The notes under the pieces are model-generated. The model saw nothing but the letters and a program-made list of their open reading frames with translations. It was not told the DNA's origin and did not search any database. Below, in pieces: positions 1 to 39,224 of a DNA stretch of 39,224 nucleotides. Every line of letters begins with the position of its first letter. Positions within the stretch are counted from its first letter, which is position 1. The translations under genes were made by a program, and so were the position numbers. Origin of the DNA: Desulfobacula sp. (GTDB taxonomy: Bacteria > Desulfobacterota > Desulfobacteria > Desulfobacterales > Desulfobacteraceae); contig JAKIUJ010000017.1 in assembly GCA_021647625.1 (NCBI GenBank), positions 1-39,224 on the forward strand. Direction: 5' to 3'.

Positions 1-50
1 TATAGCAGTGACTTGTATCAGGTCAATAAAGAAAGAGATATAAACATGAA

Positions 51-2795
51 TTAGTTCACCGTGGTGAGATTTTTAAGAGATCTCTCAAGTATCTTGATGT
101 CGACAGGTTTGGCAAGGTAATTGTTCATTCCGGCCTGGAGACATTTGTCCTTATCATCAGCCATTGCGTACGCAGTAAGGGCAATAATAGGAACGTTGCG
201 AGTATGCTGGTAAGAAGGGGATGTCCGTATAATTTTTGTTGTTTCTATACCGTCAAGTTCTGGCATCTGCACGTCCATGAGTATAATATCAAAATAGTTT
301 GACTTAAGGAGTTCAAGGGCGATACGGCCATCTTCTGCTACTGTCGTCTGATGGCCAAATTTTGTGAGAATGGCCTGGAGGATTTGTCGATTGATCAACT
401 CATCTTCAACTACCAGAACGGAAAGACGTCTTCCAGGGCTTGTGAGTATTGGTGCGGGAGAGTTTGTTGTGGCAGGAACTGCAGCAGCGGATTCGCATTT
501 GTCTGCGATCAACGTAAAGGTAACCGTGGTACCGTTGGCTTCGTTTCTCTGCAGTTGCACTGTACCACCCATTTGTATAACCAGTTTTTTGACAATACTG
601 AGGCCAAGGCCGGTTCCTTTACCCACCGGCTTGGTTGTAAAAAAAGGTTCAAAAATTCTCTTCCGGATATCTTCGATCATACCCGGGCCATTATCCTCAA
701 TTTCAATGCGGACAAAGCTGCCTCTTGATTTTACCCGAAGATAAAAAGTAGGGTCGGTGAGGGTTTCCAGTTCCTGCATGGCTTCTGCAGAATTCTTTAA
801 AATATTAAAAAATACCTGCTGCATTTTGCTGACCTCACACATGACCAAGGGTGCATTTTCGTCAAATTCTCTAACAATTTTAATCTTTTTAAAATCGTAC
901 TTCCGTTTAAGATCGTAATCGCTTTTGGCAAGTTCAAGGGTTTGTTCCAAAAGATCCGCAATATCCTGTTGCGTTTTACCGGAAAAATCCTTCCTGGAAA
1001 AGCTCAACATATTTTGAACGATCTTAGATGCGCGGATACCTGCTTCGTGAATCAAGCCCAGCTGCCTGATCATACCCCGTTTTTCCATGAATTCCCTGAT
1101 TTGATCCATAGAAATTCCGACTTCTTCAGCGGCCTGGATACTGGCTGGAATCTCGCCTTGAATTCTTCTCATGGCCACCTGTGCATTCTGCATCATGCCG
1201 GCCAATGGATTATTTATTTCATGGGCCATGCCTGCGGCAAGCCCCCCTATGGAAAGCATTTTTTCAGATTGAACCACCATTTCTTCCATCCGGACATGTT
1301 CTGTAACATCATCCACGCGAATAACCGCGCCTTCGATCGACTCCCCGATTAAAGGATAAACCGTTATATCTTCATAGACGATACCTTCCTTTGTCTGAGT
1401 GATCTGTTTAGGAAAATAATGGGGCTCTCCTGTTTTGATGGTATTATTGATATTTTCTAAAAACGGCTTCATTCTTTTTAAAACATCACCCAGATAATTA
1501 TTTATGGCTGACCCAGATGTAATGCCGAATATTTTTTCTGCTTTATAATTCCATAAAACAATATTTAATTCCCGATCAAGGCTAAATAAAGCACTGGGCA
1601 TGGAATTGATAATATTGTCGATGTAATTTTTAGTTTTTTTCAACTCTTCTTCGGCTTGTTTTAATTCAGTTATATCTATTGTGATCCCGACAACACCTTT
1701 GTCACCATCAGGTGCCGTAAAAGGAATTTTCTTTGTGGAATACCACTTTGATTCCTTTGTGGATGCCAAATGGGTTTCAGTTAAAAGACTTAAGGTTTTA
1801 CCGGTTTCAATCACCATCTGGTCATCTTTAAGCATTTTTTTGGCTGATTCGGGATCTAAACTAACCTCTGAATGCAGCCTGCCGGTCAACGCTTCGACAC
1901 TGGTATCAAGATCATACGCTACAGCTTGATTGACAACCAGATATCGCCCATCCATATTCTTAACAAAAATCATATGGGGAATCAGATCAATTATCAGCCG
2001 TAAAAAAGATTCACTTTTCTCAAGAGCTATACTGGTTTTTTGATGCTGATCCACTTCAGACTGAAGTGAGTCCATCTTTTCCTTTACAGCATCCCGCATC
2101 ATGACAAGATTATCAGCCAGGGCACCCAGTTCATCATTTCTATGGACATTGATGGGATAATCCAATTGTCCTGTTGCAATTTTTTCCGAACTTTGCTGTA
2201 GATCCTGCAAGGGTCTTACAAACCGTATATTTAATACGACAATCAGCACCAAGCCAAGAATTAAATCCAGCACAATTACCTGAATAACGCTACTTTTTTT
2301 AAGCCGGGCAATACTTGCATCCAAAAAAATAGTCGTTGCAACAATCTGAACCTTCCCGATTTTTTCATTCTTAAACAAGATGGGATATTCAATCGTTCGG
2401 ATCTCTGATTTATTCCCCACCATTGTAAAAAAATCATCTTGAAAAGAAAGATATTCCTGTTCAAGGTCCCAAACTGTAATTTTCAGGATCTCGGATTTTT
2501 TCAGTGCTGCTTCACTGATGACCTTGCAGGTTTCATCATCAAAATTAAAAAGGGCTGTTGACAGACTTGCGGATAGCTGAACAATCTCATTTTTCAATGT
2601 TATCTTTAATTCATTTTCAAGGATATTGGTTTGGGTATGGATGCGAAAAACACCGAACAGCACCAAAACAAGGGTTGGAATTCCTATGGCAATCAGGCTC
2701 AACTGGACAGGTAAATTTCTTAAACTGAATTCCTTGCGTTTCAGAGGCATAAGGATATTATGTCTGGACTCTTGGCCCACTCTTTGAGCAGTCAT
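51..2795 (-). CDS. Hybrid sensor histidine kinase (HAMP-PAS-PAS-HisKA-HATPase-REC)
   Basis: A membrane-bound two-component hybrid kinase of 914 residues. Membrane segments at about residues 32-50 and 171-192 enclose a periplasmic or extracytoplasmic domain of about 120 residues. A HAMP linker (about 192-246) and two PAS domains (about 258-380 and 385-505) follow. The kinase core has the phospho-acceptor His525 in GMAHEINNP, an N box (NILKNSAEAM), a G box (DNGPGM) and GTGLGLS. The C-terminal receiver has Asp841 in ILMDVQMP and the conserved Lys in LAKPVD. Its ATG directly follows the TAA of the upstream binding-protein gene with no gap, so the two are almost certainly cotranscribed and translationally coupled. 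The ligand and downstream partner are unknown. An internal Met16 is an alternative start. Confidence 0.93.
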   Translation of the reverse strand: MTAQRVGQESRHNILMPLKRKEFSLRNLPVQLSLIAIGIPTLVLVLFGVFRIHTQTNILENELKITLKNEIVQLSASLSTALFNFDDETCKVISEAALKKSEILKITVWDLEQEYLSFQDDFFTMVGNKSEIRTIEYPILFKNEKIGKVQIVATTIFLDASIARLKKSSVIQVIVLDLILGLVLIVVLNIRFVRPLQDLQQSSEKIATGQLDYPINVHRNDELGALADNLVMMRDAVKEKMDSLQSEVDQHQKTSIALEKSESFLRLIIDLIPHMIFVKNMDGRYLVVNQAVAYDLDTSVEALTGRLHSEVSLDPESAKKMLKDDQMVIETGKTLSLLTETHLASTKESKWYSTKKIPFTAPDGDKGVVGITIDITELKQAEEELKKTKNYIDNIINSMPSALFSLDRELNIVLWNYKAEKIFGITSGSAINNYLGDVLKRMKPFLENINNTIKTGEPHYFPKQITQTKEGIVYEDITVYPLIGESIEGAVIRVDDVTEHVRMEEMVVQSEKMLSIGGLAAGMAHEINNPLAGMMQNAQVAMRRIQGEIPASIQAAEEVGISMDQIREFMEKRGMIRQLGLIHEAGIRASKIVQNMLSFSRKDFSGKTQQDIADLLEQTLELAKSDYDLKRKYDFKKIKIVREFDENAPLVMCEVSKMQQVFFNILKNSAEAMQELETLTDPTFYLRVKSRGSFVRIEIEDNGPGMIEDIRKRIFEPFFTTKPVGKGTGLGLSIVKKLVIQMGGTVQLQRNEANGTTVTFTLIADKCESAAAVPATTNSPAPILTSPGRRLSVLVVEDELINRQILQAILTKFGHQTTVAEDGRIALELLKSNYFDIILMDVQMPELDGIETTKIIRTSPSYQHTRNVPIIALTAYAMADDKDKCLQAGMNNYLAKPVDIKILERSLKNLTTVN

Positions 2796-3926
2796 TTAAT
2801 TAATACGATTCATTGTCAGGGTTCCGGTATTTTTCATTGCCTCATAGGACAACTGCCATAAGGCGAGAATATTTTCATCAAAATCTTCATGAAGAACAAA
2901 TCCTTGATCTCCATCCACCGAGATCCACTCTAATTTTTTATCATCCGGCATAAGGTGGAGCCGGGTGTAAATGAGGGTATTCTTTTTCGATAAAAAACTA
3001 TAATAGTTGCTATCCTCTGCCAGGATACCAGTGGTAACGTCCGGCCAAATCTGTTTTGAAACAAATTGAATTATTTTTTCTTTATTTTCCAGTGTTCCAT
3101 CAACGAGCAGTGTCATTTTCCTGAACTGTTCCTGATTTACGGAAACCTGTTGGGATCTCACATAAAGGTCAACATACTTTTGGAGCAATTGGCGAATTTG
3201 CCCTTTCTCTCTCTTTCTTGTAATGATCCTATTCATGGCCGGTTCAAGATCTGTGTATTTACTTTTTCGTGAAACGGTTATGTGCATATTTTCAACAACA
3301 AGCGGTGGATCAAGCTTAATCATCTGGCTGTCGTAGCCTTCCATCGCAGCATTAATCCGGCAGGGAAAATCCCCCCATAGAATATAGTCCATTCTTTGGG
3401 ACATCATTTTTTTAAATAAAGAGGTTGAGTCATAGACCCTGGCAACGTTCAATTTGTTTTTGATGAAGAAATCCAGATCATCCCCGAAACTGTCGCCATG
3501 CATCGTTACACCTTTTTTACCTATCAAATCATACCGATCGTTGAATACAAATTCCTGACCCTTTTTTACAAAAACAGAGGTTGGATCCTTTGCATAAGGA
3601 GTAAGATAAGTCATATATTCAAGGCGCCGGGCATTCTTATATGCCCCCACTAAAAAATCTATTTTACTTTGCTGCACCATTTCCTGAACCCTTGCCCAGG
3701 GGCCTGTGTATTCAATGACATACTCTTTTTTTAATTCAATAAAAATCTGACGGATCAACTCGGGTCCTGCTCCGACAATCGTATTGTTGTGCTGCCACAT
3801 AAAAGGCTTATAATCAGGATGCCCGGAACAGACAATTTTTGTATCGTCTGCCCATAAATTAGTTGGAATTAAAAAAAACGAAACAATAATATGGATGGTT
3901 ACAAAAATAAGTTTGTAATTATTCAT
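2796..3926 (-). CDS. Periplasmic substrate-binding protein (SBP_bac_3-like)
   Basis: A 376-residue exported protein. A signal peptide covers about residues 1-26 (hydrophobic core, then NLWA before DDTK). The mature part begins like family 3 solute-binding proteins (CSGHPDYKPFMW), with the typical later segments DFLVGAYKNARRLEYM and LIGKKGVTMHGD. No permease or ATPase gene accompanies it. Instead it abuts a hybrid sensor kinase, so it more likely presents a ligand to that kinase, or is a detached sensor module of the EvgS/BvgS Venus-flytrap type, than feeds a transporter. This role is inferred from context. The start is the ATG at 3926, and the signal peptide supports it. The ligand cannot be deduced. 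Confidence 0.82.
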   Translation of the reverse strand: MNNYKLIFVTIHIIVSFFLIPTNLWADDTKIVCSGHPDYKPFMWQHNNTIVGAGPELIRQIFIELKKEYVIEYTGPWARVQEMVQQSKIDFLVGAYKNARRLEYMTYLTPYAKDPTSVFVKKGQEFVFNDRYDLIGKKGVTMHGDSFGDDLDFFIKNKLNVARVYDSTSLFKKMMSQRMDYILWGDFPCRINAAMEGYDSQMIKLDPPLVVENMHITVSRKSKYTDLEPAMNRIITRKREKGQIRQLLQKYVDLYVRSQQVSVNQEQFRKMTLLVDGTLENKEKIIQFVSKQIWPDVTTGILAEDSNYYSFLSKKNTLIYTRLHLMPDDKKLEWISVDGDQGFVLHEDFDENILALWQLSYEAMKNTGTLTMNRIN

Positions 3927-4133
3927 GATACCCCTTTGTTCGCGTGATCTTTTACTTTAACACACCTTCGCGAAAATGCAACCGCTTATGCAAGCCAATG
4001 ACTGGCTTGAAAGGCTTCCCCCAGTCTTCCATAGGCCAATTGTAATTGATTGCGCGGTACTGTATGATGACCATCGTAATAAAAACAATAAAATTTAAAG
4101 CCATGTTACAAATTAAGGATAATAGTATCAACC

Positions 4134-5852
4134 ATGTTCCTTCCCACAACCCAGAAAGAGGTAAACGCACTTAGCTGGAAATCACTGGATATCATACTTG
4201 TTACCGGTGACAGCTACATTGATTCTCCTTTTATGGGCATTTCCATCATTGGAAAGGTCCTTGTTGATAAAGGATTTCGCGTCGGTATCATTGCCCAGCC
4301 GGACATGGCCGGCAAAAGTGATATATCCCGGCTTGGAGAGCCAAATCTTTTCTGGGGCATCACAGGGGGCAGTGTGGATTCAATGGTTGCCAATTATACC
4401 GCCTCAAAAAAAAGAAGGAAATCGGATGACTTCACACCCGGTGGAATCAACAATAAGAGACCGGACAGAGCGGTCATAGCCTATGCCAACCTAATCAGAC
4501 AACATTTTAAAGATACCGCCCCAATTGTCCTTGGCGGCATTGAAGCAAGCCTCAGAAGAGTTGCCCATTATGATTTCTGGTCCAATAAAATCCGGCGATC
4601 CATTCTTTTTGATGCCAAGGCAAACTATCTTCTCTTCGGGATGGCCCACGACAGTGTGATTGAATTTGCAAATGCATTGAAAAATCAAGACCCGGTGGAG
4701 GGTATTCGTGGTGTTGCCTATATCTCAAAAAACCCCAAAGGGATTGAATTGCCGACCTTTGAATCAGTTCATAAAAAAAAACAAGCTTATGTAAAAAGCT
4801 TTGGCATCTTTTATAACAATACAGATCCCATCACAGCCGAATCTATTTGCCAAAAGCACAATGACAGGTATCTGATCTTAAACCCGCCTGCCCTTTACAG
4901 TACAACAAAACAGCTGGATTACATCCATGCCCTTGATTTTGAAAGAGACCTCCACCCCTACTATCAAAAAAACGGATCTGTCAAAGCCCTTGACACCATA
5001 AAATTCTCCATCCCCATACACTATGGCTGCTATGGAGAGTGCCACTTTTGTGCCATTTCCGTCCACCAGGGTCGAACGGTTCGCCATAGAAGTGAAGCCT
5101 CTATTCTTAAAGAAGCCCGAATAATTACTCAAATGGATGATTTTAAGGGGTATATTACCGACCTTGGTGGCCCCACAGCAAACATGTATGGGTTTGAATG
5201 CAAAAAAAAACTTAAAAAAGGGGCCTGCATTGACAAACGATGTCTGTTCCCCAAGGTTTGCAAAACCCTGAACCCTGATCATGCAGCATATACCCGTATG
5301 ATAAAAAGAATTGAACAATTACCGGGTATTAAAAAGGTATTTATCAGTTCTGGTATCCGTTATGACCTTATTCTTAATGATAAAAAATCAGGCCCTGATT
5401 TTTTAAAGAAAATCGTTGCCGACAATGTATCAGGCCAGATGAAAATCGCTCCTGAACATACCCAACCCGATGTTCTTGCCTTAATGGGCAAGCAGGACAT
5501 TAATCAGCTGCTTGAATTTAAACAAAAATTTGATCAACTAAGCCGGCAGTCCAAGAAAAAACAATTTTTAACTTACTACCTGATCGCCGCCCACCCCGGG
5601 TGCCATATGCAGGACATGAAAGCCCTGAAGCAATTTGCCACCCGGCAACTTAAAACATCTCCGGAGCAGGTACAGATCTTCACCCCATCACCATCCACCT
5701 ATTCCACCCTGATGTATTATACGGAAATAGATCCGTTTACCCAAAAAAAAATATTTGTGGAAAAGAATCCAAAACAAAAACAAAAACAAAAAAGTATTGT
5801 CACCCGGAAAGGCAAGCCACCCTTAAAAAAAGGTTCAAAAAAGTTTTTTTAA
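4134..5852 (+). CDS. ygiQ: YgiQ family radical SAM protein
   Basis: A 572-residue radical SAM enzyme of the YgiQ family, whose reaction is not established. The [4Fe-4S]/SAM motif CX3CX2C is Cys299, Cys303 and Cys306 (CYGECHFC). The N-terminal YgiQ region is recognisable in DIILVTGDSYIDSPFMG and VLGGIEASLRR, and the C-terminal part carries MKIAPEHT and HPGCHMQDM. It is somewhat shorter than many homologues and ends in a lysine-rich tail. It starts at the ATG after a weak AAGGAT, is transcribed away from the binding-protein gene, and converges with the PilZ gene 21 bp downstream. It is probably monocistronic. Confidence 0.93.
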   Translation: MFLPTTQKEVNALSWKSLDIILVTGDSYIDSPFMGISIIGKVLVDKGFRVGIIAQPDMAGKSDISRLGEPNLFWGITGGSVDSMVANYTASKKRRKSDDFTPGGINNKRPDRAVIAYANLIRQHFKDTAPIVLGGIEASLRRVAHYDFWSNKIRRSILFDAKANYLLFGMAHDSVIEFANALKNQDPVEGIRGVAYISKNPKGIELPTFESVHKKKQAYVKSFGIFYNNTDPITAESICQKHNDRYLILNPPALYSTTKQLDYIHALDFERDLHPYYQKNGSVKALDTIKFSIPIHYGCYGECHFCAISVHQGRTVRHRSEASILKEARIITQMDDFKGYITDLGGPTANMYGFECKKKLKKGACIDKRCLFPKVCKTLNPDHAAYTRMIKRIEQLPGIKKVFISSGIRYDLILNDKKSGPDFLKKIVADNVSGQMKIAPEHTQPDVLALMGKQDINQLLEFKQKFDQLSRQSKKKQFLTYYLIAAHPGCHMQDMKALKQFATRQLKTSPEQVQIFTPSPSTYSTLMYYTEIDPFTQKKIFVEKNPKQKQKQKSIVTRKGKPPLKKGSKKFF

Positions 5853-5873
5853 AAAAAGAGTTAGGAACGGGTA

Positions 5874-6239
5874 CTATTGGGCAAATCCATATTTTTGGAT
5901 TAGATACTTCACCGTATCAATACCTGCCTGATCAAGCCCTGAAAACTCAAAACCGGTAATGAAATATTCAGGATTGGCATCGGGTCGGCACCAGACACAT
6001 CTCGCTTCAAAAACAAGCTTTTCATCCATCCCGAACTCTTCATCCAGATTGATCTGAAAAGAACCGAGTACATCCTTTTTAACCGAATCTTTGCTGAACA
6101 GCATTAAGCCTTCGGTGGATATATCGGCAAGATAGCCGGCAAGAATATTTGTTTTATGGTAATTGACCCTTACATAATAAAGGAGCTGGTCTCGATCAAA
6201 CTTTCTTTTTTCATGATCCTGAAACAAATCTTTTCCCAT
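5874..6239 (-). CDS. PilZ domain protein
   Basis: A 121-residue single-domain PilZ protein, a likely c-di-GMP receptor. Both ligand signatures are present: RxxxR as R12-K-F-D-R16 and DxSxxG as D39-I-S-T-E-G44. The start chosen is the ATG at 6239, because AAGGAA lies about 5 bp upstream. A longer frame opening at a TTG (6287) has no ribosome-binding site. It lies just downstream of the endonuclease-family gene on the same strand, so cotranscription is likely. No effector domain is attached, so the output must be through a partner. Confidence 0.85.
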   Translation of the reverse strand: MGKDLFQDHEKRKFDRDQLLYYVRVNYHKTNILAGYLADISTEGLMLFSKDSVKKDVLGSFQINLDEEFGMDEKLVFEARCVWCRPDANPEYFITGFEFSGLDQAGIDTVKYLIQKYGFAQ

Positions 6240-6290
6240 TTTTTCCTTCTTTGCAAAAGCCTTACACCCCCAGAGACTGGTTTTCAACCA

Positions 6291-7349
6291 TCATTGGCCA
6301 TTCTTCAAACTGATAGTAAGCTTAACCGGTTGATGATCGGCATGTTCAAATCCGAGAGGAAACCCTTTCACTTTTTGGACATCAATATTGGGGGAGAGCA
6401 AAAAAAAGTCGATGACTGTCGTCAACGTTGTTTTTTCATTATATGATGTCGATAATCTGCGATTGGTCGGTGTGATTGGGTCATATGCCCAATTCCAATC
6501 GGGCATATAATCTGCTGCGATATCCATCCGTTCATTATTGTCCATTTTATTTTTTCCAAATTGCGATATAAAGGCAGGCGGACATTGATTCCAGTCACCA
6601 CCGACAATAACATAATTGCCTTTTTTATACTCAGTTACTAAAAATTTTTCCAAATATGCCATCTGCTTGCTTCTCAACGACCCATCGTCATAGGCTGAGT
6701 TATGGGTATTGATAACCAAAAGTTGGTTTTCGCTATTTTCCAAATGGTAGCGGGCAACCATAAAGCAGCGATCCAGCATAAAAAGGCCCTGGGGCCATGC
6801 ATAATTTCCTAAAAAAGAATGGCGAACGATTGAAAACGGTTCAAACCTGGACAAGGTCTGAAGGCCGGATCTAACGTGTCCCAAAGGATCATTCACAGGC
6901 ACCGGCACAAAAAAAACATCATAATTTTTACCAAAACTTGAATGGAACTTTGGAAAAACATTGGCTATTATTGAATATTCGTTAATCGAATAGGATCGTT
7001 TTGAGTTTTGATCAACTTCCTGAAGCAATATAAAATCCATATTGTTCTGCCGGGCAAGATATTGTTCGATGGCAGCTAAATTTGTCTTTACAACCGATTC
7101 CTTTGGCCGAACCTGTTTACCGCCGTCATAGAAAAAATCCATATCCTTTGACAAACCTGCATAACCAATATTCCAGATCATCAGATTAAATATCTGATCC
7201 GATGGGATTGGTGCGGCACTCTTATTTTCATACACCAAGGTTGTGGGGCCGGGTTTATAATCAGAGAGTGTTGCATATCCCACAAGTCCTGCAAATCCCA
7301 ATACGAATAATCCTAAAATTGTCAATATGAGCTTAATGATTTTTTTCAT
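6291..7349 (-). CDS. Endonuclease/exonuclease/phosphatase family protein, membrane-anchored or exported
   Basis: A 352-residue protein with an N-terminal hydrophobic segment (about residues 5-25) acting as a signal anchor, followed by an EEP (DNase I/sphingomyelinase/IP phosphatase) domain. The metal-dependent catalytic motifs are in order: N60 in IWNIG, Q110-E111-V-D113, N-T-H at about 214-216, G251-D252-W253-N254, I313-D314-F-F and the terminal H336-A-D-H339. This set supports a catalytically competent phosphodiesterase or phosphatase acting outside the cytoplasm. The substrate (nucleic acid, phospholipid or phosphoinositide) cannot be told. It starts at an ATG followed by a Lys-rich leader and is divergent from the 7517 oxidoreductase operon. 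Confidence 0.88.
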   Translation of the reverse strand: MKKIIKLILTILGLFVLGFAGLVGYATLSDYKPGPTTLVYENKSAAPIPSDQIFNLMIWNIGYAGLSKDMDFFYDGGKQVRPKESVVKTNLAAIEQYLARQNNMDFILLQEVDQNSKRSYSINEYSIIANVFPKFHSSFGKNYDVFFVPVPVNDPLGHVRSGLQTLSRFEPFSIVRHSFLGNYAWPQGLFMLDRCFMVARYHLENSENQLLVINTHNSAYDDGSLRSKQMAYLEKFLVTEYKKGNYVIVGGDWNQCPPAFISQFGKNKMDNNERMDIAADYMPDWNWAYDPITPTNRRLSTSYNEKTTLTTVIDFFLLSPNIDVQKVKGFPLGFEHADHQPVKLTISLKNGQ

Positions 7350-7405
7350 TTTAAAAGCATAGAATATTCAAGTATCCTAAGTCAATTATAAATACTTTCT
7401 TGAAA

Positions 7406-7416
7406 TGGTTTGACCA
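7406..7416. promoter_or_regulatory. FadR-type operator, upstream copy (TGGT-N3-ACCA)
   Basis: The sequence TGGTTTGACCA matches the TGGT-N3-ACCA pattern typical of FadR-subfamily GntR regulators. It is centred 38 bp upstream of a second copy and just upstream of a TTGACA -35 candidate. The cluster encodes such a regulator at 10789-11511. Binding is inferred, not shown. Confidence 0.6.
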
Positions 7417-7454
7417 AAATTGTAATTGACAATTTTGGTTGAATGGTTTAACCA
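7414..7454 (+). promoter_or_regulatory. Probable promoter region of the oxidoreductase cluster with a perfect 10-bp inverted repeat
   Basis: TTGACA at 7426-7431 is a good -35 element. The expected -10 position (about 7448-7454) reads TTTAACCA and coincides with the second FadR-type operator. CCAAAATTGT (7414-7423) and ACAATTTTGG (7429-7438) form perfect 10-bp arms around a 5-bp centre. This places an operator on the -10 and another upstream of the -35, a classic repression layout. The -10 is weak, so the exact start is uncertain. Confidence 0.5.
7444..7454. promoter_or_regulatory. FadR-type operator, promoter-overlapping copy (TGGT-N3-ACCA)
   Basis: TGGTTTAACCA is the centre of a 15-bp palindrome (7442-7456, arms AATGGTT and AACCATT around one T). 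It overlaps the presumed -10 box. It is the better of the two operator copies and lies 63 bp upstream of the first start codon of the cluster. Confidence 0.65.
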
Positions 7455-7516
7455 TTAGTATTGCAATCTGTGATAATAACCTCCGAAACGTTCTTTTTTT
7501 AACAGCAGGAGAGAAA

Positions 7517-9592
7517 ATGCCCAACAATAGAATAACTACCCACCCGGTTCTGGATGTACCCGAAAAAGAGAGTGTCTCTTTTTACTGGAATAAATCCAGA
7601 CTTGTGGGAAAAAAAGATGAAATGATCTCTTCCGCACTTTTTGCGAACAATATAAAGATCTTCGGCCACCATCACAAAGATGGTTCTGCACAAGGGATAT
7701 TCTGTGCCAACGGCCAGTGCGCCAAATGCACGGTTATTGCCAATGGAGTACCGGTAAAGGCGTGCATGACGGCTGTTAAAGAAAACATGATCGTTAACAG
7801 TGTAGAAGGATTGCCAAAGCTGCCTGATGTAAGCGATCCCCCTATTATCAGCGACATTGAACATTTAGCCTGTGATGTATTGATCATCGGTGGCGGACCT
7901 GCCGGGCTTTCTGCAGCACTCCAGCTTGAGGCAAATTATGTTGATACCATCCTTGTGGACGACAAAGACGAACTTGGCGGCAAACTGGTCCTTCAAACCC
8001 ATAAATTTTTCGGATCTGTTGAAGATTCTTTTGCCGGCATGCGCGGCATGGATATTGGCAGAATGCTCGCACAACAGGTCATAGGCAGCACCCATATAAA
8101 GGTCTGGAAAAAAAGCACAGCCCTCTATGTCTTTAATGACAAAAAAGTAGGCATCCTCAAAAACGGAGTCTATAAAATAGTTACCCCAAGGATCATTTTA
8201 AATGCAGCCGGTGCCAGGGAAAAATTCTTGCGTTTCAAGGGCAACTCGTTATCCGGAGTATACGGTGCAGGTGCGTTTCAGACCCTTGTTAACCGTGATC
8301 TTATCAAGCCCACCGAAAAGCTCTTCATCGTTGGTGGTGGGAATGTGGGTATTATTGCCGGCTACCATGCACTCCAGGCAGCAATTGATGTGGTGGGTCT
8401 ATGCGAAGCCCTGCCCAAGTGTGGCGGATACAAGGTTCATGAAGATAAACTCACCCGCCTTGGCGTACCCATCTACACCTCACATTCCATTGTTGCGGCC
8501 AATGGTGAAGAATCGGTATCTTCTGTTACCATTGCTCAAATTGATAAAAACTTCCAGGTGATTGAAGGCACCCATAAAAGTTTTGTATGCGATACCATCC
8601 TTATTGCCGTGGGTCTTGAATCGGTATCAGAATTCACCGAAGAGGCTGAACTTGCAGGCATTAAGGTTTTTGCTGCCGGTGATGCATCAGAGATTGCTGA
8701 AGCGTCTTCTGCCATGTTCAACGGCAAAATCGCAGGCCTTAAAGTAGTACGGCACTTCAACCCGAAAGCAAACGATATCCCCAAATCCTGGTATGATAAA
8801 GCTGACATTTTAAAATCCCATCCCGGACCTGTCCGGGAACTCACCGCCCTGGCAGTTGAAGAGGGTATTTTTCCAGTCATCCATTGCAAGCAGGAAATCC
8901 CCTGTAACCCGTGCAGCACTGTCTGTCCTGAAGGATCTATCCTGATGCAGGGAGACCCCATCAAAGGCCGCCCTAAATTCAAGGGTAAATGCAAGGGCTG
9001 CATGAAATGCCTTGCCATCTGTCCGGGGCTTGCCATCACCCTTGTGGACTATCGTAAAGATCAAGATAACCCTGTGGTCTTTTTACCCTACGAGATTGGC
9101 AACTATGCCGTTAAAAAAAATGACACCGTTAACCTGACTGATGTGGATGGCAACCCTCTGGGCACCTTCTCTGTTTTGGGTTCAAGAGCCACAAAAGACA
9201 GTAATTTAACCCGGATTGTCCGGATTCGTACTCCCAGGGCTATTGCAAAAAAAGTGGTGGCGTTCACCATCCAGGACAAAGATGTCGGAAACCCTGTCAC
9301 CAAGAAAATTCCGCTTGAACAGATCCGGGATGATGAAGTGGTCTGCCTGTGTGAACGGGTCACAGCAGGAGAGATAAGAAAACTTGTAGAACAGGGGATT
9401 ACCGACATGAACCAGATCAAGGCCATTACCCGATCCGGTATGGGACCCTGCGGCAGCAAAACCTGTGGAAATCTGATGGGGCAGATTTTTTTGGCGGAAA
9501 AAATCGCCAAAAAAGACATTACTAAAAATGTCCGCCGCCCCCTCTATGTTGAAGTTCCCCTGGGCACCTTTGCCAATGGAGGTAAAAAATGA
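7517..9592 (+). CDS. HcnAB-like NAD(FAD) oxidoreductase with 2Fe-2S, 4Fe-4S and BFD-like clusters
   Basis: A 691-residue fused electron-transfer subunit of an amine/amino-acid dehydrogenase of the HcnABC / proline dehydrogenase / opine oxidase type. In order: a plant-type [2Fe-2S] domain (C63, C68, C71, C83), an FAD Rossmann motif GGGPAG at about 125, an NAD(P) motif GGGNVG at about 273, a ferredoxin-like insert with two cysteine groups (C457, C463, C466, C470 and C492, C495, C498, C502), and a C-terminal BFD-like [2Fe-2S] (C610, C612, C645, C650). The usual HcnA and HcnB parts are thus one chain. The start is the ATG after CAGGAGAG; an earlier frame extension lacks a ribosome-binding site. 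Its stop overlaps the start of the DAO-type subunit by 4 bp, implying a complex. The substrate is unknown. Confidence 0.9.
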   Translation: MPNNRITTHPVLDVPEKESVSFYWNKSRLVGKKDEMISSALFANNIKIFGHHHKDGSAQGIFCANGQCAKCTVIANGVPVKACMTAVKENMIVNSVEGLPKLPDVSDPPIISDIEHLACDVLIIGGGPAGLSAALQLEANYVDTILVDDKDELGGKLVLQTHKFFGSVEDSFAGMRGMDIGRMLAQQVIGSTHIKVWKKSTALYVFNDKKVGILKNGVYKIVTPRIILNAAGAREKFLRFKGNSLSGVYGAGAFQTLVNRDLIKPTEKLFIVGGGNVGIIAGYHALQAAIDVVGLCEALPKCGGYKVHEDKLTRLGVPIYTSHSIVAANGEESVSSVTIAQIDKNFQVIEGTHKSFVCDTILIAVGLESVSEFTEEAELAGIKVFAAGDASEIAEASSAMFNGKIAGLKVVRHFNPKANDIPKSWYDKADILKSHPGPVRELTALAVEEGIFPVIHCKQEIPCNPCSTVCPEGSILMQGDPIKGRPKFKGKCKGCMKCLAICPGLAITLVDYRKDQDNPVVFLPYEIGNYAVKKNDTVNLTDVDGNPLGTFSVLGSRATKDSNLTRIVRIRTPRAIAKKVVAFTIQDKDVGNPVTKKIPLEQIRDDEVVCLCERVTAGEIRKLVEQGITDMNQIKAITRSGMGPCGSKTCGNLMGQIFLAEKIAKKDITKNVRRPLYVEVPLGTFANGGKK

Positions 9593-10755
9593 AAAATTTT
9601 GACGTAATTATAATCGGTGCAGGATCTGTGGGCGTACCAACAGCCATGGCCCTTGCACAAAACAAATTGGATGTACTGGTCATTGATGCTTTGGCATCAC
9701 CGGGACAGGGCCAGAATAAAAAAGCCATCGGCGGTATCCGGGCAACCCATTCGGACAAGGGTAAAATATCCACCTGCCAGCGCAGTATAGAGATCTTTTC
9801 CACCTGGGAGAAGACCCATGGCGATAATATCGGCTGGATTCAGAATGGTTATAGTTTTCCTGCCTATACGGATGACGATGCAAACAAATTAAAAGATCTC
9901 ATGAAGGTCCAGAAATCATTTGACCTGGATATTGAATGGCTGACGTCTGCTCAATATGAAAAACTTGTTCCCGGAATCAACACCCAAGACCTGAAAGGGG
10001 CAACCTATTCACAAAAAGACGGCAGTGCCTCTCCTTTACTTGCCATCAATGCCTTTTATTTTAAAAGCATCGAGTATGGTGCCCGGTATCGGTTCAATGA
10101 AAAAGTCACCGCCATTACCATCGTCAAGACAAAGCAGATCACAGTCACAACGGATAAAGGCCGGTACAGGGCAGCCAAGGTGATCAATGCTGCCGGAAAC
10201 CATGCCAGGCAAATTGGAGAACTGATAGGGTTGGACTTTCCGGTAGCCCCGGACAGCCATGAAGGTGCCATCACAGAACCGGTTGAACGATTCTTCGGCC
10301 CCATGATTGTCGACATGCGGCCTTCACAGGATTCCGCCACACAGGATTCTGCCAACTACTATTTTTATCAGAACAATGAAGGACAGGTCATCTTTTGTTT
10401 GACCCCCAGGCATCTGATTAAAGGGACACAAAGCGAGTCAACCTCTGTATTTCTTCCCCAGGTGGCCAAACGCATGGTTTCCCTTTTCCCCAAGCTTGCC
10501 AACCTCAAGGTCAGACGGACCTGGCGGGGCCAGTATCCCATGACACCGGACGGTTTTCCCATCGTCGGCGCTATCAAAGAATATCCCAATTTTATCAATG
10601 CCGTTGGAATGTGTGGCCAGGGTTATATGCTGGGGCCCGGACTGGGTGAATTACTAACAAGAATTGTAACAGGTCAGTTGACAGATGATGATGAAGATGC
10701 TTTAAAACATTTTAATTTATATCGGGACTTTACCGGTCTCGAACAATTTAAATAG
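9589..10755 (+). CDS. FAD-dependent oxidoreductase, DAO family (HcnC/SoxB-like catalytic subunit)
   Basis: A 388-residue flavoprotein with an N-terminal FAD-binding motif GAGSVG (residues 10-15), then the DAO-family features KAIGGIRATHS and a C-terminal MTPDGFPIVGA...GQGYMLGPGLGELL. These enzymes oxidise a C-N bond of amino acids, sarcosine, proline, hydroxyproline or opines and hand electrons to a partner. Here the partner is the iron-sulfur flavoprotein whose gene overlaps it by ATGA. The product would be an imino or oxo acid, consistent with the aminotransferase further down the cluster. The stop codon TAG is also the first three bases of a repeat-family terminus. The substrate cannot be read from the sequence. 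Confidence 0.9.
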   Translation: MKNFDVIIIGAGSVGVPTAMALAQNKLDVLVIDALASPGQGQNKKAIGGIRATHSDKGKISTCQRSIEIFSTWEKTHGDNIGWIQNGYSFPAYTDDDANKLKDLMKVQKSFDLDIEWLTSAQYEKLVPGINTQDLKGATYSQKDGSASPLLAINAFYFKSIEYGARYRFNEKVTAITIVKTKQITVTTDKGRYRAAKVINAAGNHARQIGELIGLDFPVAPDSHEGAITEPVERFFGPMIVDMRPSQDSATQDSANYYFYQNNEGQVIFCLTPRHLIKGTQSESTSVFLPQVAKRMVSLFPKLANLKVRRTWRGQYPMTPDGFPIVGAIKEYPNFINAVGMCGQGYMLGPGLGELLTRIVTGQLTDDDEDALKHFNLYRDFTGLEQFK

Positions 10756-10769
10756 TGTTTGAACGAAAA
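10753..10769 (+). repeat. Solo terminus of the 148-bp palindromic repeat family
   Basis: TAGTGTTTGAACGAAAA is identical over 17 bp to the left end of the full repeat at 34502, and the identity continues 4 bp further upstream (TAAA). The rest of the element is absent. Its TAG is the stop codon of the DAO-type gene, exactly as at livK. Confidence 0.7.
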
Positions 10770-10788
10770 ACCCAAAGGGAATCCGAAC

Positions 10789-11511
10789 ATGTTTAAAAAA
10801 GCCAAACAAAGCCGTGTATTCCAGGATGTGGTTGACCAGATACAAGATGCCATCGTCACAGGCAAGCTCGAACCCGGCACCAAACTTCCTGCAGAACGGG
10901 AACTCAAAGACATGTTCAACACAAGCCGGGGCACCTTAAGAGAAGCCCTGCGGGTACTCGAACAAAAAGGACTCATCGAAATCAAACTGGGGGTTTCAGG
11001 CGGTGCTATAGTCAAACGCATTGATGCCGAGCCCATTATTGAATCTTTAGCCCTTCTGGTAAGCTCCGGTGCTATTTCCCTTGAACATATAGCAGAATTC
11101 AGGATCAAACTTGAGGGCAGCCTTATGGAACTTGCTGCTGCACGGGCCACAAAAGAAGATATTGCCATGCTTGAATCCCTTTATGACGAGGCCAAAATCC
11201 ATTCTGAAAAAGGAGATATATTAAGCTTCCTCAAAACAGATGAAAAAATGCATACCTATATCGGTATCATAAGCCGGAACCCGGTCTTCCAGTTTGTCCA
11301 GCAAAGTATCCACGAGAACATTCATCAGTACTATGAAGAATATTTTCCAATGAATGAAGAAAGTGTTCAGGAAAATTTAAATGATCTTGAAAAAATCATT
11401 GAAGCCATGAAGACAAAAGATCCTAAGACCGCTGCCAGTCTTATTGTTGATCATGTCAAACGCTTTAATGAAATAATGCACGAGACCCTCAACTCCAAAA
11501 ACAAGGCTTAA
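10789..11511 (+). CDS. GntR family transcriptional regulator, FadR subfamily (FCD domain)
   Basis: A 240-residue regulator. The N-terminal winged HTH (about residues 8-78) has the GntR signature KLPAERELKDMFNTSRGTLREALRVLEQKGLIE. The all-helical FCD ligand domain (about 95-235) includes DEKMH and a late IVDHVKRF histidine; the middle histidine of the usual metal site seems replaced by Asn (ENLNDLEKII). The start is the ATG at 10789 with AAAGGGA upstream, not the TTG at 10759. It sits inside the cluster it probably regulates, and TGGT-N3-ACCA sites lie at the cluster promoter. The likely effector is a substrate or intermediate of the pathway. Confidence 0.9.
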   Translation: MFKKAKQSRVFQDVVDQIQDAIVTGKLEPGTKLPAERELKDMFNTSRGTLREALRVLEQKGLIEIKLGVSGGAIVKRIDAEPIIESLALLVSSGAISLEHIAEFRIKLEGSLMELAAARATKEDIAMLESLYDEAKIHSEKGDILSFLKTDEKMHTYIGIISRNPVFQFVQQSIHENIHQYYEEYFPMNEESVQENLNDLEKIIEAMKTKDPKTAASLIVDHVKRFNEIMHETLNSKNKA

Positions 11512-11674
11512 CTTTTTCCCATTCAACTCATTTAATACCACGGTTTTGCTTAAGGTTGCGAACAACAGATTTACAGGATTTTGTGATGGGTTTTACTTGC
11601 AATTTTATGTACACAGTTTTATATAAAATCTAATCAAATAATTGATTAAATTTTACAGCCGAGTGAGGGAAGAA

Positions 11675-13015
11675 ATGAAAACACCGATTGACCCAACCAT
11701 TGTTAAACAGGAAATCGATAAAATGGGGCTTGCATCTGTCGGTCTTGCTTCCATTAGAGAATTAAACCGTATTGTCAACAATATCGAAACGGCTGCCAAT
11801 GAGGCCTATATCCGCATGGAAATGGGTGTTCCAGGCCTTAATCCTCCAAAGATTGCGGTGGATGGGGAAATTGATGCATTAAAAAAAGGGGTCGGCTCCA
11901 AATATCCTCCCTTTGATGGTATCCCTGAACTAAAAGATGAGATTTCCCGATTTGTTAAACAATTCATTGATGTAGACATCAATCCTGAATCCTGCTTTCC
12001 AACAGTCGGTTCCATGCAGGGCTGCTACATGGCCATGATGTGCACCACCCGCCGCATCAAAGGTCAGAACAAAATTTTGTTTCTGGATCCGGGTTTTCCT
12101 GTTAATAAACGCCAGGCAAGCGTTATAGGTGTCCCCTTTGATAATTTTGATGTCTATGAATACAGGGGAGAAAAACTTAAGATCAAACTTGAATCCTATC
12201 TTGAAAAAGGGGATGTGGCATCTTTAATGTATTCCAATCCAAATAATCCTGCCTGGATATGCTTTACCGACAGGGAACTTGCCATCATTGGTGAACTTGC
12301 AAATAAATACAATTGTATTGTCATGGAAGATCTGGCGTATTTTGGTATGGATTTTAGAAAAGATTATTCTGTTCCGGGCCAGGCCCCGTTTATTCCTTCT
12401 GTTGCCAAATATACGGACAATTATATCCTGCTGATATCCAGTTCAAAATCTTTTTCTCTGGCAGGACAGCGTATCGGCATGACCGCGATTCCGGACAAAT
12501 TGTTCAATTCCAAAGGGAATGGGCTTGAGCCATATTTCGGCAGTGACAATTTTGGCTATGCCTATATTTTTGGCGCTATGTACGCCTTAAGCTCCGGTGT
12601 TTCCCACTCCAGTCAATATGGCCTTAGCGCCCTGTTAAAAGCGGTAAACAATGGCACATATAATTTTGTAGAAAGTGTTAAAGAATATGGTGAGCGGGCA
12701 AAGATCATGAAAACACTTTTCACCGGCAATGGATTTCTCATAGTTTATGACATGGATGATACTCAAAAAATTGGGGACGGGTTTTATTTTACCCTCTCCT
12801 ATCCCGGCTTCACCGGCGTTGAACTTGTTGAAGAACTGCTTTATTACGGCATCAGTGCTATCTCTTTGACCACCACAGGCAGTGACAGGCACGAAGGACT
12901 GAGAGCATGTGTCTCCCTTACAGGACCTGATCGATTCGGACAATTGGAAGACCGATTAAAAGCCTTTGCACTTGACCATCCCAAGGACAGTGACTTTAAA
13001 GTGATTCACTCATAA
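11675..13015 (+). CDS. Class I/II pyridoxal-phosphate aminotransferase
   Basis: A 446-residue fold-type I PLP enzyme. Visible active-site features are NPNNP at 188-192, the cofactor-binding Asp219 and Tyr222 in MEDLAYFG, the Schiff-base Lys258 in SSSKSFSLAGQR and Arg266. The start chosen is the ATG preceded by GAGGGA; the frame extends 11 codons further upstream to a TTG without support. It lies 163 bp after the GntR gene, long enough for a separate promoter, but the orientation and the next gene (44 bp on) suggest one unit. It probably interconverts the amino and oxo acid forms of the cluster's substrate; the specificity is unknown. Confidence 0.9.
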   Translation: MKTPIDPTIVKQEIDKMGLASVGLASIRELNRIVNNIETAANEAYIRMEMGVPGLNPPKIAVDGEIDALKKGVGSKYPPFDGIPELKDEISRFVKQFIDVDINPESCFPTVGSMQGCYMAMMCTTRRIKGQNKILFLDPGFPVNKRQASVIGVPFDNFDVYEYRGEKLKIKLESYLEKGDVASLMYSNPNNPAWICFTDRELAIIGELANKYNCIVMEDLAYFGMDFRKDYSVPGQAPFIPSVAKYTDNYILLISSSKSFSLAGQRIGMTAIPDKLFNSKGNGLEPYFGSDNFGYAYIFGAMYALSSGVSHSSQYGLSALLKAVNNGTYNFVESVKEYGERAKIMKTLFTGNGFLIVYDMDDTQKIGDGFYFTLSYPGFTGVELVEELLYYGISAISLTTTGSDRHEGLRACVSLTGPDRFGQLEDRLKAFALDHPKDSDFKVIHS

Positions 13016-13059
13016 ATTTTCAAATCCATTAACCCCTATTTCTTATTCAGGAGGGAAAA

Positions 13060-14691
13060 ATGAGTTCATCCAAAATTTATCAGATTACACTTGATAAACC
13101 CGAAGATTTTAAAAACATTATCCAAGGTGCCACTATCTTTGCGTCCGGTGGTGGTGGCTCCAAGACCCTGGCCTTAAAGTTTCTGGATCAAAGCGGGATT
13201 ACCGGCTGTGGTGTAAACGTGGATCTGATTGATGCAAGTGCGGTATCCGACACCTGCCGGCTGGCCTTTGTAGCCGAACTTTTCGCCCCTGAAAAAATGC
13301 TCAAGCACCCGGATTTCACCTGTGGTGCCAACGCCTATGACGACCTGATGAGCCAGGGAGATTCATCAGCATCTTCTTCTTTATCTTCTTCTTTATCTTT
13401 ATCCGATGGTTTATCCGATGGTTTATCCGGTGTCCTGTTCGGGGAAATAGGTGCGGTGAACGTGGCGGTTCCCATGATCATTGCCTTTAAAAACAATAGC
13501 TTTCTCATTGATGCCGCTTCCGTGGGCCGGGCCGTGGCAGAACTGGACATGACGGTTTTTGCCAGCAACAACACACCCATGGGCAACCTTGTGGTGGCGG
13601 CAAGGGGAGATGTTAAAGACCACTTCACGGTTACAGGGCAGCCCCAAACCCCGACAGATGCTGAAACCTTCATCACCACAACCATGAAAGAGCATGAAGA
13701 CAAATACCAGGATGTTGCCGGATTTGCCCTGTACAAAATGCAGGGCATGGCCTTAAAACCAATCTATAATCTGCCGAAATACGGGATTACACAGTCCAAA
13801 GCCATCGGAGAGGTCATGGCATCTGCAACAAGCCCTGCTGATGCCTTTCAAACCCTGATCCCGCCATTGGGACAGTCCGATGGAAATTCTTTATCAACGA
13901 TTATTCACAAAACCGTTTTTAACCTGTTCGATGGTGTGGTCGAAAGTAAACACACCACCTCGGGTTCCACATCCAACGGCATGGTCACCTATACGAACAA
14001 AAAAAACAAAGACGAAAGCTTTACCATTTATTATGAAAACGAAAATGTGCTCTCAAAATATGAGGTAACAGACGGGACAACTACCATTAGAAAGTATGCC
14101 ATCATTGCACCGGATGCCATCTGCTATCTGTTGAAAGATCAATTCTGGGAGTTCGGACTCTCCTATTCAAATTCAGAAATCGATACCAACATGGAATTTT
14201 TCAAAAACAGTGAAACCGCCGTTATCGGCATCCCCTATCCGGATATGCGCACCGATTACCTGGAAGCCTCGTTTAAAAGAGGCATTCAAAGTATCCTGGA
14301 TGCCATAAAAAATGTCCTTCACCTGGATCCCGGCATAGACTGCCCGGATACATACATCTCCATAGAAACGTTGAACAGAGTCCCAAAGCCCAACATCCAG
14401 ATCATCCCCAATGGCTGGAATGGAGATAAAGTCGGCACAGGCACCCGGCGATACCTGGTTCAAATCGATTGCCCGATTCCAGACATCTCCATACGATATA
14501 CCATGGACAACAGCCTTCCCACACTCAATTCGCCCGAATATACAGGCCCCATCCGTTACTATGCCGAACAAGGCGGTACTTTAAAAGTCATTGCCTATGA
14601 CATGACCCGGGACAACACAGGTGTTTATAAATATTTCAGCCGGGAATCCACAGCTCAACTGCCCTGCTCTCCCTGGACCCCGGACAAATAA
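13060..14691 (+). CDS. DUF917-family protein (S-methyl thiohydantoin desulfurase-like) with C-terminal CHB_HEX_C-like domain
   Basis: A 543-residue protein. Residues 1-430 follow the DUF917 pattern: GATIFASGGGG near the start, LFGEIGAVNVAVPMIIAF and DAASVGRAVAELDMTVF in the middle, and IYYENENVL with IIAPDAICYLL later. Characterised relatives act on thiohydantoins, and the family often accompanies hydantoinases. Residues 480-525 look like the CHB_HEX_C_1 beta-sandwich (IRYTMDNSLPTLNSPEYTGP), which is unusual here and makes the protein much longer than the roughly 360-380 residues common for DUF917. A Ser/Leu/Gly-rich stretch (residues 99-124) interrupts the domain. A strong ribosome-binding site (GGAGGG) precedes the ATG. 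No signal peptide is visible. Confidence 0.75.
   Translation: MSSSKIYQITLDKPEDFKNIIQGATIFASGGGGSKTLALKFLDQSGITGCGVNVDLIDASAVSDTCRLAFVAELFAPEKMLKHPDFTCGANAYDDLMSQGDSSASSSLSSSLSLSDGLSDGLSGVLFGEIGAVNVAVPMIIAFKNNSFLIDAASVGRAVAELDMTVFASNNTPMGNLVVAARGDVKDHFTVTGQPQTPTDAETFITTTMKEHEDKYQDVAGFALYKMQGMALKPIYNLPKYGITQSKAIGEVMASATSPADAFQTLIPPLGQSDGNSLSTIIHKTVFNLFDGVVESKHTTSGSTSNGMVTYTNKKNKDESFTIYYENENVLSKYEVTDGTTTIRKYAIIAPDAICYLLKDQFWEFGLSYSNSEIDTNMEFFKNSETAVIGIPYPDMRTDYLEASFKRGIQSILDAIKNVLHLDPGIDCPDTYISIETLNRVPKPNIQIIPNGWNGDKVGTGTRRYLVQIDCPIPDISIRYTMDNSLPTLNSPEYTGPIRYYAEQGGTLKVIAYDMTRDNTGVYKYFSRESTAQLPCSPWTPDK
13363..13430 (+). repeat. In-frame 12-bp tandem repeats inside the DUF917-like gene
   Basis: TCTTCTTCTTTA occurs twice in tandem (13372-13395) and GATGGTTTATCC twice in tandem (13405-13428). 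All units are multiples of three, so copy-number change alters length without a frameshift. They encode a low-complexity Ser/Leu/Asp/Gly linker. Confidence 0.8.
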
Positions 14692-14701
14692 ATCCAACCT
14701 T

Positions 14702-14735
14702 AATCCATGGGTCCTGTTATAGGGATCTATGGATT
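14702..14735 (+). terminator. Possible terminator hairpin of the oxidoreductase cluster
   Basis: AATCCAT (14702-14708) pairs with ATGGATT (14729-14735) 10 bp after the DUF917-like stop. Only a short, interrupted T-rich tract follows, so termination strength is doubtful. Confidence 0.3.
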
Positions 14736-14858
14736 GCTCCTTATTTTCAAGAAGCAATAAAAAATTTGATGGGAAAAATAAAAAAAGGTTATTTTTAACA
14801 GCCTGTCGAATGCTCAGAACAATTCCATGGTGCAGTTCAATAATAAGGATTAAAAATT

Positions 14859-15308
14859 TTATTCAATTATTACAGTTATTGCCATATTTGATTGGGTGGT
14901 TTTAATAATAATAAAGGGTTGAGACCCTGGAATATCAGATTCGCTAATCACCTCCGGAATATCCAGTTCAAAAGGCACTTTAGAGTCTAATTTGCTTAAT
15001 GCATTACCACAGATCATATTAAGCATTTCTGTCAAAGTACCCACAAGATGTTCGTCTTCAAGCGTATCACGAGATTCACCTAAAAAATTCTCAGCAACCT
15101 CTATCAGCAGATCTTTTGGCGTTACTAGTAAAAACCGCCCGTTAAAATCTCCGGAGAATTTGAGTTGACAGGCCATGTTGGCTTTTTCTTTATCCATTTT
15201 AGTTTGTGTATGCGTTTTTTGATCTCCAAACTCAATCGGCAGAAAAAACATGGTTTCCAGTACTTCAGAAATCGAAGCCTTCATCGCTGTCGTCAATGTC
15301 TTCATCAT
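14859..15308 (-). CDS. cheX: CheX-like chemotaxis phosphatase
   Basis: A 149-residue protein of the CheC/CheX/FliY fold that dephosphorylates CheY-P. The single active-site motif ExxN appears in EMLNMICGNAL (about residues 93-103), as in CheX rather than the two-motif CheC. The start ATG at 15308 follows AGGAG by 9 bp and lies inside the 3' end of the cheY-like gene (44-bp overlap), so the two are translationally linked. Its likely substrate is the adjacent receiver protein. It is the last gene of the che operon. Confidence 0.82.
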   Translation of the reverse strand: MMKTLTTAMKASISEVLETMFFLPIEFGDQKTHTQTKMDKEKANMACQLKFSGDFNGRFLLVTPKDLLIEVAENFLGESRDTLEDEHLVGTLTEMLNMICGNALSKLDSKVPFELDIPEVISESDIPGSQPFIIIKTTQSNMAITVIIE

Positions 15309-15690
15309 AATCTACTTCTCCTAAAATATCAGTAACTAAGTCTCTGATATTTTCCGGGGTAAAAGGTTTGGTGATATATCCGCGTGCGCCTGCATCCATA
15401 AACTCTTTAATTTTTGTTTCATTACCCTCTGTAGAAACAACAATAATGGGGATGTTTTTTAAAAGATCCAGGGTCTGAATGGCTTTGACAAGATCCAGAC
15501 CATTCATGACAGGCATGTTGTAGTCGGTTACAACAAGGTCGATCCAATCATTTTTCATTCGCTCAAGTGCCTGTTTTCCATCTGCTGCCTCAAGAAATTG
15601 AGCACTTGCGTATCCGGCAGACCTGAAAGTTTTTTTTATCACAGACCGCATTGGAAAAGAATCATCCACTATGAGTATTGAATATGACAT
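15265..15690 (-). CDS. cheY: CheY-like single-domain response regulator
   Basis: A 141-residue stand-alone receiver. The acidic pair D9-D10 (VDDS), phospho-acceptor Asp56 (VVTDYNMP), Ser/Thr switch (VVSTEG) and Lys108 (ITKPF) are all present, so it should be phosphorylated by the CheA at 17057. A short acidic C-terminal tail (about residues 125-141, Asp/Glu-rich) is unlike flagellar CheY. The cheX-like gene overlaps its end. Whether it talks to a flagellar motor or another output is not decided by the sequence. Confidence 0.9.
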   Translation of the reverse strand: MSYSILIVDDSFPMRSVIKKTFRSAGYASAQFLEAADGKQALERMKNDWIDLVVTDYNMPVMNGLDLVKAIQTLDLLKNIPIIVVSTEGNETKIKEFMDAGARGYITKPFTPENIRDLVTDILGEVDYDEDIDDSDEGFDF

Positions 15691-15712
15691 TGTTTTTTCC
15701 TAAATTTTATAG

Positions 15713-16561
15713 TTAAACAATATGTAACAACTCTTCAATTTGTGCCATATTAATGCCGAATTCCGCAATAATCATGGCAATATCATTCCCTGATATATTT
15801 AATTGTTTCATCGCCTGGGCCTTAAACCTGTATGAAAGGCCATCCGAACCTACACCATTTCCCGTCATCATGCAGATGCAGTCCGCAAGATAAACAGCCG
15901 CGATCTCTTTGTCTTTAATGCGGGTATCGTCAGACAGGTGATGGTGCCTAATGATCTTGATCATCTTAGGAGAAAACTTCCACATTTTTGCAATCATGGC
16001 GCCTATTTCTGCATGATCAATCCCTAAAATTTTTTTCTCGGCCTCTCTAAAACTAAAATCTTCTTTTCCCACAAGGGTTTGGATCTTTTGAAAAGAACGG
16101 GCCACATATTTTTCCAAAAGTATCTTACCAATGTCTTTTACCAAAGCTGCTGTAAATATCGTATTTTTATTTTTAAGGGACAGTTTAATAGCCACCTGCT
16201 TTGCAATCACAGCTGAGCATACTGAATATCGCCACATATCGCCGTCTTCCAATCCATACCCTTTTTGGATGCCGGACAGGGCTTTTATGCCGGATTTCAA
16301 TAGTGCAAGTTCTACCACCTGATCGATGCCAAGCATGTTCACGGCATCTTTTACCGTTTCCGCAGGGTGCTTAAGTCCAAAGAAAACAGAGTTGCAGGTT
16401 TGTAAAACACTGGCGGTTATAACAGGATCATATTGGATCACATTGGCAATATCTTCCATGGAGCTGTCGGGTTTATCCACAATAGTCAAAAGCTGATTGG
16501 TAACCGCAGGGATCGGTTTTAAGTTTCTTATTTCTTTCATCAGTCCCTGGAGGTTTTTCAT
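15713..16561 (-). CDS. HDOD domain protein
   Basis: A 282-residue protein made almost entirely of one HDOD domain (about residues 8-205, from LKPIPAVTNQLLTIVDKPDSSM onward). HDOD domains are non-catalytic relatives of HD hydrolases found with signalling proteins. Consistent with that, the HD pair is KD here (K142-D143 in ALVKDIGK). A later HDHAEIG-like segment (GIDHAEIG) keeps some histidines. The ATG overlaps the cheD stop as ATGA, so it is embedded in the che operon and probably acts as an output or adaptor of that pathway. Confidence 0.88.
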   Translation of the reverse strand: MKNLQGLMKEIRNLKPIPAVTNQLLTIVDKPDSSMEDIANVIQYDPVITASVLQTCNSVFFGLKHPAETVKDAVNMLGIDQVVELALLKSGIKALSGIQKGYGLEDGDMWRYSVCSAVIAKQVAIKLSLKNKNTIFTAALVKDIGKILLEKYVARSFQKIQTLVGKEDFSFREAEKKILGIDHAEIGAMIAKMWKFSPKMIKIIRHHHLSDDTRIKDKEIAAVYLADCICMMTGNGVGSDGLSYRFKAQAMKQLNISGNDIAMIIAEFGINMAQIEELLHIV

Positions 16562-17064
16562 ATCATTACCTCCTTTGACCCGGAGGTTTTAACATAAATA
16601 TCTCCGGTTGCAATTTCAATGCGGACCGTTCGGTTGTTGTTCCCCCCAACATTCTGTTTATTAATCATCACATTATTTTTAAAAAACATTTTTTTAAGGG
16701 CCATGTAGTTCCGTCTGCCAATATTAAAAAATCCTTTTTGATCAAGAATTTCTGCCCCGCCTGCTGCATATATTTTGATCCGGTTTTTAGCAGCACCCAG
16801 TTGATAAGCAGCTTTAAAAAGCCTGGGAATCCCTGAATCTGCAAACATGTAAGGTTTTAAAGATGCTTTTTCCTTATCAATGGATGACTCAGGCAACATA
16901 TAATGAAGTATACCGCCAACCCGAACAGCAGGATCATATATGACAAGACCGATACAAGACCCAAGAGAATACGTGACAATCGATTCTTTTGGATTGTTGC
17001 TTACCTTCATATCTGCAACACCGACAATCTGTTTCACTTGCATTCCTTTTTGACTATTAACCAT
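16558..17064 (-). CDS. cheD: CheD chemoreceptor glutamine deamidase
   Basis: A 168-residue CheD. The motifs are VGVADMKV, YSLGSCIGLVIYDP with the catalytic Cys, GGILHYMLP with the catalytic His, and a GRRNY segment near the C-terminus. CheD deamidates glutamines of methyl-accepting proteins and binds CheC/CheX-type phosphatases. The start chosen overlaps the cheA stop (ATGGTTAA), consistent with translational coupling. A downstream ATG at 17043 gives 161 residues but its AAAGGA abuts the start codon. The end overlaps the HDOD gene by 4 bp. Confidence 0.88.
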   Translation of the reverse strand: MVNSQKGMQVKQIVGVADMKVSNNPKESIVTYSLGSCIGLVIYDPAVRVGGILHYMLPESSIDKEKASLKPYMFADSGIPRLFKAAYQLGAAKNRIKIYAAGGAEILDQKGFFNIGRRNYMALKKMFFKNNVMINKQNVGGNNNRTVRIEIATGDIYVKTSGSKEVMI

Positions 17065-19594
17065 TGGCGACTTGGAACACGCCATGGATATCAAGAATGA
17101 GACCCACTCGACCATCCGATAGTATCGCACCGCCGGAAAGGCCTTTGACATTTCCCAAATTACCGCCCAGGCTTTTAATTACAAATTCATCTTTACCCAA
17201 AAGATCATCAATGAGAAGGGCTCTTTTTTCTTCCTTTGATTCAACCACCACAACAAGATTATCCCAGATGACTTTTCTTTCACTGCTGCTGTTGTAAAGA
17301 TCATTCAAGCGAATAACAGGGATGAGATCCCCCCTGTCTTTGACCATCTCGCCTTTTCCTTTTACTGTAAAACACTCATCTTTCTTGGGCTTAAATGCTT
17401 TTTGAATAGCCGTTGTCGGGATGACATATTTTTCATTATCAACTCCGACCAGCATGCCATCAATAATCGCCAGGGTAAGGGGCAGGCTGATGGTAAATTT
17501 TGTACCCGTACCTTTGGTTGATTCAATACTTAAGTGCCCTCTAAACTTTTCTATACCGGATTTGACCACATCCATACCCACACCACGACCTGAGACATCT
17601 GTTACCTGTTTTGCAGTGGAAAACCCGGGTTGAAGAATCATGTCATACACCTGGGCATCAGTGAACTGTTCATTGCCGGTAATTAATTCTTTTTCTTTTG
17701 CCTTTGCAAGAATGACATCTTTATCAAGGCCCTTGCCATCATCTTCAATTTCTATAATTATATGCCCGCCTTTATGATAGGCACGCAAAACAATTGTACC
17801 ACCGGAAGATTTTCCTTGCTCTATACGATCTTTTTTTTGTTCTATACCATGATCGCACGAGTTTCTAATCATATGCACCATGGGCTCATAAAGGGCATCC
17901 ACCACATTCCTGTCAATCTCTGTATCTTCCCCTTCCATGTTCAGGTTTATCCCTTTACCCGATTTTTTCGCCAAGTCTCTGACAAGGCGAATCATTTTCA
18001 TAAACGTGGCTTTGATCGGGATCATTCGCATGGACATGGCAATGGTCTGCATATTGGTGACAATTTGGCCCAGCTGAGACACGCTTTGTGTCAACGACGT
18101 ATCATGTGAGGTTTTTTGCCTTAACATGGATTGAGCAATAACCAATTCCCCTGCATAGTCAACAAGATCATCCAGCTTTTGGGTGCTGACCTTAACTTGT
18201 GCGGCCACCTGTCTTTTAACAATGTTCTGATCCATGAGGGCTGCGGCTACCTGTTTGGGTGCGGCCCTTTTTTCTTCAACCAGTATCTCGCCGATTTTTT
18301 TCTCTGGGTTTTTTTTCTGAATTTCAAGGGCCTGATCCAAATTGTCACTGGAAATCTCTCCTTTTTGTACAAGGATCTCACCCAAAAGCTGTTTTTTACC
18401 GGTGGTCAAAGCTATCTGCAGTTTTTTTAATTTCTCTGTCAATGTTTCCACATCAATATCAGTATCATCCTGCATAAACCCGGTTTGCGTGCCCTTTTCT
18501 ACTCCTGATATTAGATTTTTCAGGGTATCTACAGATTCTAATATGATATCAGTGGCAGTATCATTAATTAAAAAATCTCCGCTTCGAGCACTGTCTAAAA
18601 GATTTTCCGTGGCATGGGCAAGAGTATTGATTTTGGTCAGGGCTAAAAATCCAGACACCCCTTTTATGGTGTGAAACGGTCTAAAGATATCGTTGATAAT
18701 ATCTTTATTTGCGGGATCCTGCTCAAGTTCTATTAAATTAACCTCTATGTTATCAAGATTTTCAAACGCTTCCGATACAAAATCAGTCAAAATCTCCATA
18801 TCATCCGGTGAGATTTCTTTGGGTACAAATGGGGGCTTATAGTCTTCCTGGTCTGATTGTGTTGGATCTGGTTCTATTGGTTCTGCTGCTTCTATCGGTG
18901 CTTCGTTGAATTTAACTGCCAGCAACTCCAGGACATCCGTATAGTCAAACACAAACTCTTCTTTAGTTTTAATATGAAGCAGAACGGATTTTAACAGCAC
19001 CATCCCCTCTTCAATGGGCGTTGTGTTCATCATATTTTCCAAAGTCAGATTTTCTACATAATCTTTGCAGGCAATGGATATTTCATGAAACAGGATATAC
19101 TCTTTATCGGTTGAGGCCTCAATCAGATCGTAAAGGCAGGTGATCATAGCTCCCAGATCCGGAATTGTTTCCGGACAAAACTCACCTATTAAAACAGAAA
19201 ATTTTTTAAGGGTGAGTTCGATATTTTCAAGTTCCGAAAAATCCAGTTGTAAATTCGGTGGGGAATCCAAGTCCGATTCCGTCGAATCATCCGTTTGAAT
19301 TGGTTCTGACTCTTGTATCTCATAAAAAGATGAGGATAGCAGGGTGATAGTATCTCCCAGAACCATCATATTTTGATCCATGTCACTTGGATCGTTTTTT
19401 AATATCTGGTCTATTTTCTTTCTTGTATTTAAAACTTGTTTTGCCTGGTCCTTTAATGACAGCTTTATACAATGACTATGAATTTGTTTCAAGATCGGCA
19501 GTAAACAAGATAGGGTTTTGGGCTCTTCAGGACTTGCCAGAATAAAATCACAAGATAATTTCTCTACTAAATTCTGTATCTTTTCATAGCTCAT
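17057..19594 (-). CDS. cheA: Chemotaxis-type histidine kinase CheA with internal MshEN-like tandem motif
   Basis: An 845-residue CheA. Residues 1-250 are a helical region I do not recognise. The HPt (P1) domain (about 262-365) has the phospho-acceptor His308 in FRPFHTIKG. Residues 403-456 hold two LGEILV-type motifs of 24 residues separated by six, resembling the c-di-GMP-binding MshEN/GspE N-terminal domain, in the place where P2 normally sits. Then come the dimerisation helices (about 457-545), the ATPase with N578 in MIRNSCDHGIE and VSGRGVGMDVV, and a C-terminal CheW-like domain (about 705-845). It heads the operon cheA-cheD-HDOD-cheY-cheX. No separate cheW, cheB or cheR is in the window. 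Confidence 0.92.
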   Translation of the reverse strand: MSYEKIQNLVEKLSCDFILASPEEPKTLSCLLPILKQIHSHCIKLSLKDQAKQVLNTRKKIDQILKNDPSDMDQNMMVLGDTITLLSSSFYEIQESEPIQTDDSTESDLDSPPNLQLDFSELENIELTLKKFSVLIGEFCPETIPDLGAMITCLYDLIEASTDKEYILFHEISIACKDYVENLTLENMMNTTPIEEGMVLLKSVLLHIKTKEEFVFDYTDVLELLAVKFNEAPIEAAEPIEPDPTQSDQEDYKPPFVPKEISPDDMEILTDFVSEAFENLDNIEVNLIELEQDPANKDIINDIFRPFHTIKGVSGFLALTKINTLAHATENLLDSARSGDFLINDTATDIILESVDTLKNLISGVEKGTQTGFMQDDTDIDVETLTEKLKKLQIALTTGKKQLLGEILVQKGEISSDNLDQALEIQKKNPEKKIGEILVEEKRAAPKQVAAALMDQNIVKRQVAAQVKVSTQKLDDLVDYAGELVIAQSMLRQKTSHDTSLTQSVSQLGQIVTNMQTIAMSMRMIPIKATFMKMIRLVRDLAKKSGKGINLNMEGEDTEIDRNVVDALYEPMVHMIRNSCDHGIEQKKDRIEQGKSSGGTIVLRAYHKGGHIIIEIEDDGKGLDKDVILAKAKEKELITGNEQFTDAQVYDMILQPGFSTAKQVTDVSGRGVGMDVVKSGIEKFRGHLSIESTKGTGTKFTISLPLTLAIIDGMLVGVDNEKYVIPTTAIQKAFKPKKDECFTVKGKGEMVKDRGDLIPVIRLNDLYNSSSERKVIWDNLVVVVESKEEKRALLIDDLLGKDEFVIKSLGGNLGNVKGLSGGAILSDGRVGLILDIHGVFQVANG

Positions 19595-19657
19595 TGAAAG
19601 GCCTTTGATTAAGATTTTTTTGAAAACACATTGTATTGATATTGTGTTGAAGGGTGC

Positions 19658-19686
19658 ATTATAACAGAACAGGGCACATAATTACA
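19658..19686 (-). promoter_or_regulatory. Candidate extended -10 promoter of the che operon
   Basis: On the minus strand TGTTATAAT (19666-19658) is an extended -10 box. At 17-bp spacing the -35 position reads TGTAAT, a poor match that an extended -10 can tolerate. Transcription would start about 55-60 bp upstream of the cheA ATG. Confidence 0.45.
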
Positions 19687-19695
19687 GTGCCCTGT
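19669..19695. promoter_or_regulatory. Perfect 9-bp inverted repeat upstream of cheA
   Basis: ACAGGGCAC and GTGCCCTGT flank a 9-bp AT-rich centre. It covers the -35 region of the candidate cheA promoter. No T-run directly follows on either strand (the nearest is 14 bp away on the plus strand), so an operator is more likely than a terminator. Confidence 0.45.
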
Positions 19696-19715
19696 GCCGA
19701 TAAAACACCTTTTTT

Positions 19716-19920
19716 TTAAAAATCTTTAAATTCATCCCCTTCATCGCCAAACGGAATCACTTGTTCAGGGCGAATTTCGCCGGTACAACCCTATAGTTTT
19801 TTATTGGCGGAAACCGGATGCACTTCCTTGGTTTTATGGGGTGTGAATTTCGCCATAAGGAATCGTTGCAAAATAACTTGATCTAAATTGTTTCCAAAGC
19901 CCCTTAAAAGACTGGGTATT
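19716..19920 (-). pseudogene. 3' remnant of a methyl-accepting chemotaxis protein gene
   Basis: Reading the minus strand gives NNLDQVILQRFLMAKFTPHK, then a short linker, an in-frame TAG (complement of 19794-19796) and EIRPEQVIPFGDEGDEFKDF before TAA. LDQVI and the LQxxMAxF segment match the end of an MCP signalling domain with the intervening residues deleted. The final acidic, Phe-ending tail resembles the C-terminal tether of chemoreceptors. The combination of deletion, stop codon and position immediately upstream of cheA suggests a decayed receptor that once belonged to this operon. The 5' limit is uncertain. A 32-codon plus-strand frame begins at 19921 (MKTKDQLILEPILREPF), too short to name. 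Confidence 0.5.
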
Positions 19921-20007
19921 ATGAAAACAAAAGATCAACTAATTTTGGAGCCGATCCTAAGAGAACCATTCTCTTCGTATTTTTTAAAGTTTTGTAAAAT
20001 CACATAT

Positions 20008-20025
20008 AGTCAATTTTAATTGACT
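20008..20025. promoter_or_regulatory. Perfect 18-bp palindrome
   Basis: AGTCAATT and AATTGACT flank two T residues. It is in the roughly 190-bp space between the chemoreceptor remnant and the 3' end of the Fe-S gene. The sequence looks like a dimeric regulator site, but no gene start is close. Confidence 0.35.
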
Positions 20026-20109
20026 TCATACCAGTGCTTTATAATATAAGGTTGATCATAAATCTTAGTGATTGAGATTCATAGCGGATGCCAGTTCCAA
20101 TGCATCGAT

Positions 20110-21258
20110 TTATCGATACTTGAAATGACGCTCAACAATCGTTTTCTCCGCCAGCTTTTTTAGTTTCTTTTTAAGCGCTATTCGATTCAAATATGTAAAT
20201 GGTGCTTTTGATACTTTTGCTTTTCCAGCAATGGTTTTTTCAGGATCAAATATCAAATCCAGAATATGAAAAGTCTCTGACCTTTTAGAGAGAAAATTTA
20301 CGCACCCTGCGCAATAGCTCACTATTGTATGGGAATGAGTTTCATGGGCTCTCTTTTTTGACCACTCCAAGGCGAATTCAGGAGAAACGCATGCAACATC
20401 CCCGCCTTCTCCGCAACAAAAGGTTTTATCTTTTTTATGGGTAGTATCAATAATGGATAGCCCTTTGAACCTTACAAGAGAGCGGACGGATTCCTGAATA
20501 TTGGTTTCAAATCGAACCGAACATGGATCATGGATGGTAACATCCCCTGAAACCACGCATTCATTTTCAAGACCTTTTCCTGCCATGATCTCATATATGG
20601 TTTCAACACTGAATTCTGGTGCATGGGAGTTAAAAATATCATAGCAACTGGGACAGGCGACGATTACCGTATTAATACCATTTTTGAGAAGGCAGCCTTT
20701 TAGTTGGCAAAACATCTTACTAAAATGATCCCGACGTCCCAGGTCACGGGACGGCTTTGTGCAGCAATCCAATACAATACCGATATTATTTATATGTTTT
20801 TGAAGATATTGATACGTCTTTAGTGTATTGTCCGGGCGGGTCCCTGTTAAGGAGCAACCTGGGAAAAAAATCGTATCGCAGTTTTCAGGCAGGCTGTATA
20901 AAGAATATTTTTTAGATGCGCCTTTTGCTTCATAATTAATCAGCCTTTGGTGGTTAGAGATATCGACCTGCCCGCTACCAACAGCCTGGGTTCTAAAATC
21001 AAGAAACATAGCCGCCGGATCAAGAAGCTTTGGGCAAACCGAGGTGCAAAGGCCGCAAAGGCTGCACTCAAAGGAGGTCTCCCCCCATCTGTCCGGATCG
21101 ATTTTGTATTTTTCTGAAATTAATCCCGGTGCGCCATAGCTTGCCAGAAAGGTACATTCTTTAAGGCAGATATCACACTTGTTACAGTTTTTTCTGATCG
21201 CATCAGCGTCCGAAAATTGATCGGTTAGCTTTTGAGCCGCATTACATTGTTCAAGCAT
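20110..21258 (-). CDS. Heterodisulfide-reductase-like (Fe-S)-binding protein (two 4Fe-4S, CCG domains)
   Basis: A 382-residue soluble electron-transfer protein of the HdrD/GlpC/GlcF type. The N-terminal ferredoxin domain carries two CxxCxxCxxxC sets (C25, C28, C31, C35 and C65, C68, C71, C75). Two cysteine-rich CCG domains follow, with C135, C165-C166, C202 and C205 in the first and C246, C281-C282, C316 and C319 in the second. No flavin dehydrogenase, membrane anchor or hdr partner is adjacent, so its donor and acceptor are unknown. The extended basic C-terminus (residues 345-382) is unusual. It is monocistronic and divergent from the PilZ gene. Confidence 0.87.
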   Translation of the reverse strand: MLEQCNAAQKLTDQFSDADAIRKNCNKCDICLKECTFLASYGAPGLISEKYKIDPDRWGETSFECSLCGLCTSVCPKLLDPAAMFLDFRTQAVGSGQVDISNHQRLINYEAKGASKKYSLYSLPENCDTIFFPGCSLTGTRPDNTLKTYQYLQKHINNIGIVLDCCTKPSRDLGRRDHFSKMFCQLKGCLLKNGINTVIVACPSCYDIFNSHAPEFSVETIYEIMAGKGLENECVVSGDVTIHDPCSVRFETNIQESVRSLVRFKGLSIIDTTHKKDKTFCCGEGGDVACVSPEFALEWSKKRAHETHSHTIVSYCAGCVNFLSKRSETFHILDLIFDPEKTIAGKAKVSKAPFTYLNRIALKKKLKKLAEKTIVERHFKYR

Positions 21259-21323
21259 TATCTACACTGGTCTTTAATAAATTTTAAATAATAGAAAAAA
21301 GAAAATATTTAATCAAATGATAA

Positions 21324-21351
21324 TTTGAATTAAAATTTTATTCTGTATAAA
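21324..21351 (+). promoter_or_regulatory. Candidate promoter directly ahead of a terminator-like hairpin
   Basis: TTTGAA (21324-21329) and TATAAA (21346-21351) are spaced 16 bp. The predicted start falls at about 21358, the first bases of the hairpin that follows. Confidence 0.4.
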
Positions 21352-21354
21352 AAC

Positions 21355-21411
21355 AATCGGGGCAGCATTAAAAAAGTTATTGAACATCTTGACAACTGCC
21401 CCGATTTTTTC
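21355..21411 (+). terminator. Rho-independent terminator-like hairpin (short RNA or attenuator)
   Basis: AATCGGGGCAG (21355-21365) pairs perfectly with CTGCCCCGATT (21396-21406) around a 30-base loop, and a T-run (21405-21410) follows. No plus-strand gene ends upstream; both neighbours point away. It therefore terminates either a very short transcript of its own or the leader of the PilZ gene at 21529. Confidence 0.65.
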
Positions 21412-21528
21412 TTACTCTAATATCATCTGATTCTATTCCAGTATCACATTCAGGCTGTTTTTGTTGTAATTTTACACTATTTCAGCTATTTGTTTTTTTT
21501 ATCATATAAACGTTTGTGAGGAGGTAGG

Positions 21529-21855
21529 ATGAATAACTATTCTGAGAAACGGCAATACACAAGATACGATTATGAAACGCCCATGTCATTGTATCCGAAA
21601 AAATTAAATTCACCATTCCCTAAAGCAAAAATGGTGAATTACAGTAATGATGGGATGTATTTTTTGACAAATGAAAAATTAAAAATCGGCGAACATGTTT
21701 ATATCCAGATAGAAAACCATGACAATGATTCATCAGGACCTGAAAAATATTCGGAATACTCGGGATATGTCCGATGGTCCGAGGACCTGGGCACATCATA
21801 CGCGAATGGAAACTATGGATATGGTATCCAGTATGCGGAACCGGTATACTATTAG
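21529..21855 (+). CDS. PilZ domain protein, small
   Basis: A 108-residue protein with a single PilZ domain: RxxxR as R8-Q-Y-T-R12 and NxSxxG as N37-Y-S-N-D-G42, then a beta-rich remainder ending GYGIQYAEP. It is a likely c-di-GMP binder and differs from the PilZ protein at 5874. A strong GAGGAGG ribosome-binding site lies 5 bp before the ATG. A 170-bp leader holds a terminator-like hairpin, so expression may be attenuated. The downstream yehS gene is 56 bp away on the same strand. Confidence 0.85.
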   Translation: MNNYSEKRQYTRYDYETPMSLYPKKLNSPFPKAKMVNYSNDGMYFLTNEKLKIGEHVYIQIENHDNDSSGPEKYSEYSGYVRWSEDLGTSYANGNYGYGIQYAEPVYY

Positions 21856-21911
21856 CTTTCTGGTTAAACCATTTGTTGTGATTTTGCTTTTATTTTGATA
21901 AAAATACGCTT

Positions 21912-22400
21912 ATGAATAATAACGATATTATGCGCCGCATCCGCTATACATTTAATTTTGATGATTCAAAAATGATAACTATCTTTGGTCTTGCCGGTCA
22001 TACGGTAACCCGTGAACAAATCAGCGACTGGTTAAAAAAAGATGATGACCCTGCACATCAGAAATGTGACGATACTCAGATGGCGATTTTTCTGGATGGC
22101 ATGATTAACGACAAACGGGGCAAAAAAAAAGGTCCCCAGCCTGCGCCTGTGAACTCCCTGACCAACAATATCATTTTTATGAAATTAAAGATTGCCCTCG
22201 ACCTGAAAGCTGAAGATGTGCTGGAGATCCTGGCTATGGCTGATTTAAAAATAAGCAAACACGAATTAAGCGCCTTTTTCCGCAGACCCGGCCATAAACA
22301 CTTCCGTGAATGTAAAAATCAAATTTTACGTAATTTTCTAAAGGGTCTGCAACTTAAACATCGTCCCCAGGCAAGCTTAGAGGGATTTGAATGGAAATAA
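21912..22400 (+). CDS. yehS: YehS/DUF1456 family protein
   Basis: A 162-residue protein with two copies of the DUF1456 unit. The first spans about residues 1-65 (NNNDIMRRIRYTFNFDDSKMITIFGLAG...REQISDWLKKDDD); the second spans about residues 85-150 (NNIIFMKLKIALDLKAEDVLEILAMADLKISKHELSAFFRRPGHKHFRECKNQILRNFLKGL). The repeat pattern and length fit E. coli YehS, whose function is not known. The start ATG has only a weak upstream purine tract. Confidence 0.88.
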   Translation: MNNNDIMRRIRYTFNFDDSKMITIFGLAGHTVTREQISDWLKKDDDPAHQKCDDTQMAIFLDGMINDKRGKKKGPQPAPVNSLTNNIIFMKLKIALDLKAEDVLEILAMADLKISKHELSAFFRRPGHKHFRECKNQILRNFLKGLQLKHRPQASLEGFEWK

Positions 22401-22525
22401 CATGAATAAAATAATTATGGGGTAAGTTATTTAATGTACCTTCCTTAAGATTTAATATAGGAAAATAAAAAATTTTATATTTCAATCTCAATGGGGGGAC
22501 ACCCTCGTTAGAGAGGATGATATCT

Positions 22526-23647
22526 ATGGCAACATACTTTGCGCCTTCTAAAAGAACGGACAGAAGAAAATTTAAAAATCAAATTTTTGATGTTAGTCAC
22601 AGCCCTATAATGAATACCCTTCTCAAAACAATGTCCGGTTTAATTATTATTTTAAATGAAGACCGACAGATTGTGGCGATGAATCATGCTTTTTTAGAGG
22701 CAATAGGTATACCAGATGCTGAAGAAGTTCTTGGCATGCGCCTGGGCGAAAGTCTTAATTGTAAAAACACCCAAAAGGGATTCAACGAATGTGGAACCAC
22801 TGAATTTTGCAGTAATTGCGGAGCGATAATTGCTACAATGACTGCAATTAAAAATAACAAGCCGGATGAACAGATTTGTGTACTTGCTTCTAAAAAGGAT
22901 GGTATTCAAAGTGATATCTGCCTGTTGATCAGATCCCAACCGGTAGTCATAGAAAAAAACAGATGGGTATTAATATTTGCTCAGGATATCACCCAGCAGC
23001 AATTTTGGACCAACATGGAACGGGTCTTTTTTCATGACCTTAACAACATACTTGCTTCCTTACTGGGGTATAGTGAATTATTATCAATAGACCTGCCTGA
23101 TAATCAAGAAGCCAAGCATATCAGAGGTGTATCGAAAAGATTGTACAATGAGATTACATTACAAAAAAGTTTATCCCAATACAAAGATGCAAGATACCTT
23201 TTGAGAAAATCAAACTCATCTGTCAATGAAATAAAAAAAGAAATGCAACTGATAATTCATGGCCATGAAGCTTTAGAAGGTAAATATTTAAATGAAGTAT
23301 GGCCAGATAAAAACCTTCAAATATATACAGATACTTTTTTAGTTTCAAGAATACTTGAAAACATGGTTATAAATGCATTAGAAGCAACAAGGAAAGGAGG
23401 ATCTGTAAAATTAACTACCAAAACAGAACAGAACTGTATAAAATGGGAAATCTGGAATGAAGGCTTAATCCCACAGGACACACAAAAAAGAATCTTCCAA
23501 AAGCATTTCAGCACCAAGTCCAATATTGGCAGGGGTTTTGGCACTTTTTCAATGAAACTATTCGGAGAAGAACATTTAAAAGGAAAAGTTTATTTTGACT
23601 CGTCTTTAAATCGCGGAACAAAATTTGTATTTCAGCTCCCACGCTAA
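22526..23647 (+). CDS. PAS-domain sensor histidine kinase with a four-cysteine cluster
   Basis: A 373-residue soluble kinase with no membrane segment. A PAS domain (about residues 30-155) contains cysteines at 79, 89, 95 and 98 (CX9CX5CX2C), a plausible metal, Fe-S or redox site. The HisKA-like helix carries His170 in FFHDLNNILASLLGYSELL. The ATPase has an N box (NMVINALEATRKGG) but a degenerate G1 (NEGLI) and GRGFGTFS as the G2. The start is the ATG at 22526 with GAGAGG 9 bp upstream; the ATG at 22517 abuts that site and is unlikely. No response regulator is adjacent. Confidence 0.85.
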   Translation: MATYFAPSKRTDRRKFKNQIFDVSHSPIMNTLLKTMSGLIIILNEDRQIVAMNHAFLEAIGIPDAEEVLGMRLGESLNCKNTQKGFNECGTTEFCSNCGAIIATMTAIKNNKPDEQICVLASKKDGIQSDICLLIRSQPVVIEKNRWVLIFAQDITQQQFWTNMERVFFHDLNNILASLLGYSELLSIDLPDNQEAKHIRGVSKRLYNEITLQKSLSQYKDARYLLRKSNSSVNEIKKEMQLIIHGHEALEGKYLNEVWPDKNLQIYTDTFLVSRILENMVINALEATRKGGSVKLTTKTEQNCIKWEIWNEGLIPQDTQKRIFQKHFSTKSNIGRGFGTFSMKLFGEEHLKGKVYFDSSLNRGTKFVFQLPR

Positions 23648-23733
23648 TTTTTTTAGATTGAACCTAATTTCAAAAAAACTCCGAAAACTCAGTACAAAAC
23701 AAGGCAAACAAACTGATTTTAATCTACCTTACA

Positions 23734-24732
23734 TCATGATTGCGAAGTCACTTTGTGCCCATAGCCTGCAAAACGTTTTTGATACTCTATTGGCCGCAGA
23801 CCTGTCAGGCGGACGAAAATTTTACGAAAAAAAGAGATATCTTCATACCCGACCATGTAGGTGATTTCATTAAATGTATGGCGGCCTTCCTCTAACAGGT
23901 GTTTGGCCTCTTCCACACGTAATTGCTGGAGATAGCCCAAGGGCGTTCTGCCTGTGGCCTTTTTAAAACGGCGCTCCAGAGAACGGCGACTCATCCTGTA
24001 CTCATCCGCCAATTGGTCATAATCAATGGGTTGAGCCTGATGTGACTGTATCCATTTTTCAATCTCTACAACAGCCGTATCATCATGATCACCAAGAAAA
24101 AGGAAACTGCCATAGGGTGTCTGTTCGGTTCGCCCAAGATCCAGGATCATTGTTTTTGCCGATTCTACGGCTGCCTTGCGGCCGCAAAATTTTTCAACAA
24201 GATACAAAGACAAATCCATACCTGCATTCACTCCTGCCGAACAATAAAGACGACCATGGTCAATAAACATCCGATCCGGATCAAGATTTACCTTTGGGTA
24301 TTTATCCTTAAACATCTGTGTGAATCCCCAGTGCAACGTGGCGGTTTTCCCATCCAGCAGGCCGGTTTGTGCCAGCAAAAAAACACCAGTGCATATGCTG
24401 GCAATATGGGCACCCTGGCTGTATTGTTTTTGGAGCCAGGCAATCAGTTCCGGATTTTTTTCAAGAATCTTTTCAATATAGGTGGCAGAGGAGATGATGA
24501 TCAAATCTGTTTGATCGATATCCTGAATGCTGCAATGGGGCTGGATAAGTATATTGTTGGTTGCTTTGATGGGCTGGCCGTCGGGGGATGCAATGGTAAC
24601 ATCAAAAAATGGGGTTTGCAGGGACTGCCTGACACGGTTCCAGAGTCTTCCCGCCTGGTTAAGTATATCCATGGGGCCGAAAATCGTTGTTGCCATGGTA
24701 TTGTAGCACCCTAAAATAGTCACTTTTTTCAT
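23734..24732 (-). CDS. GlxA family transcriptional regulator (DJ-1/PfpI + AraC HTH)
   Basis: A 332-residue regulator. The N-terminal glutamine-amidotransferase-like domain (about residues 1-190) keeps Cys114 in SICTGVFLLAQTGLLDGKTATLHW. The C-terminal AraC/XylS domain has two HTH motifs (about 235-325; RMSRRSLERRFKKATGRTPLGYLQQLRVEEAKHLLEEG and ITYMVGYEDISFFRKIFVRLTGLRP). The start is the ATG at 24732, where homology begins; the frame continues upstream without meaning. It is divergent from the DUF3795 gene across a 127-bp gap and converges with the PAS kinase. The ligand is unknown. Confidence 0.92.
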   Translation of the reverse strand: MKKVTILGCYNTMATTIFGPMDILNQAGRLWNRVRQSLQTPFFDVTIASPDGQPIKATNNILIQPHCSIQDIDQTDLIIISSATYIEKILEKNPELIAWLQKQYSQGAHIASICTGVFLLAQTGLLDGKTATLHWGFTQMFKDKYPKVNLDPDRMFIDHGRLYCSAGVNAGMDLSLYLVEKFCGRKAAVESAKTMILDLGRTEQTPYGSFLFLGDHDDTAVVEIEKWIQSHQAQPIDYDQLADEYRMSRRSLERRFKKATGRTPLGYLQQLRVEEAKHLLEEGRHTFNEITYMVGYEDISFFRKIFVRLTGLRPIEYQKRFAGYGHKVTSQS

Positions 24733-24859
24733 TGGATTGCTCTCAGTTAGTTGTGTGTGTCGATATCGCCATCTTAAATGTCGTTTATGCCACTTTTCTT
24801 TTTTAAAGACAAGGATTATGATCTCATCATCATTAATTAACAAAAAAGGAGACTTAAAA

Positions 24860-25315
24860 ATGATTTCCCAGACAATCAAAGATGCACTGGCCCCCTGCGG
24901 TTTAAATTGTGAAAAATGCTTTGCCCATGTAAATGGTAATATCCGAAAACACAGCATAGGACTAAAAGCGGCATTGGGGAATTTTGATGTCTATGCAAAA
25001 CGGTTTGAAACCATGCTGGATCAACCCATATTCAAGCATTACCCGGAATTTAAAAAAATGCTGGATTATTTTGCTTTGGAGAACTGCAAAGGATGTCGCA
25101 ATGAGCAGTGTAAACTGTTTAAAGAGTGCGGTGTCAGGGCCTGCCACCAGGAAAAACAGCTTGAATATTGTTTTTTATGCGACGAGTTCCCATGCAGTAA
25201 AACCAACTTTGATAAACAACTCTATGAAAGATGGGTTCTTCTCAACAAAAAAATTCAAAAAGACAGCATTGATGTGTTTTATGAAAAGAGCCAATCAAGG
25301 CCGAGATATGTTTAA
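24860..25315 (+). CDS. DUF3795 domain protein (cysteine-rich)
   Basis: A 151-residue cysteine-rich protein matching the DUF3795 pattern: APCGLNCEKCFAH at the start, CKGCRNEQCKLFKECGVRACHQEKQLEYCFLCDEFPC in the middle. The CxxxCxxC and paired cysteines suggest zinc or Fe-S binding; the function is not known. AAAGGAG lies 8 bp upstream of the ATG, which fixes this start against a longer upstream frame. It is divergently transcribed from the GlxA-type regulator, which may control it. Confidence 0.82.
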   Translation: MISQTIKDALAPCGLNCEKCFAHVNGNIRKHSIGLKAALGNFDVYAKRFETMLDQPIFKHYPEFKKMLDYFALENCKGCRNEQCKLFKECGVRACHQEKQLEYCFLCDEFPCSKTNFDKQLYERWVLLNKKIQKDSIDVFYEKSQSRPRYV

Positions 25316-25486
25316 TTAGAACCTGTGATATGCTTCATTAGGGCTGGTAGTTTTTTTTATTCCATGGTATTTTTTGTATCTTTACTGATTAAACATACAA
25401 AGGTAATTCATGCCTGGTTTAAAAAAGGCTCGATTTCAAAACATTTTCAGTCTATCTTGCGATCTTTTTAATTCAAGGAAGATGAT

Positions 25487-26344
25487 ATGAAACTTCAAAA
25501 CATCACTTATTCCATCCCCTGGAATCTTTTTTTAATTACCATAGGAAGCATCATTATCGGGATCGGCCTTAAAGCGATTGTAATTCCCCATGGAATGATT
25601 ACCGGTGGGTTTTCAGGGTTTGGTATTCTTATTTTTTATTACACTGACCTTTTTACACCCGGTATCTGGTACTTATTACTCAATATCCCTGTATTTATCT
25701 TTGGCTGGCTTTTTGTCAGCCGAAGATTTTTGCTCTATAGTCTTTATGGCACCATTATTTTGACCCTGGCCATTGATCTGATCCAGTTTGAAATACCCAT
25801 TGAAGATTTTATGCTTGCAGCCCTTTCCGGCGGTGCCGTTGTGGGTACCGGTGCCGGCATTATTTTCAGGTCCCTCGGGTCTGCCGGCGGGAATGATATT
25901 ATCTCCATTATTCTTAATCAAAAATTTGCCGTCCGGATAGGAACATACAATTTTGTTTTCAACTTTTTACTATTTTTATTTAGTTTCGGAACCCTGGAAA
26001 CAGACTTGATTTTATATTCCATGGCCATGAGCTATATTACCTCCCAGGTCATTGAATATTGCATGACACTTTTCAATCAAAGAAAAATGATTCTGATTAT
26101 TTCTCAAAAACACCGTTTGATTGCAGATGAGATTATCGGCAAATTAAAACGAGGGGTCACCTTTATCCAAGGTCAAGGGGCCTATACCGGAGATGACAGA
26201 CAGATCATCTTCACCGTGGTGAATACCTTCCAGATCAAGAGGATTGAAGAAATTGCATTTACCATAGACCCGGATGCTTTTTTGATAACAGAAAATACCT
26301 TCAACGTACTTGGAAAAGGGTTCTCCAAAAGAAAGGTGTATTAA
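25487..26344 (+). CDS. YitT family membrane protein (DUF161 + DUF2179)
   Basis: A 285-residue integral membrane protein. Hydrophobic helices cover about residues 14-215, with the family signature GLKAIVIPHGMITGGFSGFGIL near the start and GAGIIFRSLGSAGGNDIISIIL in the middle. A soluble DUF2179 domain (about 222-279) ends it (RGVTFIQGQGAYTGDDRQIIFTVVN and DPDAFLITENTFNVLGKGF). The transported substrate and physiological role are not established. GGAAG lies before the ATG. It appears monocistronic. Confidence 0.92.
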   Translation: MKLQNITYSIPWNLFLITIGSIIIGIGLKAIVIPHGMITGGFSGFGILIFYYTDLFTPGIWYLLLNIPVFIFGWLFVSRRFLLYSLYGTIILTLAIDLIQFEIPIEDFMLAALSGGAVVGTGAGIIFRSLGSAGGNDIISIILNQKFAVRIGTYNFVFNFLLFLFSFGTLETDLILYSMAMSYITSQVIEYCMTLFNQRKMILIISQKHRLIADEIIGKLKRGVTFIQGQGAYTGDDRQIIFTVVNTFQIKRIEEIAFTIDPDAFLITENTFNVLGKGFSKRKVY

Positions 26345-26810
26345 TCCGGCATCCCAGGCGATAACTGTTACCTGTACCGCTTGCCACATAAAGTGTTTGG
26401 TTTTTAAATTCGCTTGCAAAACGACTATAACGGGATGTGGAAAGATAAACCAAGCAACGCGAGACGAATCAACAAAACAAGGCCATGAATGGAATTTTAC
26501 CGGGATTAAAATCCTTTTTTCAAATTTGACGAAACGATCATTTAAAGGTATGAACAAAAACACACATCACCTTTATGCTTCTTTCAAAATGCCATCCTCT
26601 CAACAGATACTTTAACACCCAATTGCACCAGCCTGTCATTGCTAACTTTTTCAACCCAAAAGCAGAAGGCTTTTAAAAATAAAGATTGACCCAAACCCTT
26701 GATACCGGTAAATTATTAAATAAAGCATTTAACTTTTGTATCTTAAAATCAAAGGCCACATCTGACAATATTCAGCGCCTTTTTTAAACAAGAAAAACAG
26801 GAGGTTAAAA
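26345..26810. other. 466-bp intergenic region, no gene recognised
   Basis: Short frames on both strands resemble nothing I know. GGATTAAAATCC followed by six T residues (26503-26520) could be a weak terminator for the YitT gene. TTGACC (26686-26691) and TAAATT (26709-26714), spaced 17 bp, are a candidate promoter for the hybrid kinase at 26811. Confidence 0.4.
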
Positions 26811-28472
26811 ATGAACCCTCCCAGTCCATCCAAAAGCACCATCATGATCATTGATGATGAGCATAAAAATTTAGAATACTTAAAACAACTGCTGGATCAA
26901 TTCGGGTTTGAGATCCTGATGGCCCCTGATGGGCATCAAGCGTTTGCAATTTTAGAAGCCACACTGCCTGATATCATCCTGTTGGATGTATTAATGCCGG
27001 AAATAGACGGGTTTGAGGTGTGCAGAAGACTAAAGGCAAATCCTCATACCAAGGACATTCCAGTTATTTTGATGACTGATCTTTCAGAATCAGTCAACAA
27101 AGTAACCGGTTTAGAACTCGGAGCTGCGGATTATATCACCAAACCATTTCAGGATGAAGAAGTTCTAACCCGCATTAAAACACATTTTGTCATGCGTCAG
27201 CTTCAGGAACAACTTAAACAGACCCGAAAATCCCTGCGCGATTCAGCCGGCATTAAAGATCTGGAACTTGAAAAATCATATGAACACTTAAAGCAGGAGA
27301 TGGCCGAACAAAAACGCATGGAAAAAATTTTCAAGCAGGCCCAGAAAATGGAAGCCATCAGCACGCTTTCTCGGGGTATTGCCCATGATTTCAACAATAT
27401 TTTATCCATCATTATCGGGTATGGAGAGCTGGCTGCATTGGAAAAACTACCCGAGGATTCAACCATTGGCCCCTGTCTTGAAAAGATCAATTCTGCCGCA
27501 TTCAGAGCCAGAGAGCTTGTTCAAAATCTGTTAACATTCTGTCGCGAAACAGAACAGGAAAAAACTCGGATTAAAATTGCACCGATTATCAAATATGTAT
27601 TAAATTATTTAAAATCCAGTCTTCCTGCAACCATTGAAATCAAAATAGATATCCAGGAAGAAACCGGCACGGTTCTGGCCGATCCTTCCCTGATTCATCA
27701 AATGATATTGAATTTTTGCCAAAACGCAAGCCAGGCAATGACCGACACCGGGGGAACCCTATATGTAGCACTCAGGCAAATTTTTCTTGGCCCGGAAAAA
27801 GTGACCGAATATCCAAATCTGGTTTCAGGCTCCTTTGTGAGCATTTTAATTCAGGATACCGGCCCCGGTATGGTTCCAGAAATTGTTGACCGTATTTTTG
27901 ATCCTTATTTTACAACAAAAGAACCCGGAGAAGGAAAAGGCCTTGGCATGTCCGTGGCCCATGGTATTGTGACCAGCCACGGCGGAACCATTCTGGTTGA
28001 AAGCAATCTTAATAAAGGCTCTTCATTTGAAATACTGCTCCCCAGCAAACAGACAAAAAGATCATCATCCGACCCCACATCCGGCTCAAAGCTTCCCACA
28101 GGCCAGGGCACGGTATTATTTGTTGATGATGAAGAATCCCTTGTTGATTTTGGTACTATTGTTTTAAAAAAAGCAGGATATCTAGTTCAGGGATATACAA
28201 GTCCCCTGGAAGCACTCGATATTATCAAAACATCCTCGGAAAAATTTGATCTTGTGATCACCGATCATATCATGCCAAAACTTCACGGCATGGAATTGGC
28301 ACAAAAAATTCTTGAAATTCGAAAAGACCTGCCCATTCTTTTGTGCACCGGGACCAAAAGCGATGAACTCGTTGAGCATGCAAAGGCGATTGGTATTGTT
28401 AAAGTGATCCAGAAACCTGTACCCATGAAAACGCTGATCAATACGATCAACAATATTCTAACAGCCGATTAA
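26811..28472 (+). CDS. Hybrid response regulator / histidine kinase (REC-HisKA-HATPase-REC)
   Basis: A 553-residue cytoplasmic signalling protein. The N-terminal receiver has Asp59 in IILLDVLMP and Lys111 in ITKPF. A coiled-coil linker (about 125-180) leads to the kinase with His192 in RGIAHDFNNILSII, N box NFCQNASQAM, G box DTGPGM and GKGLGMS. The C-terminal receiver has Asp485 in LVITDHIMP and Lys in IQKPV. With no sensor domain, it is probably driven by phosphotransfer onto its first receiver. A strong AGGAGG ribosome-binding site precedes the ATG. It is isolated from other two-component genes. Confidence 0.92.
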   Translation: MNPPSPSKSTIMIIDDEHKNLEYLKQLLDQFGFEILMAPDGHQAFAILEATLPDIILLDVLMPEIDGFEVCRRLKANPHTKDIPVILMTDLSESVNKVTGLELGAADYITKPFQDEEVLTRIKTHFVMRQLQEQLKQTRKSLRDSAGIKDLELEKSYEHLKQEMAEQKRMEKIFKQAQKMEAISTLSRGIAHDFNNILSIIIGYGELAALEKLPEDSTIGPCLEKINSAAFRARELVQNLLTFCRETEQEKTRIKIAPIIKYVLNYLKSSLPATIEIKIDIQEETGTVLADPSLIHQMILNFCQNASQAMTDTGGTLYVALRQIFLGPEKVTEYPNLVSGSFVSILIQDTGPGMVPEIVDRIFDPYFTTKEPGEGKGLGMSVAHGIVTSHGGTILVESNLNKGSSFEILLPSKQTKRSSSDPTSGSKLPTGQGTVLFVDDEESLVDFGTIVLKKAGYLVQGYTSPLEALDIIKTSSEKFDLVITDHIMPKLHGMELAQKILEIRKDLPILLCTGTKSDELVEHAKAIGIVKVIQKPVPMKTLINTINNILTAD

Positions 28473-28496
28473 AAGCATAGCATCTTCTGAATCACG

Positions 28497-28990
28497 TTGG
28501 CACGGAACATGCCACTCAACATCTGTGCCGGATTAATCGAATTTCTTAGAAAAACAATTAATTCTGATAACTTTATTCAGCAACACCGCCAAAGTCCAAC
28601 CGATTTTATCCGTCAAAGAAAGCTTCCATTCCCGACCATGATTTTTTTCTTGATAAACTTGATTAAAGGATCTTATCAGTGATGAGCTTGACCATTTTTT
28701 CAAAACTATATTCAGACTTGATGTAGCCAAACGTATTGTTTCAAAAGCCGCCCTGACAAAAGCAAGTATGAAATTGAAATATGAAGCTTTTATTGACCTC
28801 AACGACAGTTTGATCAACTATTTTTACAAAAACTTCAAGCAATTAAAAATGGAATGGTTTCACTCTTGCCGTAGACGGAACTGCGGTACAATTACCATGC
28901 ATTGACTCCATTACAAAACATTTTGATGCATGGTGCCCCGGACAAGGAGATGAGTGCCCTATGGCCCGGGTATCACAAATGTTTGATCCA
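28497..28990 (+). pseudogene. IS4-family transposase remnant, two frameshifts, 3' truncated
   Basis: Three successive frames give one continuous IS4-type transposase N-terminal half. Frame one (28497-28680) ends in FPTMIFFLINLIKGSYQ at a stop. Frame two (from 28681) reads DELDHFFKTIFRLDVAKRIV and onward to KQLKMEWF. Frame three (from about 28859) reads FTLAVDGTAVQLPCIDSITK and ends MARVSQMFDPL. The first catalytic Asp (VDGT) is present; the later Asp and Glu are missing because the sequence breaks off at a repeat junction at 28991. It is not functional. Confidence 0.78.
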
Positions 28991-29010
28991 CTTAGGAACG
29001 TACATTAAAT
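28991..29010 (+). repeat. 20-bp direct repeat, copy 1, at the transposase break
   Basis: CTTAGGAACGTACATTAAAT is identical to the copy at 29089-29108. It marks the point where the IS4-type reading frame ends. Confidence 0.75.
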
Positions 29011-29088
29011 AACTATATTGAGTAATGGTCTATAAAAAAAGCAGAGCCATTTCTGACCCTGCCTTCTAAACTGATTTCTAATACCTAT

Positions 29089-29250
29089 CTTAGGAACGTA
29101 CATTAAATTAAGTACCCATAATTATTGCTTTTTTCGCCGTCTTCTGCGTTTCTCGTTGGGCACATAGCTAGTTATGCTTCCTCCTCGCGCCTTGAATACG
29201 ACAAAAACTTCTGCTAATTATGGGTACTTAATTTAATTCCAGTTCCTTAG
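29089..29250. repeat. Palindromic repeat element with 23-bp perfect terminal arms
   Basis: ATTAAATTAAGTACCCATAA begins the left arm (29102-29124), and its full 23-bp complement is at 29215-29237. Outside the arms, TTAGGAAC and its near-complement extend the pairing to about 29250. The interior is itself a loose palindrome centred near CATAGCTAGTTATG. Its left end repeats 28991-29010. It shares a GCGCCTT core with the 148-bp repeat family but is otherwise different. It looks like a MITE or REP-type element. Confidence 0.7.
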
Positions 29251-29525
29251 CTTAAAACGTCTATCGACAACAGGTCTTCTTTCAGGGGAATCAGGGTAAA
29301 CGCATTTAAACTTGGCATGAATTTTAATTCTTTGTTTTGCAGGTACTTATACAAAACGATAATTCCATTTGCGTTTACCTTCAAACCATAACTACCTGAA
29401 ATCATTAATATGGAAAAGTTACATGCGTTAGCCCTGTCAGGGGAATAGTCAGTATATGCAAAGATACGCCTATCATACCCTGTACGTCTAACATCATTAT
29501 CGAGCAATAAGATTGTTTTTTTCAT
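29247..29525 (-). CDS. Small protein of unknown function with an RRxGxDRR-like motif
   Basis: A 92-residue frame beginning ATG 12 bp after the PEP-CTERM gene on the same strand. Residues 13-20 (RRTGYDRR) and the following IFAYTDYSPDR recall the RRSGxDRR motif of short proteins in related bacteria. The remainder is not recognised. I see no clear ribosome-binding site. Its TAA stop lies inside the outer end of the palindromic repeat at 29089-29250, so the natural 3' end may have been replaced. It may be a partial or decayed gene. Confidence 0.45.
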   Translation of the reverse strand: MKKTILLLDNDVRRTGYDRRIFAYTDYSPDRANACNFSILMISGSYGLKVNANGIIVLYKYLQNKELKFMPSLNAFTLIPLKEDLLSIDVLS

Positions 29526-29537
29526 GCGAAATTATTA

Positions 29538-30299
29538 CTATTCTTTTCTGCTAACACCGGCAAGACCCAAAAGGCCAAATCCAAATAAAAGCATTGTGGC
29601 TGGTTCGGGGACAGGTGCACCACCCTGCCCGACAATGATTTGGATATCAGTTCGGACCACTTGTGCACCATCCGAATCAAATGCTGCAAGAAATATATCA
29701 TAAGTACCATCAACGGTTGGATCAAAAGGAGAAATAATCCAGTGAGCTTTCCATGACTGCTGGGCGACATTGTTGGCAGAAATCAAAGTGGAATATTCAG
29801 CAGCATTATCAGCTTCATCCCCTAATCCATTTCCAGTTGAATTGTTACCGATTGAATGGTCAGCATAAGTCACATTAATAGGATCAAAAGTTGTAAAATC
29901 AGTACCTTGGCTTGCATCAGAGTCCGTCCCGAAAAAGTATGTTAGGTCGTCCAAGTTCAAGGAATTACTATTATCCCAATTGGTATTAATAGACCATTCA
30001 ACACTCCACACTGCTGTTGGGAAGCTCTGAGTAGGTGCGACACCAGCAACAAAAGAATAGGTACCATCGCCGTTGCTATTAAATGTGTTTTCTGGAGCTC
30101 CTGTTCCATTATGTCGTAACTTACCACGAAGCCCAATTTCCACCCCATTCGATTGCTCAACTGTAAAACTGCCATTAAGGTTACCACTGCCGAAGATAAG
30201 ATTCGGTGTAACGTTGGTATCAAAACTTGTTGCTTGTGCCAATCCACTTACACATAACAAGAATCCGACTGCAAGACCTAACAGTAAATTTTTTTTCAT
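29538..30299 (-). CDS. PEP-CTERM sorting-domain protein
   Basis: A 253-residue exported protein with an N-terminal signal peptide (MKKNLLLGLAVGFLLCVSG then LAQA) and a C-terminal PEP-CTERM tag: VPEP, a hydrophobic helix (TMLLFGFGLLGLAGV), then basic SRKE. The passenger is Asn/Thr/Asp-rich and not recognised. Such proteins are processed by exosortase (EpsH/XrtA) and usually belong to the extracellular matrix; no exosortase is in this window. GGAG lies 6 bp before the ATG at 30299, which is preferred over an upstream in-frame ATG. Confidence 0.85.
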   Translation of the reverse strand: MKKNLLLGLAVGFLLCVSGLAQATSFDTNVTPNLIFGSGNLNGSFTVEQSNGVEIGLRGKLRHNGTGAPENTFNSNGDGTYSFVAGVAPTQSFPTAVWSVEWSINTNWDNSNSLNLDDLTYFFGTDSDASQGTDFTTFDPINVTYADHSIGNNSTGNGLGDEADNAAEYSTLISANNVAQQSWKAHWIISPFDPTVDGTYDIFLAAFDSDGAQVVRTDIQIIVGQGGAPVPEPATMLLFGFGLLGLAGVSRKE

Positions 30300-30534
30300 C
30301 AGTTCTCCTGTCAATATTTGATTCGGTTCATTTATCAAGCGATCTCCTTATGAGACTTCTTGGTTTTCCGTCCCTGCTTCTCAACAGGTTTGGCATTGTA
30401 CATTTTTCATACACTATCATGCAATAAGTATACCATTTTCTATAATTACTGAAAGCCCTAAGCCACGGTATTTACAGATTTTTTATTTAATTTTTTATTC
30501 AATAAAAAATGTTTTATTATATGAAATATTTTCC

Positions 30535-30552
30535 ATAGGTATTTTTACCTAT
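30535..30552. promoter_or_regulatory. 18-bp palindrome, site 1 of a pair
   Basis: ATAGGTA-TTTT-TACCTAT is a perfect 7+4+7 inverted repeat. A near-identical site lies 80 bp away. Both are in the long gap upstream of the PEP-CTERM gene (minus) and the sigma-54 activator (plus). Confidence 0.5.
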
Positions 30553-30614
30553 TTTCAAAGCACTAAGCTGTTATTAAAGGAGAATTTTTGATAAAATGAT
30601 ATGAAAAAAAAATC

Positions 30615-30632
30615 ATAGGTAAAAGTACCGAT
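30615..30632. promoter_or_regulatory. 18-bp palindrome, site 2 of a pair
   Basis: ATAGGTA-AAAG-TACCGAT has the same 7+4+7 design as the site at 30535, with one arm mismatch. The exact 80-bp offset (close to eight helical turns at 10-10.5 bp) would let two bound dimers face the same side and loop. Confidence 0.45.
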
Positions 30633-30753
30633 TCTCAGAAAATTATTATATACAAAAAATTAAACATAATTGAATAACATTCATCTTAATCCATCAAAAC
30701 AATCGCATGGCTGCGCTGTCAATTAAATATATTTCATGGACCGACTTCATAGG

Positions 30754-30914
30754 TAGTGGCTGACCGAAAACCCGTGTTTGGGCGAAAAGTTGCCCATATG
30801 CAAGGCGCAAGAAATGCTGAAACCGGAGTGTACTATAGTACATGAGGATTTCAGGATTTTGCAGCAACGAAGCAGATGGGCGCTGCCGACGGGTGAGTTT
30901 TCGTTCAAACACTT
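30754..30914 (-). repeat. Inverted copy of the 148-bp palindromic repeat family
   Basis: The reverse complement reproduces the 34502 element: AGTGTTTGAACGAAAACTC at one end, the central TGTACTATAGTACA, GCCCAAACACGGGTTTTC and TCGGTCAGCCACTA at the other. It is about 14 bp longer near the ACCCGTC side. The bases TAGGTAGT flank both ends, a possible target duplication. Confidence 0.75.
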
Positions 30915-31258
30915 AGGTAGTCAGGCGGAGGGGAGCAGGTGGGTGTTTCGACGGCGTTAAATGGGCATGGTCGCAGGAAGCGAAGAATGCTCATTTCCGC
31001 TTTCGTCTGGACACGAGGTTCAGACGAATTTAGCCGAAAAAGTGCATAGTTTATGGGCATATCAAGAAACTGAGCCCAAAAAAAGAAAGTCGGACCAAAA
31101 TAAGCCTTTGACCCTAAAAAAATCCCCCGAATTCTCTTTGGGGGAGGTCTACAAAAAAATAAGCGGTGGATTTGATTTTTTGGGGGTGCTTGACTTATGC
31201 ATTCAAATTGAATACGAAACAACTGATCTTTTGCCTTAACTCTTTTTGGAGGATGCCG
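30915..31258. other. 344-bp non-coding stretch before the sigma-54 activator
   Basis: No gene recognised. A minus-strand frame of about 105 codons crosses it but has no family resemblance and contains a minus-strand terminator, so I do not call it. Confidence 0.4.
31116..31145 (-). terminator. Rho-independent terminator on the minus strand
   Basis: Read on the minus strand, TCCCCC pairs with GGGGGA around an 11-base loop and is followed directly by seven T residues. No minus-strand gene ends nearby: the adjacent gene at 31259 runs the other way. Confidence 0.6.
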
Positions 31259-32602
31259 GTGCCCAAGATACTTGTCATTGATGACGAACTATCTATTTTA
31301 GAAACCCTTCAGATGTTTTTAGAAGAAAAGGGATTAACTGTTTTTACTGCCGATACCGGAAAAAAAGGCCTGACATTATTTGAGTCGGAACATCCCCAGG
31401 TGGTGATCCTTGATATTCGCCTGCCGGACAGCAACGGTCTTGATATTCTTAAAGCTATGATGGATAATAATTTTTCATCACAAGTGATTATGATCACAGC
31501 GTTCCAGGATATGGAAACCACTATCCAGGCCATGAAAAGAGGGGCCTTTGACTATATCCACAAACCCCTTGATATCAACCAGGTGGAAAAAGCAGTAGAC
31601 CGGGCCACAAGCATCATAAAAATTGATGAGGAAACGCCCTGTGTTGAATGCAGCATTGATCCATCCAATCCTCTTGTGATTATCGGTAAAAGCGAAAAGA
31701 TGCGCCATATTTTCAAAATGATGGGGCTTGTATGTACCAGCCGGGTAAATGTTTTACTCCAGGGTGACACAGGTACGGGCAAGGAATTAACCGCCCGGGT
31801 TATACATACCAATTGTGGATTCAAAGAAGAACCCTTTATTGTGTTTGACTGCTCGGCGGTTGTTGACACTCTTCTTGAAAGCGAATTGTTCGGGCACGAA
31901 AAAGGCGCTTTTACAGGGGCTGATCAGACCACAAAAGGAAAAATCGAACTGGCCGGAAACGGCACCCTGTTTTTAGATGAAATTGCCCGGTTGCCCCTAA
32001 ATATTCAGGGAAAACTGCTGGGATTTTTACAGCGAAGGGAATATACAAGGGTCGGGGGAACAAAAATCCTGCGGTCTGATTGCAGAATTGTGGCTGCCTG
32101 CAATCAGAATTTAGATCAAATGGTGATCAAAGGAAAGTTTAAAGAGGATCTGTACTACCGTCTTAAAGTGTTCACCATCCGGTTGCCGACCTTAGAAGAG
32201 CGTCTGTCAGACATCCAGCTGCTTGTGGAGCATTTTTTAAATAAAATCAATATGGAACTTGATACCCATGTGACTAAAATCCAGGACGGTGTGATGGACC
32301 GACTGGTTAATCACACCTGGAAGGGTAATGTTCGCGAACTTGAAAACACGATTGTCCAATCCCTTGTGGGTTGCCGCGGCAATGTTCTGTTAAGAGAAGA
32401 CATTGATAAAATCCTGACCCAGAACCAGTCGCTTCCTGCCCAGGGCCTATATTCTTTCTCCTTGTCCCATGTGGAAAAAAACCATATTGCAAAAACCCTT
32501 GCCCAACTGGACTGGAACAAATCGAAAACAGCCAAACTGTTGGGCATTACTTTGCCCACCCTTCGCAGTAAGATCAAAAAATACAATATTTATCCGTTCT
32601 GA
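31259..32602 (+). CDS. Sigma-54-dependent response regulator, NtrC/AtoC type
   Basis: A 447-residue activator. The receiver has acidic residues in VIDDE and Asp52 in VILDIRLP, with Lys in IHKPL. The AAA+ domain (about residues 135-370) has Walker A GDTGTGKE, the sigma-54 contact loop GAFTGA intact, Walker B GTLFLDEI and the C-terminal WKGNVRELEN. A Fis-type HTH (about 400-447) ends it (HIAKTLAQLDWNKSKTAKLLGITLPTLRSKIKKY). The start is GTG at 31259, because GGAGG lies 6 bp upstream; the in-frame ATG at 31253 abuts that site. No cognate kinase is adjacent. The most likely target is the LIV transporter operon downstream. Confidence 0.92.
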   Translation: MPKILVIDDELSILETLQMFLEEKGLTVFTADTGKKGLTLFESEHPQVVILDIRLPDSNGLDILKAMMDNNFSSQVIMITAFQDMETTIQAMKRGAFDYIHKPLDINQVEKAVDRATSIIKIDEETPCVECSIDPSNPLVIIGKSEKMRHIFKMMGLVCTSRVNVLLQGDTGTGKELTARVIHTNCGFKEEPFIVFDCSAVVDTLLESELFGHEKGAFTGADQTTKGKIELAGNGTLFLDEIARLPLNIQGKLLGFLQRREYTRVGGTKILRSDCRIVAACNQNLDQMVIKGKFKEDLYYRLKVFTIRLPTLEERLSDIQLLVEHFLNKINMELDTHVTKIQDGVMDRLVNHTWKGNVRELENTIVQSLVGCRGNVLLREDIDKILTQNQSLPAQGLYSFSLSHVEKNHIAKTLAQLDWNKSKTAKLLGITLPTLRSKIKKYNIYPF

Positions 32603-32618
32603 CTCTTATTTAAAGTTG

Positions 32619-32689
32619 CATGGAAAATAATTTTCTAGCCATGGAAAATAATTTTCCGATTTTTTAAATATTCATTCCGATTTTTTAAA
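32619..32689. repeat. Tandem 21-bp-phased palindromic repeats downstream of the sigma-54 activator
   Basis: CATGGAAAATAATTTTC occurs at 32619-32635 and 32640-32656. The second lies in the perfect palindrome GGAAAATAATTTTCC (32643-32657). TTCCGATTTTTTAAA then occurs at 32654-32668 and 32675-32689. Both pairs repeat at exactly 21 bp, two helical turns. The second palindrome followed by T-runs could also end the activator transcript. Between here and the HTH gene at 33002 the gap holds one further inverted repeat. Confidence 0.6.
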
Positions 32690-32924
32690 AAAATCTTATT
32701 AAAAAAACGACAAGACCTCTTATTTATGAAGACAATTCATTTTTTTATCCTTTTCATTATTATCCGGCACATCCTTTGCAGTCTCAAAAACAAATATGGT
32801 TGAACATTGCGCTGACCGGTACGTTGTTACGTTTGCTTTCCCCCCTCGCATTGATGATTTTTTTGTTATCTTTTTTTATTACAATAGTTGACTTGCAAGA
32901 CAGATTAAGGATCGGAGATGAAAC

Positions 32925-32961
32925 AAGTTGAACAAAAACTGTGAACAATTTTGTTCAACTT
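32925..32961. promoter_or_regulatory. 13-bp perfect inverted repeat before the small HTH gene
   Basis: AAGTTGAACAAAA (32925-32937) and TTTTGTTCAACTT (32949-32961) flank 11 bp; the right arm also belongs to an inner TGAACAA-TT-TTGTTCA palindrome (32942-32957). No T-run follows, so this is an operator or RNA switch candidate 40 bp before the next start codon. An eight-codon frame (MKQVEQKL) spans the left arm. Confidence 0.5.
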
Positions 32962-33001
32962 ATATAAAGTTGCGATCCCAACCACCATCTTGGAGCTGGG
33001 T

Positions 33002-33187
33002 ATGAAAATAAAATCTCTCAAAGAAAGCGAAAAAGAACATCTTATCAGTGTCCTTGAAAAAACACATTGGGATCTTGAAAAAACATCCCGTCTTCTAAGA
33101 ATATCATTAAAACAGGTCAAATCCAAAATCAAGGCTTATGGCCTTTGCCGGCCAGATTCCCCAGGAGAACTAAAACAGGAGAACTAA
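33002..33187 (+). CDS. Small stand-alone Fis-type helix-turn-helix protein
   Basis: A 61-residue protein that is essentially the C-terminal DNA-binding domain of an NtrC-class activator: EKEHLISVLEKTHWDLEKTSRLLRISLKQVKSKIKAYGL. It lacks receiver and AAA+ domains. The start is the ATG at 33002 with GGAG 6 bp upstream; a longer frame from a TTG has no support. It resembles the HTH of the preceding activator in plan, so it may share or compete for the same sites. It lies 45 bp before livK and may be cotranscribed with it. A perfect 13-bp inverted repeat lies upstream. Confidence 0.75.
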   Translation: MKIKSLKESEKEHLISVLEKTHWDLEKTSRLLRISLKQVKSKIKAYGLCRPDSPGELKQEN

Positions 33188-33232
33188 AACATGTCAATCA
33201 CGACATAGTTTTAATCATAAGGAGAAAGCAAA

Positions 33233-34504
33233 ATGAAGCACACCCAATTAAGCGTTTGTCTCACCCTTTTTGTTTCCATGTTTGTTTTTTTGTGGGCAGG
33301 CTCGGCATTTGCCGAAAAACCCATTGTTATTGGTGCGCCATTGTCGACCGCCTATCTATACGGCTGGGACGCCGAACGTGGTATGAAGCTGGCTATCGAT
33401 GAAATAAATGCTGCCGGCGGGGTCAATGTAAATGGCAAAAAAAGGCTATTTAAAATCGAAGTAATTGACACCCGGGATCTTGAGCCGGGTGTTCCGGTCT
33501 CCGAGGCATTGATGGCCCTTGAAAGATTAATTTTAAGCAAAAAAGCCGATTTCATCCTGGGCGGGCCCAACCGCTCTGAGGCCGCCCTTGCTGCATTGTC
33601 TTTGTTGTCCAAATATAAAAAAGTCTCCATTGTGACCAGTGGCGTGTTAACCCCGAAATATCATAAAACAATCGCTGCAAATTATGATAAATTCAAATAT
33701 GGTTTCAGGATTCACGGGGAAGCGGTTAATCTGATTGGTGAAATCATCGCCAATTTTGCTGATTTAAAAGAAAAATATGGCCTTACCAAGGTCTTTATCA
33801 TGGCCCAGGATGTCTCCCATGCAAGGGGTGCTGCCAAAGTCATGGGAAAAGTGGCCGGTTCAAAAGGATTTGAAATTACCGGAACTGAAATTTTCCCCAC
33901 AGGCACCACAGACTTTTCCATGGCTCTCTTAAAAGCCAAAGCCACCGGTACCCAGATTATCAATATCTGGATGGATATGCCTGAAAGCGCGATTCTTTTA
34001 AAACAATGGTATGATCTAAAGATACCTGCCCTACCATTTGGTTCCACACTCGCTGCTGCTGAACAACCCGGATTTTGGAAAGCCACAAAAGGCAAGGGTG
34101 AATACACCCTTTGTAATGTTGTAAATGCCGGAAATGCGCCATCTGATGCCACCGAATGGACCATGAAATTTTACAATGCCTATGCCAAAAAATGGGGTGT
34201 TGAACCCGAAGGCCTTGGATCATCCAGTTCTTACATGGCGGTCTATGTATTAAAAGATGCCATTGAAAGAGCAGGAACACTTAATTCGGACAAAGTGGTT
34301 ACGGCCCTTGAACAAACAGATATGATGGGTGTTTACGGAAGGCTCAGGTTTGATCCTAAAAGTCACCAGGTCATTGTTGCCAAAGATCCTAAAGACGGTG
34401 CTGTGGGTTCCATCCTCCAGTGGCAGGACGGCAAACGGGTGGTTGTGTATCCCAAAAGCATCGCCAAGGGGGAGATTCTGCTTCCGCCGTGGATGAATAA
34501 ATAG
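33233..34504 (+). CDS. livK: LIV-type ABC transporter substrate-binding protein
   Basis: A 423-residue periplasmic binding protein of the branched-chain amino acid (Peripla_BP_6) class. A signal peptide runs to about residue 27 (AGSAFA before EKPIVIG). The mature start IVIGAPLSTAYLYGWDAERGMKLAIDEINAAGGVNVNGKK is typical. AAGGAGA precedes the ATG. It is first in livK-H-M-G-F. The ligand need not be an amino acid: members of this class also carry aromatic and other carboxylates, and an acyl-CoA ligase follows the operon. Its TAG stop is the first three bases of a palindromic repeat that separates it from livH. Confidence 0.92.
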   Translation: MKHTQLSVCLTLFVSMFVFLWAGSAFAEKPIVIGAPLSTAYLYGWDAERGMKLAIDEINAAGGVNVNGKKRLFKIEVIDTRDLEPGVPVSEALMALERLILSKKADFILGGPNRSEAALAALSLLSKYKKVSIVTSGVLTPKYHKTIAANYDKFKYGFRIHGEAVNLIGEIIANFADLKEKYGLTKVFIMAQDVSHARGAAKVMGKVAGSKGFEITGTEIFPTGTTDFSMALLKAKATGTQIINIWMDMPESAILLKQWYDLKIPALPFGSTLAAAEQPGFWKATKGKGEYTLCNVVNAGNAPSDATEWTMKFYNAYAKKWGVEPEGLGSSSSYMAVYVLKDAIERAGTLNSDKVVTALEQTDMMGVYGRLRFDPKSHQVIVAKDPKDGAVGSILQWQDGKRVVVYPKSIAKGEILLPPWMNK

Positions 34505-34649
34505 TGTTTGAACGAAAACTCACCCGTCTGCGGCGTTGCTACGAAATTCTAAAATCCTCATGTACTATAGTACACTCCGGTTTCAGAATTCCTTGCGCCT
34601 TACATATGGGCAACTTTTCGCCCAAATACGAGTTTTCGGTCAGGCACTA
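34502..34649 (+). repeat. 148-bp palindromic repeat element (MITE/REP-like) between livK and livH
   Basis: The ends TAGTGTTTGAACGAAAACTC and, in complement, TAGTGCCTGACCGAAAACTC match at 17 of 20. As RNA, 19 of 20 end positions pair, two by G-U. Inside are GGCG/CGCC and AAATCC/GGTTT arms converging on the perfect palindrome TGTACTATAGTACA (34560-34573), plus a TGGGC/GCCCA side hairpin. The whole element is one long imperfect stem. It has no coding capacity. The opening TAG is the livK stop codon. Confidence 0.8.
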
Positions 34650-34672
34650 AATAAGATTGACGAATAAATAAA

Positions 34673-34745
34673 ATGAAAGAATTGATCAAAATTTTATAAC
34701 TCTTTCATGCGTCGTAACGGGTGACGACCATTGCAAGCCACCCGT
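34673..34745 (+). other. Two further hairpins in the livK-livH gap
   Basis: ATGAAAGA (34673-34680) pairs with TCTTTCAT (34701-34708), and ACGGGTG (34717-34723) with CACCCGT (34739-34745). Neither has a terminal T-run. Together with the repeat they make the 277-bp livK-livH spacer heavily structured. Confidence 0.45.
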
Positions 34746-34781
34746 GGCGGTTCATCAACCCTTAATTTTAGGATCTGTTTT

Positions 34782-35648
34782 ATGGAAATTCTAGTTTACG
34801 GGACTATCAACTCAGTATCCCTTGCACTAATGGGCCTGGGCTTTGCCATGGTATATGGTATCAGCCGGGTTCCCAACTTTGCCCACGGGGCACTATATGT
34901 TATTTGCGGATTTGTCACCTGGACCCTGTTTCAAAAGCTGGGCCTGCCGTACTTTATCGCTATTATTCTATCCCTTGGCGTGAATGGTGTCTTAGGCATG
35001 CTCATGTACCGATTTGTCCTGATTCGGGTAAGAGGGATGAATATTTCCGAAATTATCGCTTCATATGCCATTGGCCTTATCATCCTTGAAGGCCTTCGGT
35101 TTGGGGGCTTTCGGGGCATGACTTATACATTGCCTGTATTCATGGAAGGAAGCCTCATGATCGGCGGTGTTCCTGTGGATTACCATAGAATAGTGATGAC
35201 AATCATCGGTATTTTACTCGTGGCAGGGTTATGGTTGTTTACCCACCACACAAGAATCGGCCTGGCTCTCCAGGGCATGGCCCAGGATGAACGGGCAGCA
35301 CTCATGTTGGGGATTGATTCGGATTTCATGGCCATGCTGGCCATGGGATTCGGTGCTGTTCTTGCCGGCGTTGCCGCCACATTAATTATGCCTTTAGGCA
35401 ATATTGTTGTGGAATCAGGCTACCATGTCCTGATCATGTCCATTGCGGTTTGTATTGTAGGGGGACTCGGGTCCTGGATGGGGGCTTTTTTTGCCGCCTT
35501 TATTATTGGATTTGCCCAAATTCTAACCGTTGTATATATCGGGTCTCATTTTCAAATGGTGGTTGCCATTCTGGCCATCATCCTGACGCTGATCCTGAAA
35601 CCATCCGGCCTGTTCGGCCAGCAAAAAGAACTGGAAGAGAGGGTTTAA
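34782..35648 (+). CDS. livH: LIV-type ABC transporter permease LivH
   Basis: A 288-residue inner-membrane permease with about eight hydrophobic helices. It has the LivH start (EILVYGTINSVSLALMGLGFAMVYGISRVPNFAHGALYV) and the family EAA-like segment GLALQGMAQDERAALMLGID. It ends KPSGLFGQQKELEERV. The start is the ATG at 34782; the frame opens earlier at a TTG without a ribosome-binding site. It pairs with LivM, whose gene begins 3 bp after this stop. Confidence 0.93.
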   Translation: MEILVYGTINSVSLALMGLGFAMVYGISRVPNFAHGALYVICGFVTWTLFQKLGLPYFIAIILSLGVNGVLGMLMYRFVLIRVRGMNISEIIASYAIGLIILEGLRFGGFRGMTYTLPVFMEGSLMIGGVPVDYHRIVMTIIGILLVAGLWLFTHHTRIGLALQGMAQDERAALMLGIDSDFMAMLAMGFGAVLAGVAATLIMPLGNIVVESGYHVLIMSIAVCIVGGLGSWMGAFFAAFIIGFAQILTVVYIGSHFQMVVAILAIILTLILKPSGLFGQQKELEERV

Positions 35649-35651
35649 AAA

Positions 35652-36665
35652 ATGAGTAGTCAACACGCAAGAAAAGAGAGAATAGATCGCGGGATCAAGG
35701 TCAGATCGGATGGGCTTTACGCATTGATGTCCCTGCGGGAGTTATCCTATCTGACATTGCCCAGATTTATTTTAATCGCCGGCATGATGCTGCTCCCGGT
35801 TCTAATGCCGGATATGTACTGGCAGCGGGTCATATCAATTGTATGCATTTATACTATATTGGCCATAAGTTTTGATTTTCTGGCTCATTATGTGGGACTG
35901 GTCTCATTGGGCGGGGCCTTTTTTATTGGAACCGGAGGGTATACGGCAGGAATATTGAATACCTATTTTGGACTGCCCCCCATTCTCACTGTTCCCTTGG
36001 CTGCGATTATCGGCGGTCTCATCTGTACGCTGATGCTGTTGCCCTGCCTGCCGTTAAAGGGAGTATATTTTGCCATCATCACCTTAATGTATCCGCTTTT
36101 CATGGCAAGAATCATTGAAGCCTTTGACATTTTCGGGGGCACGGACGGCCTGATCGGAATCGACAATTTTTCATCCGCCTTTGTGGAGCAGTATCTTGTG
36201 GTTGCCATGGTCTTGATGTTCCTGTCTGGCATACGAAGGTTTGTTACAACGGATATGGGGCTGATCTTTACCGCTATTATGGACAATGACCAGGCCGTGA
36301 AAGCGTCGGGTATCAACATCGCCAAGTACAAAGCCCTTGCTGTTTTCATCGCCTCTGCCATGGGATGCATGGCAGGTGCGTGTCTCACCCATATCTACAT
36401 GTGGACAGGCATTTCCCAGTTCGCCCTTGATTTTTCCATCCTGCCCATAGCTGCCACGGTTATCGGCGGTTCCGGAACTTTGATAGGTCCTCTTTTGGGA
36501 TGTTTGATTCTGGTTCCCGTATCAGAACTTTTAAGAGATTTTGGGACCCTGCGAATTGTATTTTATGCCTCAATTCTTGTGGGATTTATCCTTTTTAGAA
36601 GTGACGGCATCATGGTGTTTGGACAACGCAAATATGAGCAGTTTGAAAGGTGGACTAAAATATGA
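35652..36665 (+). CDS. livM: LIV-type ABC transporter permease LivM
   Basis: A 337-residue membrane permease with a basic cytoplasmic N-terminus (about 35 residues) before the helices. LivM features include YTILAISFDFLAHYVGLVSLGGAFFIGTGGYTAG and the loop GLIFTAIMDNDQAVKASGINIAKYKALAVFIASA that contacts the ATPases. GAGAGG lies 9 bp upstream. Its stop overlaps the livG start as ATGA. Confidence 0.93.
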   Translation: MSSQHARKERIDRGIKVRSDGLYALMSLRELSYLTLPRFILIAGMMLLPVLMPDMYWQRVISIVCIYTILAISFDFLAHYVGLVSLGGAFFIGTGGYTAGILNTYFGLPPILTVPLAAIIGGLICTLMLLPCLPLKGVYFAIITLMYPLFMARIIEAFDIFGGTDGLIGIDNFSSAFVEQYLVVAMVLMFLSGIRRFVTTDMGLIFTAIMDNDQAVKASGINIAKYKALAVFIASAMGCMAGACLTHIYMWTGISQFALDFSILPIAATVIGGSGTLIGPLLGCLILVPVSELLRDFGTLRIVFYASILVGFILFRSDGIMVFGQRKYEQFERWTKI

Positions 36666-37471
36666 CTCAGCCTGCAGATCAGACCAAGACAAAACCTATT
36701 TTAAGAATGAAAAACTTAAACAAAAGGTTCGGCGGTGTTCAGGCACTTAAGGATGTCAGCTTTGATGTATTCCCCGGCGATGTTTTAGGCATTATAGGCC
36801 CCAATGGATCAGGGAAAACAACAATTGTTAATTCCATCACAGGATTTATTAAACCCACCTCAGGTAAGGTTTATTTTAAAGACAAAGACATTACCGGTAA
36901 ACCGCCACACAAGGTTGCAGATATGGGAATTACAAGAACCTTTCAGATAATGCGGCCCTATTATAGCCTGCCTGCGTATAAAAATCTTGTCATCCCTCTG
37001 TTTTCGCCCAGAGCCAAACGGACCGGTGGGTGGCGGGGCGGGGGCAATCTTGGCAACCGCCAAACCATTGCAATTGATATTTTAGAGGAAATAGGTTTTG
37101 AAAGAGACTCATATATCCCTTTTAAAAAAACATCTACGCTGCCAACGGGCTATTTAAAAAGACTGGAACTTGCCCGGTGCCTGGCACTCAAACCTGAAAT
37201 CATTATCTGCGATGAAATTTTTTCAGGCCTTTCCATGAGTGAAATAGCTTCCATGGTTCCCCTGATTGAACGGCTCCAGGATGAGGGCATTACCATTGTC
37301 ATGATTGAGCATCGTTTAAGGGAACTTTTTCAGGTGGCCAACCGTGTCATGGTTTTAAATTTCGGTGAAAAACTTATTGAGGGAACCCCGGATCTTGTCA
37401 TGGCAGATGAAAAAGTAAAGGCTGCCTATTTTGGATCCAAAGAGGTTGAGGAGGTTATGACCTATGCTTGA
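36662..37471 (+). CDS. livG: LIV-type ABC transporter ATPase LivG
   Basis: A 269-residue ATPase. Walker A is GPNGSGKT (46-53). The Q-loop segment reads ITRTFQIMRPYYSLPAYKNL, and the H-loop is MIEHRL. The signature is LPTGYLKRLELARCL, departing from the usual LSGGQ/LSYGQ, and Walker B reads IIICDEIFSGLS with Ile in place of the usual Pro. The catalytic Glu is kept. In a heterodimer with LivF, whose signature is canonical, one degenerate site is tolerable. It overlaps livM by 4 bp and livF by 8 bp. Confidence 0.93.
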   Translation: MTQPADQTKTKPILRMKNLNKRFGGVQALKDVSFDVFPGDVLGIIGPNGSGKTTIVNSITGFIKPTSGKVYFKDKDITGKPPHKVADMGITRTFQIMRPYYSLPAYKNLVIPLFSPRAKRTGGWRGGGNLGNRQTIAIDILEEIGFERDSYIPFKKTSTLPTGYLKRLELARCLALKPEIIICDEIFSGLSMSEIASMVPLIERLQDEGITIVMIEHRLRELFQVANRVMVLNFGEKLIEGTPDLVMADEKVKAAYFGSKEVEEVMTYA

Positions 37472-38213
37472 GGCAAAAGAATTAATGGTCTTTTACGAAA
37501 ACATGCTCGCCTTGAACAATATCAGCATTAAGTGTGATGATAATCAGATCGTTGGTGTATTCGGGGCAAACAGCGCAGGCAAATCCACCCTCATGTATGC
37601 CCTGTCCGGAATCATGCTGGATATTCAAAAAAAAGAACGCATGGCAGGCGGTGAAAGAATTTCCCTGACCGGGGATGTACTGCTTAACAACAAGAGTATC
37701 ATGGATGTGAAACCAAGTCTTAGGGCAAGGGCCGGTATTGTCCTTTGCCCTGAAAGACGACGGCTATTCAAAGAAAGCAGCGTAATCGAAAACCTTCGTA
37801 TCGGGGGATATCTTGCAACAAAATCCCAGGCAAAAAAGACCATGGAGTATATCATGGAAGTCTTTCCTGCCCTGCAGACTCTGAGAAACCGTTTGGGTGG
37901 TTTTTTAAGCGGTGGTGAGCAGCAGATGGTGGCCATAGGCCGTGCCTTGATGGCCCAGCCCAAGGTTCTTTTGCTGGACGAACCGCTTCTAGGCTTGAGC
38001 CCTTTGATGCAGGCGACCCTGATCAAGGCAACCAAAGCCATCCAGCAAGAAACCAATATCTCGGTTATCGTTGCAGAGCAATATGCCCGGCCGGTATTCC
38101 CCATTGTAGACTATGCCTATATCCTTGAAAACGGAGCGGCGGTCATGGAAGGAACACGGGATGAACTCATGGATAATCCGGATGTAAAATCTGCATACTT
38201 TGGTGTGTCATAA
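37464..38213 (+). CDS. livF: LIV-type ABC transporter ATPase LivF
   Basis: A 249-residue ATPase with Walker A GANSAGKST, signature LSGGEQQMVAIGRALM, Walker B VLLLDEPLLGLSP and H-loop-position residues VAEQYARP (Glu-Gln in place of the usual His, common in LivF). GAGGAGG inside the end of livG serves as ribosome-binding site. It is the last transporter gene, followed 19 bp later by the acyl-CoA synthetase. Confidence 0.93.
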   Translation: MLEAKELMVFYENMLALNNISIKCDDNQIVGVFGANSAGKSTLMYALSGIMLDIQKKERMAGGERISLTGDVLLNNKSIMDVKPSLRARAGIVLCPERRRLFKESSVIENLRIGGYLATKSQAKKTMEYIMEVFPALQTLRNRLGGFLSGGEQQMVAIGRALMAQPKVLLLDEPLLGLSPLMQATLIKATKAIQQETNISVIVAEQYARPVFPIVDYAYILENGAAVMEGTRDELMDNPDVKSAYFGVS

Positions 38214-38232
38214 CTAAAAGGAGTAGTTCCAA

Positions 38233-39224
38233 ATGGTGAAGAATAATATTCCACTCGAAGAGGAACTTTCCTTTTCAAGATTTGACCAAATGAGTGAAAA
38301 ATATCCAAAAAATACCGCTGTGGTTTACCTGGGTGAACACTTTACGTATGAACGGTTAAGAGATTTAAGCGAACGATTTGCAGGGGGTCTTGCTAAGTTA
38401 GGGATACAAAAGGGAGACAAGATCCTTTTATATATCCCCAACTGCATCCAGTGGGTGGTGGCCTATCTTGGCATCCAAAAAGCCGGAGCGGTTCTGGTTC
38501 CGGTTTCACCGATCTATACATCCCATGAAATTGAATATATGATAAACAATTCCGGTGCAAAAACAATTATCTGCATGGATACCAATTTCGGATATGTGAA
38601 AGAGACCTTTGCAAGCACCAAACTTAAACGGGCCATTGTCACCAACCTTGTAGATCTTTTACCTGTCTGGAAACGGGGATTGGGCTTTTTGTTTGACAAG
38701 GTCCCCACAGGAAAGGTGGACTATGACGACAAGGTGCTGTCCTTTAAGTCAATTTTAAAAGCCGAACCGTTGGCAAAACCAATAAAAATTGATCCGGTCA
38801 ATGACTTGTCCTATATTTTATATACCGGCGGCACCACTGGATTTCCCAAAGGCGTTCCCGGAAATCATATCGGTTCTACATCCTATATCAATGATGTTAC
38901 CTATGATGTGGCAGGGGATCATTTAAAAGAAGGAGAAGATGTCTATATTGCCATCAATCCGCTGTTTCATATCATGGCCCTGGGATTTTTCATGGCCATT
39001 GGTTTAAATAAGGGCAATATGGTGGTGCTCATGCCCCAGCCCCAGGTGGACGCCATTCTGGCATCTATCCTAAGATACAAAGCCCGATGGTTTTTAGGGG
39101 TTCCGGCACTCTACCGGATGATTCTGGAAAATGACCGGCGAACGCAATATGACTTGTCTTCCCTGCGGTATTGTTTTTGTGGTGGAGATGTACTGCCCGG
39201 CAAGGTAATGAACCGGTTCAAAGA
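38233..39224 (+). CDS. AMP-dependent acyl-CoA synthetase/ligase, 3' end outside window
   Basis: The frame is open from the ATG at 38233 to the window end (330 full codons). It starts MVKNNIPLEEELSFSRFDQM and shows the ANL-family pattern: FTYERLRDLSERFAGGLAKLGIQKGDKI, PVSPIYTSHEIEYMINNSGAK and the phosphate-binding motif YTGGTTGFPKG. NPLFHIMALG and GVPALYRMI follow. The adenylate-forming C-terminal subdomain is beyond the window. GGAG lies 9 bp before the start. Placed directly after livF, it probably activates the imported carboxylic acid to its CoA thioester. The substrate is not deducible; long-chain or aromatic acids are both possible. Confidence 0.9.
   Translation, partial: MVKNNIPLEEELSFSRFDQMSEKYPKNTAVVYLGEHFTYERLRDLSERFAGGLAKLGIQKGDKILLYIPNCIQWVVAYLGIQKAGAVLVPVSPIYTSHEIEYMINNSGAKTIICMDTNFGYVKETFASTKLKRAIVTNLVDLLPVWKRGLGFLFDKVPTGKVDYDDKVLSFKSILKAEPLAKPIKIDPVNDLSYILYTGGTTGFPKGVPGNHIGSTSYINDVTYDVAGDHLKEGEDVYIAINPLFHIMALGFFMAIGLNKGNMVVLMPQPQVDAILASILRYKARWFLGVPALYRMILENDRRTQYDLSSLRYCFCGGDVLPGKVMNRFK

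What the first reader, a model, noticed from the sequence alone, without database searches (positions are those of the whole stretch)
34502..34649. A dispersed 148-bp palindromic repeat family (three loci in 39 kb)
A full copy at 34502-34649, an inverted and slightly longer copy at 30754-30914 and a 17-bp solo end at 10753-10769 share the same termini and central TGTACTATAGTACA. Pairing of the ends includes G-U wobbles, which suggests the RNA fold is conserved as well as the DNA. No transposase is encoded, so this is a MITE or REP-like family mobilised in trans.
Basis: seen in the sequence. Interest (0 to 1): 0.7.

Follow-up and report, generated by a model that had tools for sequence, protein, structure and literature searches.

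The report
Mobile hairpin repeat with conserved tip
A short jumping DNA element that is too small to encode a transposase and folds into a hairpin is scattered through this marine bacterium's genome, and the tip of its hairpin is shared with repeats in very distant bacteria, including one catalogued elsewhere as a small RNA.

Summary
Confirmed: the palindrome and its inverted partner are real, with at least 41 near-full copies and 123 core sites (control 0) in the genome. Of 48 complete sites read, 28 have identical 6-bp flanks, mostly TANNTA (shuffled maximum 14); none lies inside an ORF of 100 aa or more. Three copies sit in another dispersed repeat whose unoccupied copies show the empty site gap-free with one six-mer. 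This is a MITE-like element, presumably moved in trans; no partner transposase was found.

The asymmetric tip S-CTCA-(5 bp)-NNNN-(5 bp)-CTCCG-S' occurs exactly in at least 111 genome stretches from five phyla. Ends and duplications differ between families (TA in Rhizobium), yet tip and arm pairs covary across taxa. Rfam sX9 coincides with the 3' half of such an element in Herbaspirillum, so this 'sRNA family' is at least partly a dispersed mobile repeat. RAYT-driven REP is disfavoured, and the G-U argument for RNA is not supported. What the tip does is unknown.

The parts
34498..34503 (.). left target-site duplication TAAATA of copy 1; with the first element base it forms the TAG stop (34502-34504) of the livK-like gene
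   Evidence: duplication statistics
34504..34647 (+). copy 1 of the element, 144 bp, too short to encode a transposase
34504..34519 (+). left terminal repeat GTGTTTGAACGAAAAC
34632..34647 (-). right terminal repeat GTGCCTGACCGAAAAC; a second, inner terminal-repeat-like copy lies about 18 nt inside
34556..34580 (+). conserved tip hairpin C-CTCA-TGTAC-TATA-GTACA-CTCCG-G; on the complement strand the internal loop reads CGGAG/UGAG
34648..34653 (.). right target-site duplication TAAATA
30750..30755 (.). target-site duplication TAGGTA of copy 2
30756..30912 (-). copy 2 of the element, 157 bp, with a 13-bp internal insertion shared by four other own-genome copies of the 36 aligned
30823..30847 (-). 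tip hairpin of copy 2
30914..30919 (.). target-site duplication TAGGTA of copy 2 (one extra T at 30913)
10749..10769 (+). solo left end with TAAATA, a remnant; supplies the TAG stop (10753-10755) of the upstream oxidoreductase ORF
29355..29425 (-). unoccupied copy of another dispersed repeat: the paralogous empty site for the element copy in L026 (71 nt gap-free, one TAGTTA)

Best explanation
The element is a non-autonomous, MITE-like DNA transposon. A transposase supplied in trans (inferred, not found) recognises the roughly 16-bp terminal repeats and inserts the 144-158 bp unit, usually at TANNTA, duplicating six bases (duplication and empty sites shown; a 4-bp reading ANNT with the element starting at A is not excluded at TANNTA targets, but one TAGCTT/TAGCTT site favours six). 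Copies are found only between genes among the sites read, often at a stop codon, because TA plus the element's first G makes a TAG (shown for both loci in this window). The interior is a long imperfect palindrome ending in a tip with an asymmetric internal loop. Across taxa the arms and the tip stem change in step while the loop letters stay fixed. I infer that the folded form, as single-stranded DNA or cruciform or as RNA, is recognised by something that many bacteria have. The element belongs to a wider class of sX9-type palindromic repeats that occurs in several phyla and whose ends seem to match different transposition systems.
For: Copy number. Identical 6-base flanks in 28 of 48 sites, shuffled mean 4.3 and maximum 14 of 10,000; 35 of 48 match at 5 or more of 6; none inside an ORF of 100 aa or more. 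Paralogous empty sites: the joined flanks of L026 (TAGTTA), L018 (TAAGTA) and L030 (TACTTA), keeping one six-mer, align without gaps over 71-74 nt to unoccupied copies of another repeat at up to 98.6, 95.9 and 90.5%. Element absent from the livK-livH spacer in nine of the ten relatives that could be read across it. Exact tip in at least 111 stretches, 2 viral contigs and E. coli with a compensated pair. Outer tip pair complementary in 94 of 101 flank sets, shuffled maximum 69. Listeria arm: 7 of 14 pairs changed on both sides, 99.1% of cells paired. sX9 overlap.
Against: No autonomous element with these termini was found: in the window and the 285 loci then held, no pair of ends 0.5-4.5 kb apart outside short elements. 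The DruA and Y1 loci lack the termini at up to 1 mismatch, though three DruA loci have a single 2-mismatch site; one of the two DDE_Tnp_1 genes runs off its contig, so only one side could be read. The own genome was not searched for every transposase family. The livK-livH spacers of relatives are too diverged to read that empty site base by base. Covariation in palindromes can also arise by quasi-palindrome correction without selection. sX9 matches only 4 of 16 tip-carrying genomes, none of them of this genus.
Confidence: 0.85

Rival explanations
1. REP/REPIN-like repeat moved by a RAYT (Y1 HUH) transposase that recognises the hairpin as single-stranded DNA.
For: Hairpin with conserved unpaired positions; high copy number; intergenic location. 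Y1 transposases occur in 11 of 18 genomes tested, the own genome included.
Against: Listeria, Rhizobium, Bacteroidales and Tannerellaceae genomes with 6, 25, 14 and 39 tips gave no Y1 match at E 0.001. There are 6-bp duplications with base-exact empty sites. The unit is 144 bp, not the 20-40 bp given for REPs (PMC3733652, abstract).
Confidence: 0.04
2. It is a family of small RNA genes (sX9 type) acting in trans; the repeats are amplified sRNA genes.
For: Rfam sX9 covers the 3' half of such elements. The literature reports expression changes of sX9 genes in Xanthomonas under copper (PMC10924375, passages).
Against: Target duplications, empty sites and terminal repeats define a transposon, not an sRNA gene. 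Both window copies fall far below the sX9 gathering score (18.7 and 15.1 against 44 bits), and no copy in the own genome reached E 0.001 (150 of 269 candidates scored). Transcription was not testable here.
Confidence: 0.06
3. Host-domesticated terminators or mRNA 3'-end stabilisers kept because they help neighbouring genes.
For: Strong fold (z -5.7 and -5.0); many copies start at a stop codon.
Against: No orientation or tail-to-tail bias: configurations 14, 12, 11, 10 and one undetermined. Not present at livK-livH in nine relatives.
Confidence: 0.05
4. It is a MITE family, but the cross-phylum covariation is not selection on a structure: arms are kept equal by quasi-palindrome correction (one arm copied onto the other), and the shared tip reflects horizontal spread only. 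This rival concerns the inferred role of the tip, so its odds overlap with the best explanation.
For: Arms of young copies are nearly invariant. Patchy distribution: 6 of 117 class-sample genomes have the exact core; in a phylum sample 5 of 148 match the looser pattern, 4 non-own hits against 3 control hits, only one of the 4 fully complementary.
Against: Correction should also erase the asymmetric CTCA/CTCCG loop, which persists while tip stem and arms change. The searches required those loop letters, so how often the loop is lost was not measured; one relative has a variant loop (L275).
Confidence: 0.25

Closest known systems
Bacterial MITEs (as described in PMC5896051, passages: small, terminal inverted repeats of 4-30 bp, TA at termini, stable stem-loops)
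   Same: Size, inverted termini, target duplication, no room for a transposase, intergenic, hairpin.
   Different: Six-base TANNTA duplication here; a tip shared across phyla between families with different ends; no partner IS found.
Rfam sX9 (RF02228), Xanthomonas sRNA
   Same: The sX9 model begins at the tip stem (AUGUAC...GUACACUCCGG) and covers the 3' half of such elements; it is the best-scoring Rfam family for both window copies.
   Different: The window copies are far below its threshold. sX9 is catalogued as an sRNA, not as a mobile palindrome, models only half of the palindrome, and lies on the strand that folds less well here.
Pseudomonas fluorescens R-family intergenic repeats (PMC2718517, passages)
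   Same: Hairpin-forming intergenic repeats, some proposed to be MITEs; R178 has an internal inverted repeat and occurs in all three strains.
Yersinia YPAL / RU-2 (168 nt)
   Same: Palindromic, intergenic, high copy.
   Different: The RU-2 sequence printed in PMC2759123 lacks the tip motif on both strands.
REP elements with RAYTs
   Same: Dispersed extragenic palindromes.
   Different: Target duplications and length differ, and no Y1 transposase was found in four tip-rich genomes.
E. coli BoxC
   Same: Dispersed extragenic repeat in E. coli.
   Different: BoxC is a C/G-rich triplex motif with a different sequence (PMC4666352, passages).

Membership tests
MITE (non-autonomous DNA transposon) | terminal inverted repeats | tested here: met
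   GTGTTTGAACGAAAAC / GTGCCTGACCGAAAAC; 251 hits, control 1
MITE (non-autonomous DNA transposon) | target-site duplication | tested here: met
   28 of 48 identical 6-mers, shuffled mean 4.3, maximum 14; base-exact paralogous empty sites for three copies
MITE (non-autonomous DNA transposon) | many copies, insertion polymorphism | tested here: met
   livK-livH copy absent in nine of ten readable relatives, not base-exact
MITE (non-autonomous DNA transposon) | autonomous partner with the same termini | tested here: inconclusive
   none found; 332-contig draft, one candidate gene cut by its contig end, and not every transposase family was searched
REP / RAYT | 20-40 bp palindrome with a RAYT (Y1) transposase | tested here: not met
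   144 bp unit; no Y1 match in G119, G120, G122, G123
Rfam sX9 RF02228 | score at or above the gathering score of 44 bits | tested here: not met
   18.7 and 15.1 bits for the window copies; met in Herbaspirillum, 57.4 bits
YPAL / RU-2 | sequence of the 168-nt repeat | tested here: not met
   no tip motif in the printed sequence
DruA (PF14236)-type transposon | DruA gene between these termini | tested here: not met
   no DruA match in G000; 14 of 14 loci in relatives without termini at up to 1 mismatch, three with one 2-mismatch site

The most novel reading that the evidence does not exclude
The tip (S'-CGGAG-stem-NNNN-stem'-UGAG-S on the more stable strand, possibly closed by tandem G-A pairs) is a functional nucleic-acid module carried by many unrelated MITE families with different ends and different target duplications (TA against TANNTA), hence moved by different transposases. 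It spreads between phyla because a widely conserved bacterial factor acts on the folded strand. Rfam sX9 and the E. coli pyrH-frr hairpin are members of the same class.
Probability: 0.35. Interest if true: 0.85.

Novelty: new variant of a known kind. Interest (0 to 1): 0.62.

Why it matters
It would turn a widely annotated bacterial 'small RNA' family into part of a cross-phylum class of mobile hairpins. PMC9029176 lists sX9 among the 20 most prevalent sRNAs (passages), so sRNA catalogues and prevalence counts might need correcting. It would also pose a testable question: which conserved factor recognises a hairpin tip that stays the same while everything around it changes.

Tried and rejected
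Partner searches that failed: PF01609 in the own genome (2 hits, no termini at up to 2 mismatches in the stretches read, one gene cut by its contig end); PF01797/Y1 (20 loci without termini at up to 2 mismatches); PF14236/DruA; Rhizobium termini (70 hits: in that listing I saw no pair 0.5-5 kb apart in which neither end belongs to a short element; 15 elements read); inverted end pairs 0.5-4.5 kb apart in the window and the 285 loci then held (none). The IS630 beside the P. amygdali copy is an independent insertion with other ends. A plasmid search with the window element found nothing.

Literature: ten searches used. None of the capped listings showed a paper that links sX9 with a mobile element or describes the tip motif across phyla. 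The library is partial and most subscription papers are missing. I recalled the E. coli RSA repeat (152 nt, 6 copies) as a possible name for the E. coli hairpin but could not verify it. BoxC was considered and rejected. The Bordetella BRE (PMC3110155, section 14 read) prints no sequence in that section and was not tested. The original sX9 paper was not held.

Dropped rows: the first duplication scripts mis-set one end, because an inner terminal-repeat-like copy acts as a decoy; decoy rows were dropped and double-counted palindromic sites merged, and only the figures are used. Alignment A1 holds 36 of the 50 rows (12 of other lengths and both rows of L052 left out). The Listeria count uses 8 of the 12 Listeria tips printed; the other 4 have other arms. 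One search timed out without output and was replaced.

Full report
OBSERVATION. Both window copies and the solo end exist as described. With the duplications taken into account, copy 1 is 34504-34647 between two TAAATA. Copy 2 is 30756-30912 in the other orientation, between two TAGGTA with one extra T. The solo end at 10749-10769 keeps TAAATA plus 15 bases of the element. The core is absent from 100 shuffles of the window at up to 3 mismatches.

COPY NUMBER. The window lies in an unnamed draft genome of 4.27 Mb in 332 contigs. A blastn search scored 40 of 201 first-look candidates and gave 43 rows: 41 near-full copies and 2 weak reverse-strand rows over the same places, so 41 is a lower bound. 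The terminal motif GTGYYTGAMCGAAAAC at up to 1 mismatch occurs 251 times against 1 for the backward control. The core CTCATGTACNNNNGTACACTCCG at up to 2 mismatches occurs 123 times against 0. The genus is most likely Desulfobacula: records with the same element carry that name, and a contig of the same-genus genome G109 has the same length, 39728, as a contig of Candidatus Desulfobacula maris. This is an inference.

ENDS AND INSERTION. Complete copies were read only in the window and the loci then held for this genome, 48 distinct sites. The six bases on the two sides are identical in 28 and match at 5 or more of 6 in 35. When right flanks are shuffled among sites the mean is 4.3 and the maximum of 10,000 shuffles is 14. 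The usual form is TANNTA; at such targets a 4-bp reading (ANNT, element starting at A) fits equally, but one TAGCTT/TAGCTT pair (L029) favours six. Three copies (L026, L018, L030) lie in another dispersed repeat. Their joined flanks, keeping one six-mer, align without gaps over 71-74 nt to unoccupied copies of that repeat, at up to 98.6% (window 29355-29425), 95.9% (L042) and 90.5% (L060) identity. These are base-exact empty sites. None of the 48 sites lies inside an ORF of 100 aa or more. Gene arrangements show no bias (14, 12, 11, 10 and one undetermined), and many copies begin at a stop codon. In 25 relatives searched with the joined livK-livH flanks, 12 had a match and 10 could be read across: nine have no element in the spacer (2-124 nt), and one (L275) has a different hairpin with a variant tip there. 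Those spacers are too diverged for a base-exact comparison.

STRUCTURE. Both copies fold better than 200 dinucleotide shuffles (z -5.7 and -5.0). Among 36 aligned own copies (89% identical) only 3 of 42 predicted pairs have changes on both sides, so covariation within this genome is weak, as expected for young copies. G-U cells on the given strand (15 in 9 pairs plus one fixed pair) hardly exceed A-C cells (10 in 10 pairs), so wobbles do not point to an RNA on that strand. The given strand has the lower folding energy in only 1 of 36 own copies and 9 of 112 copies elsewhere. On the complement the internal loop reads CGGAG/UGAG, which could form tandem G-A pairs (inference). Against this, sX9 is catalogued on the other strand.

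SPREAD. They include Desulfobacula and Desulfospira, Pseudomonas, Rhizobium, Herbaspirillum, Shewanella, Listeria, Paenisporosarcina, Bacteroidales, Tannerellaceae and a Silvanigrellales MAG: the phyla Thermodesulfobacteriota, Bacillota, Bacteroidota and Bdellovibrionota (looked up) and Pseudomonadota (taxonomy lines). Several of these are MAGs, the only Silvanigrellales record included. The spread is patchy: 6 of 117 genomes in a class sample, own included, have the exact core. In a phylum sample 5 of 148, own included, match the looser pattern; the 4 non-own hits stand against 3 control hits, and by reading only one of the 4 is fully complementary. E. coli has a version between pyrH and frr, K-12 included, with a compensated C-G pair in the tip stem. 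A distant query matched part of it in 3391 of 5426 E. coli genomes; an E. coli query at E up to 0.1 matched 5375 of 5426 at a median of five places.

TIP MOTIF. In 22 genomes taken from the core hits, the looser pattern SCTCATNNNCNNNNGNNNACTCCGS gave 145 hits in 20 genomes, control 0. By hand count of that listing, all 145 have complementary outer letters (G-C or C-G), although the pattern also allowed G-G and C-C, and 143 have all three free stem pairs complementary. Over 101 distinct flank sets the outer pair is complementary in 94, shuffled mean 55.3 and maximum 69. On 20 tips (19 distinct) that I picked by hand to show the distinct stems, the two imperfect ones included, the covariation score is 0.575 against 0.136 shuffled (0 of 500), with 5 of 6 pairs changed on both sides; because of the picking, the unselected counts above carry more weight. 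In eight Listeria elements, on a structure I drew from one of them, 7 of 14 arm pairs are changed on both sides while 99.1% of arm cells pair. The loop letters CTCA and CTCCG were required by the searches, so their conservation is shown only by how many distant genomes hold them exactly, not by a free count. Quasi-palindrome correction could produce arm covariation without selection, but it does not explain a stable asymmetric loop.

DIFFERENT ENDS, SAME TIP. Fifteen Rhizobium elements have ends GGGTGTGTGGACATTC and flanks TA (14 of 15 left, 15 of 15 right), with no longer duplication visible; TA could also be part of the element. The element here has other ends and a six-base duplication. If those duplications are read correctly, the shared tip does not depend on one transposition system.

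KNOWN NAME. Of 18 loci scanned against Rfam, one, the Herbaspirillum locus, matched sX9 (RF02228) on the element, at 57.4 bits, starting in the tip and running through the 3' arm. Among 16 tip-carrying genomes sX9 matches 4 at E 0.001: 26 places in the Herbaspirillum genome, 12 of them over the cut-off, and 1, 1 and 4 elsewhere below it; none in the own genome and none in 14 control genomes, E. coli included (capped candidates). sX9 is the best Rfam family for both window copies, but far below threshold. It is listed as an sRNA of Xanthomonas and among the 20 most prevalent sRNAs (PMC9029176, passages). The reading that follows is that this RNA family is, at least in part, one half of a dispersed mobile palindrome; the Xanthomonas copies themselves were not examined.

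MOBILISER. Not found. No Y1 transposase matched in four tip-rich genomes. The DruA loci lack the termini at up to 1 mismatch; the two DDE_Tnp_1 loci lack them in the stretch read, one being cut by its contig end. No pair of termini encloses a longer unit in the window and 285 loci held.

VERDICT. A MITE-like family, well supported, with a cross-phylum hairpin tip whose function is open.

Noticed in passing
window 28991-29010, 29089-29124 with 29215-29250, and 22425-22445: A second repeat family (CTTAGGAACGTACATTAAAT..., 36-nt arms 86% complementary) is present in the window; a similar stretch abuts a solo end in L048.
   Followed up: no
window 29310-29425; also L002, L018, L042, L046/L047, L060, L185: Another dispersed repeat (TTCAGGTAGTTACGGTTTGAAGGTAAACGC...) recurs in the own genome and has served as an insertion target of the element at least three times (L026, L018, L030).
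   Followed up: partly
window 34502-34504 and 10753-10755: In both places the TAG stop codon of the upstream gene is made by TA of the target plus the first G of the element.
   Followed up: partly
L275 (relative G033) about 1890-2060: A different palindromic element with a variant tip (CCTCAACATACTTAATGTATGCCTGCGG) sits in the same livK-livH spacer as window copy 1.
   Followed up: partly
L236 3013 and L241 785 (E. coli): A tip hairpin lies between pyrH and frr in E. coli, K-12 included; the feature tables fetched show no annotation there.
   Followed up: partly
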